Shown here: one piece after another, positions 1 through 40,249 of the stretch
Layout of the letters: each line of letters begins with the position of its first letter
Position numbering within the stretch: position 1 is the first letter of the stretch
Assembly: GCA_013288905.1 (NCBI GenBank)
Contig: JABDAW010000007.1
Span: 283 to 40,531, forward strand
Length of the DNA: 40,249 nt
Direction of reading: 5' to 3'
From: Bacteroidota bacterium
Lineage (GTDB): Bacteria > Bacteroidota > Bacteroidia > AKYH767-A > JABDAW01
Program-made: the position numbers and the translations under genes
The notes under the pieces: model-generated
Seen by the model: only the letters and a program-made list of their open reading frames with translations
What the model was told of the DNA's origin: nothing
The model's database searches: none

Positions 1-111
1 CGCTCGGGCTTTGGTGCCGGGCTTTTGGAATTAGGCAGGATGAACCCGAATGTCGTTGCGCTTTGTGCCGATCTCACAGGCTCTTTGAAGATGGATGCCT
101 TTGAAAAGGAG
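1..111 (+). repeat. Inverted near-duplicate of 39799-39909 (transketolase 5' end)
   Basis: By eye, 107 of 111 bases match the reverse complement of 39799-39909. The four differences include AGGATG against AGAAAG (Met versus Lys) and two synonymous third-position changes. Similarity stops abruptly after the GAG codon at 109-111. It begins at base 1, so it may extend upstream of the window. Confidence 0.93.
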
Positions 112-921
112 TTCCCGAATCGCTTCTTCCAGGTCGGCATCGCAGAGGCAAATATGATGGGCATCGCTGCCGGTTTGACCATCGGCGGCAAGATTCCTTT
201 CACGGGCACGTTCGCGAATTTCTCTACCGGCAGGGTCTATGATCAGATTCGTCAGAGCATCGCTTATTCCGGCAAGAATGTCAAGATTTGCGCTTCTCAT
301 GCCGGGCTTACTTTGGGCGAAGACGGGGCTACTCATCAGATTCTTGAAGACATCGGCTTGATGAAAATGCTGCCCGGAATGATGGTCATCAATCCCTGCG
401 ATTACAACCAGACTAAAGCCGCCACGATTGCCATTGCCGACTATGTGGGTCCGGTATATCTTCGCTTCGGACGACCCTCTGTGCCCATCTTCACCCCCGC
501 CGATCAGCCCTTTGAAATCGGCAAAGCAATCCTCATGAATGAAGGGAATGATGTTACGATATTTGCCACCGGACACCTGGTCTGGAAGGCGTTGATGGCT
601 TGCGAAGAACTGGAGAAAATGGGCATCAATGCCGAGGTAATAAATATCCATACCATTAAACCTTTGGACAATGATGCCGTCCTAAAATCAGCTATGAAAA
701 CAAGATGTATTGTAACAGCAGAAGAGCACCAGATGAATGGTGGATTGGGGGATAGTATCGCGCAGTTGCTAAGCCGCGAATGCCCTACCCCGCTGGAGAT
801 GGTTGCCGTCAATGATTCCTTCGGCGAGAGCGGCACTCCCGATCAACTGATGGTGAAATACGGACTCGATACTCCGGATATTATCAAGGCTGTTCAGAAG
901 GTTATAGCAAGGAAAAATTAA
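1..921 (+). CDS. Transketolase C-terminal subunit, 5'-partial
   Basis: Second half of a split transketolase: the pyrimidine-binding and C-terminal domains, which work with a separate thiamine-diphosphate-binding N-terminal subunit in the non-oxidative pentose phosphate pathway. The frame is open from base 1 (Arg-Ser-Gly-Phe-Gly), so the start lies just outside the window. Comparison with the copy of this 5' end near 39.9 kb suggests only 13 residues are missing, giving about 319 aa, normal for the split form. Visible features are [20 protein letters not shown], the pyrimidine-domain [18 protein letters not shown] with its conserved Glu, and the C-terminal [19 protein letters not shown]. The sigma-factor gene follows after 11 nt. 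The first 111 bases are duplicated in inverted orientation at 39799-39909. Confidence 0.95.
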
Positions 922-932
922 ACGAATAAATT

Positions 933-1508
933 TTGGCAAATCCATTAAAAAAAGAACCATTGGAGGACTTCACAGACAAAGAATTATTAGAGAAATTTCG
1001 AGACCCGAAGACTTCTAATTATGCCTTCAATTTGATTGTGAAGAAGTATTCCAAACGCCTTTACTGGCATGTTCGGAAGATTGTCATTGACCATGATGAT
1101 TCCAATGATGTGATTCAAAATACTTTCATAAAAGTCTGGAAGAATCTTGGGGAATTTCGGGAAGATTCGCAGCTATATACCTGGATGTATCGCATTGCCA
1201 CCAACGAAGCTCTTTCCTTCCTCAAACAAAAGAAAACCAAATTCCTGATACCTTTTGGCGATGTGGAACATGAACTTTCTAATTCTTTAACTACCGAAAA
1301 TCATTTCACCGGCGATGAAATCCAATTGAAACTTCAGAAGGCGATTTTAACTTTACCCCAGCAGCAACGGTTGGTATTTAACATGAAATATTACGATGAT
1401 TTAAAGTATGAAGAGATAGCCGAAATCCTGAATTTAACAGTTGGCGGCTTGAAAGCATCCTATCATCATGCGGTCAAAAAGATTGAGAAATACTTACTGG
1501 AGAATTAA
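933..1508 (+). CDS. ECF-type RNA polymerase sigma factor
   Basis: Extracytoplasmic-function sigma-70 family protein, 191 aa. Region 2 spans about residues 30-100, with the core-binding and minus-10-recognition segment DVIQNTFIKVWKNL and YTWMYRIATNEALSFLK. Region 4 spans about 133-186 (LPQQQRLVFNMKYYDDLKYE, then the helix-turn-helix EIAEILNLTVGGLKASYHHA). No ATG exists before region 2 and a stop lies in frame at 927-929, so initiation must be at TTG 933 or the ATT just before it; a weak start would keep sigma levels low. It is 11 nt downstream of the transketolase gene and 33 nt upstream of the anti-sigma candidate, suggesting cotranscription. Confidence 0.93.
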   Translation: MANPLKKEPLEDFTDKELLEKFRDPKTSNYAFNLIVKKYSKRLYWHVRKIVIDHDDSNDVIQNTFIKVWKNLGEFREDSQLYTWMYRIATNEALSFLKQKKTKFLIPFGDVEHELSNSLTTENHFTGDEIQLKLQKAILTLPQQQRLVFNMKYYDDLKYEEIAEILNLTVGGLKASYHHAVKKIEKYLLEN

Positions 1509-1541
1509 ACCTTTGGCGAATCAATAAATCTTAAAAGGGCA

Positions 1542-2288
1542 ATGAATAAGAATACAAACATAGACGAAAGGCAAGAGAATCTTAACGAATCAGCACCGAC
1601 TCTGGCTGCCATTCCGAAGGTGAATCCTTACGCGGTTCCGATGAATTATTTTGATCATCTGGAAGAGGTTATTTCTAAGAATGTTTTGGCAACGAGTTTG
1701 GAAGCAATTCCTAAGGAAAATCCTTTTGAAGTGCCAGCGAATTATTTTGAGGCTTTGCCTTTGATGATTGAGAAAAGAATTGCTGCCACTGAATTAACCA
1801 ATATCCCCAAAGAAAATCCTTTTGAAGTTCCTGCTCTTTATTTTGATAACCTGGCTGTAATGATTGAAAGGAAGATCGCTGCTACCGAATTAACTGGCAT
1901 TCCAAAGGAAAATCCTTATGAAGTTCCTGCCGGATATTTTGAGCGATTAGATTCTGAAATTATAGATAACGTTCTTGCCTCTCAAAAGAAGAAAGGCTTT
2001 GAATGGATTGGTTTATTAATCAAGCCGAAGTATGCTGTATTCTTTGCTACGCTTGCGCTTGCGGTATTCTTTGTTTTTAAAGTTTCCACTGTTAATCGAA
2101 TGGATAAATATTCTTTTACAGAACAGGAAATCGCAAATTCAGGTGAAATAAATGACATTGACGAAGGAACAATTATTGAAACATTATACTCCGACAACAA
2201 GACGAATGCTCTGCCAAAACAAAAGGATATTGAGAATTATCTTCTCGATAATGATGTTGACGAATCACAAATAACAGGGCAATTATGA
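1542..2288 (+). CDS. Candidate anti-sigma factor with four 32-residue repeats and one membrane helix
   Basis: 248-aa protein with four tandem copies of a motif IPKxNP(F/Y)xVPxxYF starting at residues 24, 56, 88 and 120, an exact 32-residue period. It is followed by basic residues and a single membrane helix (about 163-181, AVFFATLALAVFFVFK), then an acidic C-terminal tail of about 65 residues. The topology (cytoplasmic N-terminus, one helix, periplasmic tail) and the position between an ECF sigma gene and a Spy-like gene fit a membrane anti-sigma factor. No zinc-type anti-sigma motif is visible, so the role rests on context. The stop overlaps the next start (ATGA), implying translational coupling. 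Confidence 0.8.
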   Translation: MNKNTNIDERQENLNESAPTLAAIPKVNPYAVPMNYFDHLEEVISKNVLATSLEAIPKENPFEVPANYFEALPLMIEKRIAATELTNIPKENPFEVPALYFDNLAVMIERKIAATELTGIPKENPYEVPAGYFERLDSEIIDNVLASQKKKGFEWIGLLIKPKYAVFFATLALAVFFVFKVSTVNRMDKYSFTEQEIANSGEINDIDEGTIIETLYSDNKTNALPKQKDIENYLLDNDVDESQITGQL

Positions 2289-2728
2289 AGACTTTAAAAT
2301 TATTAATCGCAATAATATCTGTTAGCTTTTTCACTTCTGCCTTTGCACAAAGGGGGGAGTCGAAAAAGGACGAAATAGAATCTTACAAGATCGCCTTCAT
2401 TACAAAAAGATTAGACTTGTCTCCTGATGAAGCTGAAAAGTTTTGGCCTGTTTATAAACAATATCAAGATGAATTAAAAGAGCTAAGATCAAGGAATAGA
2501 AAGGCTTTGGTGAATGTCTATCAAAATATCGAAACCATGTCGGATGCTGATATTGCAAAAGTCTTGGATGATGAATTGGCATTTAAACAAAACGAATTGA
2601 ATGTTACCAAGAAATATCTTCCACAATTCAAAACCGTATTGCCTGTAAAGAAAGTTGCAAAACTCTTTAAAGCAGAAGAAGATTTCAAGACAGAATTGCT
2701 TAAACGAATGCAACAAAACAGCCGATAA
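2285..2728 (+). CDS. Periplasmic Spy/CpxP-like protein ('sensor of ECF-type sigma factor' type)
   Basis: 147-aa, mostly helical protein with a signal peptide (residues 1-21, cleavage after AFA) and a segment LDLSPDEAEKFWPVYKQYQ (about 42-60) resembling the LTxxQ-type motifs of Spy/CpxP proteins. Proteins of this kind, third in ECF operons of Bacteroidota, are usually annotated as sensors of ECF sigma factors. The start overlaps the anti-sigma candidate by 4 nt and a terminator follows at 2761, so it ends the operon. A periplasmic protein that senses envelope or misfolding stress for the sigma system is the likely role; this is inference from context. Confidence 0.8.
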   Translation: MKTLKLLIAIISVSFFTSAFAQRGESKKDEIESYKIAFITKRLDLSPDEAEKFWPVYKQYQDELKELRSRNRKALVNVYQNIETMSDADIAKVLDDELAFKQNELNVTKKYLPQFKTVLPVKKVAKLFKAEEDFKTELLKRMQQNSR

Positions 2729-2760
2729 ATTCCTTCGATAGATTTACTAACCAACGATAG

Positions 2761-2788
2761 AAAGCCGCATTGAATTCAGTGCGGCTTT
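2761..2788 (+). terminator. Intrinsic terminator of the ECF operon
   Basis: Nine-base arms AAAGCCGCA / TGCGGCTTT (2761-2769 and 2780-2788) with a 10-nt loop and a short T-rich tail, 32 nt after the last operon gene. Confidence 0.8.
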
Positions 2789-2873
2789 TGCTTATTAATG
2801 ATTAACAAAACTATTCTTAAACGAAATAAACACTAACGTTATTCCTTGCAATAACAATCTTCAATCTTGATGT

Positions 2874-3191
2874 GCTTTTTGGAACTTGATTCCTTTTTGT
2901 TCAAAACACATCAAGTTTTGAAGGTACTTGATCAAGTTTGATTCAAAACACGTCAAGATTTGAGGGTACTTGATCAACTTTGATTCAAAGTTGACGAACT
3001 TTGATTCAAAATTAGTCAGGTTTTAAGGGCACTTGATCAAGTTTGAATCAGAATGCATCAAGTCTGAACAAAAAGGAATCAACTTCTGAGAAAAAGGATT
3101 CAGGAAAACTTTGAAAGCAATCAACTTTTTCAGGAAACGAGTGAACATTACCACAAAAGGAATTTGTTCCTTTGTAAAAGGAGCCGTGAAC
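2874..3191. repeat. 21-nt array no. 1 (GATCAAG/GATTCAA words)
   Basis: The gap 2729-3254 holds no convincing gene but contains a tandem array whose units are exactly 21 nt. Unit boundaries fall at 2895, 2916, 2937, 2958, 2979, 3000, 3021, 3042, 3063, 3084, 3105 and 3126, with a 24-nt step at 3147 and another unit at 3171. Units typically end in TCAAG, TCAAC or TGAAC and carry palindromic cores such as CTTGATCAAG and TTTGATTCAAA. Units are strongly diverged yet the phase is kept. No reading frame is open through the whole array: the best minus-strand frame is broken by a stop in the 3021-3041 unit. Confidence 0.9.
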
Positions 3192-3254
3192 CAGTGAGGA
3201 GTTTGGGAAAAAGGGAATGACTAAAGAATCCAATCTAAGTGAGGAAGTATTAAA

Positions 3255-4136
3255 TTAATGAGGAGGAGCGGGTGACTCTTTTTCATAACCTATCTCCACC
3301 AAATCAAAAACAAAGCCTAAGTTCATTCGCAAAATAATTGGGAATTTTTTATTATCTGCAATTAAAAACATATCTTTAGGATTGCCATCTGACTCCACTA
3401 AAAAAGCTGGTATACTAATCTTCTTCCCGTCTTTTATCACATCATAATTCTGATATTTTATTCGTTTATAAACCTGCTCTTTACCATTTGGAGCATATTT
3501 TATTTCGCCAATATCCTTCAATGTTGAATAAACATATTGACTCATCCAAACCGCAGTTCCGTCATCCAAAGTTACATCTCCTTTGACGGTATAATTATAC
3601 TGTCTCGTTCCGTTCATCAGGGCATTCGGAGTCATGATAACCCTCCCATAAAACGAATTCTTGCTACGAAGAATAAAATCGAAGATTACCCGATCCGAAA
3701 CTTCCTTAATCATAATATTTAATCTTATAGAATCTGGTCCTTGAACAATCTTGTATTTAAGGATCATTCCATTGGTAATAGTGAGTGTGTCATCGTTAGT
3801 GTTTATATTTTTATCAATTTCCAAAGTCTCCATCTTAGCCTTTTCAGGATCAGAATCATTATAGATTATGAAGAGTTTTTTTGAGGAATATATCACTCTT
3901 AATGCCTTGCTTCCAACAATATCCGGCGTGCCTAATATCTTTTCGATGTCCTTCCTTCTCATATCAAAATTCAAGCCGTAAGGTAATGCGTCATTGAGAT
4001 GTTTGTTTTTATTATTGGTTCCATCTTTGTAATAAATAATGTCTTCCAAATTATTATTTTGGGACAGCATGATACACATCATTCCCAAATAAGAGGTTAG
4101 AAAAGTGAATGAAAATATATAGATGAACCTATTCAT
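3255..4136 (-). CDS. Exported protein of unknown function, domain order Y-X
   Basis: 293-aa protein with an N-terminal hydrophobic signal or anchor (about 5-25). I do not recognise a named family. It has two parts: Y (about 51-108: LPYGLNFDMRRKDIEKILG, then IIYNDSDPEKAKMETLEID) and X (about 118-285: TNGMILKYKI, AVWMSQYVYSTLKDIGEIK, FPIILRMNLGFVFDLVEI). Both parts occur in the neighbour at 4164-5222, but there X comes first and Y last. Y resembles short sequence-periodic modules of secreted Bacteroidota proteins (F-x-M/R-x4-EKILG). It starts 27 nt after the neighbour's stop, so the two are probably one operon. A 21-nt array lies beyond its 3' end. Confidence 0.85.
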   Translation of the reverse strand: MNRFIYIFSFTFLTSYLGMMCIMLSQNNNLEDIIYYKDGTNNKNKHLNDALPYGLNFDMRRKDIEKILGTPDIVGSKALRVIYSSKKLFIIYNDSDPEKAKMETLEIDKNINTNDDTLTITNGMILKYKIVQGPDSIRLNIMIKEVSDRVIFDFILRSKNSFYGRVIMTPNALMNGTRQYNYTVKGDVTLDDGTAVWMSQYVYSTLKDIGEIKYAPNGKEQVYKRIKYQNYDVIKDGKKISIPAFLVESDGNPKDMFLIADNKKFPIILRMNLGFVFDLVEIGYEKESPAPPH

Positions 4137-4163
4137 CAGATACCTGATTCTGGGAAAAGCTAA

Positions 4164-5222
4164 CTATTTTTTATAAAGTGTTATACTCTTTAGTTTAGCT
4201 TTTTTAGGGTCATTGCTGTTATAAATAACTATCAAGTTTTTTTCTTTATATTCAAATCCATTTGGCTCAATTCCACCTGGTCCGTTTGGAGCACCTAATA
4301 TCTTTTCAATGGCTTCTCTTTTCATATCAAATGTTATACTGAATGGCAATTCTCCTGGATATTTTGTCCAGCTATTATCTTCATCACCTTTAATATTATT
4401 ATAGATGCTTACACTTGTCAAAACATCATTCACCACCGTTGCCATATATCCGTTAGACTGGCATTTATAGACAAATGTAACACCATTTTTATCGGGTTTA
4501 TAGGTAGGGATAAAATCGCATGAATCACCTATGGGGTGTGTCATTGAATATACCTGCGGGTCATACAAAGATTTACCTGGAAGGTCAGCTAATTCACTTC
4601 CTTTGATATTAAATTGCGGTAGTATTCTTGCTACAGAATTAATCTCATAAAGCTCCATTGAGAAGCCGAAATTCATCTTCAAAATAATCGGTGTAGTCTT
4701 CGCATCCGCTATCCAGAATTTATCTTTTGAGGGATCATCAGATTCAACATACATGCAATGAAAGGTGCCTTGTTTGCCATCTATCTTGACTGGGTAATCC
4801 TGATATTCTTTCCTTACATAATGCTTCTCATTTTGATCAGGGGTCATCTTTACATCCCCATTATTTTTGAGAGAAGAGTAGATATATTGACTAACCCAAA
4901 GACAGGTTTGTTCGCTTAGTTTCTGATAGCCAGGATCGAAGAGATTGTTCTCTTTATCTGCAGTCTTCCAAGCATCCGAACTGATCTTTATTCGTCCTTG
5001 AATACATTTATCATTCAAGATCAGCCAATCAAAAGTTACCTCCGGAAAGACATCTTTTACCATCACCCACATTGTATATTTATTGTCGCCATCCTTGACA
5101 TTATATTTCAGGGTCATGCCGGGAGTTACTTTAAAATCTTGAGCATTCAAGCCCATTACCAATAGACTTAGCAGCATCATTAACATGATGCCTTTTGTAA
5201 TTTTACTTAATAGATATTTCAT
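4164..5222 (-). CDS. Exported protein of unknown function, domain order X-Y
   Basis: 352-aa protein with a clear signal peptide (residues 1-27, ending LVMGLNAQ). X spans about 31-210 (VTPGMTLKYNVKDGD, LWVSQYIYSSLKNNGDVK, TPIILKMNFGFSMELYEI). A linker of about 75 residues with Cys and aromatic residues follows. Y is at 288-352 (LPFSITFDMKREAIEKILG, IVIYNSNDPKKAKLKSITL). It is a permuted paralogue of the downstream gene and first in the pair, with a promoter-like box at 5250. Function unknown; secretion and the paired arrangement suggest a periplasmic or surface role. Confidence 0.87.
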   Translation of the reverse strand: MKYLLSKITKGIMLMMLLSLLVMGLNAQDFKVTPGMTLKYNVKDGDNKYTMWVMVKDVFPEVTFDWLILNDKCIQGRIKISSDAWKTADKENNLFDPGYQKLSEQTCLWVSQYIYSSLKNNGDVKMTPDQNEKHYVRKEYQDYPVKIDGKQGTFHCMYVESDDPSKDKFWIADAKTTPIILKMNFGFSMELYEINSVARILPQFNIKGSELADLPGKSLYDPQVYSMTHPIGDSCDFIPTYKPDKNGVTFVYKCQSNGYMATVVNDVLTSVSIYNNIKGDEDNSWTKYPGELPFSITFDMKREAIEKILGAPNGPGGIEPNGFEYKEKNLIVIYNSNDPKKAKLKSITLYKK

Positions 5223-5249
5223 TGCTTTGATTTATTAATTTAGGAAGCG

Positions 5250-5257
5250 CAAAAATA
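5250..5257 (-). promoter_or_regulatory. Minus-7 promoter box of the permuted-paralogue operon
   Basis: Reads TATTTTTG on the minus strand, matching the Bacteroidota minus-7 consensus TAnnTTTG, about 30 nt upstream of the ATG at 5222. No convincing minus-33 TTG at the usual spacing. Confidence 0.5.
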
Positions 5258-5305
5258 CGTATTTCAAGAATAAGTTGGTTGAGGAATAATTGTACTCCTC
5301 TTGAA

Positions 5306-7519
5306 TTATTGTAAAACGATCTTGCTTTGCAAGAAAGCATCCTTATCTTGAAGGATCAACATATAAACCCCTTTTGCGATCATTGACAAATCCATTAGAT
5401 ACTGATTAGCACCCGTCACCGATGAAGTATTTTCATTAATGACGATTCTTCCAAAGACATCTATCAGACGAATGTTGCAAACTCCTTGTTCATTCAGAGA
5501 ATACTCTATCATGATATGGTCGCTTGCAGGATTTGGATAGACATTAAAGTCAGCAAAAACACTTATATTTTTCTCAGCAATTCTAGTCCCACAACCGGAA
5601 GGCCCGACATGTTCCACAGTAATTCCTGAAGTACAACCAGCTACATCTTTTACCCTTAATGGATAGGCTTGGGCAGCTAAAATATTAAAGATATTTGATG
5701 ACTGATAAGTGGATCCTCCATCCTTTGAATAATTATAATATCCCGATCCTCCCGTTGCCATAACAGTTATCTTTCCATTAGCAAGCCCGCAAGATGTTGC
5801 ATCCACAACTGTGGCAGTAAAGGTAATCGGACTATTGGTGGTAATAGGAATCGCAGTGGCATTGCTCAAGCAGCCATTGGCATCTTTAATCTTTACGGTA
5901 TATGTTCCTGCGGTAAGATTACTGAAGAGGGAAGCTCCTTGATAAGTGCTTCCTCCATTGTCGGAATATACTTTGGTGCCTGTACCTCCAGTGGCTGTAA
6001 TAGTAATGCTTCCAAGAGTTGTACTGCATCCTGAAACATTCGAAACATTTGTTGAATAAGTAATGTTAGTAGGCTGTGTAATCGTTATGGAAGTTGATCC
6101 TAAACAGCCATTTGCTCCTGTAACCGTATAGGTATATGTTCCGGCACTAATGTTAGAATAGGTTCCTGTGCCTGTGTATGGTGAAGCCCCGCCAGTTGCG
6201 GAGACCGTAACACTGGTAGTGCCGCCGATACATGGAATTGCATTGCCTTGTGCGGCGGTAACTACTGGCTGGTTGCCATTTGATGTGATATTTATGGTGC
6301 CCACAGAGGTGCATCCTCCTGATGTATTGGTAACAGTAACGCTATATGTACCCGCTACATTGACTGTTCGATTCGGGTTCGTGGAGCCATTATCCCACAG
6401 GTAAATATTGCCTCCGGTGGCGATGAAGTTGATGCTGGTTGTGGCGCAGGTCAAGACATTCGTGCCTGTCTGATTGATAATTATGACCGTTGGATTCACA
6501 CAATGCTCGCCTACTGCATAATTCCCAAAAGAACTTAATCCAATGGCTTGGGTGGAGGTAGGATTTCGTGTGCCATCTGTCGGCAATGACCAGGAAGAAC
6601 CATTCCATTCAGAAACATGGAAATTGGCATAATTGGCTCCACCTATAATGTCTCCAGATACGAAATTAAAGGTCGGATTATAAGAGGTAAAAGAAGTAAC
6701 TCCGTTATTAATAATATTCCAGTACCTGGCAACATCTTTTGAAGGATTCAAGCCCGATGTATTGATGTTAGGATGTTGCCCAGAAATGGTACTAACCGTA
6801 AGGCTTCCCGTGCCATTCGGTGTGCCATTAAAAGCAACAGAAACAGGGGCATATACAGAGGCATCGCCCACCTCAAATGTTTTGGTAATATTCGTGGTGG
6901 CTGGTATGCCTTTTTGCAGATTCCCAAAGACATATTTAGCAGAGCTTGCACCATTCACAATGGCTGAATTACCTAAGGAAAGCGTGTTGTTGCCAGTCGT
7001 GATTTTCCCATTCGTGAAGGTCAAAATTCCATTCAAAGAAGTATTCAAAGAAATCGTTATTCCATTACTATTATTAATCCCTAAATTATTAAAAATCGTA
7101 ATAGCACTGCCACTGATATTTTGCGCTGTTATTCCATTAAAATTCACGGTAGAAGTCCCCGCCGCAAAGGTGCCGTTATTCACCCAATTCCCAGATATAT
7201 TGAAGTTGCCATTCCCAGAAATCGTCCCTGCATTATTTATGCCCGAAGTCAGCGTCATGGTGCCATTATTCGAGATGGTTCCGCTATTATTAATCAGCGA
7301 AGTTCCGCTCACCGAAAGCCCTTGAGACATCGTCGCTGTTGCGCCGTTGTTGGTGATTACCTGTGCTATTGAATTGCTTGTTATTAAACAGATAATACAA
7401 CAAACCATTACGATTTGCTTTATACTATTAAACCTAACTGGAGAAAAACCAGCCAGGATGGGGGCTGCCGAATTCCTATCTATATTCATTGTGATACTAT
7501 TATTGATTCTGTTCTTCAT
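5306..7519 (-). CDS. T9SS-exported surface protein with SprB-type repeats
   Basis: 737-aa protein. The hydrophobic signal lies at about 36-53 (VMVCCIICLITSNSIAQ), so the leader is unusually long and initiation may be at Met11 or later. Residues about 55-190 are rich in NNG/SGT strands typical of beta-helical adhesins. The middle (about 345-645) holds Ig-like SprB modules, with repeated C-G-x-T and ITVTATGGTGxYxYS(x)DGG(S)TYQ motifs followed by AGTYTVKIKDANGC. The C-terminus (about 660-737: FNVYPNPASDHIMIEY ... GVYMLILQDKDAFLQSKIVLQ) is a type A T9SS sorting domain. A cell-surface adhesin or gliding-associated protein is likely. A 42-nt palindromic array lies upstream. Confidence 0.92.
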   Translation of the reverse strand: MKNRINNSITMNIDRNSAAPILAGFSPVRFNSIKQIVMVCCIICLITSNSIAQVITNNGATATMSQGLSVSGTSLINNSGTISNNGTMTLTSGINNAGTISGNGNFNISGNWVNNGTFAAGTSTVNFNGITAQNISGSAITIFNNLGINNSNGITISLNTSLNGILTFTNGKITTGNNTLSLGNSAIVNGASSAKYVFGNLQKGIPATTNITKTFEVGDASVYAPVSVAFNGTPNGTGSLTVSTISGQHPNINTSGLNPSKDVARYWNIINNGVTSFTSYNPTFNFVSGDIIGGANYANFHVSEWNGSSWSLPTDGTRNPTSTQAIGLSSFGNYAVGEHCVNPTVIIINQTGTNVLTCATTSINFIATGGNIYLWDNGSTNPNRTVNVAGTYSVTVTNTSGGCTSVGTINITSNGNQPVVTAAQGNAIPCIGGTTSVTVSATGGASPYTGTGTYSNISAGTYTYTVTGANGCLGSTSITITQPTNITYSTNVSNVSGCSTTLGSITITATGGTGTKVYSDNGGSTYQGASLFSNLTAGTYTVKIKDANGCLSNATAIPITTNSPITFTATVVDATSCGLANGKITVMATGGSGYYNYSKDGGSTYQSSNIFNILAAQAYPLRVKDVAGCTSGITVEHVGPSGCGTRIAEKNISVFADFNVYPNPASDHIMIEYSLNEQGVCNIRLIDVFGRIVINENTSSVTGANQYLMDLSMIAKGVYMLILQDKDAFLQSKIVLQ

Positions 7520-7610
7520 TATTTAATTGAATGTTGTGAAATTTCCTGATTCATGATTGTTATATTCATTATATCAATTATCATTGTTTGCGCTGTTATT
7601 AATTTCTTCA

Positions 7611-8411
7611 TTATATTTCCAAGTATTGTAAGTTCTGTAATTCGGGATTATGCTGAATGGAATGATATTCTATTCCCAGGAATACCGGAATGCAGTATAT
7701 CAAGTGGTTTAACGTCCTCCCGACTTCGCGACCTCTATAAACTATATGGTTTAGTGTCCTCCCGAAGTCGCGACCGTGATAAACCAGATGGTTTAGTGTC
7801 CTCCCGACTTCGCGACCATGATAAACCACATGGTTTAATATCCTCCCGAAGTCGCGACCGTGATAAACCACATGGCTTACTTGCCTCCCGAAGTCGCGAC
7901 CGTGATAAACCATTTGTTTTAGTGCCCTCCCGACTTCGCAATCGAAGTAAAACAAGTGTTTTAGTGTCCTCCCGACTTCGGGAACGTAATAAAACAAGTG
8001 TTTTAGTTGCCTCCCGAAGTCGGGAACGTTATAAAACACTTGTTTTAGTTGCCTCCCGAAGTCGGGAGCGTTATAAAACAAGTGTTTTAGTGTCCTCCCG
8101 AAGTCGGGAACGTTATAAAACACTTGTTTTATCTCAATTGCGAAGTCGGGAGGCAAGTAAAACATTCCATTTATAGTATTCCCTAACTTCTGAAAGTTAT
8201 AAATCATTTCATTTAAGCCATTCCTTATGTAATGATTCCATGCAAATCCTTCATTTGACCCGTTCCTGAATTCGGGATAATGATATTGAATTTTATTTGG
8301 GTGAATATCTGAATCCCTCTTTCCTGAAACTTTCATGTTTACTATAATAACGGCATCGGCAGCCTCTTTAATGCACTCTTTTAAATGATTTATGACTTTT
8401 GAATTCTTCAT
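7611..8411 (-). CDS. Possible protein made of 14-residue repeats (array ORF)
   Basis: A 266-aa frame beginning at ATG 8411 after an AT-rich leader like those of neighbouring genes. The first 35 or so residues (MKNSKVINHLKECIKEAADA...) are non-repetitive; the rest is a 14-residue repeat with consensus VFYNVPDFGRTLKH or VYHGRDFGRTLNH, translated from the 42-nt array. No signal peptide, membrane helix or known domain is visible. A period that is a multiple of three keeps any frame lacking a stop open, and the plus strand is also open over most of the array, so the frame alone is weak proof of translation. The unique N-terminus and matching start context are the arguments for it. Confidence 0.35.
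   Translation of the reverse strand: MKNSKVINHLKECIKEAADAVIIVNMKVSGKRDSDIHPNKIQYHYPEFRNGSNEGFAWNHYIRNGLNEMIYNFQKLGNTINGMFYLPPDFAIEIKQVFYNVPDFGRTLKHLFYNAPDFGRQLKQVFYNVPDFGRQLKHLFYYVPEVGRTLKHLFYFDCEVGRALKQMVYHGRDFGRQVSHVVYHGRDFGRILNHVVYHGREVGRTLNHLVYHGRDFGRTLNHIVYRGREVGRTLNHLIYCIPVFLGIEYHSIQHNPELQNLQYLEI
7632..8303. repeat. 42-nt array no. 2 of alternating palindromes
   Basis: The segment CCTCCCGA recurs at 7716, 7758, 7800, 7842, 7884, 7926, 7968, 8010, 8052 and 8094, always 42 nt apart. Recognisable but decayed units extend in the same phase on both sides, for about 16 units. Each unit holds two near-palindromes 21 nt apart, one GC-rich (TCCCGA-AG/CT-TCGGGA) and one AT-rich (AAAACA-AG/CT-TGTTTT, or AAACCA-NN-TGGTTT). 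Both centres are 2 nt and appear freely as AG or CT. Long frames are open on both strands. Confidence 0.95.
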
Positions 8412-8460
8412 TATTATTTAATAGCTCTTATTCTCTACAAAAAATCTTGTTCAGAATATC

Positions 8461-11400
8461 TTAATGAGTTTGGGTATAAGAAACCGTTGCACCGGAAAGA
8501 ACCGTAACTGCAGAACCAGAGGTACTGCTTGCGAAACGAGCTATCACAGTACCAGTGCCAGAGGCAATCAAGACCCCTTCGATATTACAAATATTACCAG
8601 AGGCAGCACTTGTAGAATTAGAAGCTGTTTGTCCAAATGCCCCTGCTGAAGTTAATGAAGTAGTGGCAGCCGCTTTGGTATAAGTTATCATATAATTAAG
8701 TTGAGAAGCTGTTGCACCACCATTACCGTTAAGCGTCCATTTACTACCTACACTTGTTGCAGAAGTAGTGTAAGGAATCGTGAATCTGAAATAATAGGTA
8801 TTGCCTGCAGTAACCGGGAAGGACAAGCCAGTAATGTCGGTAACGGTGTTCAATGTTGTGGCTTGATTGGCAGTAATAGTTGTGCGAAGAGGGGCTGTAA
8901 TGCCAGCTACAGCAGATTGAACAAATGCAGTTGAGGCAGCTTGCGTGGTGTTTGTACCATTAGCAGCAGTAGGGACAGCGGGCGTTCCTGTAAAGGTGGG
9001 AGATGCAAGATTTGCCTTTGTGCTGATTGCCGTTGATACAAAAGCTGTAGTAGCAATGTTAGTGGAATTATCGCCGGAAGCAGGAGTAGGTGAAGTAGGA
9101 GTCCCTGTCAAGACTGGCGAGGCTAATGGTGCATAAGCAGTTGAAGAATAAGCATTCGTTCCAAGCGTGCCGCCTGCTCCGATATTTAAGATAGAACCAT
9201 CTGTGCCAGATAATGTCAAAGTATTATTGGAAGTGAATGTTTTGCCGCTTCCAATGGTGATTGTAGAGGCAGAGGAGGGTGTCGTGATGTTCACATTATT
9301 TATACTTGTAGCAGTAGCAGCTCCGAGGATAGGTGTCGTGAAGGTCTTGGTACCAGTGAAGGTTTGAGCTTGTTCAAGATTGGCTACTGTATTTCTTGCA
9401 GGAGTTGAGTTGGTATAAAAAATATTCGTGCCATCGAATTCAACGGAGCCTACTACCGGTGCAGTTAGGTTTGTTCCTGGAGTAAGCTTTAATGGTGCTA
9501 CCGAAACAGTACCAGCAGGCATTGTAACTGTTCCTGTGAATGTCGGAGAAGCTATGTTTGCTTTTAAGTTATTTGCAGTTGAAACAACGCCAACAGCCGC
9601 AGTAACAAAGGCATCCGTAGCAACGGCAGTAGTATTATCTCCAGGTGTTTGGGTAACTGCAATGGTTCCTGTTGGAAGCGTAGGAGCACCTGTGAATATT
9701 GGTGAATTTAATGGCGCATAAGATGTTGATGTATAAGCATTGCTGCCCAGCGTGCCACCATTACCTATGTTTAATGTGGAAGCATCAGTACCAGCAAGAG
9801 TCATGGAATTATTCACAGCAAGAGTCTTGGAAGTGGTGCCGCCGGCTACACTGAATCCTGTGGTATTAGCAGTAAGTGATATACCATTAATAGTAGTAGC
9901 TGTAGCGGCTCCAAGCACAGGCGTGGTGAAGGTTTTGATGCCTGTGAATGTTTGTGTTTGTTCTAAATTTGCTATTGTATTTCTTGATGGAGTTGAGTTG
10001 GCATAATACATATTAGTTCCATCAAATTCGACAGCACCTGAAACAGGAGAAGTAAGGTTATTACCCTGAACGAATTTTAAAGGAGCCGCAGAGGTCGAAC
10101 CTGTAGGCAGAATCACGGTTCCGGTGAATGTCGGAGAGGCAATATTTGCTTTCAGGCTATTCCCTGTAGCAACTGCAACAGTAACAAAAGCAGTCGTTGC
10201 AATATCAGTGGAATGATCACCAGGCGATTGGGTAACAGCAATTGTTCCTGAAGGAAGTGTAGGTGTTCCAGTGAATGTAGGGGAAGCTAAGTTTGCTTTT
10301 AAAACCAAAGAATCTTGTTGAATAATTGAAACTGGTTTATTTGCATCAGATGTATTATTGACATTACCCAAACCAACAGCAGAACTGTTTAATGTCTGCC
10401 ATGTTTCATCGCCTCTCCAGTATTGGGAAGTAGTGCCTTGGGCTATGGTTGGCTGTGTGGAATTTATCTGACTTTGAAGATTTTCAAGAGCTGTAAGAAC
10501 GCTGTTTCCAGAAGATAATGGAGTATTTGAACCTACTGAATACCCTGTAAGTGGAGCAGCTACTGCCCTTGCATCTGTGTAATATAAATTAGTGCCTTCA
10601 TTGATATTAGTGGTGGTTAAATTTATAATACCTTGTTGACCATTAACAGAAGTAACATCATTAGATGAAGGTGCTATTTGATAATAGCTTCCATTGTGAA
10701 TTACACTTTCCCCAACAGTAAAGTTTAGCGAACCTGACCCTAAGTTTTGCGTGCCAGCAATAGAAACAATGTATAAATATCCATTAGAACCAGTGCCATC
10801 AGAAATGGCAGGGGTATTGGTGCTTGCATCCCAGGTTCCTTTATAAACCAAGGCACCTGTTGGCAGTTGAGCCGCAGGAACTTTACCTGTATTATCTAAT
10901 GTAGCAACGCCACCACTAACCCCTTCTTGGGAAATTGCAATGTAAGTAGCATCTGTATAAGCCTTTGTTGTCAAATGTGTTGAAAGAGTAGGCGTACCAC
11001 CAATTACAGGGTTGGAAAAAGTCTTTGTACCTGCTATTGTCTGAGAAGTGCTAAGATCAACAAAGTTTTGAGTGGAAGAACCTGTTCCACCTCTTGAAAC
11101 AGGTAATGTTCCGGTCCATCCAAGCGTTAGAGAAGTATTCTGAAGTAATGCTGTGGAAGGAGAGCCGCCAAGAGTAAGAGTGACATTATTATCATTAATC
11201 GATGTAAGTGCTCCTGCTGTGGTATAAGAAGGTGCCGTAGAACTACCGGTAGCATTACCCAAGTAGGTATTTGCCCCAGCATTAGTAAGGGAATAAGACA
11301 ACGCTGGAGTAGTGCCTGGAGTAGCTACTGATGTTGTGAATAATGGAGAAAGATTACCAGAACTAAAGGAGGTAACCGTACCATTATTTACAGTATTTAA

Positions 11401-14400
11401 TGTTGAACCGGAATAGGACAATCCGGAGCCTAAAGTAATTTCGGATACAGCAGTACCAGATGCACCGCTTCCCAATAATTTATTACCTGTCATTGTTTGC
11501 ATTTTGCTGTATGTTACAGCATTGTTTGAAATAGTAGAAGCTAATGAACCTGCTGTGGTTGTTACATCGCCTGTCATTGCTGGGAATCTTCCGGCAGCTA
11601 ATATTCCAGTTGCATTAGAACCTGATAAATCCACAGCACCTGCTGTTATTGCTTGTCCACTTAATGAAAGATAATTTTGACCAGATAAAGTTACATCACC
11701 AGAGTTAGAACCGCTAAGGTTAGAGCCGGTAACAGTGCCTGTAGCAGTTACAGAGGAAGGTGTTATTGCTCCTAAGGTCAATGATATTGCCGGGGTAGAA
11801 GTATTGTTAGAAACCGTTCCTGAAACACCATTCGCGGTAGTAACAGAGACCGAAGTAACGGTACCATTATTTACGGTGTTCAGAGTTGAACCAGAATAAG
11901 ATAGTCCACTGCCTAAGGTAATTTCAGAGACCGCTGTTCCGGTACCACTTCCAAGTAATTTGTTGGTTGTCATTGCCTGCATTTTTGCGTATGTAACAGC
12001 ATTAGCAGAGATCGTAGATGTCAAAGAACCAGCAGAAGTAGTAACATCACCTGCCAATGCCGGGAACCTTGCCGCAGCTAATGTCCCGGTAACATTTGCA
12101 CCTGATAAATTTACAGCATTTGCAGTAATTGCTTGCCCTGTTATAGAAAGATAATTTTGTCCTGATAATGTAACATCACCCGTATTGGATCCAGAAACCG
12201 ATGCAGTCCCTGTAACTGCCAACGTTGGAGTAGAAGATCCTGAAAGAGTAACACCATTAACCGTTGAAGGCGTAATTGCTCCCAATGTTAAACTGATGGC
12301 AGGAGTTGTTGTAGCATTTGATACTGTTCCTGTAACTCCATTAGCAGATGTAACAGAAACAGATGTAACTGTGCCACCTAAGCCAGAAGCAGATAGTGTT
12401 CCGCCGCTTAATGCAAGACCAGTGCCAAGAGTAATGGATTGAACATTTCCTTGGCTTCCAGTACTGTTTCCAAGTAATGTCGTGGCAGGTATTTGTTGAA
12501 TATCTCCAAGGGTAACAGCATTTGGAGAAATAGTAGTATTAAAATCATTCCCTGTCGTAGTAACATCACCAGTATATGCTGGAATTATCCAATTCCATTG
12601 CGAACCATCATCATAATATAATAGTCCTGCATCAATAGAAAGATAAGCCCGATTTGCAGTTCCTTCATTAGGTAAATTGGCATCATTACCTGCACTAACT
12701 GTGTTTAAACCACCATTATTAATTACTGCATTGGTAATGCCAAGCATGCTTTTAACATTAGCAATTGATAGGTCAGAAGCATTAGCTGTACTACCTGTAT
12801 TATTACCCTTAATTGTATTTGCAGCCATTTGTGCAGCCTTTGCATTAGTTACTACATTAGTTGCAATGGTTGTTGCATTCCCAACAGAGGTAACATCACC
12901 AGTCATGTTAGCATTTGTTGTAACAGTTGCAGCATTACCGGTAGTATTTTGATTTAATGTTGGGAATGTACAGTTTACCAAATTCCCTGATGCAGGAGTC
13001 CCAAGTACAGGTGAAATAAATGTTGGAGAAGTTGAAAGTACTATATTTCCTGAACCTGTGGTACCTGTAGCAGAACTTAAATAATTAAGTTGCGTTCCTG
13101 TTGAAGTCACAGATGTTAATCCAAGAGTGAACGGTGTAGGAATAGTAACTGTTCCTGTAAATGTTGGAGAGGCTAATGGTGCATAGGTTGTGCTTGTATA
13201 AGCATTACTTCCAAGTGTTCCACCTGTTCCTATATTCAATGTAGAACCATCTGTTCCTGAAATGGTTAAAGAATTATTTATCGTAAGAGTCTTTGAGGTT
13301 GTTCCACCTGAAATAGAAAAACCTATGGCATTGGCTGTATGTGTAAGTCCATTATATGAAGTAGCAGTAGCAACCCCTAAATTTGGAGTTATTAATGTAG
13401 GGGAAGTATTCATTACAAAAGTAGAACCAGTTCCAGTTTGAGATGCAATGGAAGTAGTATTTCCAGAACTTGTTATAGGACCTGTTAAATTGGCATTTGT
13501 TGTAACAGTTGCAGCATTACCAGTTGTACTTTGATTCAAAGTTGGGAAATCAGCAGCAACTGCAATAGATGGAACTCCTGTTCCAGTAGTGTTTTTTAAG
13601 ATACCGGTGCCTAAACCAGCTAATGATGTATTATTTATCTTACTAACAGTAACTGCACCAGCATTTGTAATTGATGCGTCACCAGTCATTTGAACATCTG
13701 TTGGTATATTACTGCTATTACCGACTAGTATATGAGTATTTGTTAAAGAGGAAACACTACCAGTTGCGCCTGTAGCACCGGTAGCTCCTGTTACACCGTT
13801 TGTTCCATTAGTTCCGGCTGTACCTGTTGCGCCATTGGCTCCCGTTGCGCCGTTTGTTCCATTTGTTCCAGCAATACCCGTTGCACCAGTGGCTCCTGTT
13901 GTCCCGTTTGTTCCATTGGTTCCTGCTGAACCTGTTGCGCCAGTGGCTCCTATTGCCCCGTTTGTTCCATTGGTTCCATTGGTTCCATTGGTTCCAGCTG
14001 TACCTGTTGCGCCAGTGGCTCCTGTTGCGCCATTTGTTCCAGCAACACCCGTTGCACCAGTGGTTCCCGTAGCACCGTTTGTTCCTGCTGTACCTGTTGC
14101 TCCAGTGGCTCCTGTTGCACCAGTCGAGCCTATTAATCCCTGAATACCTTGTATCCCCTGATCTCCTGTTGCACCAGTCGCTCCAACTATTCCTTGAATA
14201 CCTTGTGAGCCTGTTGCTCCTGTTACTCCTTGAATTCCCTGTATACCTTGTATTCCCTGATCACCAGTTGCACCAGTAGCTCCAACAATTCCTTGAATTC
14301 CTTGTGATCCTGTGGCTCCTGTTACTCCTTGAATACCCTGAATACCTTGTATCCCCTGATCTCCTGTTGCACCAGTAGCTCCAACAATTCCTTGAATACC

Positions 14401-17244
14401 TTGTGAACCTGTAGCTCCTGTTACCCCTTGAATACCCTGAATACCTTGTATCCCCTGATCTCCTATTTCACCTGTAGCTCCAACTATACCTTGAATACCT
14501 TGTGAGCCTGTTGCTCCTGTTACTCCTTGAATGCCCTGAATACCTTGTATTCCCTGATCTCCTGTCGCACCAGTTGCTCCAACTATGCCTTGAATACCTT
14601 GTGAACCTGTGGCTCCTGTTGCCCCTTGAATTCCCTGATCTCCTGTTGCACCAGTCACTCCAACAATTCCTTGAATACCTTGTGAACCTGTAGCTCCCGT
14701 TACTCCCTGAATTCCCTGAATGCCTTGTATTCCCTGATCCCCAGTTGCGCCTGTGGCTCCAACTATTCCTTGAATACCTTGTGCTCCGGTAGCTCCTGTT
14801 ACTCCTTGAATTCCTTGAATACCTTGAATACCTTGTATCCCCTGATCTCCTATTTCACCTGTAGCTCCAACTATTCCTTGAACACCTTGTGAACCTGTAG
14901 CTCCCGTCATACCTTGAATTCCCTGATTACCCGTAGCCCCTGCTATTCCCTGTATCCCTTGCACTCCGGTAGCTCCTGTTACTCCTTGAATTCCCTGAAT
15001 GCCTTGTATCCCTTGATCTCCCGTTGTACCAGTCGCTCCAACTATCCCTTGAATACCTTGTGAACCTGTAGCTCCTGTCACTCCTTGAATTCCCTGAATA
15101 CCTTGTATGCCCTGATCTCCTGTTGCACCTGTAGCTCCTACAATACCTTGAATACCTTGTGAACCTGTGCCTCCTGTTACTCCTTGAATTCCCTGAATAC
15201 CTTGTGAACCTGTGCCTCCTGTTACTCCTTGAATTCCCTGAATACCTTGTATCCCCTGATCTCCTGTTGCACCAGTCGCTCCAACAATTCCTTGAATACC
15301 TTGTGAACCTGTGGCTCCTGTTACCCCTTGAATACCCTGAATACCTTGTATCCCCTGATCTCCTGTTGCACCAGTCGCTCCAACTATACCTTGAATTCCC
15401 TGAATACCTTGTATACCCTGATCTCCTGTTGCACCAGTAGCTCCAACTATACCTTGAATACCTTGTGAACCTGTAGCTCCTGTCACTCCTTGAATTCCCT
15501 GAATACCTTGTATCCCCTGATCACCGGTCGCACCAGTCGCTCCAACAATTCCTTGAATTCCTTGTGATCCAGTGGCACCTGTTACACCTTGAATACCTTG
15601 GATTCCCTGATCACCTGTTGAGCCAGTCTCTCCTGCTATTCCTTGTGATCCTGTAGCTCCTGTTACTCCTTGAATTCCCTGAATACCTTGTATCCCCTGA
15701 TCTCCAGTTGCACCAGTCGCTCCAACAATTCCTTGAATACCTTGTGAACCTGTGGCTCCTGTTACTCCTTGAATTCCTTGAATACCTTGGATTCCCTGAT
15801 CCCCTGTTGCACCAGTAGCCCCTGCTATTCCTTGAATACCTTGTGAACCTGTGGCTCCTGTCACTCCTTGAATTCCCTGAATACCTTGTATACCCTGATC
15901 TCCTGTTGCACCAGTAGCTCCAACTATTCCTTGAATGCCTTGAGAACCTGTAGCTCCTGTTACCCCTTGAATTCCCTGATCTCCTGTTGCACCAGTCGCT
16001 CCAACAATTCCTTGAATGCCTTGTGAACCTGTAGCTCCTGTTACACCTTGAATCCCCTGAATACCTTGTATACCCTGATCTCCTGTTGCACCAGTAGCCC
16101 CTGCTATTCCTTGAATACCCTGTGAACCTGTGGTTCCTGTTACTCCTTGAATTCCCTGAATACCTTGTATCCCCTGATCTCCTATTGCACCAGTGGCTCC
16201 AACAATTCCCTGAATACCTTGTGATCCTGTTGCTCCTGTTACTCCTTGAATTCCCTGAATACCTTGTATCCCCTGATCTCCAGTTGCACCTGTAGCTCCT
16301 ACAATACCTTGAATACCTTGTGAACCTGTGGCACCTGTTACTCCTTGAATTCCTTGAATCCCTTGTATTCCCTGATCACCTGTTGCACCTGTCGCTCCAA
16401 CTATTCCTTGAATACCTTGTGAACCTGTAGCTCCTGTTACCCCTTGAATACCCTGAATTCCTTGTATGCCCTGATCTCCTGTTGCACCAGTTGCTCCTAC
16501 TATTCCTTGAATGCCTTGTGAACCTGTGGCACCCGTTACTCCTTGAATTCCCTGAATGCCTTGTATCCCTTGATCTCCCGTTGCACCAGTCGCTCCAACT
16601 ATCCCTTGAATACCTTGTGAACCTGTTGCTCCAGTTACCCCCTGAATTCCCTGAATACCTTGTGCTCCAGTAGCTCCTGTTATTCCTTGATTACCTTGAA
16701 TACCTTGTATCCCCTGAATTCCTTGTATCCCCTGTAATCCCGTAGCTCCCGTCATACCTTGAATTCCCTGATTACCCGTAGCCCCTGCTATTCCCTGTAT
16801 CCCTTGCACTCCGGTAGCTCCTGTTACCCCTTGAATTCCCTGGATACCTTGTATACCAGTAACTCCCTGAATACCTTGAATCCCCTGCAAACCTGTTGCA
16901 CCGGTAGCACCCGTTGCTCCCTGAATGCCTTGAGGTCCGATGGCGACTATCCAAGCCGTCCCATTAAAATAATTAAAGACATTTGTGGTGGTATTATAAA
17001 TAAATAAACCGGTCGCGGGCAATGCGATGGAATCCCTCTGAACAGTGGTCATCCGTGGTATCAGCATTCCTTTTGAGGTGGATCGAACTTCTAAAATGGA
17101 CGATGAATCCGGTGTAAAAGTTGTCGCTCCGATGCCCATACTTTGGGCAAATAAATTTTGATTGAATGCAATAAACAATAAGATTGCTACTATTACATTC
17201 TTACAATTCCATTTCTGATTTTTTAAGTTGTTCATTTTGTTCAT
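8461..17244 (-). CDS. Giant collagen-like / phage-tail-fibre-like surface protein
   Basis: About 2,927 aa from the ATG at 17244; upstream in-frame starts (TTG 17331, ATG 17292) would put about 29 or 16 residues before the signal peptide, so 17244 is preferred. After the signal ([18 protein letters not shown]) comes a head of about 70 residues ([28 protein letters not shown]), common at the start of Bacteroidota fibre proteins. About 1,060 residues of uninterrupted Gly-X-Y triplets follow, mostly GIQ, GAT, GVT and GDQ in 33-residue blocks. The remaining ~1,765 residues are low-complexity beta repeats, including modules of the type [13 protein letters not shown] ... TTxATTAFVxxAV, characteristic of phage tail fibres. 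No T9SS tail is visible at the C-terminus ([10 protein letters not shown]). Probably a secreted fibrous adhesin. Confidence 0.93.
13757..16931 (-). repeat. Collagen-triplet coding repeats (99-nt blocks)
   Basis: Within the giant gene, about 3.2 kb encodes Gly-X-Y triplets. The dominant block is 11 triplets (99 nt), repeated more than 20 times with small block deletions or duplications that always keep the triplet phase. Near the 3' side (13757-14130) the blocks change to GTNGTNGATGATG-type triplets. Assembly collapse or expansion is possible here. Confidence 0.92.
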
Positions 17245-17371
17245 ATTGATAGTTTGATAATACGATTTAAAATCTATTTTTACGTTAACCATTTTTTTAA
17301 GTTGTTGTTTTATATTAATATAATATTTCAAAGTTCGATGGGAAGTTTGCCAGAATAATTTAGAAGGGGTT

Positions 17372-17399
17372 CAAAGTTCGAATTTGTTGTTTTCACCAA
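17372..17399 (-). promoter_or_regulatory. Promoter-like element of the giant gene
   Basis: On the minus strand a TTG (17397-17399) is followed 17 nt later by GAACTTTG (17372-17379), close to the Bacteroidota minus-33/minus-7 pair. The same GAACTTTG word recurs at 17329-17336, so a 12-nt direct repeat brackets the leader. A start near 17365 would give a 5' leader of about 120 nt to the ATG at 17244. Confidence 0.5.
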
Positions 17400-17636
17400 G
17401 TGTAAGATTTTTACATTTTTTTCTATTAATTTTTCTTTTCCTTCCTTCATTTTTTCTAATATTTACTATTGACAATTTTAGATTCATGTATGTATAAGTA
17501 GTTGAATTATAATGTAAATTAGGTATTGATAGCGAGTAGTTCAATCGGTTTTAATATAATTAGTATTAATATTATAAAATCATTTCAATCGTTTATTGTC
17601 CAAGAAATGACAATGTTTTTTTGTAAGTATCGGCGG

Positions 17637-17644
17637 CAAAATTA
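17637..17644 (-). promoter_or_regulatory. Minus-7-like box TAATTTTG
   Basis: Matches TAnnTTTG on the minus strand and is followed by GCCGCCGATA. It faces the giant gene from about 390 nt upstream of its ATG. A similar box lies at 17785. Confidence 0.4.
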
Positions 17645-17784
17645 CGAAATTTTTTCGGAATGTTAATGAATTTTAACTTATGAGTTATCAACATTGCTAC
17701 AAACATTTCACTAAGTAATGTTAAAAATATACTATTAGGAATTATCTTCTCGATTGTCAACTTTGGGCTGTTATGTTATGGCGG

Positions 17785-17792
17785 CAAAAATA
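17785..17792 (-). promoter_or_regulatory. Minus-7-like box TATTTTTG
   Basis: Matches TAnnTTTG on the minus strand and, like the box at 17637, is followed by GCCGCCATAA. The shared GCCGCC after both boxes suggests real, related initiation regions, possibly tandem promoters for the giant gene or the start of an unannotated transcript. Confidence 0.4.
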
Positions 17793-18055
17793 GCTGATGG
17801 AAGGTGAAGTGAACATGAGATTTGTCATAAATTTAAATATTTAACCTTAATGGAATGGGTTATGAATTCCAAAAGGAAGACTTCTAAAGGCGATGAAAAG
17901 GAAAGGCTAATCTTGTCTTGTTAGTCTCAATATCTTGAATTGTCAAACTTTACTTTTTCATAAAATCTTTTGGTATTAAATAATAAGATTCCCTTGTTTC
18001 CCGGAAAAATATATCTCCCTCACTAAAATAATTATGCAATAATATAATCACATAA

Positions 18056-18275
18056 TTTTTATTTATTGAATTCCGCCAAAAATGGAATGTCATAAAAGGA
18101 AAATTTAAAGAAGTACCACTACAGATAACCAATTCTTCTCCCATCATGCTTTTATTACATTCCTGAAAAAAGGGAATGTGATAAAAGGAAAATTTAAAGA
18201 AGTGCAAGACTGATTACCAGTTTTATCATCATCATCCTTTTATTGCATTCCCCAAAAAGGGAATGTCATAAAAGG
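18056..18275. repeat. Three tandem copies of the CATC/GATG-type hairpin element
   Basis: Copies at about 18056-18099, 18144-18187 and 18233-18275. Each has a left arm ending CTTTTAT, an inner arm such as GCATTCC, an A-rich loop, the inner return GGAATGT and a right arm ATAAAAGG. The first two are followed by the same flank (AAATTTAAAGAAGT), so a unit of about 89 nt was duplicated. The third copy has the loop CCCCAAAAAGGG seen in the separate elements at 34323, 35825 and 35950. Confidence 0.85.
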
Positions 18276-18299
18276 AAAAAGTAATTACGAATGCTGGAT

Positions 18300-18362
18300 T
18301 ATAAATAATGAATGAAGAACATTTTATAATTTATAATTCACCATTTATAATTCATCATTCCT
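18300..18362 (-). repeat. Short-word element abutting a stop codon
   Basis: Directly after the stop of the fibronectin-like gene, the minus strand repeats words of the form ATGAATTATAAATG, then inverted words (TTCATTCATT), enough for an AT-rich hairpin. The same word family follows the nrdA stop at 21068-21104. It may end transcription. Confidence 0.6.
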
Positions 18363-19034
18363 TTAGCTCGTAACCGGAACGCTTACAGGATTCATCGTCA
18401 CCATTGGGCACATGCCATTTGGATTAAATTTCACGGCTCGACTTCTTACCATTGAATTACCAATCAAATGTTCAACAATGGCGGACGATTTAGTCGCAAT
18501 ATCAATATAAAATATAGAAGTTCCGACCGTAAGTTTTAGTTGAAGAGGACCCGTTTGCTCAAGCGTAGCAGTCATATCCGATGAAGTAATGACTAACGCT
18601 CCTTGCGATAAATTATCGAAGAACCATTCCACTTTTATCTTACCTCCAAAGTTCGTCATCGAATATTTCAGGTCAACAAAAACTCCAGGAACGCCTGTCC
18701 TGGCAGTACTGTCGCTCGTAGCAGCAACACCTGCAAGAGCAATAATAGTATCGCTGCCAGCCGCCACCAGGTCAATATCATTATAATTCGCTTCCATGGC
18801 GGCTAAGCAAATCAATAAATGCGCCTGATACGCAGCTTCTGCAGCCTCACTATCATTCCTCGCGGCAAGCAAACTGGTAAGCGTCACGCCATATCCTCTT
18901 ATCACGGTTCCGCTATTTGGAATCCCAGGAAAGGTAGCCGTATTAGTGATTAATTTATTGCCACTATTTATCATGTAAATAGGTTTTTCATGCTCCAGCA
19001 AGGTAGGAAATTCTCTTAAACATTTAAAGTTCAT
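18363..19034 (-). CDS. Small fibronectin-III-like protein of unknown function
   Basis: 223 aa, no clear signal peptide. The layout recalls a Bacteroidota family with an N-terminal helical segment (about 35-100: FPGIPNSGTVI..., LLAARNDSEAAEAAYQAHLL), then a VAAGSDTIIALAG strand and a C-terminal fibronectin-III-like fold ending in a strand like MVRSRAVKFNPNGMCPM. Members are often listed as fibronectin type III proteins or hypothetical. The C-terminal strand is poorly conserved here, so family membership is tentative. It has its own AT-rich leader; a 21-nt array lies directly upstream and hairpin repeats directly downstream. Confidence 0.75.
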   Translation of the reverse strand: MNFKCLREFPTLLEHEKPIYMINSGNKLITNTATFPGIPNSGTVIRGYGVTLTSLLAARNDSEAAEAAYQAHLLICLAAMEANYNDIDLVAAGSDTIIALAGVAATSDSTARTGVPGVFVDLKYSMTNFGGKIKVEWFFDNLSQGALVITSSDMTATLEQTGPLQLKLTVGTSIFYIDIATKSSAIVEHLIGNSMVRSRAVKFNPNGMCPMVTMNPVSVPVTS

Positions 19035-19071
19035 ATTACTATTATTTAATTATATTTTTTACTGTTATTTA

Positions 19072-19536
19072 CTAAACGAATACATATGGTATAGAAAAAG
19101 GATAGAACATTCCACCAATTTCTCCAGAAGATTTTGAACAAAGGAAATAGATTTCAGAAACCCTCCCAGACGATAAACCAATCTCTGGAGAGATTCCTTG
19201 ACTTTCCCTTGAAAATCTGGAATTTTCCCTGGAAGAATCAGAATTTTCCCTGGAAAAACTGGAACTTTCCCTGGAAGAATCGGAATTTTCCCTGGAAAAA
19301 CTGGGATTTTCCCGGGAAAAATCAGAATTTTCCCTGGAAGAATTGAAATTTTCCCTGTAAAAACTGGAATTTTCCCTAGGAAATCCGGAATTTTCCAGGG
19401 AAAGTAATTTGGAAGCTCCTGACAATGAAACAAACTCTGGACAGATTCCTCCAAAAGCTGAAATGAATAACCCACCTCCCATTCCTTCCGAAGAAATTGC
19501 TGCACCTTTTGCCTGAATCATTAGAGAAAATTTCAT
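19072..19536 (-). CDS. Possible array ORF with 7-residue repeats
   Basis: A 154-aa frame: about 46 Gly/Ser-rich residues (MKFSLMIQAKGAAISSEGMG...), then heptapeptides of the type NSSFSRE / NSDSSRE translated from the 21-nt array, then a unique tail. A second minus-strand frame (19065-19505) is open through the same array and would encode heptads of the type KIPVFPG. Which, if either, is translated cannot be told from the sequence. The unique N-terminus favours the 154-aa frame slightly. Confidence 0.3.
   Translation of the reverse strand: MKFSLMIQAKGAAISSEGMGGGLFISAFGGICPEFVSLSGASKLLSLENSGFPRENSSFYRENFNSSRENSDFSRENPSFSRENSDSSRESSSFSRENSDSSRENSRFSRESQGISPEIGLSSGRVSEIYFLCSKSSGEIGGMFYPFSIPYVFV
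19196..19411. repeat. 21-nt array no. 3 (TTTTCCCTGGAAAA palindromes)
   Basis: The words TTTTCCC or CTTTCCC start at 19202, 19223, 19244, 19265, 19286, 19307, 19328, 19349, 19370 and 19391: ten units exactly 21 nt apart. Each core is a near-palindrome TTTTCC-NN-GGAAAA followed by a 7-nt variable spacer (ACTGGAA, ATCGGAA, ATCAGAA, ATTGAAA). The phase is perfect although most units differ. Confidence 0.95.
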
Positions 19537-19593
19537 GGCGCAAAATTATCCTATTGAATCATGCAATAAAATTTTTTCTGAACCTTTCGTAAT

Positions 19594-19842
19594 TTATTTT
19601 TTATCCCTCCATTTATCCTTTTGCCTTTTAATAGTCGAATGATTCTTTTTGGTATGATTCGGCATGTCAGCAATTTTTGTTGCCTTACCAAATTCTTTCA
19701 CATTCTCATCAATAGTAATTTGCTTCAACAACCTTGCAATATAAATTACAGCATGTTGGTCGTTTTGATAATCCCTTTTAACCTTGTCGGCACCACCAAG
19801 CTTTTTAATCCATTTTCTGTTGTCATCCGAATAATCTTCCAT
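19594..19842 (-). CDS. Small basic protein of unknown function
   Basis: 82 aa, highly charged and lysine-rich, especially at the C-terminus (HTKKNHSTIKRQKDKWRDKK), with a central segment HAVIYIARLLKQITIDENVK likely helical. No signal, membrane segment or recognised family. It starts at an ATG 34 nt upstream of which lies AT-rich non-coding DNA, and it stands alone between two intergenic repeat regions. A DNA- or RNA-binding role would fit the charge but is only a guess. Confidence 0.6.
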   Translation of the reverse strand: MEDYSDDNRKWIKKLGGADKVKRDYQNDQHAVIYIARLLKQITIDENVKEFGKATKIADMPNHTKKNHSTIKRQKDKWRDKK

Positions 19843-19944
19843 AGTTTAATTTTTTGATTAATAATTTTATTGAATGTAAAATTACATATAATAAAGGAGA
19901 GCAGCCTATATAATAAGGAGTGAAACCGCCTTCCGATTCTATAG

Positions 19945-20005
19945 AATAAAATCCCCAACCCCTTTTTAATCCCGAAGGAGGGGAGGAGAAGAGTGGTGGT
20001 TAGGA
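19945..20005. repeat. CCCCTCC...GGGGTTGGGG gene-end element
   Basis: Immediately 3' of the membrane-protein gene at 20008, the minus strand carries CCTCCCCTCCTTCGGG followed by AAAAAGGGGTTGGGGATT. It is related to the CCCCTCTCC-CAA-GGAGAGGGG hairpin with CCTCACCCC flank at 35883-35922. Elements of this kind are widespread between Bacteroidota genes; their function is unknown to me. Confidence 0.6.
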
Positions 20006-20007
20006 GA

Positions 20008-21036
20008 TTATGTTGGTCTAATTTCCTCATTCATTACTTTATAAAAGTCAAAAAGTAAATTGAAGAATGCCACAATAATAATTCCTACAGAAGATAACGT
20101 AAGAATAACGTTCCATTTATCCCACAAATCTAAACTTTGGATAAATAAAGGAAGTATAACTCCAATAACAAAAATTACAATTAGATTCCAAAAAATAATA
20201 AGAAAAGTTTTTGGCAAGGGAGCTTGATTCAGTTCTGTTAATTCAATCATTTTAGGCAAATAAAAGGAGTAAAATTCAGTGCCTAAATCTGCCAATAAAT
20301 GTCTATCAATTTTCTTATCTTTAAACTTGGAATCAATTTGAGAAATATAATCTCTCAGGTTATCCTTAAAAAGCACCCAAATGCCTTGATCATTAATTTG
20401 CCCTTCAGTATGTTTGGCATATCTACCTTCTAAAAAGTACCAAATCTGATTTGATGGCATCATAAATCTATATAAATCCTCTAACGAATAATTAAAATGT
20501 ATAGTCCTATCATAAATCCAAGTTTGGCGTTTTGGATCCCCATAAATTGATTCCATAGCAAGAAATAGATCGATTGTTGTATAATTCAATTCAGTATTTT
20601 TCAATAAAAAATTATTCGCTAATTCTTCCAATTTTTTATCCTGAATATTTTGATCGTGCAAAAGTTCAAAGTTTAATCCAGGATATTTTTCCTTAAAAAT
20701 ATCTACTTGATTTCGATACTTCCAAAATTCATGGCTATGCATTATGCAATATAAAATCCTTCTAAAGTGGGTTAGTTTAATAGAATATTTATTAATTTCT
20801 CTTTGTCTTAATTCTCTTTCTTGTTTTAGGTTAAAAAGCTTGGAGGCTAAATATGCTATCACGATACCAGAGATAATTCCTGATACCGTAATGAAATAAT
20901 TTTGAATGTTTAAAATTCTCGAGGCTGGTGCATAACCTTTGTAAAATATAACCGAGATCATTAATGCAATAAGGGGTAATAAAATCCATTTTAAACTATT
21001 CAATTTATTTGCATTCATATTTAAGGTATTAAACAA
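20008..21036 (-). CDS. Multi-pass membrane protein of unknown function
   Basis: 342 aa. Two N-terminal membrane helices (about 15-33, LKWILLPLIALMISVIFY; 46-66, ITVSGIISGIVIAYLASKLF), then a soluble, charged and helical middle of about 200 residues beginning with KQERELRQREINKY, and two C-terminal helices (about 275-300 and 308-330). The overall plan resembles membrane-anchored abortive-infection or signalling proteins, but I see no catalytic motif and would not assign a function. A second in-frame Met at residue 7 has a similar context. It is separated from nrdA upstream by a strong terminator, so it needs its own promoter. Confidence 0.8.
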   Translation of the reverse strand: MFNTLNMNANKLNSLKWILLPLIALMISVIFYKGYAPASRILNIQNYFITVSGIISGIVIAYLASKLFNLKQERELRQREINKYSIKLTHFRRILYCIMHSHEFWKYRNQVDIFKEKYPGLNFELLHDQNIQDKKLEELANNFLLKNTELNYTTIDLFLAMESIYGDPKRQTWIYDRTIHFNYSLEDLYRFMMPSNQIWYFLEGRYAKHTEGQINDQGIWVLFKDNLRDYISQIDSKFKDKKIDRHLLADLGTEFYSFYLPKMIELTELNQAPLPKTFLIIFWNLIVIFVIGVILPLFIQSLDLWDKWNVILTLSSVGIIIVAFFNLLFDFYKVMNEEIRPT

Positions 21037-21067
21037 AAAAGCCGCTCAATAATCACGAGCGGCTTTT
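21037..21067 (-). terminator. Intrinsic terminator after nrdA
   Basis: Perfect 11-bp arms (AAAAGCCGCTC / GAGCGGCTTTT) with a 9-nt loop, followed by a T-run in the minus-strand direction, about 40 nt past the nrdA stop. The T-rich plus strand end is weaker. Confidence 0.9.
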
Positions 21068-21104
21068 CAATTTATCATTTATAATTCATCATTTATAATT
21101 CCCC
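21068..21104 (-). repeat. ATTATAAATGATGA words directly after the nrdA stop
   Basis: Between the nrdA stop and its terminator the minus strand repeats ATTATAAATGATGA / ATTATAAATGATAA with a 14-nt period. The same words follow the stop of the gene at 18363. Confidence 0.7.
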
Positions 21105-23483
21105 TTAACTCCCGCAAGCCTCACATCCATCGGGATCGTCAATGCTGCAAGAAATCTGCTCCAGAGCCTTTACTTTATCCAGTTCACTTGGCTCCACATA
21201 TTCCACAATTGCCGGCTCGGCTTGCTTCTCCACCGTGAATTTGATGGCATCGGTAGCGGCTTTGGTACGGAGGTAATACATACCAGTCTTCAAGCCCTTC
21301 TTCCACGCATAAAAGTGCATCGAAGTCAGCTTGCCGAAGTTCGCATCCTGTATAAATAAATTCAACGACTGGCTCTGGCAAATGAATGCGCCACGGTCGG
21401 CAGCCATATCAATAATCACTTTTTGTTTGATCTCCCAAACCGTTTTATAAATGTCTTTTATATGCTGCGGAATCTCCGGAATGTCTTGCACAGAGCCATT
21501 TGCAGAGATGATTTTGGTCTTCAGATTATTGTTCCAGATACCCAATTTCACAAGGTCGAGCAACAGATGTTTGTTCACCACAATAAACTCCCCGCTCAAC
21601 ACACGGCGACTATAAATATTCGATGTATAAGGCTCGAAACATTCGTTGTTACCAAGAATCTGCGAAGTAGAAGCAGTCGGCATCGGAGCCAGCAGCAAGG
21701 AATTCCGCACACCATGCTTCTTCACTTCCTCCTTCAGCACATCCCACTCCCAGCGATCTGTAGGCTTCACATTCCACATGTCGAATTGGAAGATACCTTG
21801 CGACACAGGCGATCCGGCGAAGGTCGAATAAGGTCCTTCTTTAATAGCAATGTCCTTGGAAGAAGTCATCGAAGCATAATAAATCGTCTCGAATATCTCA
21901 CGATTCAGCATCCTCGCTTCCTCACTATCGAAAGGCAATTTCAACAACATAAAAGTATCCGCCAATCCCTGAACCCCAATGCCAATGGGGCGATGACGCA
22001 TGTTACTGTTGCGCGCCTCCTCGACAGGATAATAATTTACATCAATAATTTTGTTCAGATTTTTGGTAATCTGATAAGTGATATCAAACAATTTCTGATG
22101 ATCAAACTTTCCATCAATAACAAATCTCGGCAACGCAATCGAAGCCAGGTTACACACGGCAATCTCGTCTGCGGCGGTGTATTCTACGATCTCCGTACAA
22201 AGATTTGAACTCTTGATAGTCCCCAAATTCTTCTGGTTTGATTTCTCATTGCAAGCATCCTTGTAAAGCATGTATGGCGTGCCCGTCTCAATCTGACTTT
22301 CCATAATCGCAAACCATAACTCCTGCGCCTTAATCGTCTTGCGAGCCTTGCCTTCCGATTCATATTTAGTATAAAGTAGCTCGAATTCAGCACCATAACA
22401 ATCTGCCAACCCAGGGCACTCATTCGGGCAGAACAATGACCAGGTGCTATCCTCCTCAACACGCTTCATAAACAAGTCAGGAATCCAAAGCGCAAAGAAC
22501 AAATCCCTCGCCCTCAACTCTTCCTTACCATGATTCTTTTTCAATTCCAGAAACTCAAAAATATCTGCATGCCAAGGCTCCAGATAAATAGCAAAAGAAC
22601 CCTTCCGTTTGCCACCACCCTGATCAACATATCGAGCGGTATCATTGAAGACCTTCAACATCGGAACAATACCATTAGAAGTCCCATTCGTCCCACGAAT
22701 ATAAGAACCCGTAGCCCGAACATTATGAATACTCAAACCGATTCCACCAGCCGATTGAGAGATCTTAGCACAGTTCTTCAAGGTATCATAAATACCATCA
22801 ATACTATCATTCTTCATCGTCAATAAAAAGCACGAAGAAAGCTGTGGCTTGGGCGTTCCGGCATTAAATAAGGTCGGCGTGGCATGCGTAAACCAACGCT
22901 CGCTCATCATGTTATAAGTCTCGATGGCAGCATCAATATCCTCCTTATGAATACCGATAGCAACCCGCATCAACATGTGCTGTGGACGCTCAGCAACCTG
23001 CCCGTTCATCCTCAACAAATAAGACTTCTCCAAAGTCTTAAAACCAAAATAATCATAACCGAAATCACGGTCATAAATAATGGTACTATCCAACAACTCC
23101 GCATTCTTTTCGATGATACCATACACCTCTTCCGAGAGCATAGGAGCCTTCTTTCCGGTATTTGCATCAACATAAAAATACAACTCCTTCATCGTCTCCG
23201 AGAAAGATTTTTTAGTATTCTTATGAAGATTACTAATAGCGATTCTCGAAGCCAGCAGCGCGTAATCAGGATGCTTCGTAGTCAGCGAAGCAGCGATTTC
23301 TGCAGCAAGATTATCAAGGTCAGAAGTCGAAACCCCATCATAAATCCCCTCGATCACCTTCTGCGCAACGCTAATAGATTCAACATGTTCAGGATTCAAC
23401 CCATAGCAAAGCTTCTGAATCCTCGCAGTCACCTTATCAAACTTTACGGTCTCTTTTTTACCGTCTCTTTTTATTACATACAT
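21105..23483 (-). CDS. nrdA: Ribonucleoside-diphosphate reductase, alpha subunit (class I)
   Basis: 792 aa, full length. Reduces ribonucleotides to deoxyribonucleotides with NrdB. The N-terminal ATP-cone (about 1-90, [18 protein letters not shown]) implies dATP feedback control. The barrel has [20 protein letters not shown] (active-site Cys), [29 protein letters not shown] with its Asn/Cys/Glu, and the [20 protein letters not shown] loop that lies close to the radical path. The C-terminus ends in a Cys pair (DGCEACGS) that would pass electrons from thioredoxin. Normally next to nrdB in Bacteroidota, here separated from it by about 3.7 kb of accessory genes. Confidence 0.97.
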
Positions 23484-23513
23484 ATCTTTTGGTATTTAGT
23501 TTATGTTTTATTT

Positions 23514-24704
23514 TTATAATTCTTTAAATTCATTTTCGATTTCCTCAATCGTCGGCAAACTGCTTTTAATCTCATCAGGAAGCACCTCCGTAAACTGAAA
23601 TTCACTCACCCCGATTGGCTTCACAATATCTCTCAATGCGTATTCCACAGCGATATTATTTTTATCCCTGCACAGCAAAATCCCGATGGTAGGCTTGTCA
23701 TCCTCGCCCCTCAATAAGTCATCAACCGCCGAAAGATAAAAGTTCAACTTACCTGCATATTCGGGCGCAAATTTCTTATTCTTCAACTCAATTACCACAT
23801 AACATTTCAGCTTGATATTATAAAACAACAAATCAATTTTATAATCCTCATCAGCAATTTCAATAGCATATTGCCGCCCCACAAAAGCAAATCCCTTTCC
23901 CAATTCCAACAAAAACTTAGTGATATGCTGAACCATCTGATTCTCGATATCCTTTTCCTTAGCCTCCGAAGTCAGCATCATAAAATCAAAAATATATGGA
24001 TCCTTCAAAGTTTGTTGCGCCAAATCAGATTGCGAATCGGGCAATGTCGTCTTAAAATTGGTAACAGATTTCCCCTGTCGTTGATACAGTGCAGTCTTTA
24101 TCTGCAAAGCCAAAACATCCCTGCTCCAACCATTCTCAATAGTTTGCTGAATATAAAAAATAGCTTCTTCAATATCTTTTGCCTTACTGAATATCAAAAT
24201 GTTCTGTCCCCAAGGAATTTTCGCAACAAACTGTTGCGTAAATGGAATCGGAGTTATTTTTGACTCCTCGGATAAAAAGCCAACAGCCTGTTGGCTTATT
24301 TCAGTAACCAATGTTTGGGCATTTTCTAATTGTGCAACAGGCTGTTGCACAATTGCATTATTCTTATTTTCTACATTTTCCAATTGGGCAACAGGCTGTT
24401 GCCCAATTACCAAGGGCTGATTATAAAATAAATAGAAGGCTTGAATGTATTTCAGGTTACTTATTGAAAACCCTCCCAGTTCAGGAAACTCCTCCTTCAA
24501 ATCAACACTCAATTGATTAATCAATCCAGCACCCCAATTTGTTTCTTGTTGCTTTTCCGAAATCATCTTCCCCAACTCCCAATAAAACAAAATAAGTTCA
24601 GCATTAGCAGCCAAAGCAGCCTTCACTTGACTCCCCCTGACCTTAGATTTTATATCCGAAAGCCAATCCTTATAACCAATATCAAACTTATTCAAACTCT
24701 CCAT
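23514..24704 (-). CDS. DUF1016 / PDDEXK nuclease-domain protein (YhcG-like)
   Basis: 396 aa. The N-terminal DUF1016 domain (about 10-95: ALAANAELILFYWELGKMIS, WGAGLINQLSVDLKEEFPEL) and a C-terminal PDDEXK nuclease fold (about 240-385) with IDLLFYN (Asp291), VVIELK (Glu306, Lys308) and IGILLCRDKNN. PDDEXK proteins of this type occur with mobile and defence genes; the biochemical role is unsettled. The linker (about 97-160) is unusual: it repeats QQPVAQLEN-type words and is encoded by four regularly spaced palindromes. Start at ATG 24704, 3 nt after the dinD stop, so the two are likely cotranscribed. Confidence 0.9.
   Translation of the reverse strand: MESLNKFDIGYKDWLSDIKSKVRGSQVKAALAANAELILFYWELGKMISEKQQETNWGAGLINQLSVDLKEEFPELGGFSISNLKYIQAFYLFYNQPLVIGQQPVAQLENVENKNNAIVQQPVAQLENAQTLVTEISQQAVGFLSEESKITPIPFTQQFVAKIPWGQNILIFSKAKDIEEAIFYIQQTIENGWSRDVLALQIKTALYQRQGKSVTNFKTTLPDSQSDLAQQTLKDPYIFDFMMLTSEAKEKDIENQMVQHITKFLLELGKGFAFVGRQYAIEIADEDYKIDLLFYNIKLKCYVVIELKNKKFAPEYAGKLNFYLSAVDDLLRGEDDKPTIGILLCRDKNNIAVEYALRDIVKPIGVSEFQFTEVLPDEIKSSLPTIEEIENEFKEL
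24222..24407. repeat. Four in-frame palindromes inside the DUF1016 gene
   Basis: Palindromes centred at 24230, 24287, 24341 and 24395, all built on GCAACAG-N-CTGTTGC or a variant. The two at 24328-24354 and 24382-24408 have perfect 13-bp arms (AATTGTGCAACAG; AATTGGGCAACAG); the one at 24278-24296 has 9-bp arms. Centres are 57, 54 and 54 nt apart, all multiples of three, so the frame is kept. The arms differ between copies but stay matched within each copy. Confidence 0.92.
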
Positions 24705-24707
24705 TTC

Positions 24708-25559
24708 TTATTTCGTTTTACCCTTCACTTTCTTCACACCCTTCAACACCTCCTTCTCCTCACTCACCAATTTCCTTTGCAATTTCTTCACATCATCAGC
24801 CCCAGGCAATGCTTCGGGTTTCACGCCCCTGTCAATAAGCATTTTTCGCACCGCTTTATTATTATCAACATGCTCTGTCGAAATTTGTTCATCACCTTTC
24901 AAATCTTTCTCAACAACATTATGGCTCGTCAATTCAGTAGCAAAATCTTTAGCCTTGATGGTAAGAGTTGGCAAGAAATCAGCAAGAGGTCTGTTACCTG
25001 GAATCATCAATTTCCGTTTCATTTCATTAGTCGTAAAGCCGCCAAACAAAGCCTTATCGCCCTCCGACCTGATGATTGCAAAACTCTTTTCATCCACCCC
25101 TCTTTCATAAATAATTGCAGAAAGTTTCTTCTCGCTCTTCGACAGTTTCTCCCTTGCAGTAACCCGCGCAACATCAAGCAATCGTTGCTCAATAATTTCC
25201 TGTTTTCGAGTCTGCACAGCAAAATAAGTCTGTGCAAAAGCAACTTCATGTTTACCTGGGTCTCCATTTTGAGCCACCAAATAACAAGCATATCTTGTAA
25301 GCGCAATATCCTCAATATCTCTATGACCACCTTTACCAATTTCGATCATCTTGTTGGCTTCAACAAAATGATCAGAAACCGCCTCACCACTGTTAATGCA
25401 TGCCTCTTTAGCCTTATCAATTACCTTCAAAAAATTCCTCCAATCAGCATAATCAAATACTCCCTGCAACTCCCTCGCACTCCAGCATTCCGTACCCTCA
25501 AACACATAACATGCCTGCTCAAACTTCTCAAATAATTCCGTTATATTTTCTTTTTTCAT
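24708..25559 (-). CDS. dinD: DNA-damage-inducible protein D homologue
   Basis: 283 aa from the ATG at 25559; an in-frame TTG six bases upstream is less likely. A BRO-N-like domain (about 12-115: FEGTECWSARELQGVFDYAD ... HRDIEDIALTRYACYLVAQN, DPGKHEVAFAQTYFAVQTRK) leads to the rest of DinD, with KALFGGFTTNEMKRKL and NRPLADFLPTLTIKAKDFAT. In E. coli DinD is LexA-regulated and acts on RecA filaments. It is followed at once by the DUF1016 nuclease and preceded by a broken HEPN gene, in a stretch that looks like a small accessory island inside the nrd locus. Confidence 0.93.
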   Translation of the reverse strand: MKKENITELFEKFEQACYVFEGTECWSARELQGVFDYADWRNFLKVIDKAKEACINSGEAVSDHFVEANKMIEIGKGGHRDIEDIALTRYACYLVAQNGDPGKHEVAFAQTYFAVQTRKQEIIEQRLLDVARVTAREKLSKSEKKLSAIIYERGVDEKSFAIIRSEGDKALFGGFTTNEMKRKLMIPGNRPLADFLPTLTIKAKDFATELTSHNVVEKDLKGDEQISTEHVDNNKAVRKMLIDRGVKPEALPGADDVKKLQRKLVSEEKEVLKGVKKVKGKTK

Positions 25560-25561
25560 TA

Positions 25562-25675
25562 TCAATTCCCTTTTACAAATTTCCCTCGTGCGCTCGTCTG
25601 GATTTGTAATCCCGACCCCTCCATATCATCCGCAGATTTAAGCCAATGCTTTATATGTTCCTCTTTGGTCATCAT
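25562..25675 (-). pseudogene. N-terminal remnant of a HEPN-domain gene
   Basis: A 37-aa frame starting MMTKEEHIKHWLKSADDMEG, matching the usual first residues of Bacteroidota HEPN-domain proteins (MTKEEHIxxWLxSAExD). After residue 18 the sequence departs from the family and soon ends in TGA, overlapping the alternative TTG start of dinD. Normal HEPN proteins are about 120-140 aa, so this is truncated. The departure coincides with a 21-nt imperfect palindrome (25596-25616). No partner nucleotidyltransferase gene is present. Confidence 0.6.
25596..25616. repeat. Palindrome at the break of the HEPN gene
   Basis: Nine-base arms with one mismatch and a 3-nt loop, built on GGATT-ACA-AATCC on the minus strand and flanked by GTC/GAC. 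It lies at the point where the HEPN reading frame leaves the family consensus. Confidence 0.6.
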
Positions 25676-25678
25676 GTT

Positions 25679-26614
25679 TTAATTAACAGATTTAGGTTTA
25701 AAAGGATCATCCGAAACTCTCAAATGAGTAATGTGTTCTCGCAGTGGTGTAATTTCTTCCCATAAAATATCACCATGACCATTTAAGTCAGCTGTGCAAT
25801 CCCATACAATATCATAAAACAAACCATTCCCTTGAATTTTTTCGATCTTACCTCTATCTGCTTTTTTAGGAATTAATAAGTCTTTTGCATAATCAGGTTT
25901 AAGTGCCCAATTTGAATTTCCAATTCCTGATGAAGCTGTTGGGTAAATAATACAATTTGATGGATTTTTTTCAAAACTTAATTGTGACCATGCAATCGTT
26001 GAATTATATAAAAAGTCATTGTTTCTTCCCTTAACAATTAATTGGAATTCCCTTGCAATAAATTCATCAACAATTTTAATGTTGTTTAGAGCAGGATTTG
26101 AAATCAAACTACGGTAGTGATTTTTTATAATCTCTCTCAATGTGTTATCATTTTTGTATAACGATTCTATACCTACCATGCTAACTGGAGAAATATTTAT
26201 TTTGCTATCAAGCTCATAAGTTATAATTGTAATATATTCATTCTCTATCGGGTTTAATTCAACAATACTGGTTATAGGATGATTGGAACAATATAATATT
26301 CTTTCTCCTTTATCATTACATCTACCCTTTTTTGTTGCTTCAATTGGAGGTGCCCATAAATTATCAGTGTGCATAAAATAATCAACAGGATTACCATAAG
26401 CATCTTTATTAATTCTCGCTCTATATAATCCGCCTGGGTTTATTTGGTATCTTATTGGAACATATCCTTGAACAAATGATAAAATTGCCTCTTTACATCC
26501 TTTAATACCATATTTGATTTTAAAATCAGGACTTAATACCCATAAAAGTTGACTAATAAGATCCTCCTTATTTTTAGTATCTAAAAACATTTTTTTATCT
26601 AATAAATTAAGCAT
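25679..26614 (-). CDS. RES-domain protein
   Basis: 311 aa. RES family: NAD+-consuming toxins named for conserved Arg, Glu and Ser. Visible are GLYRARINK (Arg65/67), LWAPPIEATKKGRCNDKGER with the GRxN turn, ILYCSNHPITSIVEL (Glu119) and IIYPTASSGIGNSNWALKP (Ser228/229). RES toxins are usually paired with an Xre-type antitoxin; none is adjacent here, and the protein is longer than typical toxin members, so it may be a solitary RES enzyme. Start ATG 26614; an alternative ATG at 26590 is possible. An array ORF overlaps its start by 16 nt. Confidence 0.85.
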   Translation of the reverse strand: MLNLLDKKMFLDTKNKEDLISQLLWVLSPDFKIKYGIKGCKEAILSFVQGYVPIRYQINPGGLYRARINKDAYGNPVDYFMHTDNLWAPPIEATKKGRCNDKGERILYCSNHPITSIVELNPIENEYITIITYELDSKINISPVSMVGIESLYKNDNTLREIIKNHYRSLISNPALNNIKIVDEFIAREFQLIVKGRNNDFLYNSTIAWSQLSFEKNPSNCIIYPTASSGIGNSNWALKPDYAKDLLIPKKADRGKIEKIQGNGLFYDIVWDCTADLNGHGDILWEEITPLREHITHLRVSDDPFKPKSVN

Positions 26615-27102
26615 GTGTAATTAATAAAATCTAAGCTCCCAAAAGCACAAAATCCCCCTTGAATAAGATACCCCTTGCCAAAATCCACTCCCATTACCCT
26701 CCTGCCAAGTAGAATTCTATTAATCAAAAAAGCTATGCTCTTGTTTATGCTCACTATGGTCTTGTTTATTCGAGGGTATGACTTGTTTATCCTTACTAAG
26801 GACTTGTTTATGCTTACTGATGCCTTGTTTTTTCGAGGGTATGGCTTATTTATGCTTACCGAGGTCTTGTTTATGACTACTAAGACCTTGTTTTTGGAGG
26901 GGTATGGCTTATTTATGCTTACTAAGGTCTTGTTTATGACTACTAAGGACTTGTTTATGCTTACTGAGGTCTTGCCAATGGTCTTTTTAATGATACCGAA
27001 ACCCGCTCCCTGTATAGCTCCAAGCCCTAAAAGTGTGTTTTTGAAGAAAATCACACCACCCCCTCCAATTCGCATCCTAATTTCCTCAAATCGTGTTCTC
27101 AT
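26599..27102 (-). CDS. Possible array ORF with 7-residue repeats
   Basis: 167-aa frame whose first 45 residues are unique and Gly/hydrophobic-rich (GGGGVIFFKNTLLGLGAIQG). Heptads of the type VSINKSL / VVINKTL / SINKPYP follow, translated from the 21-nt array, then a unique tail that ends 16 nt inside the RES gene start. The overlap with a downstream start and the unique ends make translation more plausible than for the other arrays, but the plus strand is also open over most of it. No known domain. Confidence 0.4.
   Translation of the reverse strand: MRTRFEEIRMRIGGGGVIFFKNTLLGLGAIQGAGFGIIKKTIGKTSVSINKSLVVINKTLVSINKPYPSKNKVLVVINKTSVSINKPYPRKNKASVSINKSLVRINKSYPRINKTIVSINKSIAFLINRILLGRRVMGVDFGKGYLIQGGFCAFGSLDFINYTCLIY
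26740..26991. repeat. 21-nt array no. 4 (CTTGTTTATG words)
   Basis: Twelve units exactly 21 nt apart begin at 26740, 26761, 26782, 26803, 26824, 26845, 26866, 26887, 26908, 26929, 26950 and 26971. Each has a conserved front (CTTGTTTATG) and a variable back. A GGGTATG back recurs every third unit (26761, 26824, 26887), a 63-nt higher-order repeat. No indel breaks the phase. Confidence 0.97.
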
Positions 27103-27148
27103 GACAGGTCCTTAATGATTATTTATGACATAAAACGTACTACTCCCA

Positions 27149-28114
27149 TCAAAAATCCTCATCCATCTTGAAGCTATGCTGATCCTTAGAAGACATCACC
27201 CCAGCCTTCTGGTACTCCCCAACACGTTTCTCAAAGAAATTAGTCTTCCCCTGCAACGAAATCAATTCCATAAAATCAAAAGGATTCGAAACATTATAAA
27301 TCTTCTTCTGATCCAAAGCAACGAGCAATCTGTCAGCCACAAATTCAATATATTGAGACATCATCTTAGCATTCATCCCAATCAAATCAACTGGCAAGGC
27401 AGTGCTCACAAACTCCTGCTCAATCTTCACAGCATCAGCAATCATCCCAACAACAACTTCCTTATCCAATTTGTTCTCCAGCATTCCATAAAGCAGACAA
27501 GCAAAGTCGCAATGCAGACCTTCATCGCGAGAGATGAGTTCATTAGAGAAACTCAAGCCAGGCATCAAGCCCCTCTTCTTCAACCAAAAGATAGAGCAGA
27601 AGCTACCAGAGAAGAATATCCCTTCCACTGCAGCAAACGCAATCAACCTTTCCGCAAAGCTGCCTTTACTTATCCAGCGCAAAGCCCACTCCGCCTTCTT
27701 CTTCACACAAGGAACCGTTTCAATAGCATTAAAAAGACGATTCTTTTCCTGCGTATCCTTGATATAAGTATCTATTAATAAGGAATAAGTTTCAGAATGA
27801 ATATTCTCCATCATTATCTGAAATCCATAGAAGCAACGTGCCTCTGGAAGCTGAACTTCCTTCATGAAATTGACAGCCAGATTTTCATTCACGATACCAT
27901 CACTCGCTGCGAAGAACGCAAGTACATTCGTAATGAAATACCGTTCGCCATCATTCATTCTATCCCAGTCTTTTTGGTCTTGCGAAAGATCCACTTCCTC
28001 TGCCGTCCAGAAGCTTGCCTCATGCTTTTTATACATCTCCCAAATCTTTGGGTACTTAATTGGAAAGAGTACGAATCGCTCTTTATTGTCTTCTAAAAGG
28101 ACTTCTGTTTTCAT
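27149..28114 (-). CDS. nrdB: Ribonucleoside-diphosphate reductase, beta subunit (class I)
   Basis: 321 aa, carries the metal cofactor and the radical used by NrdA. Ligand and radical motifs are visible: [13 protein letters not shown] (Glu, His and the radical-position Tyr), [30 protein letters not shown] (Glu and His) and the N-terminal [15 protein letters not shown] with the first carboxylate. The C-terminal tail ([11 protein letters not shown]) is the usual peptide that docks on the alpha subunit. The gene has a good promoter at 28187-28217 and is the first of the region; the accessory genes and nrdA follow in the same orientation. Confidence 0.97.
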
Positions 28115-28460
28115 ATTTTTATATCTTTATTTTGTATTATTTTTTGTTTAATTCTCTGTTAAGTCTTCCCATCTTTTTCGGGGTTGCAAAGATGCCTCAT
28201 TTTTACTTCCTGCACAATCATTTTTTATAAACATTTCCCAAAAGTTTTTAACACCCATTCACTTTTCTTGTTGATAAATTATCTTCTTTTTGACATTGTA
28301 AAATTAACTCCTGATTCAATCCCCCCGAAACTAAACTGTAAATAAATTATAACAGCCATCTGTTAGAAACTTTTCCTTCCGAAAAACTTGCTTTTGGAAA
28401 GGAATTTGATAGGGGGTGAAAAGGTATAGGGGAATAGGGTATAAAGGTATATGGCATAAG
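28115..28460. other. nrdB leader and intergenic gap
   Basis: Holds the nrdB promoter region and otherwise AT-rich DNA with no reading frame I would support. Direct GGTATA-type words begin near its left-to-right end. Confidence 0.6.
28187..28217 (-). promoter_or_regulatory. nrdB promoter with overlapping inverted repeat
   Basis: On the minus strand TTG (28215-28217), a 20-nt spacer, then CATCTTTG (28187-28194), near the Bacteroidota consensus. The minus-7 box overlaps one arm of a perfect 7-bp inverted repeat (CATCTTT at 28170-28176, AAAGATG at 28188-28194), a plausible operator. Expected 5' leader of about 65 nt. Confidence 0.6.
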
Positions 28461-28525
28461 GAATAAAAGGTATAGGGTATAAAGGTATATGTTTCCTTAT
28501 GCCTTTATACCCTATGCCTTTATTC
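28461..28525. repeat. Word-repeat hairpin across the DUF3109 stop codon
   Basis: Arms of about 28 nt (left from 28461, right to 28525) based on GGTATA, GGGTATAAA and AATAAAGG words, mostly complementary with some G-T pairs, loop about 10 nt. Further direct copies of GGTATA lie to 28425. The DUF3109 stop (28512-28514) is inside the right arm, so the last seven residues of that protein (GNKGIKA) come from the repeat. It can also act as the gene's terminator. Confidence 0.85.
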
Positions 28526-29093
28526 CTTTATTCCCAAATTCTTCGGCTGCGAATGTCAATTGTTTATACCATTCCTCGCCATACTTGCGAGTGAGGCTTT
28601 CTTTCAGGAAAACATACACAGGAACTTGAAGACTTTGCCCCAGTTTACAGGCGGGAGCGCATATTTCCCAACGATCATAATTGAGGGCATCATAGTCCTT
28701 ATGCTTCGTTATTCGAATCGGATAGAGATGGCAGGAAATCGGTTTCTTAAAGTCAATTTTCCCTTCCAGATAAGCCTTTTCTATTGCACAAAAAGCGATG
28801 TCATTATGAAAATAAACATAAGCACATTCCTTGCCTTTAATCAATGGAGTGGTGTATTCCCCGCCGCCCTCGTTGATATATAAACCCTGCTTCTCGACAG
28901 CCTTAATTCCGGCGTGAGACATGTATGGTTTCACCTTGTTATAAATCTTCCGAAGCACAGGAAGTTCATCTTCATCCAGAGGCGCACCCATATCGCCCAT
29001 TACACAGCATGCACCTTTGCATTTATTCAAATCACAGACGAATGCCTTATCAATCACATCCTCCGAAACGAGTGTATTTTCTATTGCTAACAT
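28512..29093 (-). CDS. DUF3109-family cysteine-rich protein
   Basis: 193 aa. Cys-rich protein of the DUF3109 family common in Bacteroidota: FVCDLNKCKGACCVMGDMGA near the N-terminus, KECAYVYFHNDIAFCAIEKA in the middle, CHLYPIRI and ICAPACKLGQSL further on. The Cys pattern suggests a bound metal or cluster, as in YkgJ-like proteins, but no activity is established. The usual end is near LTFAAEEF; the last residues GNKGIKA are encoded by a hairpin repeat that has replaced the native tail. A word-repeat element also lies before the start. Confidence 0.85.
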   Translation of the reverse strand: MLAIENTLVSEDVIDKAFVCDLNKCKGACCVMGDMGAPLDEDELPVLRKIYNKVKPYMSHAGIKAVEKQGLYINEGGGEYTTPLIKGKECAYVYFHNDIAFCAIEKAYLEGKIDFKKPISCHLYPIRITKHKDYDALNYDRWEICAPACKLGQSLQVPVYVFLKESLTRKYGEEWYKQLTFAAEEFGNKGIKA

Positions 29094-29101
29094 GTCTTTA
29101 A

Positions 29102-29128
29102 TTAGGAATTACGAATTACGAATTAGGA
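29102..29128. repeat. AATTACG/AATTAGG heptanucleotide words
   Basis: Four consecutive 7-nt words (AATTAGG- and AATTACG-type) between two minus-strand genes. Similar to the AATTAGG hairpin at 36017 and the AATTACGAATTGG piece in the ogt tail. Confidence 0.7.
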
Positions 29129-29144
29129 TTTTTAAATAATCTCT

Positions 29145-29534
29145 TCATTTAATTAAAAAAGAAAGCTTATTTCTGCCAGCTCCTGCCCGATTTTTTTGAA
29201 TACCTTTTAGAATCTTTTCTGTCTGTATGGCAGATGGCTTCTTAACACCTTTGATATACTCCAACAGCAGCTTTTGATTCATACCAATTCGTTCTGAAAG
29301 AGCCTCTACATTGATGACTTTATGGTATTCAAAGAACTGCGGCAAATCAATCGTGATTTTAATATCTTTATCCTTTATCAATCTTCCTTCTTCTTCAAAA
29401 TAAAGATTCAAAGCCTCAAGAATATTATCTTTTAATTGATGTAAATCCCTGCCAGTTGTGGCAACCGGATACTTTGCGGCATAAGAAGAATACCCTGTCG
29501 TGGTACATTCTACTATCATTTCTGTTTTATTCAT
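29145..29534 (-). CDS. HicB-like antitoxin/regulator, no HicA partner
   Basis: 129 aa from ATG 29534. The N-terminal half has the HicB partial RNase-H-like fold (MIVECTTTGYSSYAAKYPVATTGRDLHQLKDNILEALNLYFEEEGR). The C-terminal half (about 75-120) is a helix-turn-helix (VEALSERIGMNQKLLLEYIKGVKKPSAIQTEKI) suited to DNA binding and autoregulation. No small HicA-like gene lies on either side, so it may be an orphan regulator. The upstream in-frame ATGs at 29543 and 29552 would leave almost no leader after the promoter box at 29561, hence the choice of start. Confidence 0.75.
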   Translation of the reverse strand: MNKTEMIVECTTTGYSSYAAKYPVATTGRDLHQLKDNILEALNLYFEEEGRLIKDKDIKITIDLPQFFEYHKVINVEALSERIGMNQKLLLEYIKGVKKPSAIQTEKILKGIQKNRAGAGRNKLSFLIK

Positions 29535-29560
29535 CACTATCATTAAAATCAATTATACCG

Positions 29561-29568
29561 CAAAGATA
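29561..29568 (-). promoter_or_regulatory. Minus-7 box of the hicB-like gene
   Basis: TATCTTTG on the minus strand, an exact TAnnTTTG match, 26 nt upstream of the chosen ATG. Confidence 0.65.
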
Positions 29569-29624
29569 CGAATTGAGAGGGATACCGTATTCCTCAAAAT
29601 GAAGATGCTTTTTTTTGATTTTAA

Positions 29625-30146
29625 TCAAGAATTTTCATCAGAAATTTTGAAACCTATTTCTTCCAAAGCCTTCCTCGCTTCAAATGGTTTTAATGTTCCG
29701 AGAAGTAATTTCTTATTATTCTTAAAGACGATCTGAATTCCTTTATCACCTCCCAAAATAATTGCTTTATCTTTCATCGAATCCCCATATCTGATGCCCC
29801 ATCCGAGATATTCACCCATAGCATCATATTCTCTGATGTAGGCTTCGGAAATATCTCCCAATGATAACTTTTTTATTCTCAAATTAAGAGGAAAAAATCG
29901 GTAATAAATACCATCTTTCTTTATAACGGTTTTTAGATTCCCAAAAAAAATGGAAGATGTTATTATGAGCATAGCTATCATCACTATTGTATCTACATAA
30001 TTTGGAGCAGGATTATTCCCAAATTGATGTCCTAATATCACCTGCCAGATGAATCCAAAAATAAATATTACATCTATGATTATACATATCATGTATATCC
30101 ACCATTGCTTGAATCTTTGTGTTTCTGAAAATAATATTTCTCTCAT
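29625..30146 (-). CDS. Membrane protein with a PH-like domain
   Basis: 173 aa. Two membrane helices (about 15-36 and 50-70) separated by a short loop with YVDT, then a soluble domain of about 95 residues with the strand pattern of bacterial PH-like domains (GIYYRFFPLNLRIKKLSLGD, YLGWGIRYGDSMKDKAIILG, GIQIVFKNNKKLLLGTLKP, FEARKALEEIGFK). Similar proteins are annotated as DUF-type hypothetical membrane proteins. A role in the membrane is clear; ligand and function are not. Orientation and spacing suggest a short unit with the HicB-like gene, although that gene has its own promoter box. Confidence 0.75.
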   Translation of the reverse strand: MREILFSETQRFKQWWIYMICIIIDVIFIFGFIWQVILGHQFGNNPAPNYVDTIVMIAMLIITSSIFFGNLKTVIKKDGIYYRFFPLNLRIKKLSLGDISEAYIREYDAMGEYLGWGIRYGDSMKDKAIILGGDKGIQIVFKNNKKLLLGTLKPFEARKALEEIGFKISDENS

Positions 30147-30245
30147 TTTTTATGGAATTCAAGATTCAAGATTAAGAAATCTTCTGGCAATAACCTCATG
30201 CTTCAAAGGTGCGAAGTTCCTTCGAGGTATTATTCCCAATGAAAG

Positions 30246-30365
30246 CTAATCTTCCTTCTTCTTTTTCTTCTTTATTATTAATTTAATAAAATAAAAAATG
30301 AGACCTACTATAAGACCGCATATCGCACCACCAAGTAATGCCCTTTCACCATTATCTAATTCCAT
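30246..30365 (-). CDS. Small single-helix membrane protein
   Basis: 39 aa, missed by a length cut-off. MELDNGERAL leads to one Gly-rich hydrophobic helix (LLGGAICGLIVGLIFYFIKL) and a strongly basic tail of seven lysines with a final Glu-Asp. The positive tail predicts a cytoplasmic C-terminus. The clean layout (short acidic start, one helix, basic end) is typical of small membrane proteins; no partner is evident. Confidence 0.6.
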   Translation of the reverse strand: MELDNGERALLGGAICGLIVGLIFYFIKLIIKKKKKKED

Positions 30366-30430
30366 TATTATAAAATTTTAATTCAAAATATTCCCAATAA
30401 AAACTTCGCATCTGCCAAAAAAGATCAAAA

Positions 30431-30556
30431 ATAGCGTAACCATCCCAAAGCTTTGCGTAACATTCCTCAAAGATAGCGTAACATTGTTGATAAATAGCGT
30501 AACAAGGTTAAAGAATAGAGTAACATTTATCGAAAATAGCGTAACAAAGTTGAAGA
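30431..30556. repeat. 21-nt array no. 5 (ATAGCGTAAC words)
   Basis: Six units exactly 21 nt apart, GCGTAAC or GAGTAAC at 30434, 30455, 30476, 30497, 30518 and 30539. The first 10 nt (ATAGCGTAAC) are conserved and the next 11 vary. A minus-strand frame of 62 codons (30378-30566) is open through it and begins immediately after the TAA of the upstream gene, encoding heptads of the type NVTLFFN; I do not count it as a proven gene. Confidence 0.93.
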
Positions 30557-30566
30557 AAACAGTCAT

Positions 30567-31505
30567 TTACCTGCGTACTCTTACTCTGATTATGCCCCCT
30601 TGTAATGGATTAGTGGATACAACTACTACATTGGCGAATCCCTTGCCCATCAAGAGTTCTCCATGTCCCGGAATAGTGATTCCAATGCCCTTTTTCTTCT
30701 TCCCTTTGTGGACAATTACGGGGTCTCCTGTCATATTTACCATTGTTGAGCCGAGAACGATGTGTTGAAGTTGCTTATTCTTACCAATCGGCACAGAACT
30801 TATCTGATCTTTCTCCTTAGCAGGCGCATCGGAGGTTACAAAACCATATAATCCCAGCCATCTGCCATCATCAGGATGACGAGTTTGAAGGAAATTCGCG
30901 AATTTATGAATGTTGATTTCCGGAGTCGCCATGTCTTTATTTCTTTCCGAAGTTTCGAGCATGGCATCAAGATTCAATTGGAAGGCATCATCCTTCAAAT
31001 CTTCAGCATCAGTAAGTGCCAGCGCGATAGTCGCCATCACATATCCCTTAGCCACTAAGTAAGGATCTATAATACATGGATCGGGGGCAAAGGTGAGATA
31101 ATATTTATTGATAGCCCTGAATAATGCAATCTGGTCAGCCTGCTTTGTCGGGAAATTAACAGCTCCGGTGCTGCTGAAATCAATGCCAAATAAGCCACCA
31201 TCCTTGAAATTCGGAGACAGGAGGATTTTCAATTCCTGCGCAATGCCACGGGAGACGGTATTTGTAGCATCTAAGGTCTTATAAAAGCAGGAGTTATTAT
31301 ATTCTTTCAAGGAAATCTTAGAGTCATTATTTTCTTCATGCACCAGAGCATCAAGCGTGCTGTTGTAATCTGCATTTACATCAATTTCTTGCGCAATAAT
31401 AAAGTCATAACACTCGCCGGAAGTGCCGTCAGCAAGGACTTTTGCCCTTATTGCCTTGTATAAATTTGATTTGCCTTGTGTCGTGGTCGGTAATACTATT
31501 TCCAT
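30567..31505 (-). CDS. Protein of unknown function next to array no. 5
   Basis: 312 aa, no signal peptide, mixed alpha/beta composition. I do not recognise a family. The N-terminal two thirds look helical (QADQIALFRAINKYYLTF, TDAEDLKDDAFQLNLDAMLE); the last 80 residues are beta-rich (GNPVIVHKGKKKKGIGIT-like, VVVVSTNPLQGGIIRVRVRR) and resemble a small all-beta sandwich. The layout, helical front and short beta end, recalls the fibronectin-like protein at 18363 without clear sequence identity. It is a lone minus-strand gene; an array follows at its 3' end. Confidence 0.75.
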   Translation of the reverse strand: MEIVLPTTTQGKSNLYKAIRAKVLADGTSGECYDFIIAQEIDVNADYNSTLDALVHEENNDSKISLKEYNNSCFYKTLDATNTVSRGIAQELKILLSPNFKDGGLFGIDFSSTGAVNFPTKQADQIALFRAINKYYLTFAPDPCIIDPYLVAKGYVMATIALALTDAEDLKDDAFQLNLDAMLETSERNKDMATPEINIHKFANFLQTRHPDDGRWLGLYGFVTSDAPAKEKDQISSVPIGKNKQLQHIVLGSTMVNMTGDPVIVHKGKKKKGIGITIPGHGELLMGKGFANVVVVSTNPLQGGIIRVRVRR

Positions 31506-31574
31506 GTCTTTAATTTTCTTGTTTAATATTATTCTATCAAGGCAAAGAAACGAATTAAAGCGGTGTTTGAGGAA

Positions 31575-32870
31575 TTACCTGTTGTATAGAATGGAAATAT
31601 CCTTGAGGGTGTCTGTAAAATTGAAGGTTTTATATAAGGTATCCGTAGGGAAATTATAGACATTGAGATTCTTTGCATTTGCCACAAAAATTTGCTGGTT
31701 AAGAGAATCGAATTTCATGGCAGAAGCCGCAGCAACCGTGGCAAAGGGATTCAACGAACCGAAGTTCCTGGTATTAAATATATAGACTTGGTTTTGCATA
31801 CCTATCAGGTAATAAATAGTGCTGATTTGGGTAACGCTGAATATCTTTTCGGAAGGCAATGTAACGGGCACTGTGGTGCGGTTGTCCGGAATATCATATA
31901 TCATCACGTTTCCGATGCCATTATTGTTGGTGAATATCATGAGGCTGTCACTGTTGATGGAGAACATTGCGACTATATCCTGGTTAATGACGATGTTCTG
32001 GAAAGCCGCGCCGGTAGCGAGGTAATAGACATTCAGGGCTACGCCATATCCTGAAATATTTCGCTGCTCGGCATAAAGATATTGGCTGTCAGAAAACAAA
32101 GTATGGGGATAAGTTCCGGAAGCTGTGTTAGCCGTGTAATTGATATTTCCGGCATTATCGAAGCCATTGATAACATTGTCGTATTTGGCAAGGAAATTTT
32201 TAGAATCATTGCTGTACACCCTTTCAAACGTGGGGAATCCGTTATTGGTCGCAGGCACATTCCAGCTAAAAGTATTTGTATTTAGGTTAATGCAATTGAA
32301 GTTTCCTGAATAAATTCCGGTGGTGAATAAAGATTGGTCAGCCGAGGAAATAGCTGCGTTAGAAAAATCACCAGTGAGGGCAATAACCTGGGAAATAGTG
32401 TTGGCGGAATCGAGCTTCCAGACCTTTGTATTGGCACTATTGCTGCCGGTCACGACATAGATGGCTTCTCTCTTTAAAGGCAGGGCATTGAGCATAATTT
32501 CCTGGTATCCGATAGCGAGATTAGTACCATCATAAGCAGAAATCTGGAGGTAATATATGCCTGATGGAAGGCTTGTATTGGTCATTGTATATGTCGTGTT
32601 GATATTCATCGGACTGCCTGTAACGGTAAGGGATTGGGTAATATCTATCGCGACATAATTTGAATTAACCATGTTCATTTTTACGAATTGTAAAGAAGAA
32701 TTAAAGGTAATCGTCGCAGTAACCTTGATGCTTTGCCCCACAGTGAATGTTTGTCCGGAATAGGGCGATGAAAAGGTGATGACAGGCTCGCTGGTGTCCT
32801 TCTTTTTGCAGGAATAAATCATCATCACCGCGATGGCAAAGGTTGATAGAAACAGGAATTTTACTCTCAT
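31575..32870 (-). CDS. Lipoprotein with Ig-like domain and beta-propeller-like region
   Basis: 431 aa from ATG 32870. The lipoprotein signal is MRVKFLFLSTFAIAVMMIYSC with lipid attachment at the Cys. Residues about 25-115 form an Ig-like strand domain (TFTVGQSIKVTATITFNSSL, LPSGIYYLQISAYDGTNLAI). The rest shows repeated blocks of four strands with W/Y/F turns (VYVVTGSNSANTKVWKLDS-like, IFNTRNFGSLNPFATVAAAS), suggesting a beta-propeller. The longer in-frame start at 32906 would sit inside the promoter box, so 32870 is chosen. Probably exported to the outer membrane; substrate unknown. Confidence 0.85.
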   Translation of the reverse strand: MRVKFLFLSTFAIAVMMIYSCKKKDTSEPVITFSSPYSGQTFTVGQSIKVTATITFNSSLQFVKMNMVNSNYVAIDITQSLTVTGSPMNINTTYTMTNTSLPSGIYYLQISAYDGTNLAIGYQEIMLNALPLKREAIYVVTGSNSANTKVWKLDSANTISQVIALTGDFSNAAISSADQSLFTTGIYSGNFNCINLNTNTFSWNVPATNNGFPTFERVYSNDSKNFLAKYDNVINGFDNAGNINYTANTASGTYPHTLFSDSQYLYAEQRNISGYGVALNVYYLATGAAFQNIVINQDIVAMFSINSDSLMIFTNNNGIGNVMIYDIPDNRTTVPVTLPSEKIFSVTQISTIYYLIGMQNQVYIFNTRNFGSLNPFATVAAASAMKFDSLNQQIFVANAKNLNVYNFPTDTLYKTFNFTDTLKDISILYNR

Positions 32871-32903
32871 ATATAAATAGTTTATTGTTAAATTAAGAAG
32901 GCA

Positions 32904-32911
32904 CAAAGTTA
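32904..32911 (-). promoter_or_regulatory. Minus-7 box of the lipoprotein gene
   Basis: TAACTTTG on the minus strand, exact TAnnTTTG match, 33 nt upstream of ATG 32870. Confidence 0.6.
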
Positions 32912-32986
32912 CAGATTCTATAGTAAAATTAATCTCTCTTTAAACCTTTAATTTGGAGAATAATCATAAGGATAAATAACGAAAAG

Positions 32987-33280
32987 ATGAAAAGGTTAAT
33001 AGTAAGTTTAGGGTTAATGATAAGCAGCAGTTTGATGTCAGGACAATCTGCCCAACCCTCATCAAATATACCCGCAAGAGATGCGGGACCCACTGCCCAG
33101 TCGGCGGAAGTAATAAAGAATTATCGGGATCAATTATATCATGCCACCCCTGCCGGCGACCGATTTGCAAATCGGGAATTAAGGCATCATTTAAGGCAAC
33201 TAAATCGGGCAGAAAGGCATCTAAGAAGAGAGTTGCGACGCCTCCGTCGGGAGCGAGCGGGGCATCCGATAGGAAGATAG
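32987..33280 (+). CDS. Small secreted, arginine-rich protein
   Basis: 97 aa. Signal peptide (about 1-22, IVSLGLMISSSLMSGQSAQ). The mature part begins Ser/Pro-rich and becomes very basic: ELRHHLRQLNRAERHLRREL, then RRLRRERAGHPIGR, with heptad-like spacing that could form a charged helix. No known family. Ribosome-binding stretch GAAAAG lies just before the ATG, and a terminator follows at 33307, so it is a single-gene unit. Possible roles (nucleic-acid or polyanion binding, envelope) are guesses. Confidence 0.7.
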   Translation: MKRLIVSLGLMISSSLMSGQSAQPSSNIPARDAGPTAQSAEVIKNYRDQLYHATPAGDRFANRELRHHLRQLNRAERHLRRELRRLRRERAGHPIGR

Positions 33281-33306
33281 TTTAGAGAGTGTTTCATTTT
33301 GTTAGA

Positions 33307-33336
33307 GGGTTGCGAGAATTCGTAGCCCTTTTTTTA
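33307..33336 (+). terminator. Intrinsic terminator of the Arg-rich protein gene
   Basis: Arms GGGTTGCGA (33307-33315) and TCGTAGCCC (33320-33328), nine pairs counting two G-T pairs, 4-nt loop, followed by seven or eight Ts. Confidence 0.85.
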
Positions 33337-33342
33337 TTTTTA

Positions 33343-33385
33343 GAAGCCACGAATTTCACAAATAGATTATGTTATTCGCGGCTTC
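33343..33385. repeat. Hairpin with CACGAATT word
   Basis: Arms GAAGCCACGAAT and ATTCGCGGCTTC (12 nt, one mismatch) around a 19-nt loop, between a terminator and the promoter of the methyltransferase gene. The CACGAATTTCAC word is another short-word intergenic repeat of the kind seen elsewhere in the window. Confidence 0.75.
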
Positions 33386-33404
33386 CTCTTTCCCTTTGAA
33401 TACT

Positions 33405-33412
33405 TACTTTTG
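33405..33412 (+). promoter_or_regulatory. Minus-7 box of the methyltransferase gene
   Basis: TACTTTTG, an exact TAnnTTTG match, 26 nt upstream of the ATG at 33438. Confidence 0.6.
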
Positions 33413-33437
33413 CAACCTTAAATAATAGATAAACAAT

Positions 33438-34082
33438 ATGGATTTTCTTTCACCGGAATTGAATGCTTACATCGAATCTCACACCAGGGAAGAGTCTGAC
33501 ATTCTTAAAAAATTAAACCGCGAAACGTATCTCAAGATGATGATGCCAAGAATGCTTTCAGGGCATCTGCAAGGGCAGGTATTAAGGATGTTGAGCATGA
33601 TGATTAAACCCAAAAACATCCTTGAAATAGGCACCTTCACGGGGTATTCAGCGATATGTTTGAGTGATGGATTGCAGGAAGGCGGGATGCTGCATACCAT
33701 TGATATTAATGAAGAATATTCAGAGATAATAAACAGGTATTTCAAGGAAGCGAATGTCGAAAGCAAGATCAAAAGATATGTCGGCAATGCATTGGATATT
33801 ATTCCGACGATTAATGAAACATTCGACCTGGTTTTTATTGATGCCGATAAGGATAACTACTCCAATTATTTCGACCTTGTGATTAATAAAGTGCCCAAGG
33901 GCGGATACATCTTTGCAGACAATGTCCTCTGGAGTGGCAAAGTGCTGGAAAGCCCGCAGGACATGGATATTGACACCAAAGCTATCGTGGAATATTGCAA
34001 CAAAATTCAAGCCGACGAGCGTGTCGAGAATGTTTTATTCCCAATAAGAGACGGCATCATGGTGGCTCGCAAAATTGTTTAA
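33438..34082 (+). CDS. O-methyltransferase (class I, COMT-like)
   Basis: 214 aa, S-adenosylmethionine-dependent. Motif I EIGTFTGYSAICLSDGLQ (about 63-80) binds the cofactor, acidic TIDINEE (87-93) contacts the ribose, and VFIDADKDNYSNYF (132-145) with DNVLWSGKVL (161-170) supply the metal-binding Asp/Asn residues of the caffeoyl-CoA/catechol O-methyltransferase group. The acceptor is unknown; Bacteroidota members are generally unassigned. It is followed after 3 nt by a small membrane protein gene, probably in one transcript. Confidence 0.92.
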   Translation: MDFLSPELNAYIESHTREESDILKKLNRETYLKMMMPRMLSGHLQGQVLRMLSMMIKPKNILEIGTFTGYSAICLSDGLQEGGMLHTIDINEEYSEIINRYFKEANVESKIKRYVGNALDIIPTINETFDLVFIDADKDNYSNYFDLVINKVPKGGYIFADNVLWSGKVLESPQDMDIDTKAIVEYCNKIQADERVENVLFPIRDGIMVARKIV

Positions 34083-34085
34083 GAT

Positions 34086-34274
34086 ATGAGTAAATTTACT
34101 GCGAGATTCAAGAGCTTTTCGAAGCTGGATTATTTCTATTTATTGACAGGCATTGCTTGTGTGGCGATAGGTGTCGAAAAGATTCTTGATAAGGGACAGC
34201 TTTGGAAGATAGCCGTGGTGTTTGGCATCGGGATTATTATTCTTTTCGTAACTTATAAACGGTCTTCCAAATAA
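34086..34274 (+). CDS. Small two-helix membrane protein
   Basis: 62 aa. Two hydrophobic helices (about 16-34, YFYLLTGIACVAIGVEKIL; 39-57, LWKIAVVFGIGIIILFVTY) around a short polar turn, basic ends (KFTARFKSFSK; KRSSK). No family recognised. It starts 3 nt after the methyltransferase stop, so it is cotranscribed, but nothing else links the two. Confidence 0.7.
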   Translation: MSKFTARFKSFSKLDYFYLLTGIACVAIGVEKILDKGQLWKIAVVFGIGIIILFVTYKRSSK

Positions 34275-34322
34275 TTTCACTCCGATTCGGAGGATACTAA
34301 GATTGATTAGAATATTATTCAT

Positions 34323-34370
34323 CATCGTCTTGTTGCAGCTCCCCAAAAAGGTCGCTATCACAAGACGATG
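34323..34370. repeat. CATC/GATG hairpin element (copy 4)
   Basis: 48 nt between convergent genes. Perfect 11-bp outer stem CATCGTCTTGT / ACAAGACGATG, inner AGC/GCT stem, loop CCCCAAAAAGG. Could end transcription from both sides. Confidence 0.88.
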
Positions 34371-34385
34371 AAATAAAAGAATTAT

Positions 34386-35360
34386 TTACGATACATCATC
34401 AGGAAGCATTTTGACAAGATAAATGGTATAATGCGTACTGCTTTTATCTGAAATATTCAATGGAAAAAACAAGGGATAATAAAGGTCCTTAGTGAACTTA
34501 GCGAAGGCTTTATTAATAATCGTGGTATGTAGTTGCATATCGCCTGTAACATCAGAAATTCCCTTGTCGCCATTGGCATCAATTCTCCCCTCAACTATGT
34601 CTATCGGCAGAAGTGTGACAGAATCGAAGACCGTAAAAGTAATGTCCGAACCGCTACCTATTGTATAATAATAATAACCCCAGAGTTTCAGACGAACCCG
34701 TTTGGCAGCTTCGGTCTTTAACAGAATAAAAAACAAGTCTGCCTCTGCCATCATTACTTTAATTAATTGGTCAACTTTTACATTCAAATCCTTGATGGTT
34801 TTCAATTGTACCATGTATGCCGCTTCATTGGAATTACTGATTTTTGTTCGATTCAGCAATCCATCATTTACGAGGATCAATTCCGCTCTCGTAGGATAAA
34901 CCATTGCCGCTCCACCAGCGTTTGTTCTATTCAAATCTCCATTAATTAATTTCTTGCCGAAGGTATTAATTCTTGCAATAGTATTCAACAAAGGAACCGT
35001 GCTTTTATTCACAGGCTGCCCATAATACGCTCTATCCGATTCCTTGAATAAAGTGGTAGTAAACGTAGGACCAATCAAGCGTTTAATACCGAAGTTAAAT
35101 ACACGATAAAATTGGGAATAGGTAATTTGAGCAACTTCCTCGAAGGCATTGGTATTAACTTTCGATTGAACTTTCATCGCAGTCAGCCTGTTTAATTCGG
35201 TAATTGCATCACCATATTCCCCTTCAAGAGTATCTAATAAATTACTTGTGTCTATGGAATAAATATTTACTGTTCCAGGATAGTTTTTTTTAGCTTTGTT
35301 ATCGGTCAAAAAACTTTTCCGTTGATCATGTGTTTCAGGCACTTGCTTTATTATTTGCAT
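34386..35360 (-). CDS. Protein of unknown function downstream of array no. 6
   Basis: 324 aa, no signal peptide. The N-terminus (about 10-40) is basic and polar; the middle is helical (NAFEEVAQITYSQFYRVFNF, NEAAYMVQLKTIKDLNVKVD, MAEADLFFILLKTEAAKRVR); the C-terminal quarter is beta-rich (LKLWGYYYYTIGSGSDITFT, HYTIYLVKMLPDDVS) with a run of four Tyr. I do not recognise the family. The AT-rich leader and isolated minus-strand setting are like those of the genes at 18363 and 30567, and all three adjoin a 21/42-nt array. Function unknown. Confidence 0.75.
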   Translation of the reverse strand: MQIIKQVPETHDQRKSFLTDNKAKKNYPGTVNIYSIDTSNLLDTLEGEYGDAITELNRLTAMKVQSKVNTNAFEEVAQITYSQFYRVFNFGIKRLIGPTFTTTLFKESDRAYYGQPVNKSTVPLLNTIARINTFGKKLINGDLNRTNAGGAAMVYPTRAELILVNDGLLNRTKISNSNEAAYMVQLKTIKDLNVKVDQLIKVMMAEADLFFILLKTEAAKRVRLKLWGYYYYTIGSGSDITFTVFDSVTLLPIDIVEGRIDANGDKGISDVTGDMQLHTTIINKAFAKFTKDLYYPLFFPLNISDKSSTHYTIYLVKMLPDDVS

Positions 35361-35469
35361 TAAATATAATTGTATGAATTAATTTAAGATTGTTTTAAGG
35401 ACCTTTTTTCTGGGAATATTTTCATTTTGAATAATAGCTATTACTCCAAATTTTAACAAAGGAACGGGC

Positions 35470-35700
35470 TGAAAAGAACTTTTCTGTCCGTTCCTTTCCA
35501 ACGCATCGAACCAAAAACTTATACCCAAGCCATTCCAATAGAAAGAAACAGGGTAAAAAGTTATACCCAAGTCATCCCAATGGAAAGAGGCGAGGTAAAA
35601 AGTTCTACCCAAGCAATTGCCATCCATAGCAGAGAGCCAAAAAGTTACAACCGGAGCTTTTTTAGGGATTTGTTTTTCCTGAAAAGTTGTACCCAAAAGA
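35470..35700. repeat. 42-nt array no. 6 (AAAAAGTTATACCC words)
   Basis: The GTT/CTT of AAAAAGTTATACCC-type words falls at 35476, 35518, 35560, 35602, 35644 and 35686, always 42 nt apart. Middle units share CCAAGxCATxCCAATxGAAAG. A minus-strand frame of 123 codons (35379-35750) runs through it with 14-residue repeats of the type FYPVSFYWNGLGIS; I do not count it as a proven gene, though its ends are unique sequence. Confidence 0.92.
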
Positions 35701-35824
35701 CTATATTCTATAGATGAAAAGAATTTTGAAAAAAGTATAAAAAGATTCACTTCGCAAAATTAGTAATAAAATAAATAGCAGCGATGTAATAGAAAGTGGT
35801 ATGTTGGGAAATCATTTTTTCTTT

Positions 35825-35872
35825 CATCCTTTTATGCTACCGACCTTTTTGGGGCGGTGCAATAAAAGGATG
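35825..35872. repeat. CATC/GATG hairpin element (copy 5)
   Basis: 48 nt. Outer stem CATCCTTTTAT with its complement ATAAAAGGATG (11 bp), inner ACC/GGT stem, loop CCCCAAAAAGG read on the minus strand. The outer stem has the same sequence as copy 3 at 18233. Confidence 0.88.
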
Positions 35873-35882
35873 ATTGTTTTAA

Positions 35883-35922
35883 GAGCCTCACCCCTTGCCC
35901 CTCTCCCAAGGAGAGGGGGACG
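35883..35922. repeat. CCCCTCTCC hairpin element
   Basis: Perfect 9-bp arms CCCCTCTCC / GGAGAGGGG with a 3-nt loop (35897-35917), preceded by CCTCACCCC. Related to the sequence at 19945-20005. Confidence 0.8.
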
Positions 35923-35949
35923 TTGCCGTTACGAAGTGTTTATTTCTTT

Positions 35950-35995
35950 CATCGTAGTGTGATAGCGACTTTTTAGGAGCTGCAACACGACGATG
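35950..35995. repeat. CATC/GATG hairpin element (copy 6)
   Basis: 46 nt. Outer stem CATCGTAGTGT / ACACGACGATG (one mismatch), inner AGC/GCT stem, loop CTAAAAAG. Reverse-oriented relative of copy 4, with changed outer-stem bases. Confidence 0.85.
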
Positions 35996-36016
35996 ATGAA
36001 GATAATTAGGAATTAA

Positions 36017-36057
36017 AAATTAGGAATTAGGAAAAGTGTACACCTAATTCCTAATTT
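36017..36057. repeat. AATTAGG hairpin overlapping the nth stop
   Basis: Perfect 15-bp arms of AATTAGG words (36017-36031 and 36043-36057) around an 11-nt loop. The nth stop codon (36056-36058) lies at the edge of the right arm. Confidence 0.85.
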
Positions 36058-36700
36058 ATAATTTATAATTTTTTTCGTAGTACTTGCAGATGCCGGTAAT
36101 GCCGCATTCAGGGCACTTTGGCTTGCGGGCAAGGCATACATAACGACCGTGCAGGATAAGCCAATGATGGGCAATAGGGATTTTATCTTTGGGTAGGTGA
36201 TGGACCAACTGGTCTTCGGCAGCTCGCGGGGTCTTGGCATTTATGGTGAGACCAATGCGCGCCGCTACTCGGAAAACATGCGTATCCACAGGCATACTGG
36301 CTTGATTGAAGACCACCGAGGCAATGACATTGGCGGTCTTTCTGCCTACGCCGGGGAGCTTTTGTAATTCGTCCACATCGGCGGGAACAACGCCTCCGAA
36401 ATCATGGACGAGCATCTTCGCCATGCCTACCAAATGCTTGGCTTTATTGTTTGGATAACTGATAGATTTGATGTATTGAAAAACTTCTTCCTGGGTGCTC
36501 GCTGCCATGACTTCGGCAGTGGGGAAAGCCTTGAATAACGCGGGCGTCGTCATGTTCACACGTTTGTCGGTGCATTGCGCAGAGAGGATGACGGAGACTA
36601 ATAATTGATAGGGGTTATCATAGATTAATTCGGTCTCGGCAATGGGGCGGTGCTCTGTGAAATAGGTGATGAATTTTTGATAGCGTTCTTCTCTTTTCAT
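36056..36700 (-). CDS. nth: Endonuclease III, DNA glycosylase/AP lyase
   Basis: 214 aa. Base-excision repair of oxidised pyrimidines. Helix-hairpin-helix LPGVGRKTANVIASVVF with catalytic Lys121, PVDTHVFRVAARIGL with Asp139, and the C-terminal iron-sulfur cysteines at 189, 196, 199 and 205 (C-x6-C-x2-C-x5-C) are all present, matching the E. coli enzyme almost residue for residue. The last residues (NYKL) overlap an AT-rich word repeat. It follows folB and an outer-membrane-protein gene in the same orientation with small gaps and may share their transcript. Confidence 0.97.
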   Translation of the reverse strand: MKREERYQKFITYFTEHRPIAETELIYDNPYQLLVSVILSAQCTDKRVNMTTPALFKAFPTAEVMAASTQEEVFQYIKSISYPNNKAKHLVGMAKMLVHDFGGVVPADVDELQKLPGVGRKTANVIASVVFNQASMPVDTHVFRVAARIGLTINAKTPRAAEDQLVHHLPKDKIPIAHHWLILHGRYVCLARKPKCPECGITGICKYYEKNYKL

Positions 36701-36753
36701 GGGGAATTGTTAATCGTTATTCCTTAATTGGAAATCGTTAATGGTAACGAAAA

Positions 36754-37110
36754 CTATCTTGTTTCTTCTAATTCGGCGAAGACTCTATTTACGATTCCAT
36801 TGACTGGTGGATGCAGTTTTGCGACTGTTACTTTTATCTTTTCAATCTCTGGAATCTGTTGCATCAATGCATCTGATATTCTTTTGGCGACATGTTCAAT
36901 CAGCCTGGATTTAATTGACATTTCTTCTCTCACAATGTCATAAATGATAACGTAGTCCACTGTTTCATTAAGATTGTCAGAGATGGAAGGTTTTGATAAA
37001 TCAAGTTCTATCACAACATCTATTTCGTAATTAGTTCCTATCTTTTGTTCTTCGTCTGTGCAGCCATGAAATGCGTATAGTTTGATTCCATGAACCCCTA
37101 TTTTTCCCAT
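36754..37110 (-). CDS. folB: Dihydroneopterin aldolase
   Basis: 118 aa, normal length. Converts 7,8-dihydroneopterin in folate synthesis. Conserved features: KLYAFHGCTDEEQKIGTNYE with Glu21, a tyrosine at 53 (VDYVIIYDIV) and Lys98 in VTVAKLHPPV, the residues used for substrate binding and acid-base catalysis. Its start is 13 nt after the stop of the barrel protein gene, so the two are probably cotranscribed. Confidence 0.93.
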   Translation of the reverse strand: MGKIGVHGIKLYAFHGCTDEEQKIGTNYEIDVVIELDLSKPSISDNLNETVDYVIIYDIVREEMSIKSRLIEHVAKRISDALMQQIPEIEKIKVTVAKLHPPVNGIVNRVFAELEETR

Positions 37111-37123
37111 ATATTAATGATTA

Positions 37124-37663
37124 TTAGAAGGTGAATCCAATCCTTATTATAGGATTGGAATAAGGTGAGTAAACATCTGGATTAATGTCCCACAAAACCA
37201 TGAAATTTACGAAAGCATTTCGACCAATCGGTTGGCTGAAGCCCGCACCTACCAGAGGATTGTTGGTGGTTACCCTTTGCAGTTCACCTGATAATGCATT
37301 TGGTTCTTCAAGATTTAAGACTTCATATTCTGCATAGGCAAAGAAGTTTCTGAAGACATAATCTTTCGCAAATAATCTTCCTCCGTAAATGTTGGTATTG
37401 TAATTAATTCCAGAATAAAAATCTGTAAAACTGTAATACATATATGTAAGCCCAACTCCTACGGAGAAATTATTGGTAAGCCTATATCCAACCAAAGGGG
37501 AGATTTCTAACACTGTTTCGTCTCCGAATTGAGCACCGAAACTTCCACCGAAATATACTCTCTTTGAATCGTCCATACCTTCCTGTGCCTTACCCGAAGG
37601 TATCATTATGAAGAATAGCAGCAGTATGAAAAGGTACTTAATTAATTTAGATTTTACTGACAT
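37124..37663 (-). CDS. Outer-membrane beta-barrel protein
   Basis: 179 aa. Signal peptide (about 1-27, YLFILLLFFIMIPSGKAQ), then alternating strands with aromatic ends (VYFGGSFGAQFGDETVLEIS, YRLTNNFSVGVGLTYMYYSF, FFAYAEYEVLNLEEPN, LVGAGFSQPIGRNAFVNFMV) and a terminal strand ending in Phe (NPIIRIGFTF), the usual barrel signature. About eight strands, a small barrel of the OmpW/OmpX size class. Ligand unknown. Confidence 0.88.
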   Translation of the reverse strand: MSVKSKLIKYLFILLLFFIMIPSGKAQEGMDDSKRVYFGGSFGAQFGDETVLEISPLVGYRLTNNFSVGVGLTYMYYSFTDFYSGINYNTNIYGGRLFAKDYVFRNFFAYAEYEVLNLEEPNALSGELQRVTTNNPLVGAGFSQPIGRNAFVNFMVLWDINPDVYSPYSNPIIRIGFTF

Positions 37664-37685
37664 GATATTGTTATTATATTGGGTA

Positions 37686-37693
37686 CAAAATTA
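37686..37693 (-). promoter_or_regulatory. Minus-7 box of the barrel-folB unit
   Basis: TAATTTTG on the minus strand (exact TAnnTTTG), about 22 nt upstream of the ATG at 37663. It shares a 110-nt intergenic gap with the divergent SDR gene. Confidence 0.55.
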
Positions 37694-37774
37694 ACAAGAA
37701 TTTGAGACATTGAAATTCATTAACGTAATTATTTGCAATTTTGTGGCTTAAATAAAACTTAAATTTCACAGACT

Positions 37775-38482
37775 ATGAATTTTATTATAACGGGAGCCAG
37801 CAGTGGCATCGGGTACCAAACGGCATTGGCAATTGCAAATGATAAACGACATACTATCATTGCTGTGTCAAGGAACAAAGAAAAACTTGATGCTCTTTCC
37901 ATTGAAGCAAAAATAGTTAATCCTAATAGTAATCTTATTCCTTTGGTATATGATATCAGTCCGGATATTGAGAATAATGATCTTCTGGTATTTGCTAAAA
38001 AGGAATTGGGAAATGTGGATGTTCTTATTAATAACGCAGGATTATTGATTAATAAGCCTTTTAAAGAACTTACTATTTCTGATTTTGAAAGTGTATATAA
38101 AATCAATGTTTTCGGGGTGGTCAAGACGATACAATCTTTATTGCCGGTGATGGGCAATCCGAATACGCATATTGTCAATATCGGCAGCATCGGTGGTGTG
38201 GAAGGCAGCATGAAGTTCAAAGGATTGTCGGCATATAGTTCAAGCAAAGGGGCTTTGGCAATTTTGACTGAATGTATGGCTGAAGAGTTTAAAGAGATGA
38301 ATATTTCGGTGAATTATCTTGCCTTAGGCTCTGTTCAAACAGAAATGTTTTCGGAAGCCTTTCCTGGAAGCCGTGCCCAGGTTAAACCAAAGGATATGGC
38401 AAAGTATATTGTTGAGTTTGCCATAAATGGAGCTGACTTTATGAATGGGAAGATTATCCAGGTTTCTAAATCCACTCCATAG
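37775..38482 (+). CDS. Short-chain dehydrogenase/reductase
   Basis: 235 aa, classical SDR. Cofactor motif TGASSGIG (6-13), NNAG (86-89), catalytic Ser138, Tyr154 and Lys158 (YSSSK) and Asn111 are present. SRNKEK after the second strand (Arg33) suggests NADP(H) preference. The substrate cannot be inferred. It is transcribed divergently from the barrel-folB unit and ends 31 nt before a terminator that faces the tRNA gene. Confidence 0.93.
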   Translation: MNFIITGASSGIGYQTALAIANDKRHTIIAVSRNKEKLDALSIEAKIVNPNSNLIPLVYDISPDIENNDLLVFAKKELGNVDVLINNAGLLINKPFKELTISDFESVYKINVFGVVKTIQSLLPVMGNPNTHIVNIGSIGGVEGSMKFKGLSAYSSSKGALAILTECMAEEFKEMNISVNYLALGSVQTEMFSEAFPGSRAQVKPKDMAKYIVEFAINGADFMNGKIIQVSKSTP

Positions 38483-38512
38483 ACTGATTTTTGTTAAATT
38501 TCGTTAAAAAAT

Positions 38513-38538
38513 AAAGCCTCGGATTACTCCGAGGCTTT
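38513..38538 (-). terminator. Bidirectional terminator between SDR gene and tRNA-Val
   Basis: Perfect 10-bp arms AAAGCCTCGG / CCGAGGCTTT with a 6-nt loop; a T-run follows on the minus strand, directly after the tRNA. Confidence 0.85.
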
Positions 38539-38540
38539 CG

Positions 38541-38615
38541 TGGGAACTACTGGGCTCGAACCAGTGACCCTCTGCTTGTAAGGCAGATGCTCTGAACCAA
38601 CTGAGCTAAGCTCCC
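38541..38615 (-). tRNA. tRNA-Val (anticodon TAC)
   Basis: 75 nt on the minus strand. Acceptor stem GGGAGCT / AGTTCCC with one G-T pair, D arm GCTC...GAGC, anticodon stem TCTGC/GCAGA around CTTACAA (anticodon TAC), T arm ACTGG-TTCGAGC-CCAGT, discriminator A. CCA is not encoded. Confidence 0.96.
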
Positions 38616-38678
38616 TTTTTTGGGACGGCAAATATAGATAAATTTTTATTAAACAAACATATTATCTGAATTCATTTT

Positions 38679-38686
38679 TATTTTTG
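38679..38686 (+). promoter_or_regulatory. Minus-7 box of the SixA-ogt unit
   Basis: TATTTTTG, exact TAnnTTTG match, 26 nt upstream of the ATG at 38712. Confidence 0.55.
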
Positions 38687-38711
38687 CATCCATAATTAAG
38701 AAATTACCACC

Positions 38712-39197
38712 ATGAAAACTCTAATTCTTGTACGTCATGCGAAAGCGACTAAATCAATGTTTAATATTGAAGACATTGATCGCCCTTTGATTGAAAAGGG
38801 CATTCAGGATACTTATTCCATGAGTCATTGGCTGAAGATGCATAAATATATTCCTGATTTGATTATTACCAGTCCAGCGGTGCGGGCTTATGGTACGGGG
38901 ATGATTATGGCAAGGATTCTTGACTATCCTGTAAATAATATTAAGATTACTTACAGCCTTTATGAACAGGGGGAAGAGGGGTATGTGGATGTTTTATTGT
39001 CTATTAAAAACGAATATAAAACGGTGATGCTTTTTGCTCATAATCCTGATATTACAAACTTTGTGATGAGCCATTGTGAGAGATTCAATGAGGATATTCC
39101 TACTACTGGAGTTATCGGGCTTGACCTGAAGATAAAAGCGTGGGACGAGATTCAGGATTGTAAAGGAACTCTAAAGTTCTTTGAATTTCCAAAGTAA
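38712..39197 (+). CDS. SixA-like histidine phosphatase
   Basis: 161 aa, phosphoglycerate-mutase-like superfamily. The phosphohistidine motif is LILVRHAKA (RHA, as in SixA rather than RHG), followed by RPLIEKGIQ, ITSPAVRAYGTGMIMA with the second Arg, and the second catalytic His in MLFAHNPDIT. SixA removes phosphate from His-containing phosphotransfer proteins in E. coli; the target here is unknown. It shares a transcript with ogt, which starts 6 nt after its stop. Confidence 0.88.
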   Translation: MKTLILVRHAKATKSMFNIEDIDRPLIEKGIQDTYSMSHWLKMHKYIPDLIITSPAVRAYGTGMIMARILDYPVNNIKITYSLYEQGEEGYVDVLLSIKNEYKTVMLFAHNPDITNFVMSHCERFNEDIPTTGVIGLDLKIKAWDEIQDCKGTLKFFEFPK

Positions 39198-39203
39198 TTC
39201 CTT

Positions 39204-39710
39204 ATGGAAAATCAAGACCACCTGGCATATTTCAAAAGCCCGATTGGGGTCATTGAACTAACTGGTTCTATGGATGGAATTTCGTCTTTGATATTTATTG
39301 ATGAGGAGAAGACTTCGGAGCTTGTTGACTTGCCCGTTTTGATTGAGGGAATGGCTCAAATCGAGGAGTATTTTTTGGGTAAGAGGAAACATTTTGATTT
39401 GAAATTGGATATTCATGGTACCGAATTTCAGAGGAAGGTCTGGAATAAATTAATGGAGATTCCATATAGCCAGACTATCTCTTATCTTCAATTAGCGAAG
39501 CGAATAGGCAATGTCAAAGCGATCCGTGCGGTAGGTACTGCTAATGGCAGGAACCCGCTATCCATCATCATTCCATGCCATAGGGTGATTGGGAGTAATG
39601 GAGATTTGACGGGATATGGAGGTGGTTTGTGGAGGAAGGAATGGTTGCTGAAACATGAAAGTCAATCAGGAACTATGAATTACGAATTGGAATTCCCGCC
39701 TAATTCTTGA
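39204..39710 (+). CDS. ogt: Methylated-DNA--protein-cysteine S-methyltransferase
   Basis: 168 aa. Repairs O6-alkylguanine by transfer of the alkyl group to its own Cys125 (PCHRVIG), a suicide reaction. The winged-helix segment (GTEFQRKVWNKLMEIPYSQT), RAVGTANGRNPLSIIIPCHR with the Arg finger, and GYGGGLWRKEWLLKHE are typical. The usual protein ends near KHE; about 16 extra residues (ending NYELEFPPNS) are encoded by an AATTACGAATTGG-type word repeat. The stop overlaps the opposite-strand chimera by 11 nt. Confidence 0.95.
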   Translation: MENQDHLAYFKSPIGVIELTGSMDGISSLIFIDEEKTSELVDLPVLIEGMAQIEEYFLGKRKHFDLKLDIHGTEFQRKVWNKLMEIPYSQTISYLQLAKRIGNVKAIRAVGTANGRNPLSIIIPCHRVIGSNGDLTGYGGGLWRKEWLLKHESQSGTMNYELEFPPNS

Positions 39711-39948
39711 TTATCACGAGCTTTCCTTTGGCTACAATTCCGGTATTATTAATTACTTCCCAAAGGTAGATTCCATTGCTCAATTGAAGGCTAATAGTCT
39801 CCTTCTCAAAGGCATCCATCTTCAAAGAGCCTGTGAGATCGGCACAAAGCGCGACGACATTCGGGTTCTTTCTGCCTAATTCCAAAAGCCCGGCACCAAA
39901 GCCCGAGCGGGTATCTTTCTTTTCTGTAAAGGTGAATTTATTAGCCAT
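39700..39948 (-). pseudogene. Chimera of a transketolase N-terminus and a T9SS sorting tail
   Basis: 82-aa open frame from the ATG at 39948. Residues 1-50 (MANKFTFTEKK ... MDAFEKE) are the start of a transketolase C-terminal-subunit gene; residues 51-82 (TISLQLSNGIYLWEVINN ... GKLVIIKN) are the last part of a T9SS type A sorting domain. The join is in frame after a GAG codon. Such a protein lacks both a signal peptide and enzyme function, so it is probably a recombination relic. It keeps the transketolase promoter (39969-39976), so it may be transcribed. The matching full-length gene begins at the start of the window. A misassembly is possible. Confidence 0.8.
39799..39909 (-). repeat. Inverted near-duplicate of 1-111
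   Basis: Part of the chimera that matches the window's first 111 bases in reverse complement, with four substitutions and no indels. Confidence 0.93.
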
Positions 39949-39968
39949 AATATTAAATAATGTTGGGG

Positions 39969-39976
39969 CAAACTTA
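39969..39976 (-). promoter_or_regulatory. Minus-7 box of the transketolase fragment
   Basis: TAAGTTTG on the minus strand (exact TAnnTTTG), 20 nt upstream of ATG 39948. Confidence 0.6.
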
Positions 39977-40000
39977 TAAATCGGAGAGGAAGTTTTGAAG

Positions 40001-40102
40001 GAATTAAGAACAAAAGAACATTGAACATTTGAACAATCGAAGTGTGGGAAGTCGTATGCACTTCGTTTGTTCAAATGTTCAATGTTCTTTTGTTCTTAAT
40101 TC
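40001..40102. repeat. 44-bp-arm hairpin of GAACATT words, abutting a stop codon
   Basis: Arms 40001-40044 and 40059-40102 match over 43 of 44 positions, loop 14 nt. Inside each arm the word GAACA recurs (GAACAAAAGAACATTGAACA). The right arm ends exactly at the stop codon of the partial gene at 40103, so it is likely that gene's terminator. Confidence 0.95.
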
Positions 40103-40249
40103 TTATTTCAGAAATTGATTTTGACCCTCTTTATTCGCAGTGTTTAATTTTCGAGGAATAACTTTAAAGATAAGCCCTACCTGAACTAATGATTGAGCTA
40201 TTCCTCCTTCAATATAAACTCCCATAAAACTTGAAACGAAACGGCGGTA
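40103..40249 (-). CDS. 3' end of a probable outer-membrane barrel gene (partial)
   Basis: The minus strand is open from the window edge to TAA at 40103-40105, giving 48 residues that start YRRFVSSFMGVYIEGGIAQS and go on to LVQVGLIFKVIPRKLN, then a polar tail ending QNQFLK. The strand GVYIEGGIAQ-SLVQVGLIFKV resembles the last strand of small Bacteroidota outer-membrane barrels, though the tail after it is unusual. The start lies outside the window. It was not detectable by length filters. Confidence 0.5.
   Translation of the reverse strand, partial: YRRFVSSFMGVYIEGGIAQSLVQVGLIFKVIPRKLNTANKEGQNQFLK

What the first reader, a model, noticed from the sequence alone, without database searches (positions are those of the whole stretch)
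2874..3191. Array 1 keeps the 21-nt phase without an open reading frame
Fourteen or so units stay in register, but stops interrupt every frame on both strands when the array is read as a whole (for example TTTTGA and CTTGAT contexts). If heptad coding were the cause of the phase in all arrays, this one must be decayed; otherwise the constraint acts on DNA or RNA. Its cores are palindromes (CTTGATCAAG, TTTGATTCAAA).
Basis: seen in the sequence. Interest (0 to 1): 0.7.

Follow-up and report, generated by a model that had tools for sequence, protein, structure and literature searches.

The report
Phased 21-bp non-coding repeat array
This is one of hundreds of non-coding repeat arrays that sit between genes in one genus of uncultured Bacteroidota: they keep an exact 21-base (two DNA turns) beat, stay in place between species and are evenly spread along the chromosome, yet their sequence is completely replaced, which suggests the cell needs their shape rather than their letters.

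Summary
Units 2878-3150 (13 units) lie in one 21-nt register, far beyond shuffles, and stops interrupt all six frames (one minus-strand frame by a single stop). The array is not decayed heptad coding and not a local oddity. In 1.51 Mb of this genome there are 164 intergenic arrays with best period 21/42/63/84, and 156 in 0.73 Mb of a sister species. Units are mostly unrelated and no short motif is shared. Variation shows no codon-position bias. Beside the orthologue of the upstream gene, the sister species has a 21-nt array with an unrelated unit (CCCCACGACATTAATATGTTC). Across the genome, array positions are conserved (odds ratio about 8), but 23 of 25 co-located pairs are no more alike than random pairs. 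Arrays are over-dispersed (one per about 4-6 kb) and absent from 116 kb of a sister genus. A wedge model predicts that the 21-bp period itself, with almost any unit, adds up curvature. Best reading: a DNA-level 'constant length, variable sequence' satellite (class described by Subirana and Messeguer) that probably acts through helical geometry in chromosome architecture. The class is known; conserved, evenly spaced positions with complete sequence turnover appear new. Function is inferred, not shown.

The parts
2878..3150 (.). Array 1 core: 13 units of 21 nt in one unbroken register
3151..3171 (.). degenerate edge unit (CCACAAAAGGAATTTGTTCCT); the following unit 3172-3192 is also degenerate
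2926..2937 (.). perfect 12-nt palindrome ACTTGATCAAGT inside a unit; second copy at 3031-3042
2882..2903 (+). arm of an inverted repeat (22 nt, 95% complementary) carrying a non-consensus variant; partner 3065-3086
3065..3086 (-). partner arm of the inverted repeat
2760..2789 (+). terminator-like hairpin after the upstream gene; also present before the array in sister genome G002
2285..2728 (+). upstream gene (147 aa, no Pfam hit), conserved in synteny with transketolase and an ECF sigma factor; its 73% identical orthologue in G002 is also followed by a 21-nt array
3255..4136 (-). convergent neighbour gene (293 aa, no Pfam hit); its orthologue in G002 lies on another contig, away from the array
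7705..8227 (.). sister array, period 42 (core)
19203..19403 (.). sister array, period 21/42
26733..26974 (.). sister array, period 21/63
30425..30557 (.). sister array, period 21
35513..35646 (.). sister array, period 42

Best explanation
Array 1 is a non-coding DNA satellite of the constant-length, variable-sequence kind, one of a genus-wide set. Shown: period fixed at 21 bp (multiples 42, 63, 84), unit sequence free, position in intergenic gaps conserved between species, spacing along the chromosome more even than chance. Inferred: 21 bp is the smallest whole number of base pairs holding a whole number of B-DNA turns (2 x 10.5), so every unit faces the same side of the helix and small unit bends add up, whatever the unit sequence. 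The array would then work as a curved or face-aligned segment, bound or wrapped by a protein that reads shape or spacing rather than sequence, or acting as a bend or supercoil element at roughly one per 4-6 kb. Slippage and unequal exchange in register, sometimes with strand switching, would replace the letters while keeping the phase. I give the non-coding satellite layer about 0.9 and the architectural role about 0.45.
For: Genome-wide: of 252 repeat regions in 1.51 Mb, 172 have best lag 21, 42, 63 or 84; 164 are intergenic in G000 and 156 in 0.73 Mb of G002. Successive unit matches: 1237 at 21 nt, 3 at 20, 3 at 22, none at 18 or 24. 320 arrays form 247 sequence clusters, 197 of them single, with no common short motif. 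Same site in G002 next to the 73% identical gene and a similar terminator: a 21-nt array with an unrelated unit. Position: 26 of 41 array-bearing gene sides also bear one in G002, against 46 of 259 otherwise (odds ratio 8, p 6e-9), and 21 of 25 against 20 of 68 with gaps of at least 100 nt in both. Sequence of co-located pairs: mean identity 0.53 against 0.52 for random pairs, 2 of 25 above the random 95th percentile. Spacing: distances under 2.5 kb are 2.6% (G000) and 9.5% (G002), against 16-26% under nulls matched for gap size, orientation and gene length (0 of 500). Curvature by a wedge model: arrays 0.114 against 0.066 for other intergenic DNA; ideal arrays of the same units at 21 give 0.157, shuffled units at 21 give 0.154, period 20 gives 0.086, 22 gives 0.114, 18 or 24 about 0.02; array 1 is at the 94th percentile of arrays.
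Against: No binding, transcription or chromosome-conformation data exist for this uncultured organism. The wedge parameters were written from memory and the curvature is a prediction; the units themselves are no more curved than shuffled units. No composition period of 10-11 nt is seen within units. A mutational ruler that makes 21-nt duplications would also give a constant period. About 40% of arrays are significantly palindromic, which geometry alone does not ask for. Stop-creating changes are slightly depleted (1732 against 1923 expected, ratio 0.90; controls 0.96-1.02), so translation of a minority is not excluded. Orthology rests on 222 reciprocal pairs from partly sampled genomes.
Confidence: 0.55

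Rival explanations
1. Neutral satellites. A 21-nt array arose once in the genus, copies spread to other gaps, and slippage in register kept the period while the letters drifted. No function.
For: 50 clusters of related arrays, some at several places in one genome; gain or loss at orthologous gaps (90 vs 373 nt, 67 vs 338 nt, 293 vs 63 nt); full turnover of letters at conserved sites; nearly limited to one genus in the samples.
Against: Position conserved after control for gap size and spacing over-dispersed, neither of which free spread predicts; no source found for one recently gained array beyond one 75% partial match; no excess of Y1 transposases or reverse transcriptases in the genus.
Confidence: 0.25
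2. RNA-level element: the arrays are transcribed and fold into hairpins, as stabilisers, terminators or small-RNA sponges.
For: Array 1 folds far better than shuffles (z -5.2); 39% of arrays are palindromic at p<=0.05; 52-nt satellites of B. coagulans are reported as transcribed (PMC8161180, PMC8625621).
Against: Over a sample of 116 arrays the fold excess is modest (median z -0.35, 20% below -2); arrays occur in divergent, tandem and convergent gaps alike; array 1 lies after a terminator-like hairpin; DNA folding of array 1 is as strong; hairpins do not require exactly 21 nt.
Confidence: 0.12
3. Decayed or living heptad-coding repeat (a small repeat protein).
For: Period is a multiple of 3; one minus-strand frame of array 1 has a single stop; open frames slightly above a dinucleotide null (3.99 vs 3.50 of 6) and stop-creating changes slightly depleted.
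Against: No codon-position contrast; the G002 array at the same site encodes unrelated peptides and its unit is open in 4 of 6 frames; 20- and 22-nt steps occur but no 18 or 24; no Pfam match for two array-borne ORFs.
Confidence: 0.04
4. Binding arrays for sequence-specific regulators, each array for its own dimeric protein.
For: Local 14-bp dyads in about 40% of arrays, with a roughly 7-nt spacer.
Against: Hundreds of different units, no common motif, and no sequence conservation at orthologous sites.
Confidence: 0.04

Closest known systems
Constant-repeat-size, variable-sequence non-coding bacterial satellites (Subirana and Messeguer; PMC8161180, PMC6749651)
   Same: Tandem, intergenic, non-coding; repeat size fixed at 20-21 nt in some Bacillus and other bacteria; many families with unrelated sequences; partial conservation between strains; authors note two turns of helix and propose nucleoid stabilisation or small RNAs.
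   Different: Here in Bacteroidota; one quantum of 21 with multiples; density 123-214 per Mb by TRF, against at most 23 per Mb for bacteria in their 2019 table (different program); no species-wide short motif, whereas they report one in Bacillus; position conservation and even spacing shown here.
Minisatellite within a MITE of Porphyromonas gingivalis (PMC4596501, title and abstract only)
   Same: Bacteroidota; minisatellite outside ordinary genes.
   Different: Those lie within one transposable-element family with inverted-repeat ends; here flanks share no common end sequence at the array edge.
REP palindromic repeats (PMC3733652, abstract only)
   Same: Extragenic, palindromic, many per genome.
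   Different: REPs share sequence across the genome; these do not, and Y1/RAYT-type transposases are few and mostly truncated or broken in the genus.

Membership tests
Constant-size variable-sequence bacterial satellites | at least four regular tandem repeats of 10-200 nt | tested here: met
   13 units in register
Constant-size variable-sequence bacterial satellites | one repeat length dominates in the genome (20-22 or 52 nt) | tested here: met
   128 of 185 TRF satellites in G000 and 137 of 156 in G002 have period 21
Constant-size variable-sequence bacterial satellites | sequences of different arrays unrelated, several families | tested here: met
   247 clusters among 320 arrays
Constant-size variable-sequence bacterial satellites | non-coding | tested here: met
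   no codon-position contrast; stops in all frames of array 1
Constant-size variable-sequence bacterial satellites | short species-specific sequence present in all repeats (reported for Bacillus, not clearly defining) | tested here: not met
   best 5-mers in only 15 of 128 (G000) and 17 of 126 (G002) non-redundant units
Constant-size variable-sequence bacterial satellites | transcription (reported for B. coagulans) | not testable with these tools
   no RNA data
Heptad-coding repeat gene | open frame with codon-position-dependent variation | tested here: not met
MITE or transposon-borne minisatellite | shared ends flanking the arrays | tested here: not met
   shared flank pieces are dispersed repeats at variable distance, many away from arrays; no common edge k-mer
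REP/RAYT system | shared palindrome across the genome and an intact RAYT | tested here: not met
   units unrelated; Y1 transposase matches few and mostly truncated or broken in the genus

The most novel reading that the evidence does not exclude
The arrays are sequence-free architectural sites. The chromosome of this genus carries one 21-bp-phased segment about every 4-6 kb at conserved intergenic positions, and selection acts only on helical phase and position while the letters are freely replaced, a bacterial analogue of sequence-independent chromatin positioning or domain-boundary elements.
Probability: 0.35. Interest if true: 0.87.

Novelty: new variant of a known kind. Interest (0 to 1): 0.66.

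Why it matters
Constant-length, variable-sequence satellites are a published puzzle without a known function. Here one genus offers about 100-200 per Mb, with even spacing and orthologous sites where letters have been replaced but position and phase kept. That separates geometry from sequence and makes the 'two helical turns' idea directly testable by re-spacing arrays and by mapping supercoiling and DNA-bound proteins.

Tried and rejected
Common flanking element: two dispersed repeats were found near some arrays (17 and 32 copies), but 4 and 21 of these lie away from arrays, so they are not array ends. Common edge motif: the best, ATGTCTCC, is in only 14 of 640 flanks. Universal motif in units: none. 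Helical subperiod of 10-11 nt in composition: none. Rfam: only a tRNA in the window and four sampled loci. RAYT, reverse transcriptase and HU counts do not set the genus apart. Neighbour genes of array 1 have no Pfam family. A first ortholog comparison failed through a command error and was redone. Whole-unit inversion as the general source of palindromes: 8 of 108 arrays with non-palindromic units hold an inverted unit, null 1 of 108, so it is real but not general.

Full report
What is there. The window is part of a 2.64-Mb metagenome-assembled genome (58.7% complete, 209 contigs) from Bacteroidota. Array 1 lies between two convergent genes: a 147-aa gene downstream of an ECF sigma factor (2285-2728, +) with a terminator-like hairpin at 2760-2789, and a 293-aa gene (3255-4136, -). 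Thirteen 21-nt units from 2878 to 3150 stay in one register without an indel, and the next two are degenerate. The periodic match is far above shuffles (0.525 against a maximum of 0.361 in 500). All six frames are interrupted, with stop counts of 4, 10, 5 on plus and 6, 1, 12 on minus. The array also folds on itself as a whole.

It is one of hundreds. A self-match scan of 1.51 Mb of the same genome found 252 repeat regions, 172 of which have a best lag of 21, 42, 63 or 84. Lag 21 is also enriched inside the 42, 63 and 84 arrays. Of these, 164 are intergenic here and 156 in 0.73 Mb of a same-genus genome, G002. By TRF with at least four copies the densities of all satellites are 123 and 214 per Mb, against 5 per Mb in 1.39 Mb of other Bacteroidota and 8.6 in a same-family genus, G003, where none has period 21 (no 21-phase array in 116 kb). 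Another same-genus genome, G001, also has them. The 320 arrays fall into 247 sequence clusters, share no short motif, and keep steps of exactly 21 (1237 of 1243 single steps).

Not coding. Column variability shows no codon-position contrast in the arrays (3.8% at p<=0.05), while repeats inside genes do (37%). Open frames are expected in nearly any such array (98% of shuffled units). A small depletion of stop-creating changes (0.90) and a small excess of open frames remain unexplained.

Sister-species test. The orthologue of the upstream gene in G002 (73% identity) is followed by a similar terminator hairpin and then by a 21-nt array with the unit CCCCACGACATTAATATGTTC, unrelated to array 1. 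The contig ends inside that array, and the downstream neighbour lies on another contig. Genome-wide, 26 of 41 array-bearing gene sides also bear an array in G002, against 46 of 259 sides without one. The effect persists when only gaps of at least 100 nt net of arrays are compared (21 of 25 against 20 of 68). Of 25 co-located pairs, 23 are no more alike than random array pairs. In one similar pair (L012/L226) the unit palindrome changed from TCCTGAAGTTTCAGGA to TTCCAGAATTCTGGAA, keeping most of its dyad symmetry. Gains or losses also occur.

Spacing along the chromosome. Distances between neighbouring array-bearing gaps have CV 0.53 (G000) and 0.47 (G002), with 2.6% and 9.5% under 2.5 kb. A null that draws gaps by size, orientation and gene length gives CV 0.72 and 0.59, with 16.5% and 23.8% under 2.5 kb (0 of 500 as low for the short distances). 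All gene orientations host arrays.

Geometry. With a dinucleotide wedge model (parameters from memory), arrays are more curved than other intergenic DNA (0.114 against 0.066). Ideal arrays of real units and of shuffled units at period 21 are equally curved (0.157 and 0.154), and the curvature falls off at other periods (20: 0.086; 22: 0.114; 18 and 24: about 0.02); array 1 is among the most curved. This is the simple reason why length could be fixed while sequence is free. It is a model result, not a measurement.

Mechanism proposed. Shown by sequence: period, non-coding nature, position conservation, even spacing, letter turnover. Inferred: turnover by in-register slippage or exchange, with occasional strand switching (inverted units in 8 of 108 arrays with non-palindromic units; inverted arms with a shared rare variant in array 1). 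Inferred: a geometric or architectural role. Palindromes in about 40% of arrays, as local dyads of about 14 bp, may reflect strand switching or a dimeric binder.

Known context. Subirana and Messeguer described non-coding bacterial satellites with constant repeat size (20-21 or 52 nt) and variable sequence, noted that 21 nt is two helical turns, and suggested nucleoid proteins or small RNAs (PMC8161180; PMC6749651). A J. Bacteriol. 2020 paper of theirs was not held. Array 1 fits that class. New here, as far as these searches show: positional conservation with full letter turnover, over-dispersed spacing, very high density in one Bacteroidota genus, and absence of a shared motif.

Limits. Genome pieces are partial (57% of G000, 19% of G002). 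Genes were called with a home-made hexamer caller. Arrays break assemblies (19 of 46 sampled G002 contigs start within 40 nt of an array), so lengths are lower bounds. Function is inferred.

Noticed in passing
window 8461-17331 (-): A 2956-aa ORF that carries the TRF repeat block 13769-16878 (periods 9, 18, 27, 36, 45, 54, 99), read on the minus strand as collagen-like Gly-X-Y repeats (for example [10 protein letters not shown]).
   Followed up: no
window 1716-1943 (+): In-frame 96-nt (32-aa) repeats in the gene after the ECF sigma factor (probable anti-sigma factor); a similar 96-nt repeat is in the G002 orthologue region (L197 1087-1374).
   Followed up: partly
L200 11974-12051 and 12068-12164: Two dispersed intergenic elements: a hairpin CTCCTGAAAGGTTTTTCTCCTTTCAGG (17 copies) and a longer element containing TGCGACCTCTCGGGAGCAACAATAAAAGG (32 copies), in both species, near and away from arrays.
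   Followed up: partly
window 18329-18359 and 21069-21101: 14-nt AT-rich repeats (TTTATAATTCACC type); period 14 is the next intergenic class in G000 (9 regions).
   Followed up: no
window 18062-18279: 89-nt tandem repeat (2.5 copies) with the inverted motif TTTTATTACATTCC...GGGAATGTCATAAAAGG.
   Followed up: no
L102 3210-4184 (-): A different Bacteroidota genome has a 42-nt array inside a 324-aa regulator-like gene, in frame (EKRDGINSFTEAIP repeats), a real coding counterpart.
   Followed up: partly
L109 about 1210-1480: An intergenic-looking 21-nt array (CATTGAACGGAATGCAATACC type) in another Bacteroidota MAG (palsa_968), so the class is not strictly limited to this genus.
   Followed up: partly
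G002 contigs: 19 of 46 sampled contigs start within 40 nt of an array, so these arrays break short-read assemblies.
   Followed up: yes
all array consensus units: Slight excess of open frames and depletion of stop-creating changes (ratio 0.90, controls 0.96-1.02), with arrays richer in G+C (0.40-0.43) than other intergenic DNA (0.33); unexplained.
   Followed up: partly

Follow-up and report, generated by a model that had tools for sequence, protein, structure and literature searches.

Intergenic arrays with an exact 21-bp pitch and freely varying sequence in one genus of Bacteroidota: a possible structural element of the chromosome

Here we describe a 40,249-nt stretch of DNA from a Bacteroidota bacterium (the window), together with the tandem arrays that lie between its genes. 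The window is contig C7 of an assembly that, like the others used here, is metagenomic; it comprises 2.6 Mb in 209 contigs and is 59% complete. The ribonucleotide reductase small subunit of this genome is at most about 81% identical to named records among the matches listed. The features that concern us are the following.

2881..3124, no strand: 21/42-nt array of the ACTTGATCAAGTTTGATTCAA type, intergenic (TRF and lag-21 scan)
5306..7519, minus strand: gene to the left of array 2, for a protein carrying a C-terminal sorting domain for type IX secretion (Pfam PF18962, E 3e-12)
7636..7717, no strand: decayed left edge of array 2, where the 42-nt register is visible in the sequence and dyad scores drop to 2-4 of 6
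7718..8221, no strand: core of array 2, twelve 42-nt units (gapless alignment, pair counts, dyad scan)
8222..8303, no strand: decayed right edge of array 2, where dyads 8228 and 8270 keep the 21-bp register (dyad scan)
8461..17331, minus strand: gene on the other side of array 2, for a 2956-aa collagen-like repeat protein (ORF and translation)
18320-18353 and 28419-28489 (also L006:3544-3991): tandem repeats of a 7/14/15/23-nt class
19203..19403, no strand: 21-nt array of TTTTCC-CT-GGAAAA and a 7-nt spacer, the final unit having the flipped centre AG
26739..26974, no strand: 21-nt array adjoining nrdB, with unrelated 21-nt arrays at the corresponding place of a congener (G002)
30425..30557, no strand: 21-nt array, with an unrelated array at the corresponding place of a second congener (G001)
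35513..35614, no strand: 42-nt array without a clear dyad

Both genes flanking array 2 lie on the minus strand, and the collagen-like one, directly upstream of the array and on that same strand, carries long GATGATG-QGIQG repeats. The tandem repeats with units of 7, 14, 15 and 23 nt (GTGAATA and GGTATAA, for example) are common in the genome and form a second class, separate from the arrays treated here. Dispersed repeats occur as well: one of about 60 nt at 18211-18280 has many copies in G002, at 82-98% identity, and few in G001, while the interval 35814-36070 holds intergenic repeats common to several places in both (77-98% identity). At the left end of the window, the N-terminal part of a transketolase-like protein (25-921, plus strand) recurs at 39700-40074 on the minus strand, fused to an unrelated C-terminus, and is either a duplicated fragment or an effect of the assembly.

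Array 2 is built of units that each consist of a GC-rich 6-2-6 dyad, a 7-nt spacer, an AT-rich 6-2-6 dyad and another 7-nt spacer. An earlier note on this DNA had described a 42-nt array with alternating palindromes 21 nt apart, and such an array is indeed present: the twelve core units align with zero gaps and a mean column identity of 80%, and a dyad scan finds 20 successive centres (7724-8123) at exact 21-bp steps, 19 of which have at least five of six arm pairs, against a background of 0.6% per position in the window. Self-identity is 0.79 at lag 42 and only 0.22 at lag 21, so the halves of a unit have unrelated sequences; the 21-bp spacing of the dyads nevertheless holds from one palindrome to the other. 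The length of the array had been put at about 16 units; we count about ten clear units and two eroded ones, and reach 16 only by including the strongly decayed flanks. The eroded dyads, at 8207, 8228 and 8270, are in register.

The palindromes themselves are less regular than their spacing. The motif TCCCGA-NN-TCGGGA, formerly ascribed to every unit, is perfect in only 4 of the 12 and imperfect in the other 8; columns 3 and 12 are unpaired in 8 units, and the right arm reads TCGCGA in units 1-5 and TCGCAA in unit 6. The reported switching of the two-nucleotide centre between AG and CT is borne out for the GC-rich palindromes, in 11 of 11 core units (7 AG, 4 CT) and with zero single-step intermediates, but in the AT-rich palindromes it is confined to units 6-10, the other centres being TA, GA, CA, CA, TT, TT and TT. 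Units 6 and 11 carry palindromes (TCCCGACTTCGCAA and TTGCGAAGTCGGGA, respectively) that are exact reverse complements of each other. Whole units, however, have not been inverted in place as had been proposed: the 7-nt spacers never flip, which limits inversion to the palindromes at most. That both arms often change together was overstated, since only 1 of the 12 pairs shows a two-sided change (A-T 5, C-G 4, T-A 1). The AT-rich arms AAACCA/TGGTTT and AAAACA/TGTTTT each occupy a block of their own, and one type gives way to the other inside the unit at 7886-7927, so that few historical events stand behind such counts. The covariation score of the paired arms, 0.097, exceeds that of slid partners (at most 0.020), although 17 of 500 shuffles match it. 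Maintenance of the arm symmetry by selection or by a copying mechanism stays plausible, with paired arm change much weaker than claimed.

What the earlier note chiefly left out is that the 21-bp pitch is found throughout the genome, whatever the sequence. Hundreds of arrays exist besides array 2, which is the clearest case of a wider architecture in which a dyad, of any sequence, recurs each 21 bp. We compared parts of the window genome with parts of its congeners G001 and G002 (97-98% complete), calling genes with a simple codon-usage script, which affects the gap counts and distances given here. In 815 kb of the window genome there are 120 regions with a lag of 21, against 17 or fewer at any other lag of 15-31, and among the 196 arrays of the three genomes that have at least six copies and a period of 17-26 nt, the period is exactly 21 in 190. 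Their density per 10 kb is 1.04 in the window genome, 1.04 in G001 and 1.88 in G002, which extrapolates from the sampled stretches to about 400-700 arrays per genome, some ten-fold above the Bacillus cases of Subirana and Messeguer. Array length has its mode at 9-13 units. The arrays are intergenic, and an array occupies about 45% of the gaps that measure 300 bp or more, whether the neighbouring genes are co-directional, convergent or divergent; a single array is present in 157 of 166 occupied gaps and two in the remaining 9. Along the chromosome of the window genome they are spaced significantly more evenly than random gap occupancy would give, and in G002 even spacing was not detectable. Register shifts number 50 in 39 kb, with none in 148 of 180 arrays. 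The indel:substitution ratio of dispersed repeats predicts several hundred, a comparison that is rough because repeat finders favour gapless arrays.

In 167 kb of a genome of the same family (G003), and in 1.4 Mb around nrdB in 80 other Bacteroidota, no such arrays were found, just scattered matches that are weak or have short units; as far as sampled, the trait is therefore genus-specific. No matches to plasmids, phages or viral contigs were found either, and an origin in mobile elements was rejected, since most arrays have neither flanks nor contents in common with others and only a minority do. Among the G002 contigs C2-C42 (L096-L135), 21 of 40 sampled contig starts lie in a 21-nt array or within 150 nt of one, where about 4 are expected; arrays therefore break (short-read) assemblies and are probably under-represented in them.

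Twenty-one nucleotides make seven codons, and the arrays might accordingly be parts of heptad-repeat proteins. Open frames run through many arrays (351 against 321 expected) and stop triplets are depleted, at 0.044 per base compared with 0.060 in other intergenic DNA. However, variation within arrays has no codon-position pattern (p<=0.05 in 4 of 199 arrays), the array ORFs of the window have no Pfam match above cut-off, and long arrays of 18 or 24 nt, which a coding origin would allow equally, are nearly absent. We find coding repeats barely credible, and the tests contradict them, as they do the two further readings that follow, in RNA and in sequence-specific binding.

An element acting at the level of RNA, whether a guide, small-RNA or TIGR/CRISPR-like array or a hairpin-forming untranslated region, would fit the folding of the arrays, which are more self-complementary than their column-permuted versions; array 2 folds at -169 and -186 kcal/mol, against -105 when its columns are permuted. 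Yet the two strands show this excess to the same degree (mean z -1.95 and -1.85), and the position of the arrays is independent of gene orientation. Rfam returned only long-hairpin miRNA and other models, all below their cut-offs. TIGR-Tas was rejected, as the Nop (Tas) domain PF01798 is absent from the genome (59% complete) and from 12 relatives, including G001 and G002 (97-98%). The CRISPR pattern of identical repeats and unrelated spacers is not that of array 2, which repeats all 42 columns, spacers included. A role as RNA is very unlikely on these grounds.

Dyads are over-represented without being universal. A perfect 7-pair dyad occurs in 14 of 166 units, where dinucleotide-preserving shuffles give 1.3%, and the mean dyad excess over such shuffles is z = 0.55 +/- 0.08; a clear dyad of about 14 bp is present in a sizeable minority of arrays and missing in about two thirds. 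Arrays with a 42-nt period and dissimilar halves, of which there are 38, have a clear dyad in 18 cases, and among these the position exactly +21 gives the best second dyad in 11 arrays and the runner-up in 4. Part of this is due to residual homology, as some halves are still up to 45% identical; in the 11 arrays with a lag-21 identity below 0.30, the +21 dyad comes first in 7 and second in 2. The spacers of 21-nt arrays are only slightly symmetric (0.32 against 0.26), so the dyads are not the by-product of a globally reflected array, and symmetrisation by a global fold-back was rejected. Nor are the units more bent than their composition predicts (two wedge models give a mean z of -0.12 and -0.11 relative to a null that preserves dinucleotides). 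Curvature of the unit as a selected trait was rejected when an apparent excess over column permutation (z 0.31) vanished under that null, but any 21-bp repeat still adds its bends in phase.

The sequences of the arrays mostly differ from locus to locus, although some small families exist, and they also differ between species at one and the same place. Where array 2 stands in the window genome, G002 has about eight copies of an unrelated unit, GATTCCATGCTGGGAGCCGTA, and at the place of the 19203..19403 array (about 19201) G001 has the unrelated 21-nt units AATCTTGTACAAGATT and AATCTCTGCAGAGATT. Twelve syntenic gaps of at least 250 bp hold arrays in both species in 5 cases, in neither in 5 and in the relative only in 2 (Fisher p=0.028). 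Of nine corresponding array pairs, 8 are no more alike than random pairs, which share 10.0 of 21 positions, and 1 is homologous (16/21). Within the window genome, three local paralogous places on contig C6 (L019:2010-2647, 7571-7942 and 10001-10460) have flanks that are 88-93% identical and 21-nt arrays that are unrelated. In the first of these, one unit type grades into another in register, which looks like a replacement in progress.

This turnover bears directly on a reading suggested by the earlier note, in which a dimeric DNA-binding protein occupies every palindrome; the arrangement would be like that of iterons and plasmid centromeres. Dyads of about 14 bp set on one helical face, with the fixed geometry of the 20 centres of array 2 and a dyad kept in both halves of its 42-nt unit, are what such an operator array would have. 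On the other hand, hundreds of mostly unrelated arrays would demand equally many specificities, array 2 is unique in its own genome and has a counterpart of other sequence in G002, so that a shared recognition sequence is lacking, and most arrays are without a clear dyad. Recognition of a specific sequence is therefore improbable.

The inversions seen in array 2 recur elsewhere. The sampled arrays offer 26 two-nucleotide centres for comparison; flipped units number 8 and other double changes 7, whereas point mutation would give a ratio of 1:8 (binomial p ~7e-5, treating units as unrelated). Among 139 asymmetric arrays, 24 contain units in reverse complement (at least 16/21), while the complement control yields 1 and the reverse control 8. 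These counts support a process by which short palindromes are inverted in place. Covariation of the arms in general is not clearly above slid controls: across all dyad arrays 69 cells are compensated where 22.8 are expected, and the slid controls are likewise above expectation (118 against 48). In hairpins, a single interstrand template switch is known to produce both inversion of the loop and compensatory change of the arms (PMC8794818), and the centres of our arrays resemble this in inverting without intermediates. By analogy with those rRNA hairpins, short inverted template switching would yield the pattern of flips and inverted units; at the palindromes it may flip the two-nucleotide centre and could restore arm pairing. 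Template switching differs in being a mutational mechanism reported for rRNA genes, one that covers the flips but not the 21-bp pitch.

Mutation might also supply the arrays themselves. The main rival to a function is a satellite in which a process of synthesis or recombination peculiar to this lineage amplifies any seed by a 21-nt step, the product being kept where selection tolerates it, between genes, while its sequence drifts. The lack of sequence conservation between and within species, the indifference to gene orientation, the growth in L019 of a new unit type in register from an older one, the restriction to one genus and the over-abundance of even two-copy 21-nt repeats (169, against about 25-70 at neighbouring periods) all speak for it. 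Against this, such a satellite requires an as yet undescribed machine with a fixed 21-nt step, and it fails to predict the length mode, the one array per gap, the agreement of places across species and the second dyads at exactly +21 in dissimilar halves. A reverse transcriptase was rejected as the generator, RVT_1 being absent from the array-dense G002 (98% complete) and not found in the window genome (59% complete). We consider a functionless satellite quite possible, but less than probable.

The spacing of the arrays, and often their place, persists while their letters are freely replaced, so that the cell may need the rhythm of this DNA and not its text. A step of 21 bp spans two helical turns and so brings each feature back onto one face of the DNA, and a pitch that is kept while sequence is free suggests that geometry is read. 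The reading that we prefer, with a confidence that stops a little short of even, is that the arrays are intergenic non-coding satellites which conserve an exact 21-bp pitch, and in a minority a dyad, with their sequence free, and which have a structural role in the chromosome. A fuller version is possible though doubtful: that hundreds of arrays, one per large gap, form a chromosomal structural element set by helical pitch and dyad placement, its place kept while its sequence is replaced, and read by a putative protein that senses two-turn periodicity or the shape of the dyad. In the preferred reading the arrays would form tracks along which one DNA feature keeps coming back on the same side of the helix, and a putative protein reader would recognise phase or dyad shape, not sequence; alternatively, they may simply act as coherently bent or flexible segments. 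Unequal exchange in register could multiply and replace the units and also generate the higher-order units of 42 and 63 nt.

The data lean to a function in the register, the length mode, the single array per gap, the agreement of places and the dyads at +21. Against a structural role, the rarity of indels and the constant pitch could also stem from the mechanism of amplification; further, the bend is no higher than dinucleotide composition predicts, about two thirds of the arrays have no clear dyad, and even spacing is not seen in G002. If the spacing is selected, this is non-coding DNA that works by geometry alone, invisible to conservation measures based on alignment, and it points to a putative reader of chromosome structure; if it is mutational, a previously undescribed process of 21-nt amplification operates in one genus. 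The density of arrays in the genus opens their origin, maintenance and function to statistical testing.

A search of the literature for 21-bp arrays in Bacteroidetes found nothing, but several known systems invite comparison. Plasmid iterons and centromere arrays consist of direct repeats spaced about two turns apart, in some cases together with inverted repeats, and share one sequence and one binding protein. Here, by contrast, the arrays differ in sequence, and in the window none of them adjoins a replication or partition gene. The tandem repeats of Borgs (PMC9879509) are, like our arrays, fast-evolving and locus-specific, and are nearly absent from related host genomes; they differ in being perfect copies of many lengths, about half of them in genes, whereas our arrays have diverged units of a constant 21 nt and lie between genes. 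Closest are the bacterial satellites of constant size, reported in 2020-2021 without explanation (Subirana and Messeguer 2021, PMC8161180). These tandem repeats keep their size (20-21 or 52 nt) and vary in sequence; 20-21 nt was noted as two helical turns, and nucleoid proteins or small RNAs were proposed as possibilities. Tested against that description, our arrays have the constant size of 20-21 nt, fall into unrelated families and are mostly non-coding; in both cases size is constant at about two turns, sequences are unrelated within and between species and taxonomic distribution is patchy, and the published satellites include 40-41-nt relatives. The word 'palindrome' appears nowhere in that text (PMC8161180). 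Those satellites have roughly 12-80 repeats per genome, where we find one array per 5-10 kb, at exactly 21, with dyads at the two-turn pitch, sequence replaced at the same places, flipped centres and inverted units. What is new relative to the known satellites is thus the density, the dyad architecture, the constraint on register, the exchange of sequence while the place stays constant, and the signature of inversion.

Follow-up and report, generated by a model that had tools for sequence, protein, structure and literature searches.

Palindromes in the linker of DUF1016/YhcG nuclease genes as predicted cognate DNA sites of the encoded proteins

The parS site of B. subtilis lies inside spo0J. 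ParB sites can also lie inside genes in Caulobacter (PMC5815017). Dimers of ParB and Noc read a palindrome through the recognition helix of a helix-turn-helix motif and through further helices, and their specificity, which is set by the recognition helix together with position 201, can be changed by a few residues (PMC7383237). C.Kpn2I has a proven roadblock site inside its own ORF (PMC6237814). Rickettsia palindromic elements are selfish inserts of approximately 100–150 nt that are scattered over many genes (PMC4316617). The DUF1016/YhcG proteins are common and still uncharacterised. In E. coli, deletion of yhcG is synthetically lethal with hypomorphs of dnaB, dnaN, and parE, and YhcG has been associated with HsdMRS, McrABC, integrases, and PinE (PMC2672614). 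Our literature search retrieved no paper describing palindromes in DUF1016 genes.

We analysed a stretch of 40,249 nucleotides from a Bacteroidota bacterium, hereafter called the window, which contains a DUF1016/YhcG gene assigned to the PADLOC candidate defence family PDC-S02. Pfam detected DUF1016_N and YhcG_C in its product with 128.2 and 219.9 bits, respectively (cut-offs 32.8 and 32.5). Together with a Bro-N gene (PADLOC PDC-S13), it occupies window positions 23514–25565, between genes that, judged from their translations, appear to encode the large (21105–23483) and small (27149–28114) subunits of ribonucleotide reductase. A tandem repeat with periods of 21/42/63 bp (26739–26974) lies in ORF 26599–27102 and encodes SINKPYPRKNK-like repeats; a Pfam search with this ORF gave no match. 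Further arrays with 21- and 42-bp periods are located at 19203–19403 and 30425–30557. The relevant features of the DUF1016/YhcG gene are the following:

23514..24704, minus strand: DUF1016/YhcG gene, 396 aa, with DUF1016_N (PF17761) and the YhcG_C PDDEXK nuclease (PF06250)
24435..24473, minus strand: predicted DNA-reading helix, codons 78–90, GFSISNLKYIQAF (AlphaFold helix 81–94; covariation with d7, d9, and d5, see below)
24382..24408, centre 24395, minus strand: palindrome copy 1 in gene order, AATTGGGCAACAGCCTGTTGCCCAATT, 13-bp arms
24328..24354, centre 24341, minus strand: palindrome copy 2, AATTGTGCAACAGCCTGTTGCACAATT, 13-bp arms
24277..24297, centre 24287, minus strand: palindrome copy 3, AAGCCAACAGGCTGTTGGCTT, 10-bp arms, one central base
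24222..24238, centre 24230, minus strand: palindrome copy 4, CGCAACAGTTTGTTGCG, 7-bp arms, three central bases
23553..24017, minus strand: YhcG_C PDDEXK nuclease domain, residues 230–384 (Pfam; fold match to EndoMS/NucS, Z 11.2)

A first-pass annotation of the window had reported four evenly spaced palindromes in this gene, with up to 13 perfect pairs per arm. Their centres, with steps of 57, 54, and 54 bp, proved exact, and the 13 pairs are reached at 24341 and 24395, with 10 at 24287 and 7 at 24230. The reported QQPVAQLEN-type repeats are indeed encoded by the copies, on the minus strand and between DUF1016_N and YhcG_C. The key fact is that, as described, the arms are unlike between copies and match within each copy, that is, pairing is kept while the sequence changes. 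Copy 4 is the weakest of the four; its position, directly ahead of an IPWG[HQ]N motif, corresponds to that of the palindrome in single-copy homologues. The extra copies look like local duplications. The genome encodes another DUF1016 protein, whose gene contains three palindromes at 54-bp intervals; their arms are unlike those of the window gene. Throughout the assembly (58.7% complete), the exact core CAACAGNCTGTTG was found three times, always in the window DUF1016 gene, and a reversed control pattern gave no match. A search of other genes for this core, as proposed in the annotation, was thus negative in the own assembly; across 395 genomes of the phylum it did find matches in unrelated genes, but these were isolated, QQAVA-type coding sequences. 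A dispersed mobile hairpin was rejected on these grounds.

The palindrome is a family-wide feature. At a threshold of at least 9 of 12 pairs, it was found in the same linker in 218 of 230 DUF1016 genes, which represent at least six phyla, with arms that differ widely and are nevertheless self-complementary (for example, TTGTGCAGCAGGCTGCTGCACAA, CTCTCAGCACTGCTGAGAG, GTGACGCATTGCGTCAC, and AATTGCGTCCGCACTGCGGACGCAATT). Its usual centre lies four codons before an [IL][PS]W motif, and the codon phase is identical in 202 of the 210 odd-length palindromes of this set. At least 11 of 12 Watson–Crick pairs were present in the corresponding 60-nt stretch of 111 of the 230 genes, compared to 0 of 1265 control stretches from the same genes. 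Palindrome-bearing homologues belong to Bacteroidota, Cyanobacteria, Acidobacteriota, Chlamydiae, Pseudomonadota, Bacillota, and Dependentiae. As one palindrome occupies the same place in homologues of at least six phyla, we conclude that it is ancestral in the DUF1016 family. Multiple copies, two to four per gene, are found in several genes of Bacteroidota and enterobacteria. An explanation of the 54-bp spacing by helical phasing was discarded, since other genes space their copies by, for example, 36, 39, 45, or 72 bp. The same applies to a promoter operator, because flanking copies are rare: sites resembling the in-gene site flank the gene in six cases among approximately 230 genes, four of them from E. 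coli.

DUF1016/YhcG matches above the cut-off were present in 85 of 247 genomes of the phylum Bacteroidota and in most E. coli, and few relatives were found in the viral contigs searched. In one Bacteroidota genus (L077, L078, L079, and L084), N-terminal DUF1016 fragments stand in tandem with fuller genes. These fragments consist of helix and palindrome followed by a common ending such as MSRxxGVGDE, and they resemble spare cassettes or decayed duplicates. In two further genomes, the exact core palindrome occurs with similar flanks where no ORF of at least 90 aa is present (L080, position 7512; L088, position 7578), possibly as a decayed DUF1016 gene.

To quantify the pairing, the palindrome centre was set by the protein motif and not by score, although some palindromes in other analyses were picked by score. 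At this fixed offset, 102 non-redundant genes had on average 8.2 Watson–Crick pairs out of 14, compared to 5.25 in synonymous shuffles (Z 22). All four pair types were found at most arm positions. Chlamydial and related genes (L028, L029, and L031) lack one central base, which shifts the translation frame of the left arm and leaves the palindrome intact. Among the mismatches in imperfect pairs, we counted 22 G·T and 47 A·C. G·T is therefore not in excess over A·C, which is the opposite of what would be expected for a sense-RNA hairpin. Given the excess over synonymous shuffles and the lack of preference for G·T, the constraint looks like one on DNA symmetry rather than on protein or RNA. The first-pass annotation had named, as evidence against its own reading, the same palindromes at conserved positions in all homologues as ordinary coding sequence. 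Their position is in fact conserved, but they are not ordinary coding sequence, as the synonymous null is exceeded.

We then related the palindrome to the protein. Helix positions are numbered from the G of the conserved G-F-S-x-x-N-L-x-x-M, with +4, +7, and +8 as in G-F-S-x-[+4]-N-L-[+7]-[+8]; in the window protein, these are S82, K85, and Y86. Bases of the left arm are designated d and counted outward from the palindrome centre. Mutual information was calculated for 317 protein columns in 218 genes (effective number approximately 119). Columns whose codons form part of the palindrome show trivial correlations and were excluded. Among d5–d9, the top columns for d5, d7, and d9 were then +8, +4, and +7, respectively, which lie on one helix face. 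With Arg at +4, d7 is G in 89 of 95 cases, and G is rare with other residues; Lys goes with C (9 of 9) and Ser with T or C. With Arg at +8, d5 is C in 30 of 30 cases, and with Tyr, Asn, or Gln it is mostly A. At paired sites, Lys, Trp, and Gly at +7 go with G (53 of 56), C (24 of 27), and T (8 of 8) at d9.

Where relatives differ in the residue, the base switches accordingly in 68 of 76 disjoint pairs for +4, 31 of 31 for +8, and 33 of 45 for +7, with one, zero, and three contrary cases, respectively; the pairs reach 60% divergence, so that phylogeny is only partly removed, least for the d1–d3 signals. Taken together, the sequences, which come from at least six phyla, suggest a partial amino-acid-to-base code in which +4, +7, and +8 predict d7, d9, and d5. 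The base at d7 fits the +4 residue in 153 of 159 single-copy genes. In multi-copy genes, it fits in 28 of 31 first copies and in only 19 of 31 last copies; thus, some copies are not cognate to the protein as it is now. Among the exceptions is the window gene, in which S82 predicts C or T at d7 and copies 1, 2, and 4 have G; copy 3 (d7 = C) is the only one that fits. In multi-copy genes, a point noted at window positions 24222–24408, d7 of copies farther from the helix is often unfit for the gene's own helix, as if these copies carried leftovers of earlier specificities.

The window protein (pLDDT 78.6) and a second family member, L009 (79.5), were modelled with AlphaFold. In both models, the reading helix is the second one of a helix-turn-helix motif; the linker encoded by the palindromes is disordered in the window protein. 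Among the VIA-align matches listed, those confined to the N-domain were all ParB, Noc, or Spo0J for both models, and the few that span both domains fitted poorly. The best N-domain values among these matches were Z 10.0 (Noc) and 9.7 (ParB) for the window protein and 9.3 (Noc) and 9.1 (Noc-NBS) for L009, where Z 8–10 is moderate for a helical domain. The C-domain matched EndoMS/NucS, other PDDEXK nucleases, and Holliday junction resolvases among the entries listed. These models suggest that DUF1016/YhcG consists of a ParB/Noc-like DNA-binding domain fused to a predicted PDDEXK nuclease. The ParB N-terminal CTP-binding domain was absent in a Pfam scan, and the N-terminus is a long helix in the model.

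At the sequence level, the relation to ParB is weak and points in the same direction as the structure. Two DUF1016 genes matched HTH_ParB (PF17762) below the cut-off (E 3.7e-4 and 5.3e-4), as did one of 46 genes in a further sample (E 0.027), and a search of PDB sequences with the DUF1016 protein retrieved no relative. The hhalign comparison of DUF1016 with ParB was likewise weak (probability 17%, P 0.0014). It sets the DUF1016 residue before a His against the glycine of the ParB GHA motif, which we take to be position 201 of ParB/Noc. This DUF1016 residue covaries with d1–d3, a signal that closely follows subfamilies.

We consider it probable that each DUF1016 gene holds the cognate DNA site of its own protein and that this site co-evolves with the protein's specificity, because the palindrome is conserved in place, is constrained at the DNA level, and has bases that co-evolve with three helix residues. 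The site would be a palindrome of approximately 25–29 bp within the coding sequence of the flexible linker, shortly downstream of where the reading helix is encoded. The DUF1016/YhcG protein would read DNA, probably as a dimer, and would bind its own gene as a homodimer; we infer dimeric binding from the two-fold symmetry of the palindrome and the ParB/Noc fold. Such binding may serve autoregulation, recombination, or homing. By analogy with C.Kpn2I, we tentatively propose that the protein, once bound, forms an intragenic roadblock to transcription and thereby limits the dose of a dangerous nuclease, although a roadblock by repeated sites would be an odd arrangement. With site and reader in one cassette, specificity could change without loss of control. 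Rather less likely, a sequence-specific nuclease and its recognition site may form one exchangeable cassette throughout the family; recombination at the site would then swap reader and site as a unit, and the two would diversify jointly.

In E. coli, yhcG contains three palindromes in K-12, spaced by 39 bp, a single one in O157, and two in O102. The K-12 and O102 genes are 97–99% identical at both ends, compared to approximately 60% in the helix stretch. From K-12 to O102, +4 changes from K to R and d7 of site 1 from C to G (half-sites CGCCAGAC for K-12 site 1 and GTGCAGAC for O102). Helix and palindromes are swapped together, as a single unit, between alleles. Strains AVS0093 and A32, which are devoid of yhcG, have a perfect palindrome in the 67-bp gltD–nanQ gap (L339 and L340, approximately 9001–9030) whose sequence matches site 1 of O157/B yhcG exactly across 27 bp. 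The gltF–yhcG insert of K-12 has a palindrome on each side, one after gltD and one shortly after the yhcG stop codon. Two independent insertion-associated truncations of yhcG, one with an IS1 copy and one with another insertion, break at the edge of palindrome 3:

L191, approximately 4380–4420, and L192, approximately 3990–4010: truncation breakpoints at palindrome 3

The block exchange, the palindromes at the vacant locus and beside the insert, and the truncations would fit a homing-like or recombination-directing nuclease, in which YhcG acts at the palindrome and promotes gene conversion or insertion. Helix and site would then spread together, and the in-gene copies would be landing or exchange sites. 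The later copies of other specificities, as if from earlier cassettes, and a nuclease fold near EndoMS and Holliday junction resolvases point in the same direction. However, the flanking sites are rare outside E. coli (see the six cases above), an intact in-gene site would expose the gene to its own nuclease, and the gltD–nanQ palindrome may represent a bidirectional terminator or a scar. We therefore regard this explanation as unlikely.

An mRNA hairpin, formed in the transcript and governing its translation or stability, or autoregulation through RNA binding, is very improbable. The long stems, small loops, and often unpaired central bases would suit it, but G·U should then be tolerated over A·C, contrary to the 22 and 47 mismatches counted. 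Moreover, E. coli has matching sites outside the coding region, and the helix-to-base correlations suit a homodimer reading the DNA major groove. Slightly less probable still is an origin at the protein or mutational level, that is, selection for QQxVAQ-type peptides or template-switching correction of quasi-palindromes without function. The repeats do encode a disordered linker, in which many sequences may be allowed; nevertheless, the synonymous null is exceeded (Z 22), the palindrome outlasts the frame change of the left arm, and no correlation would be predicted with helix residues encoded approximately 20 codons upstream. The hairpin inserting into genes that the first-pass annotation had envisaged, a selfish element of the Rickettsia type, can practically be dismissed, since the palindromes, albeit in-frame and repeated within one gene, recur at the corresponding position of homologues in at least six phyla and their core is absent elsewhere in the genome.

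If the palindromes are cognate sites, they provide a predicted DNA target for each member of this family, and they also yield a partial amino-acid-to-base code and the structural class of the DNA-binding domain from computation alone. Since each gene supplies both the reader and its site, the family represents a natural data set of protein–DNA co-evolution. It is also a strong example, spanning phyla, of coding sequence that is constrained at the DNA level. The cognate-site reading is simple to test in E. coli. Should the exchangeable cassette prove true, DUF1016 would be a self-targeting, specificity-shuffling nuclease gene.

With ParB/Noc and their parS/NBS sites, DUF1016 shares the predicted fold of the DNA-binding domain (Z 7–10 among the matches listed), with a weakly detectable sequence relation. 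Unlike ParB/Noc, it has a predicted PDDEXK nuclease and no CTPase domain detected by Pfam, and practically all family members carry the site in their own gene, with which it co-evolves. In C.Kpn2I, as predicted for DUF1016, the coding region contains a site for the encoded protein, and what is controlled is a nuclease system (PMC6237814). However, C.Kpn2I itself is only a small regulator, whereas in DUF1016 the nuclease itself would be the reader, and the sites are mid-gene, often repeated, and diversified in specificity across phyla. Homing endonucleases are likewise nucleases with a long, rare site, and the vacant E. coli locus has an identical site; in DUF1016, by contrast, the site is intact within the nuclease gene (218 of 230), and the vacant-site pattern is not general. 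Rickettsia palindromic elements also lie within ORFs and keep the frame, whereas the DUF1016 palindrome is short, fixed in position, and family-specific.
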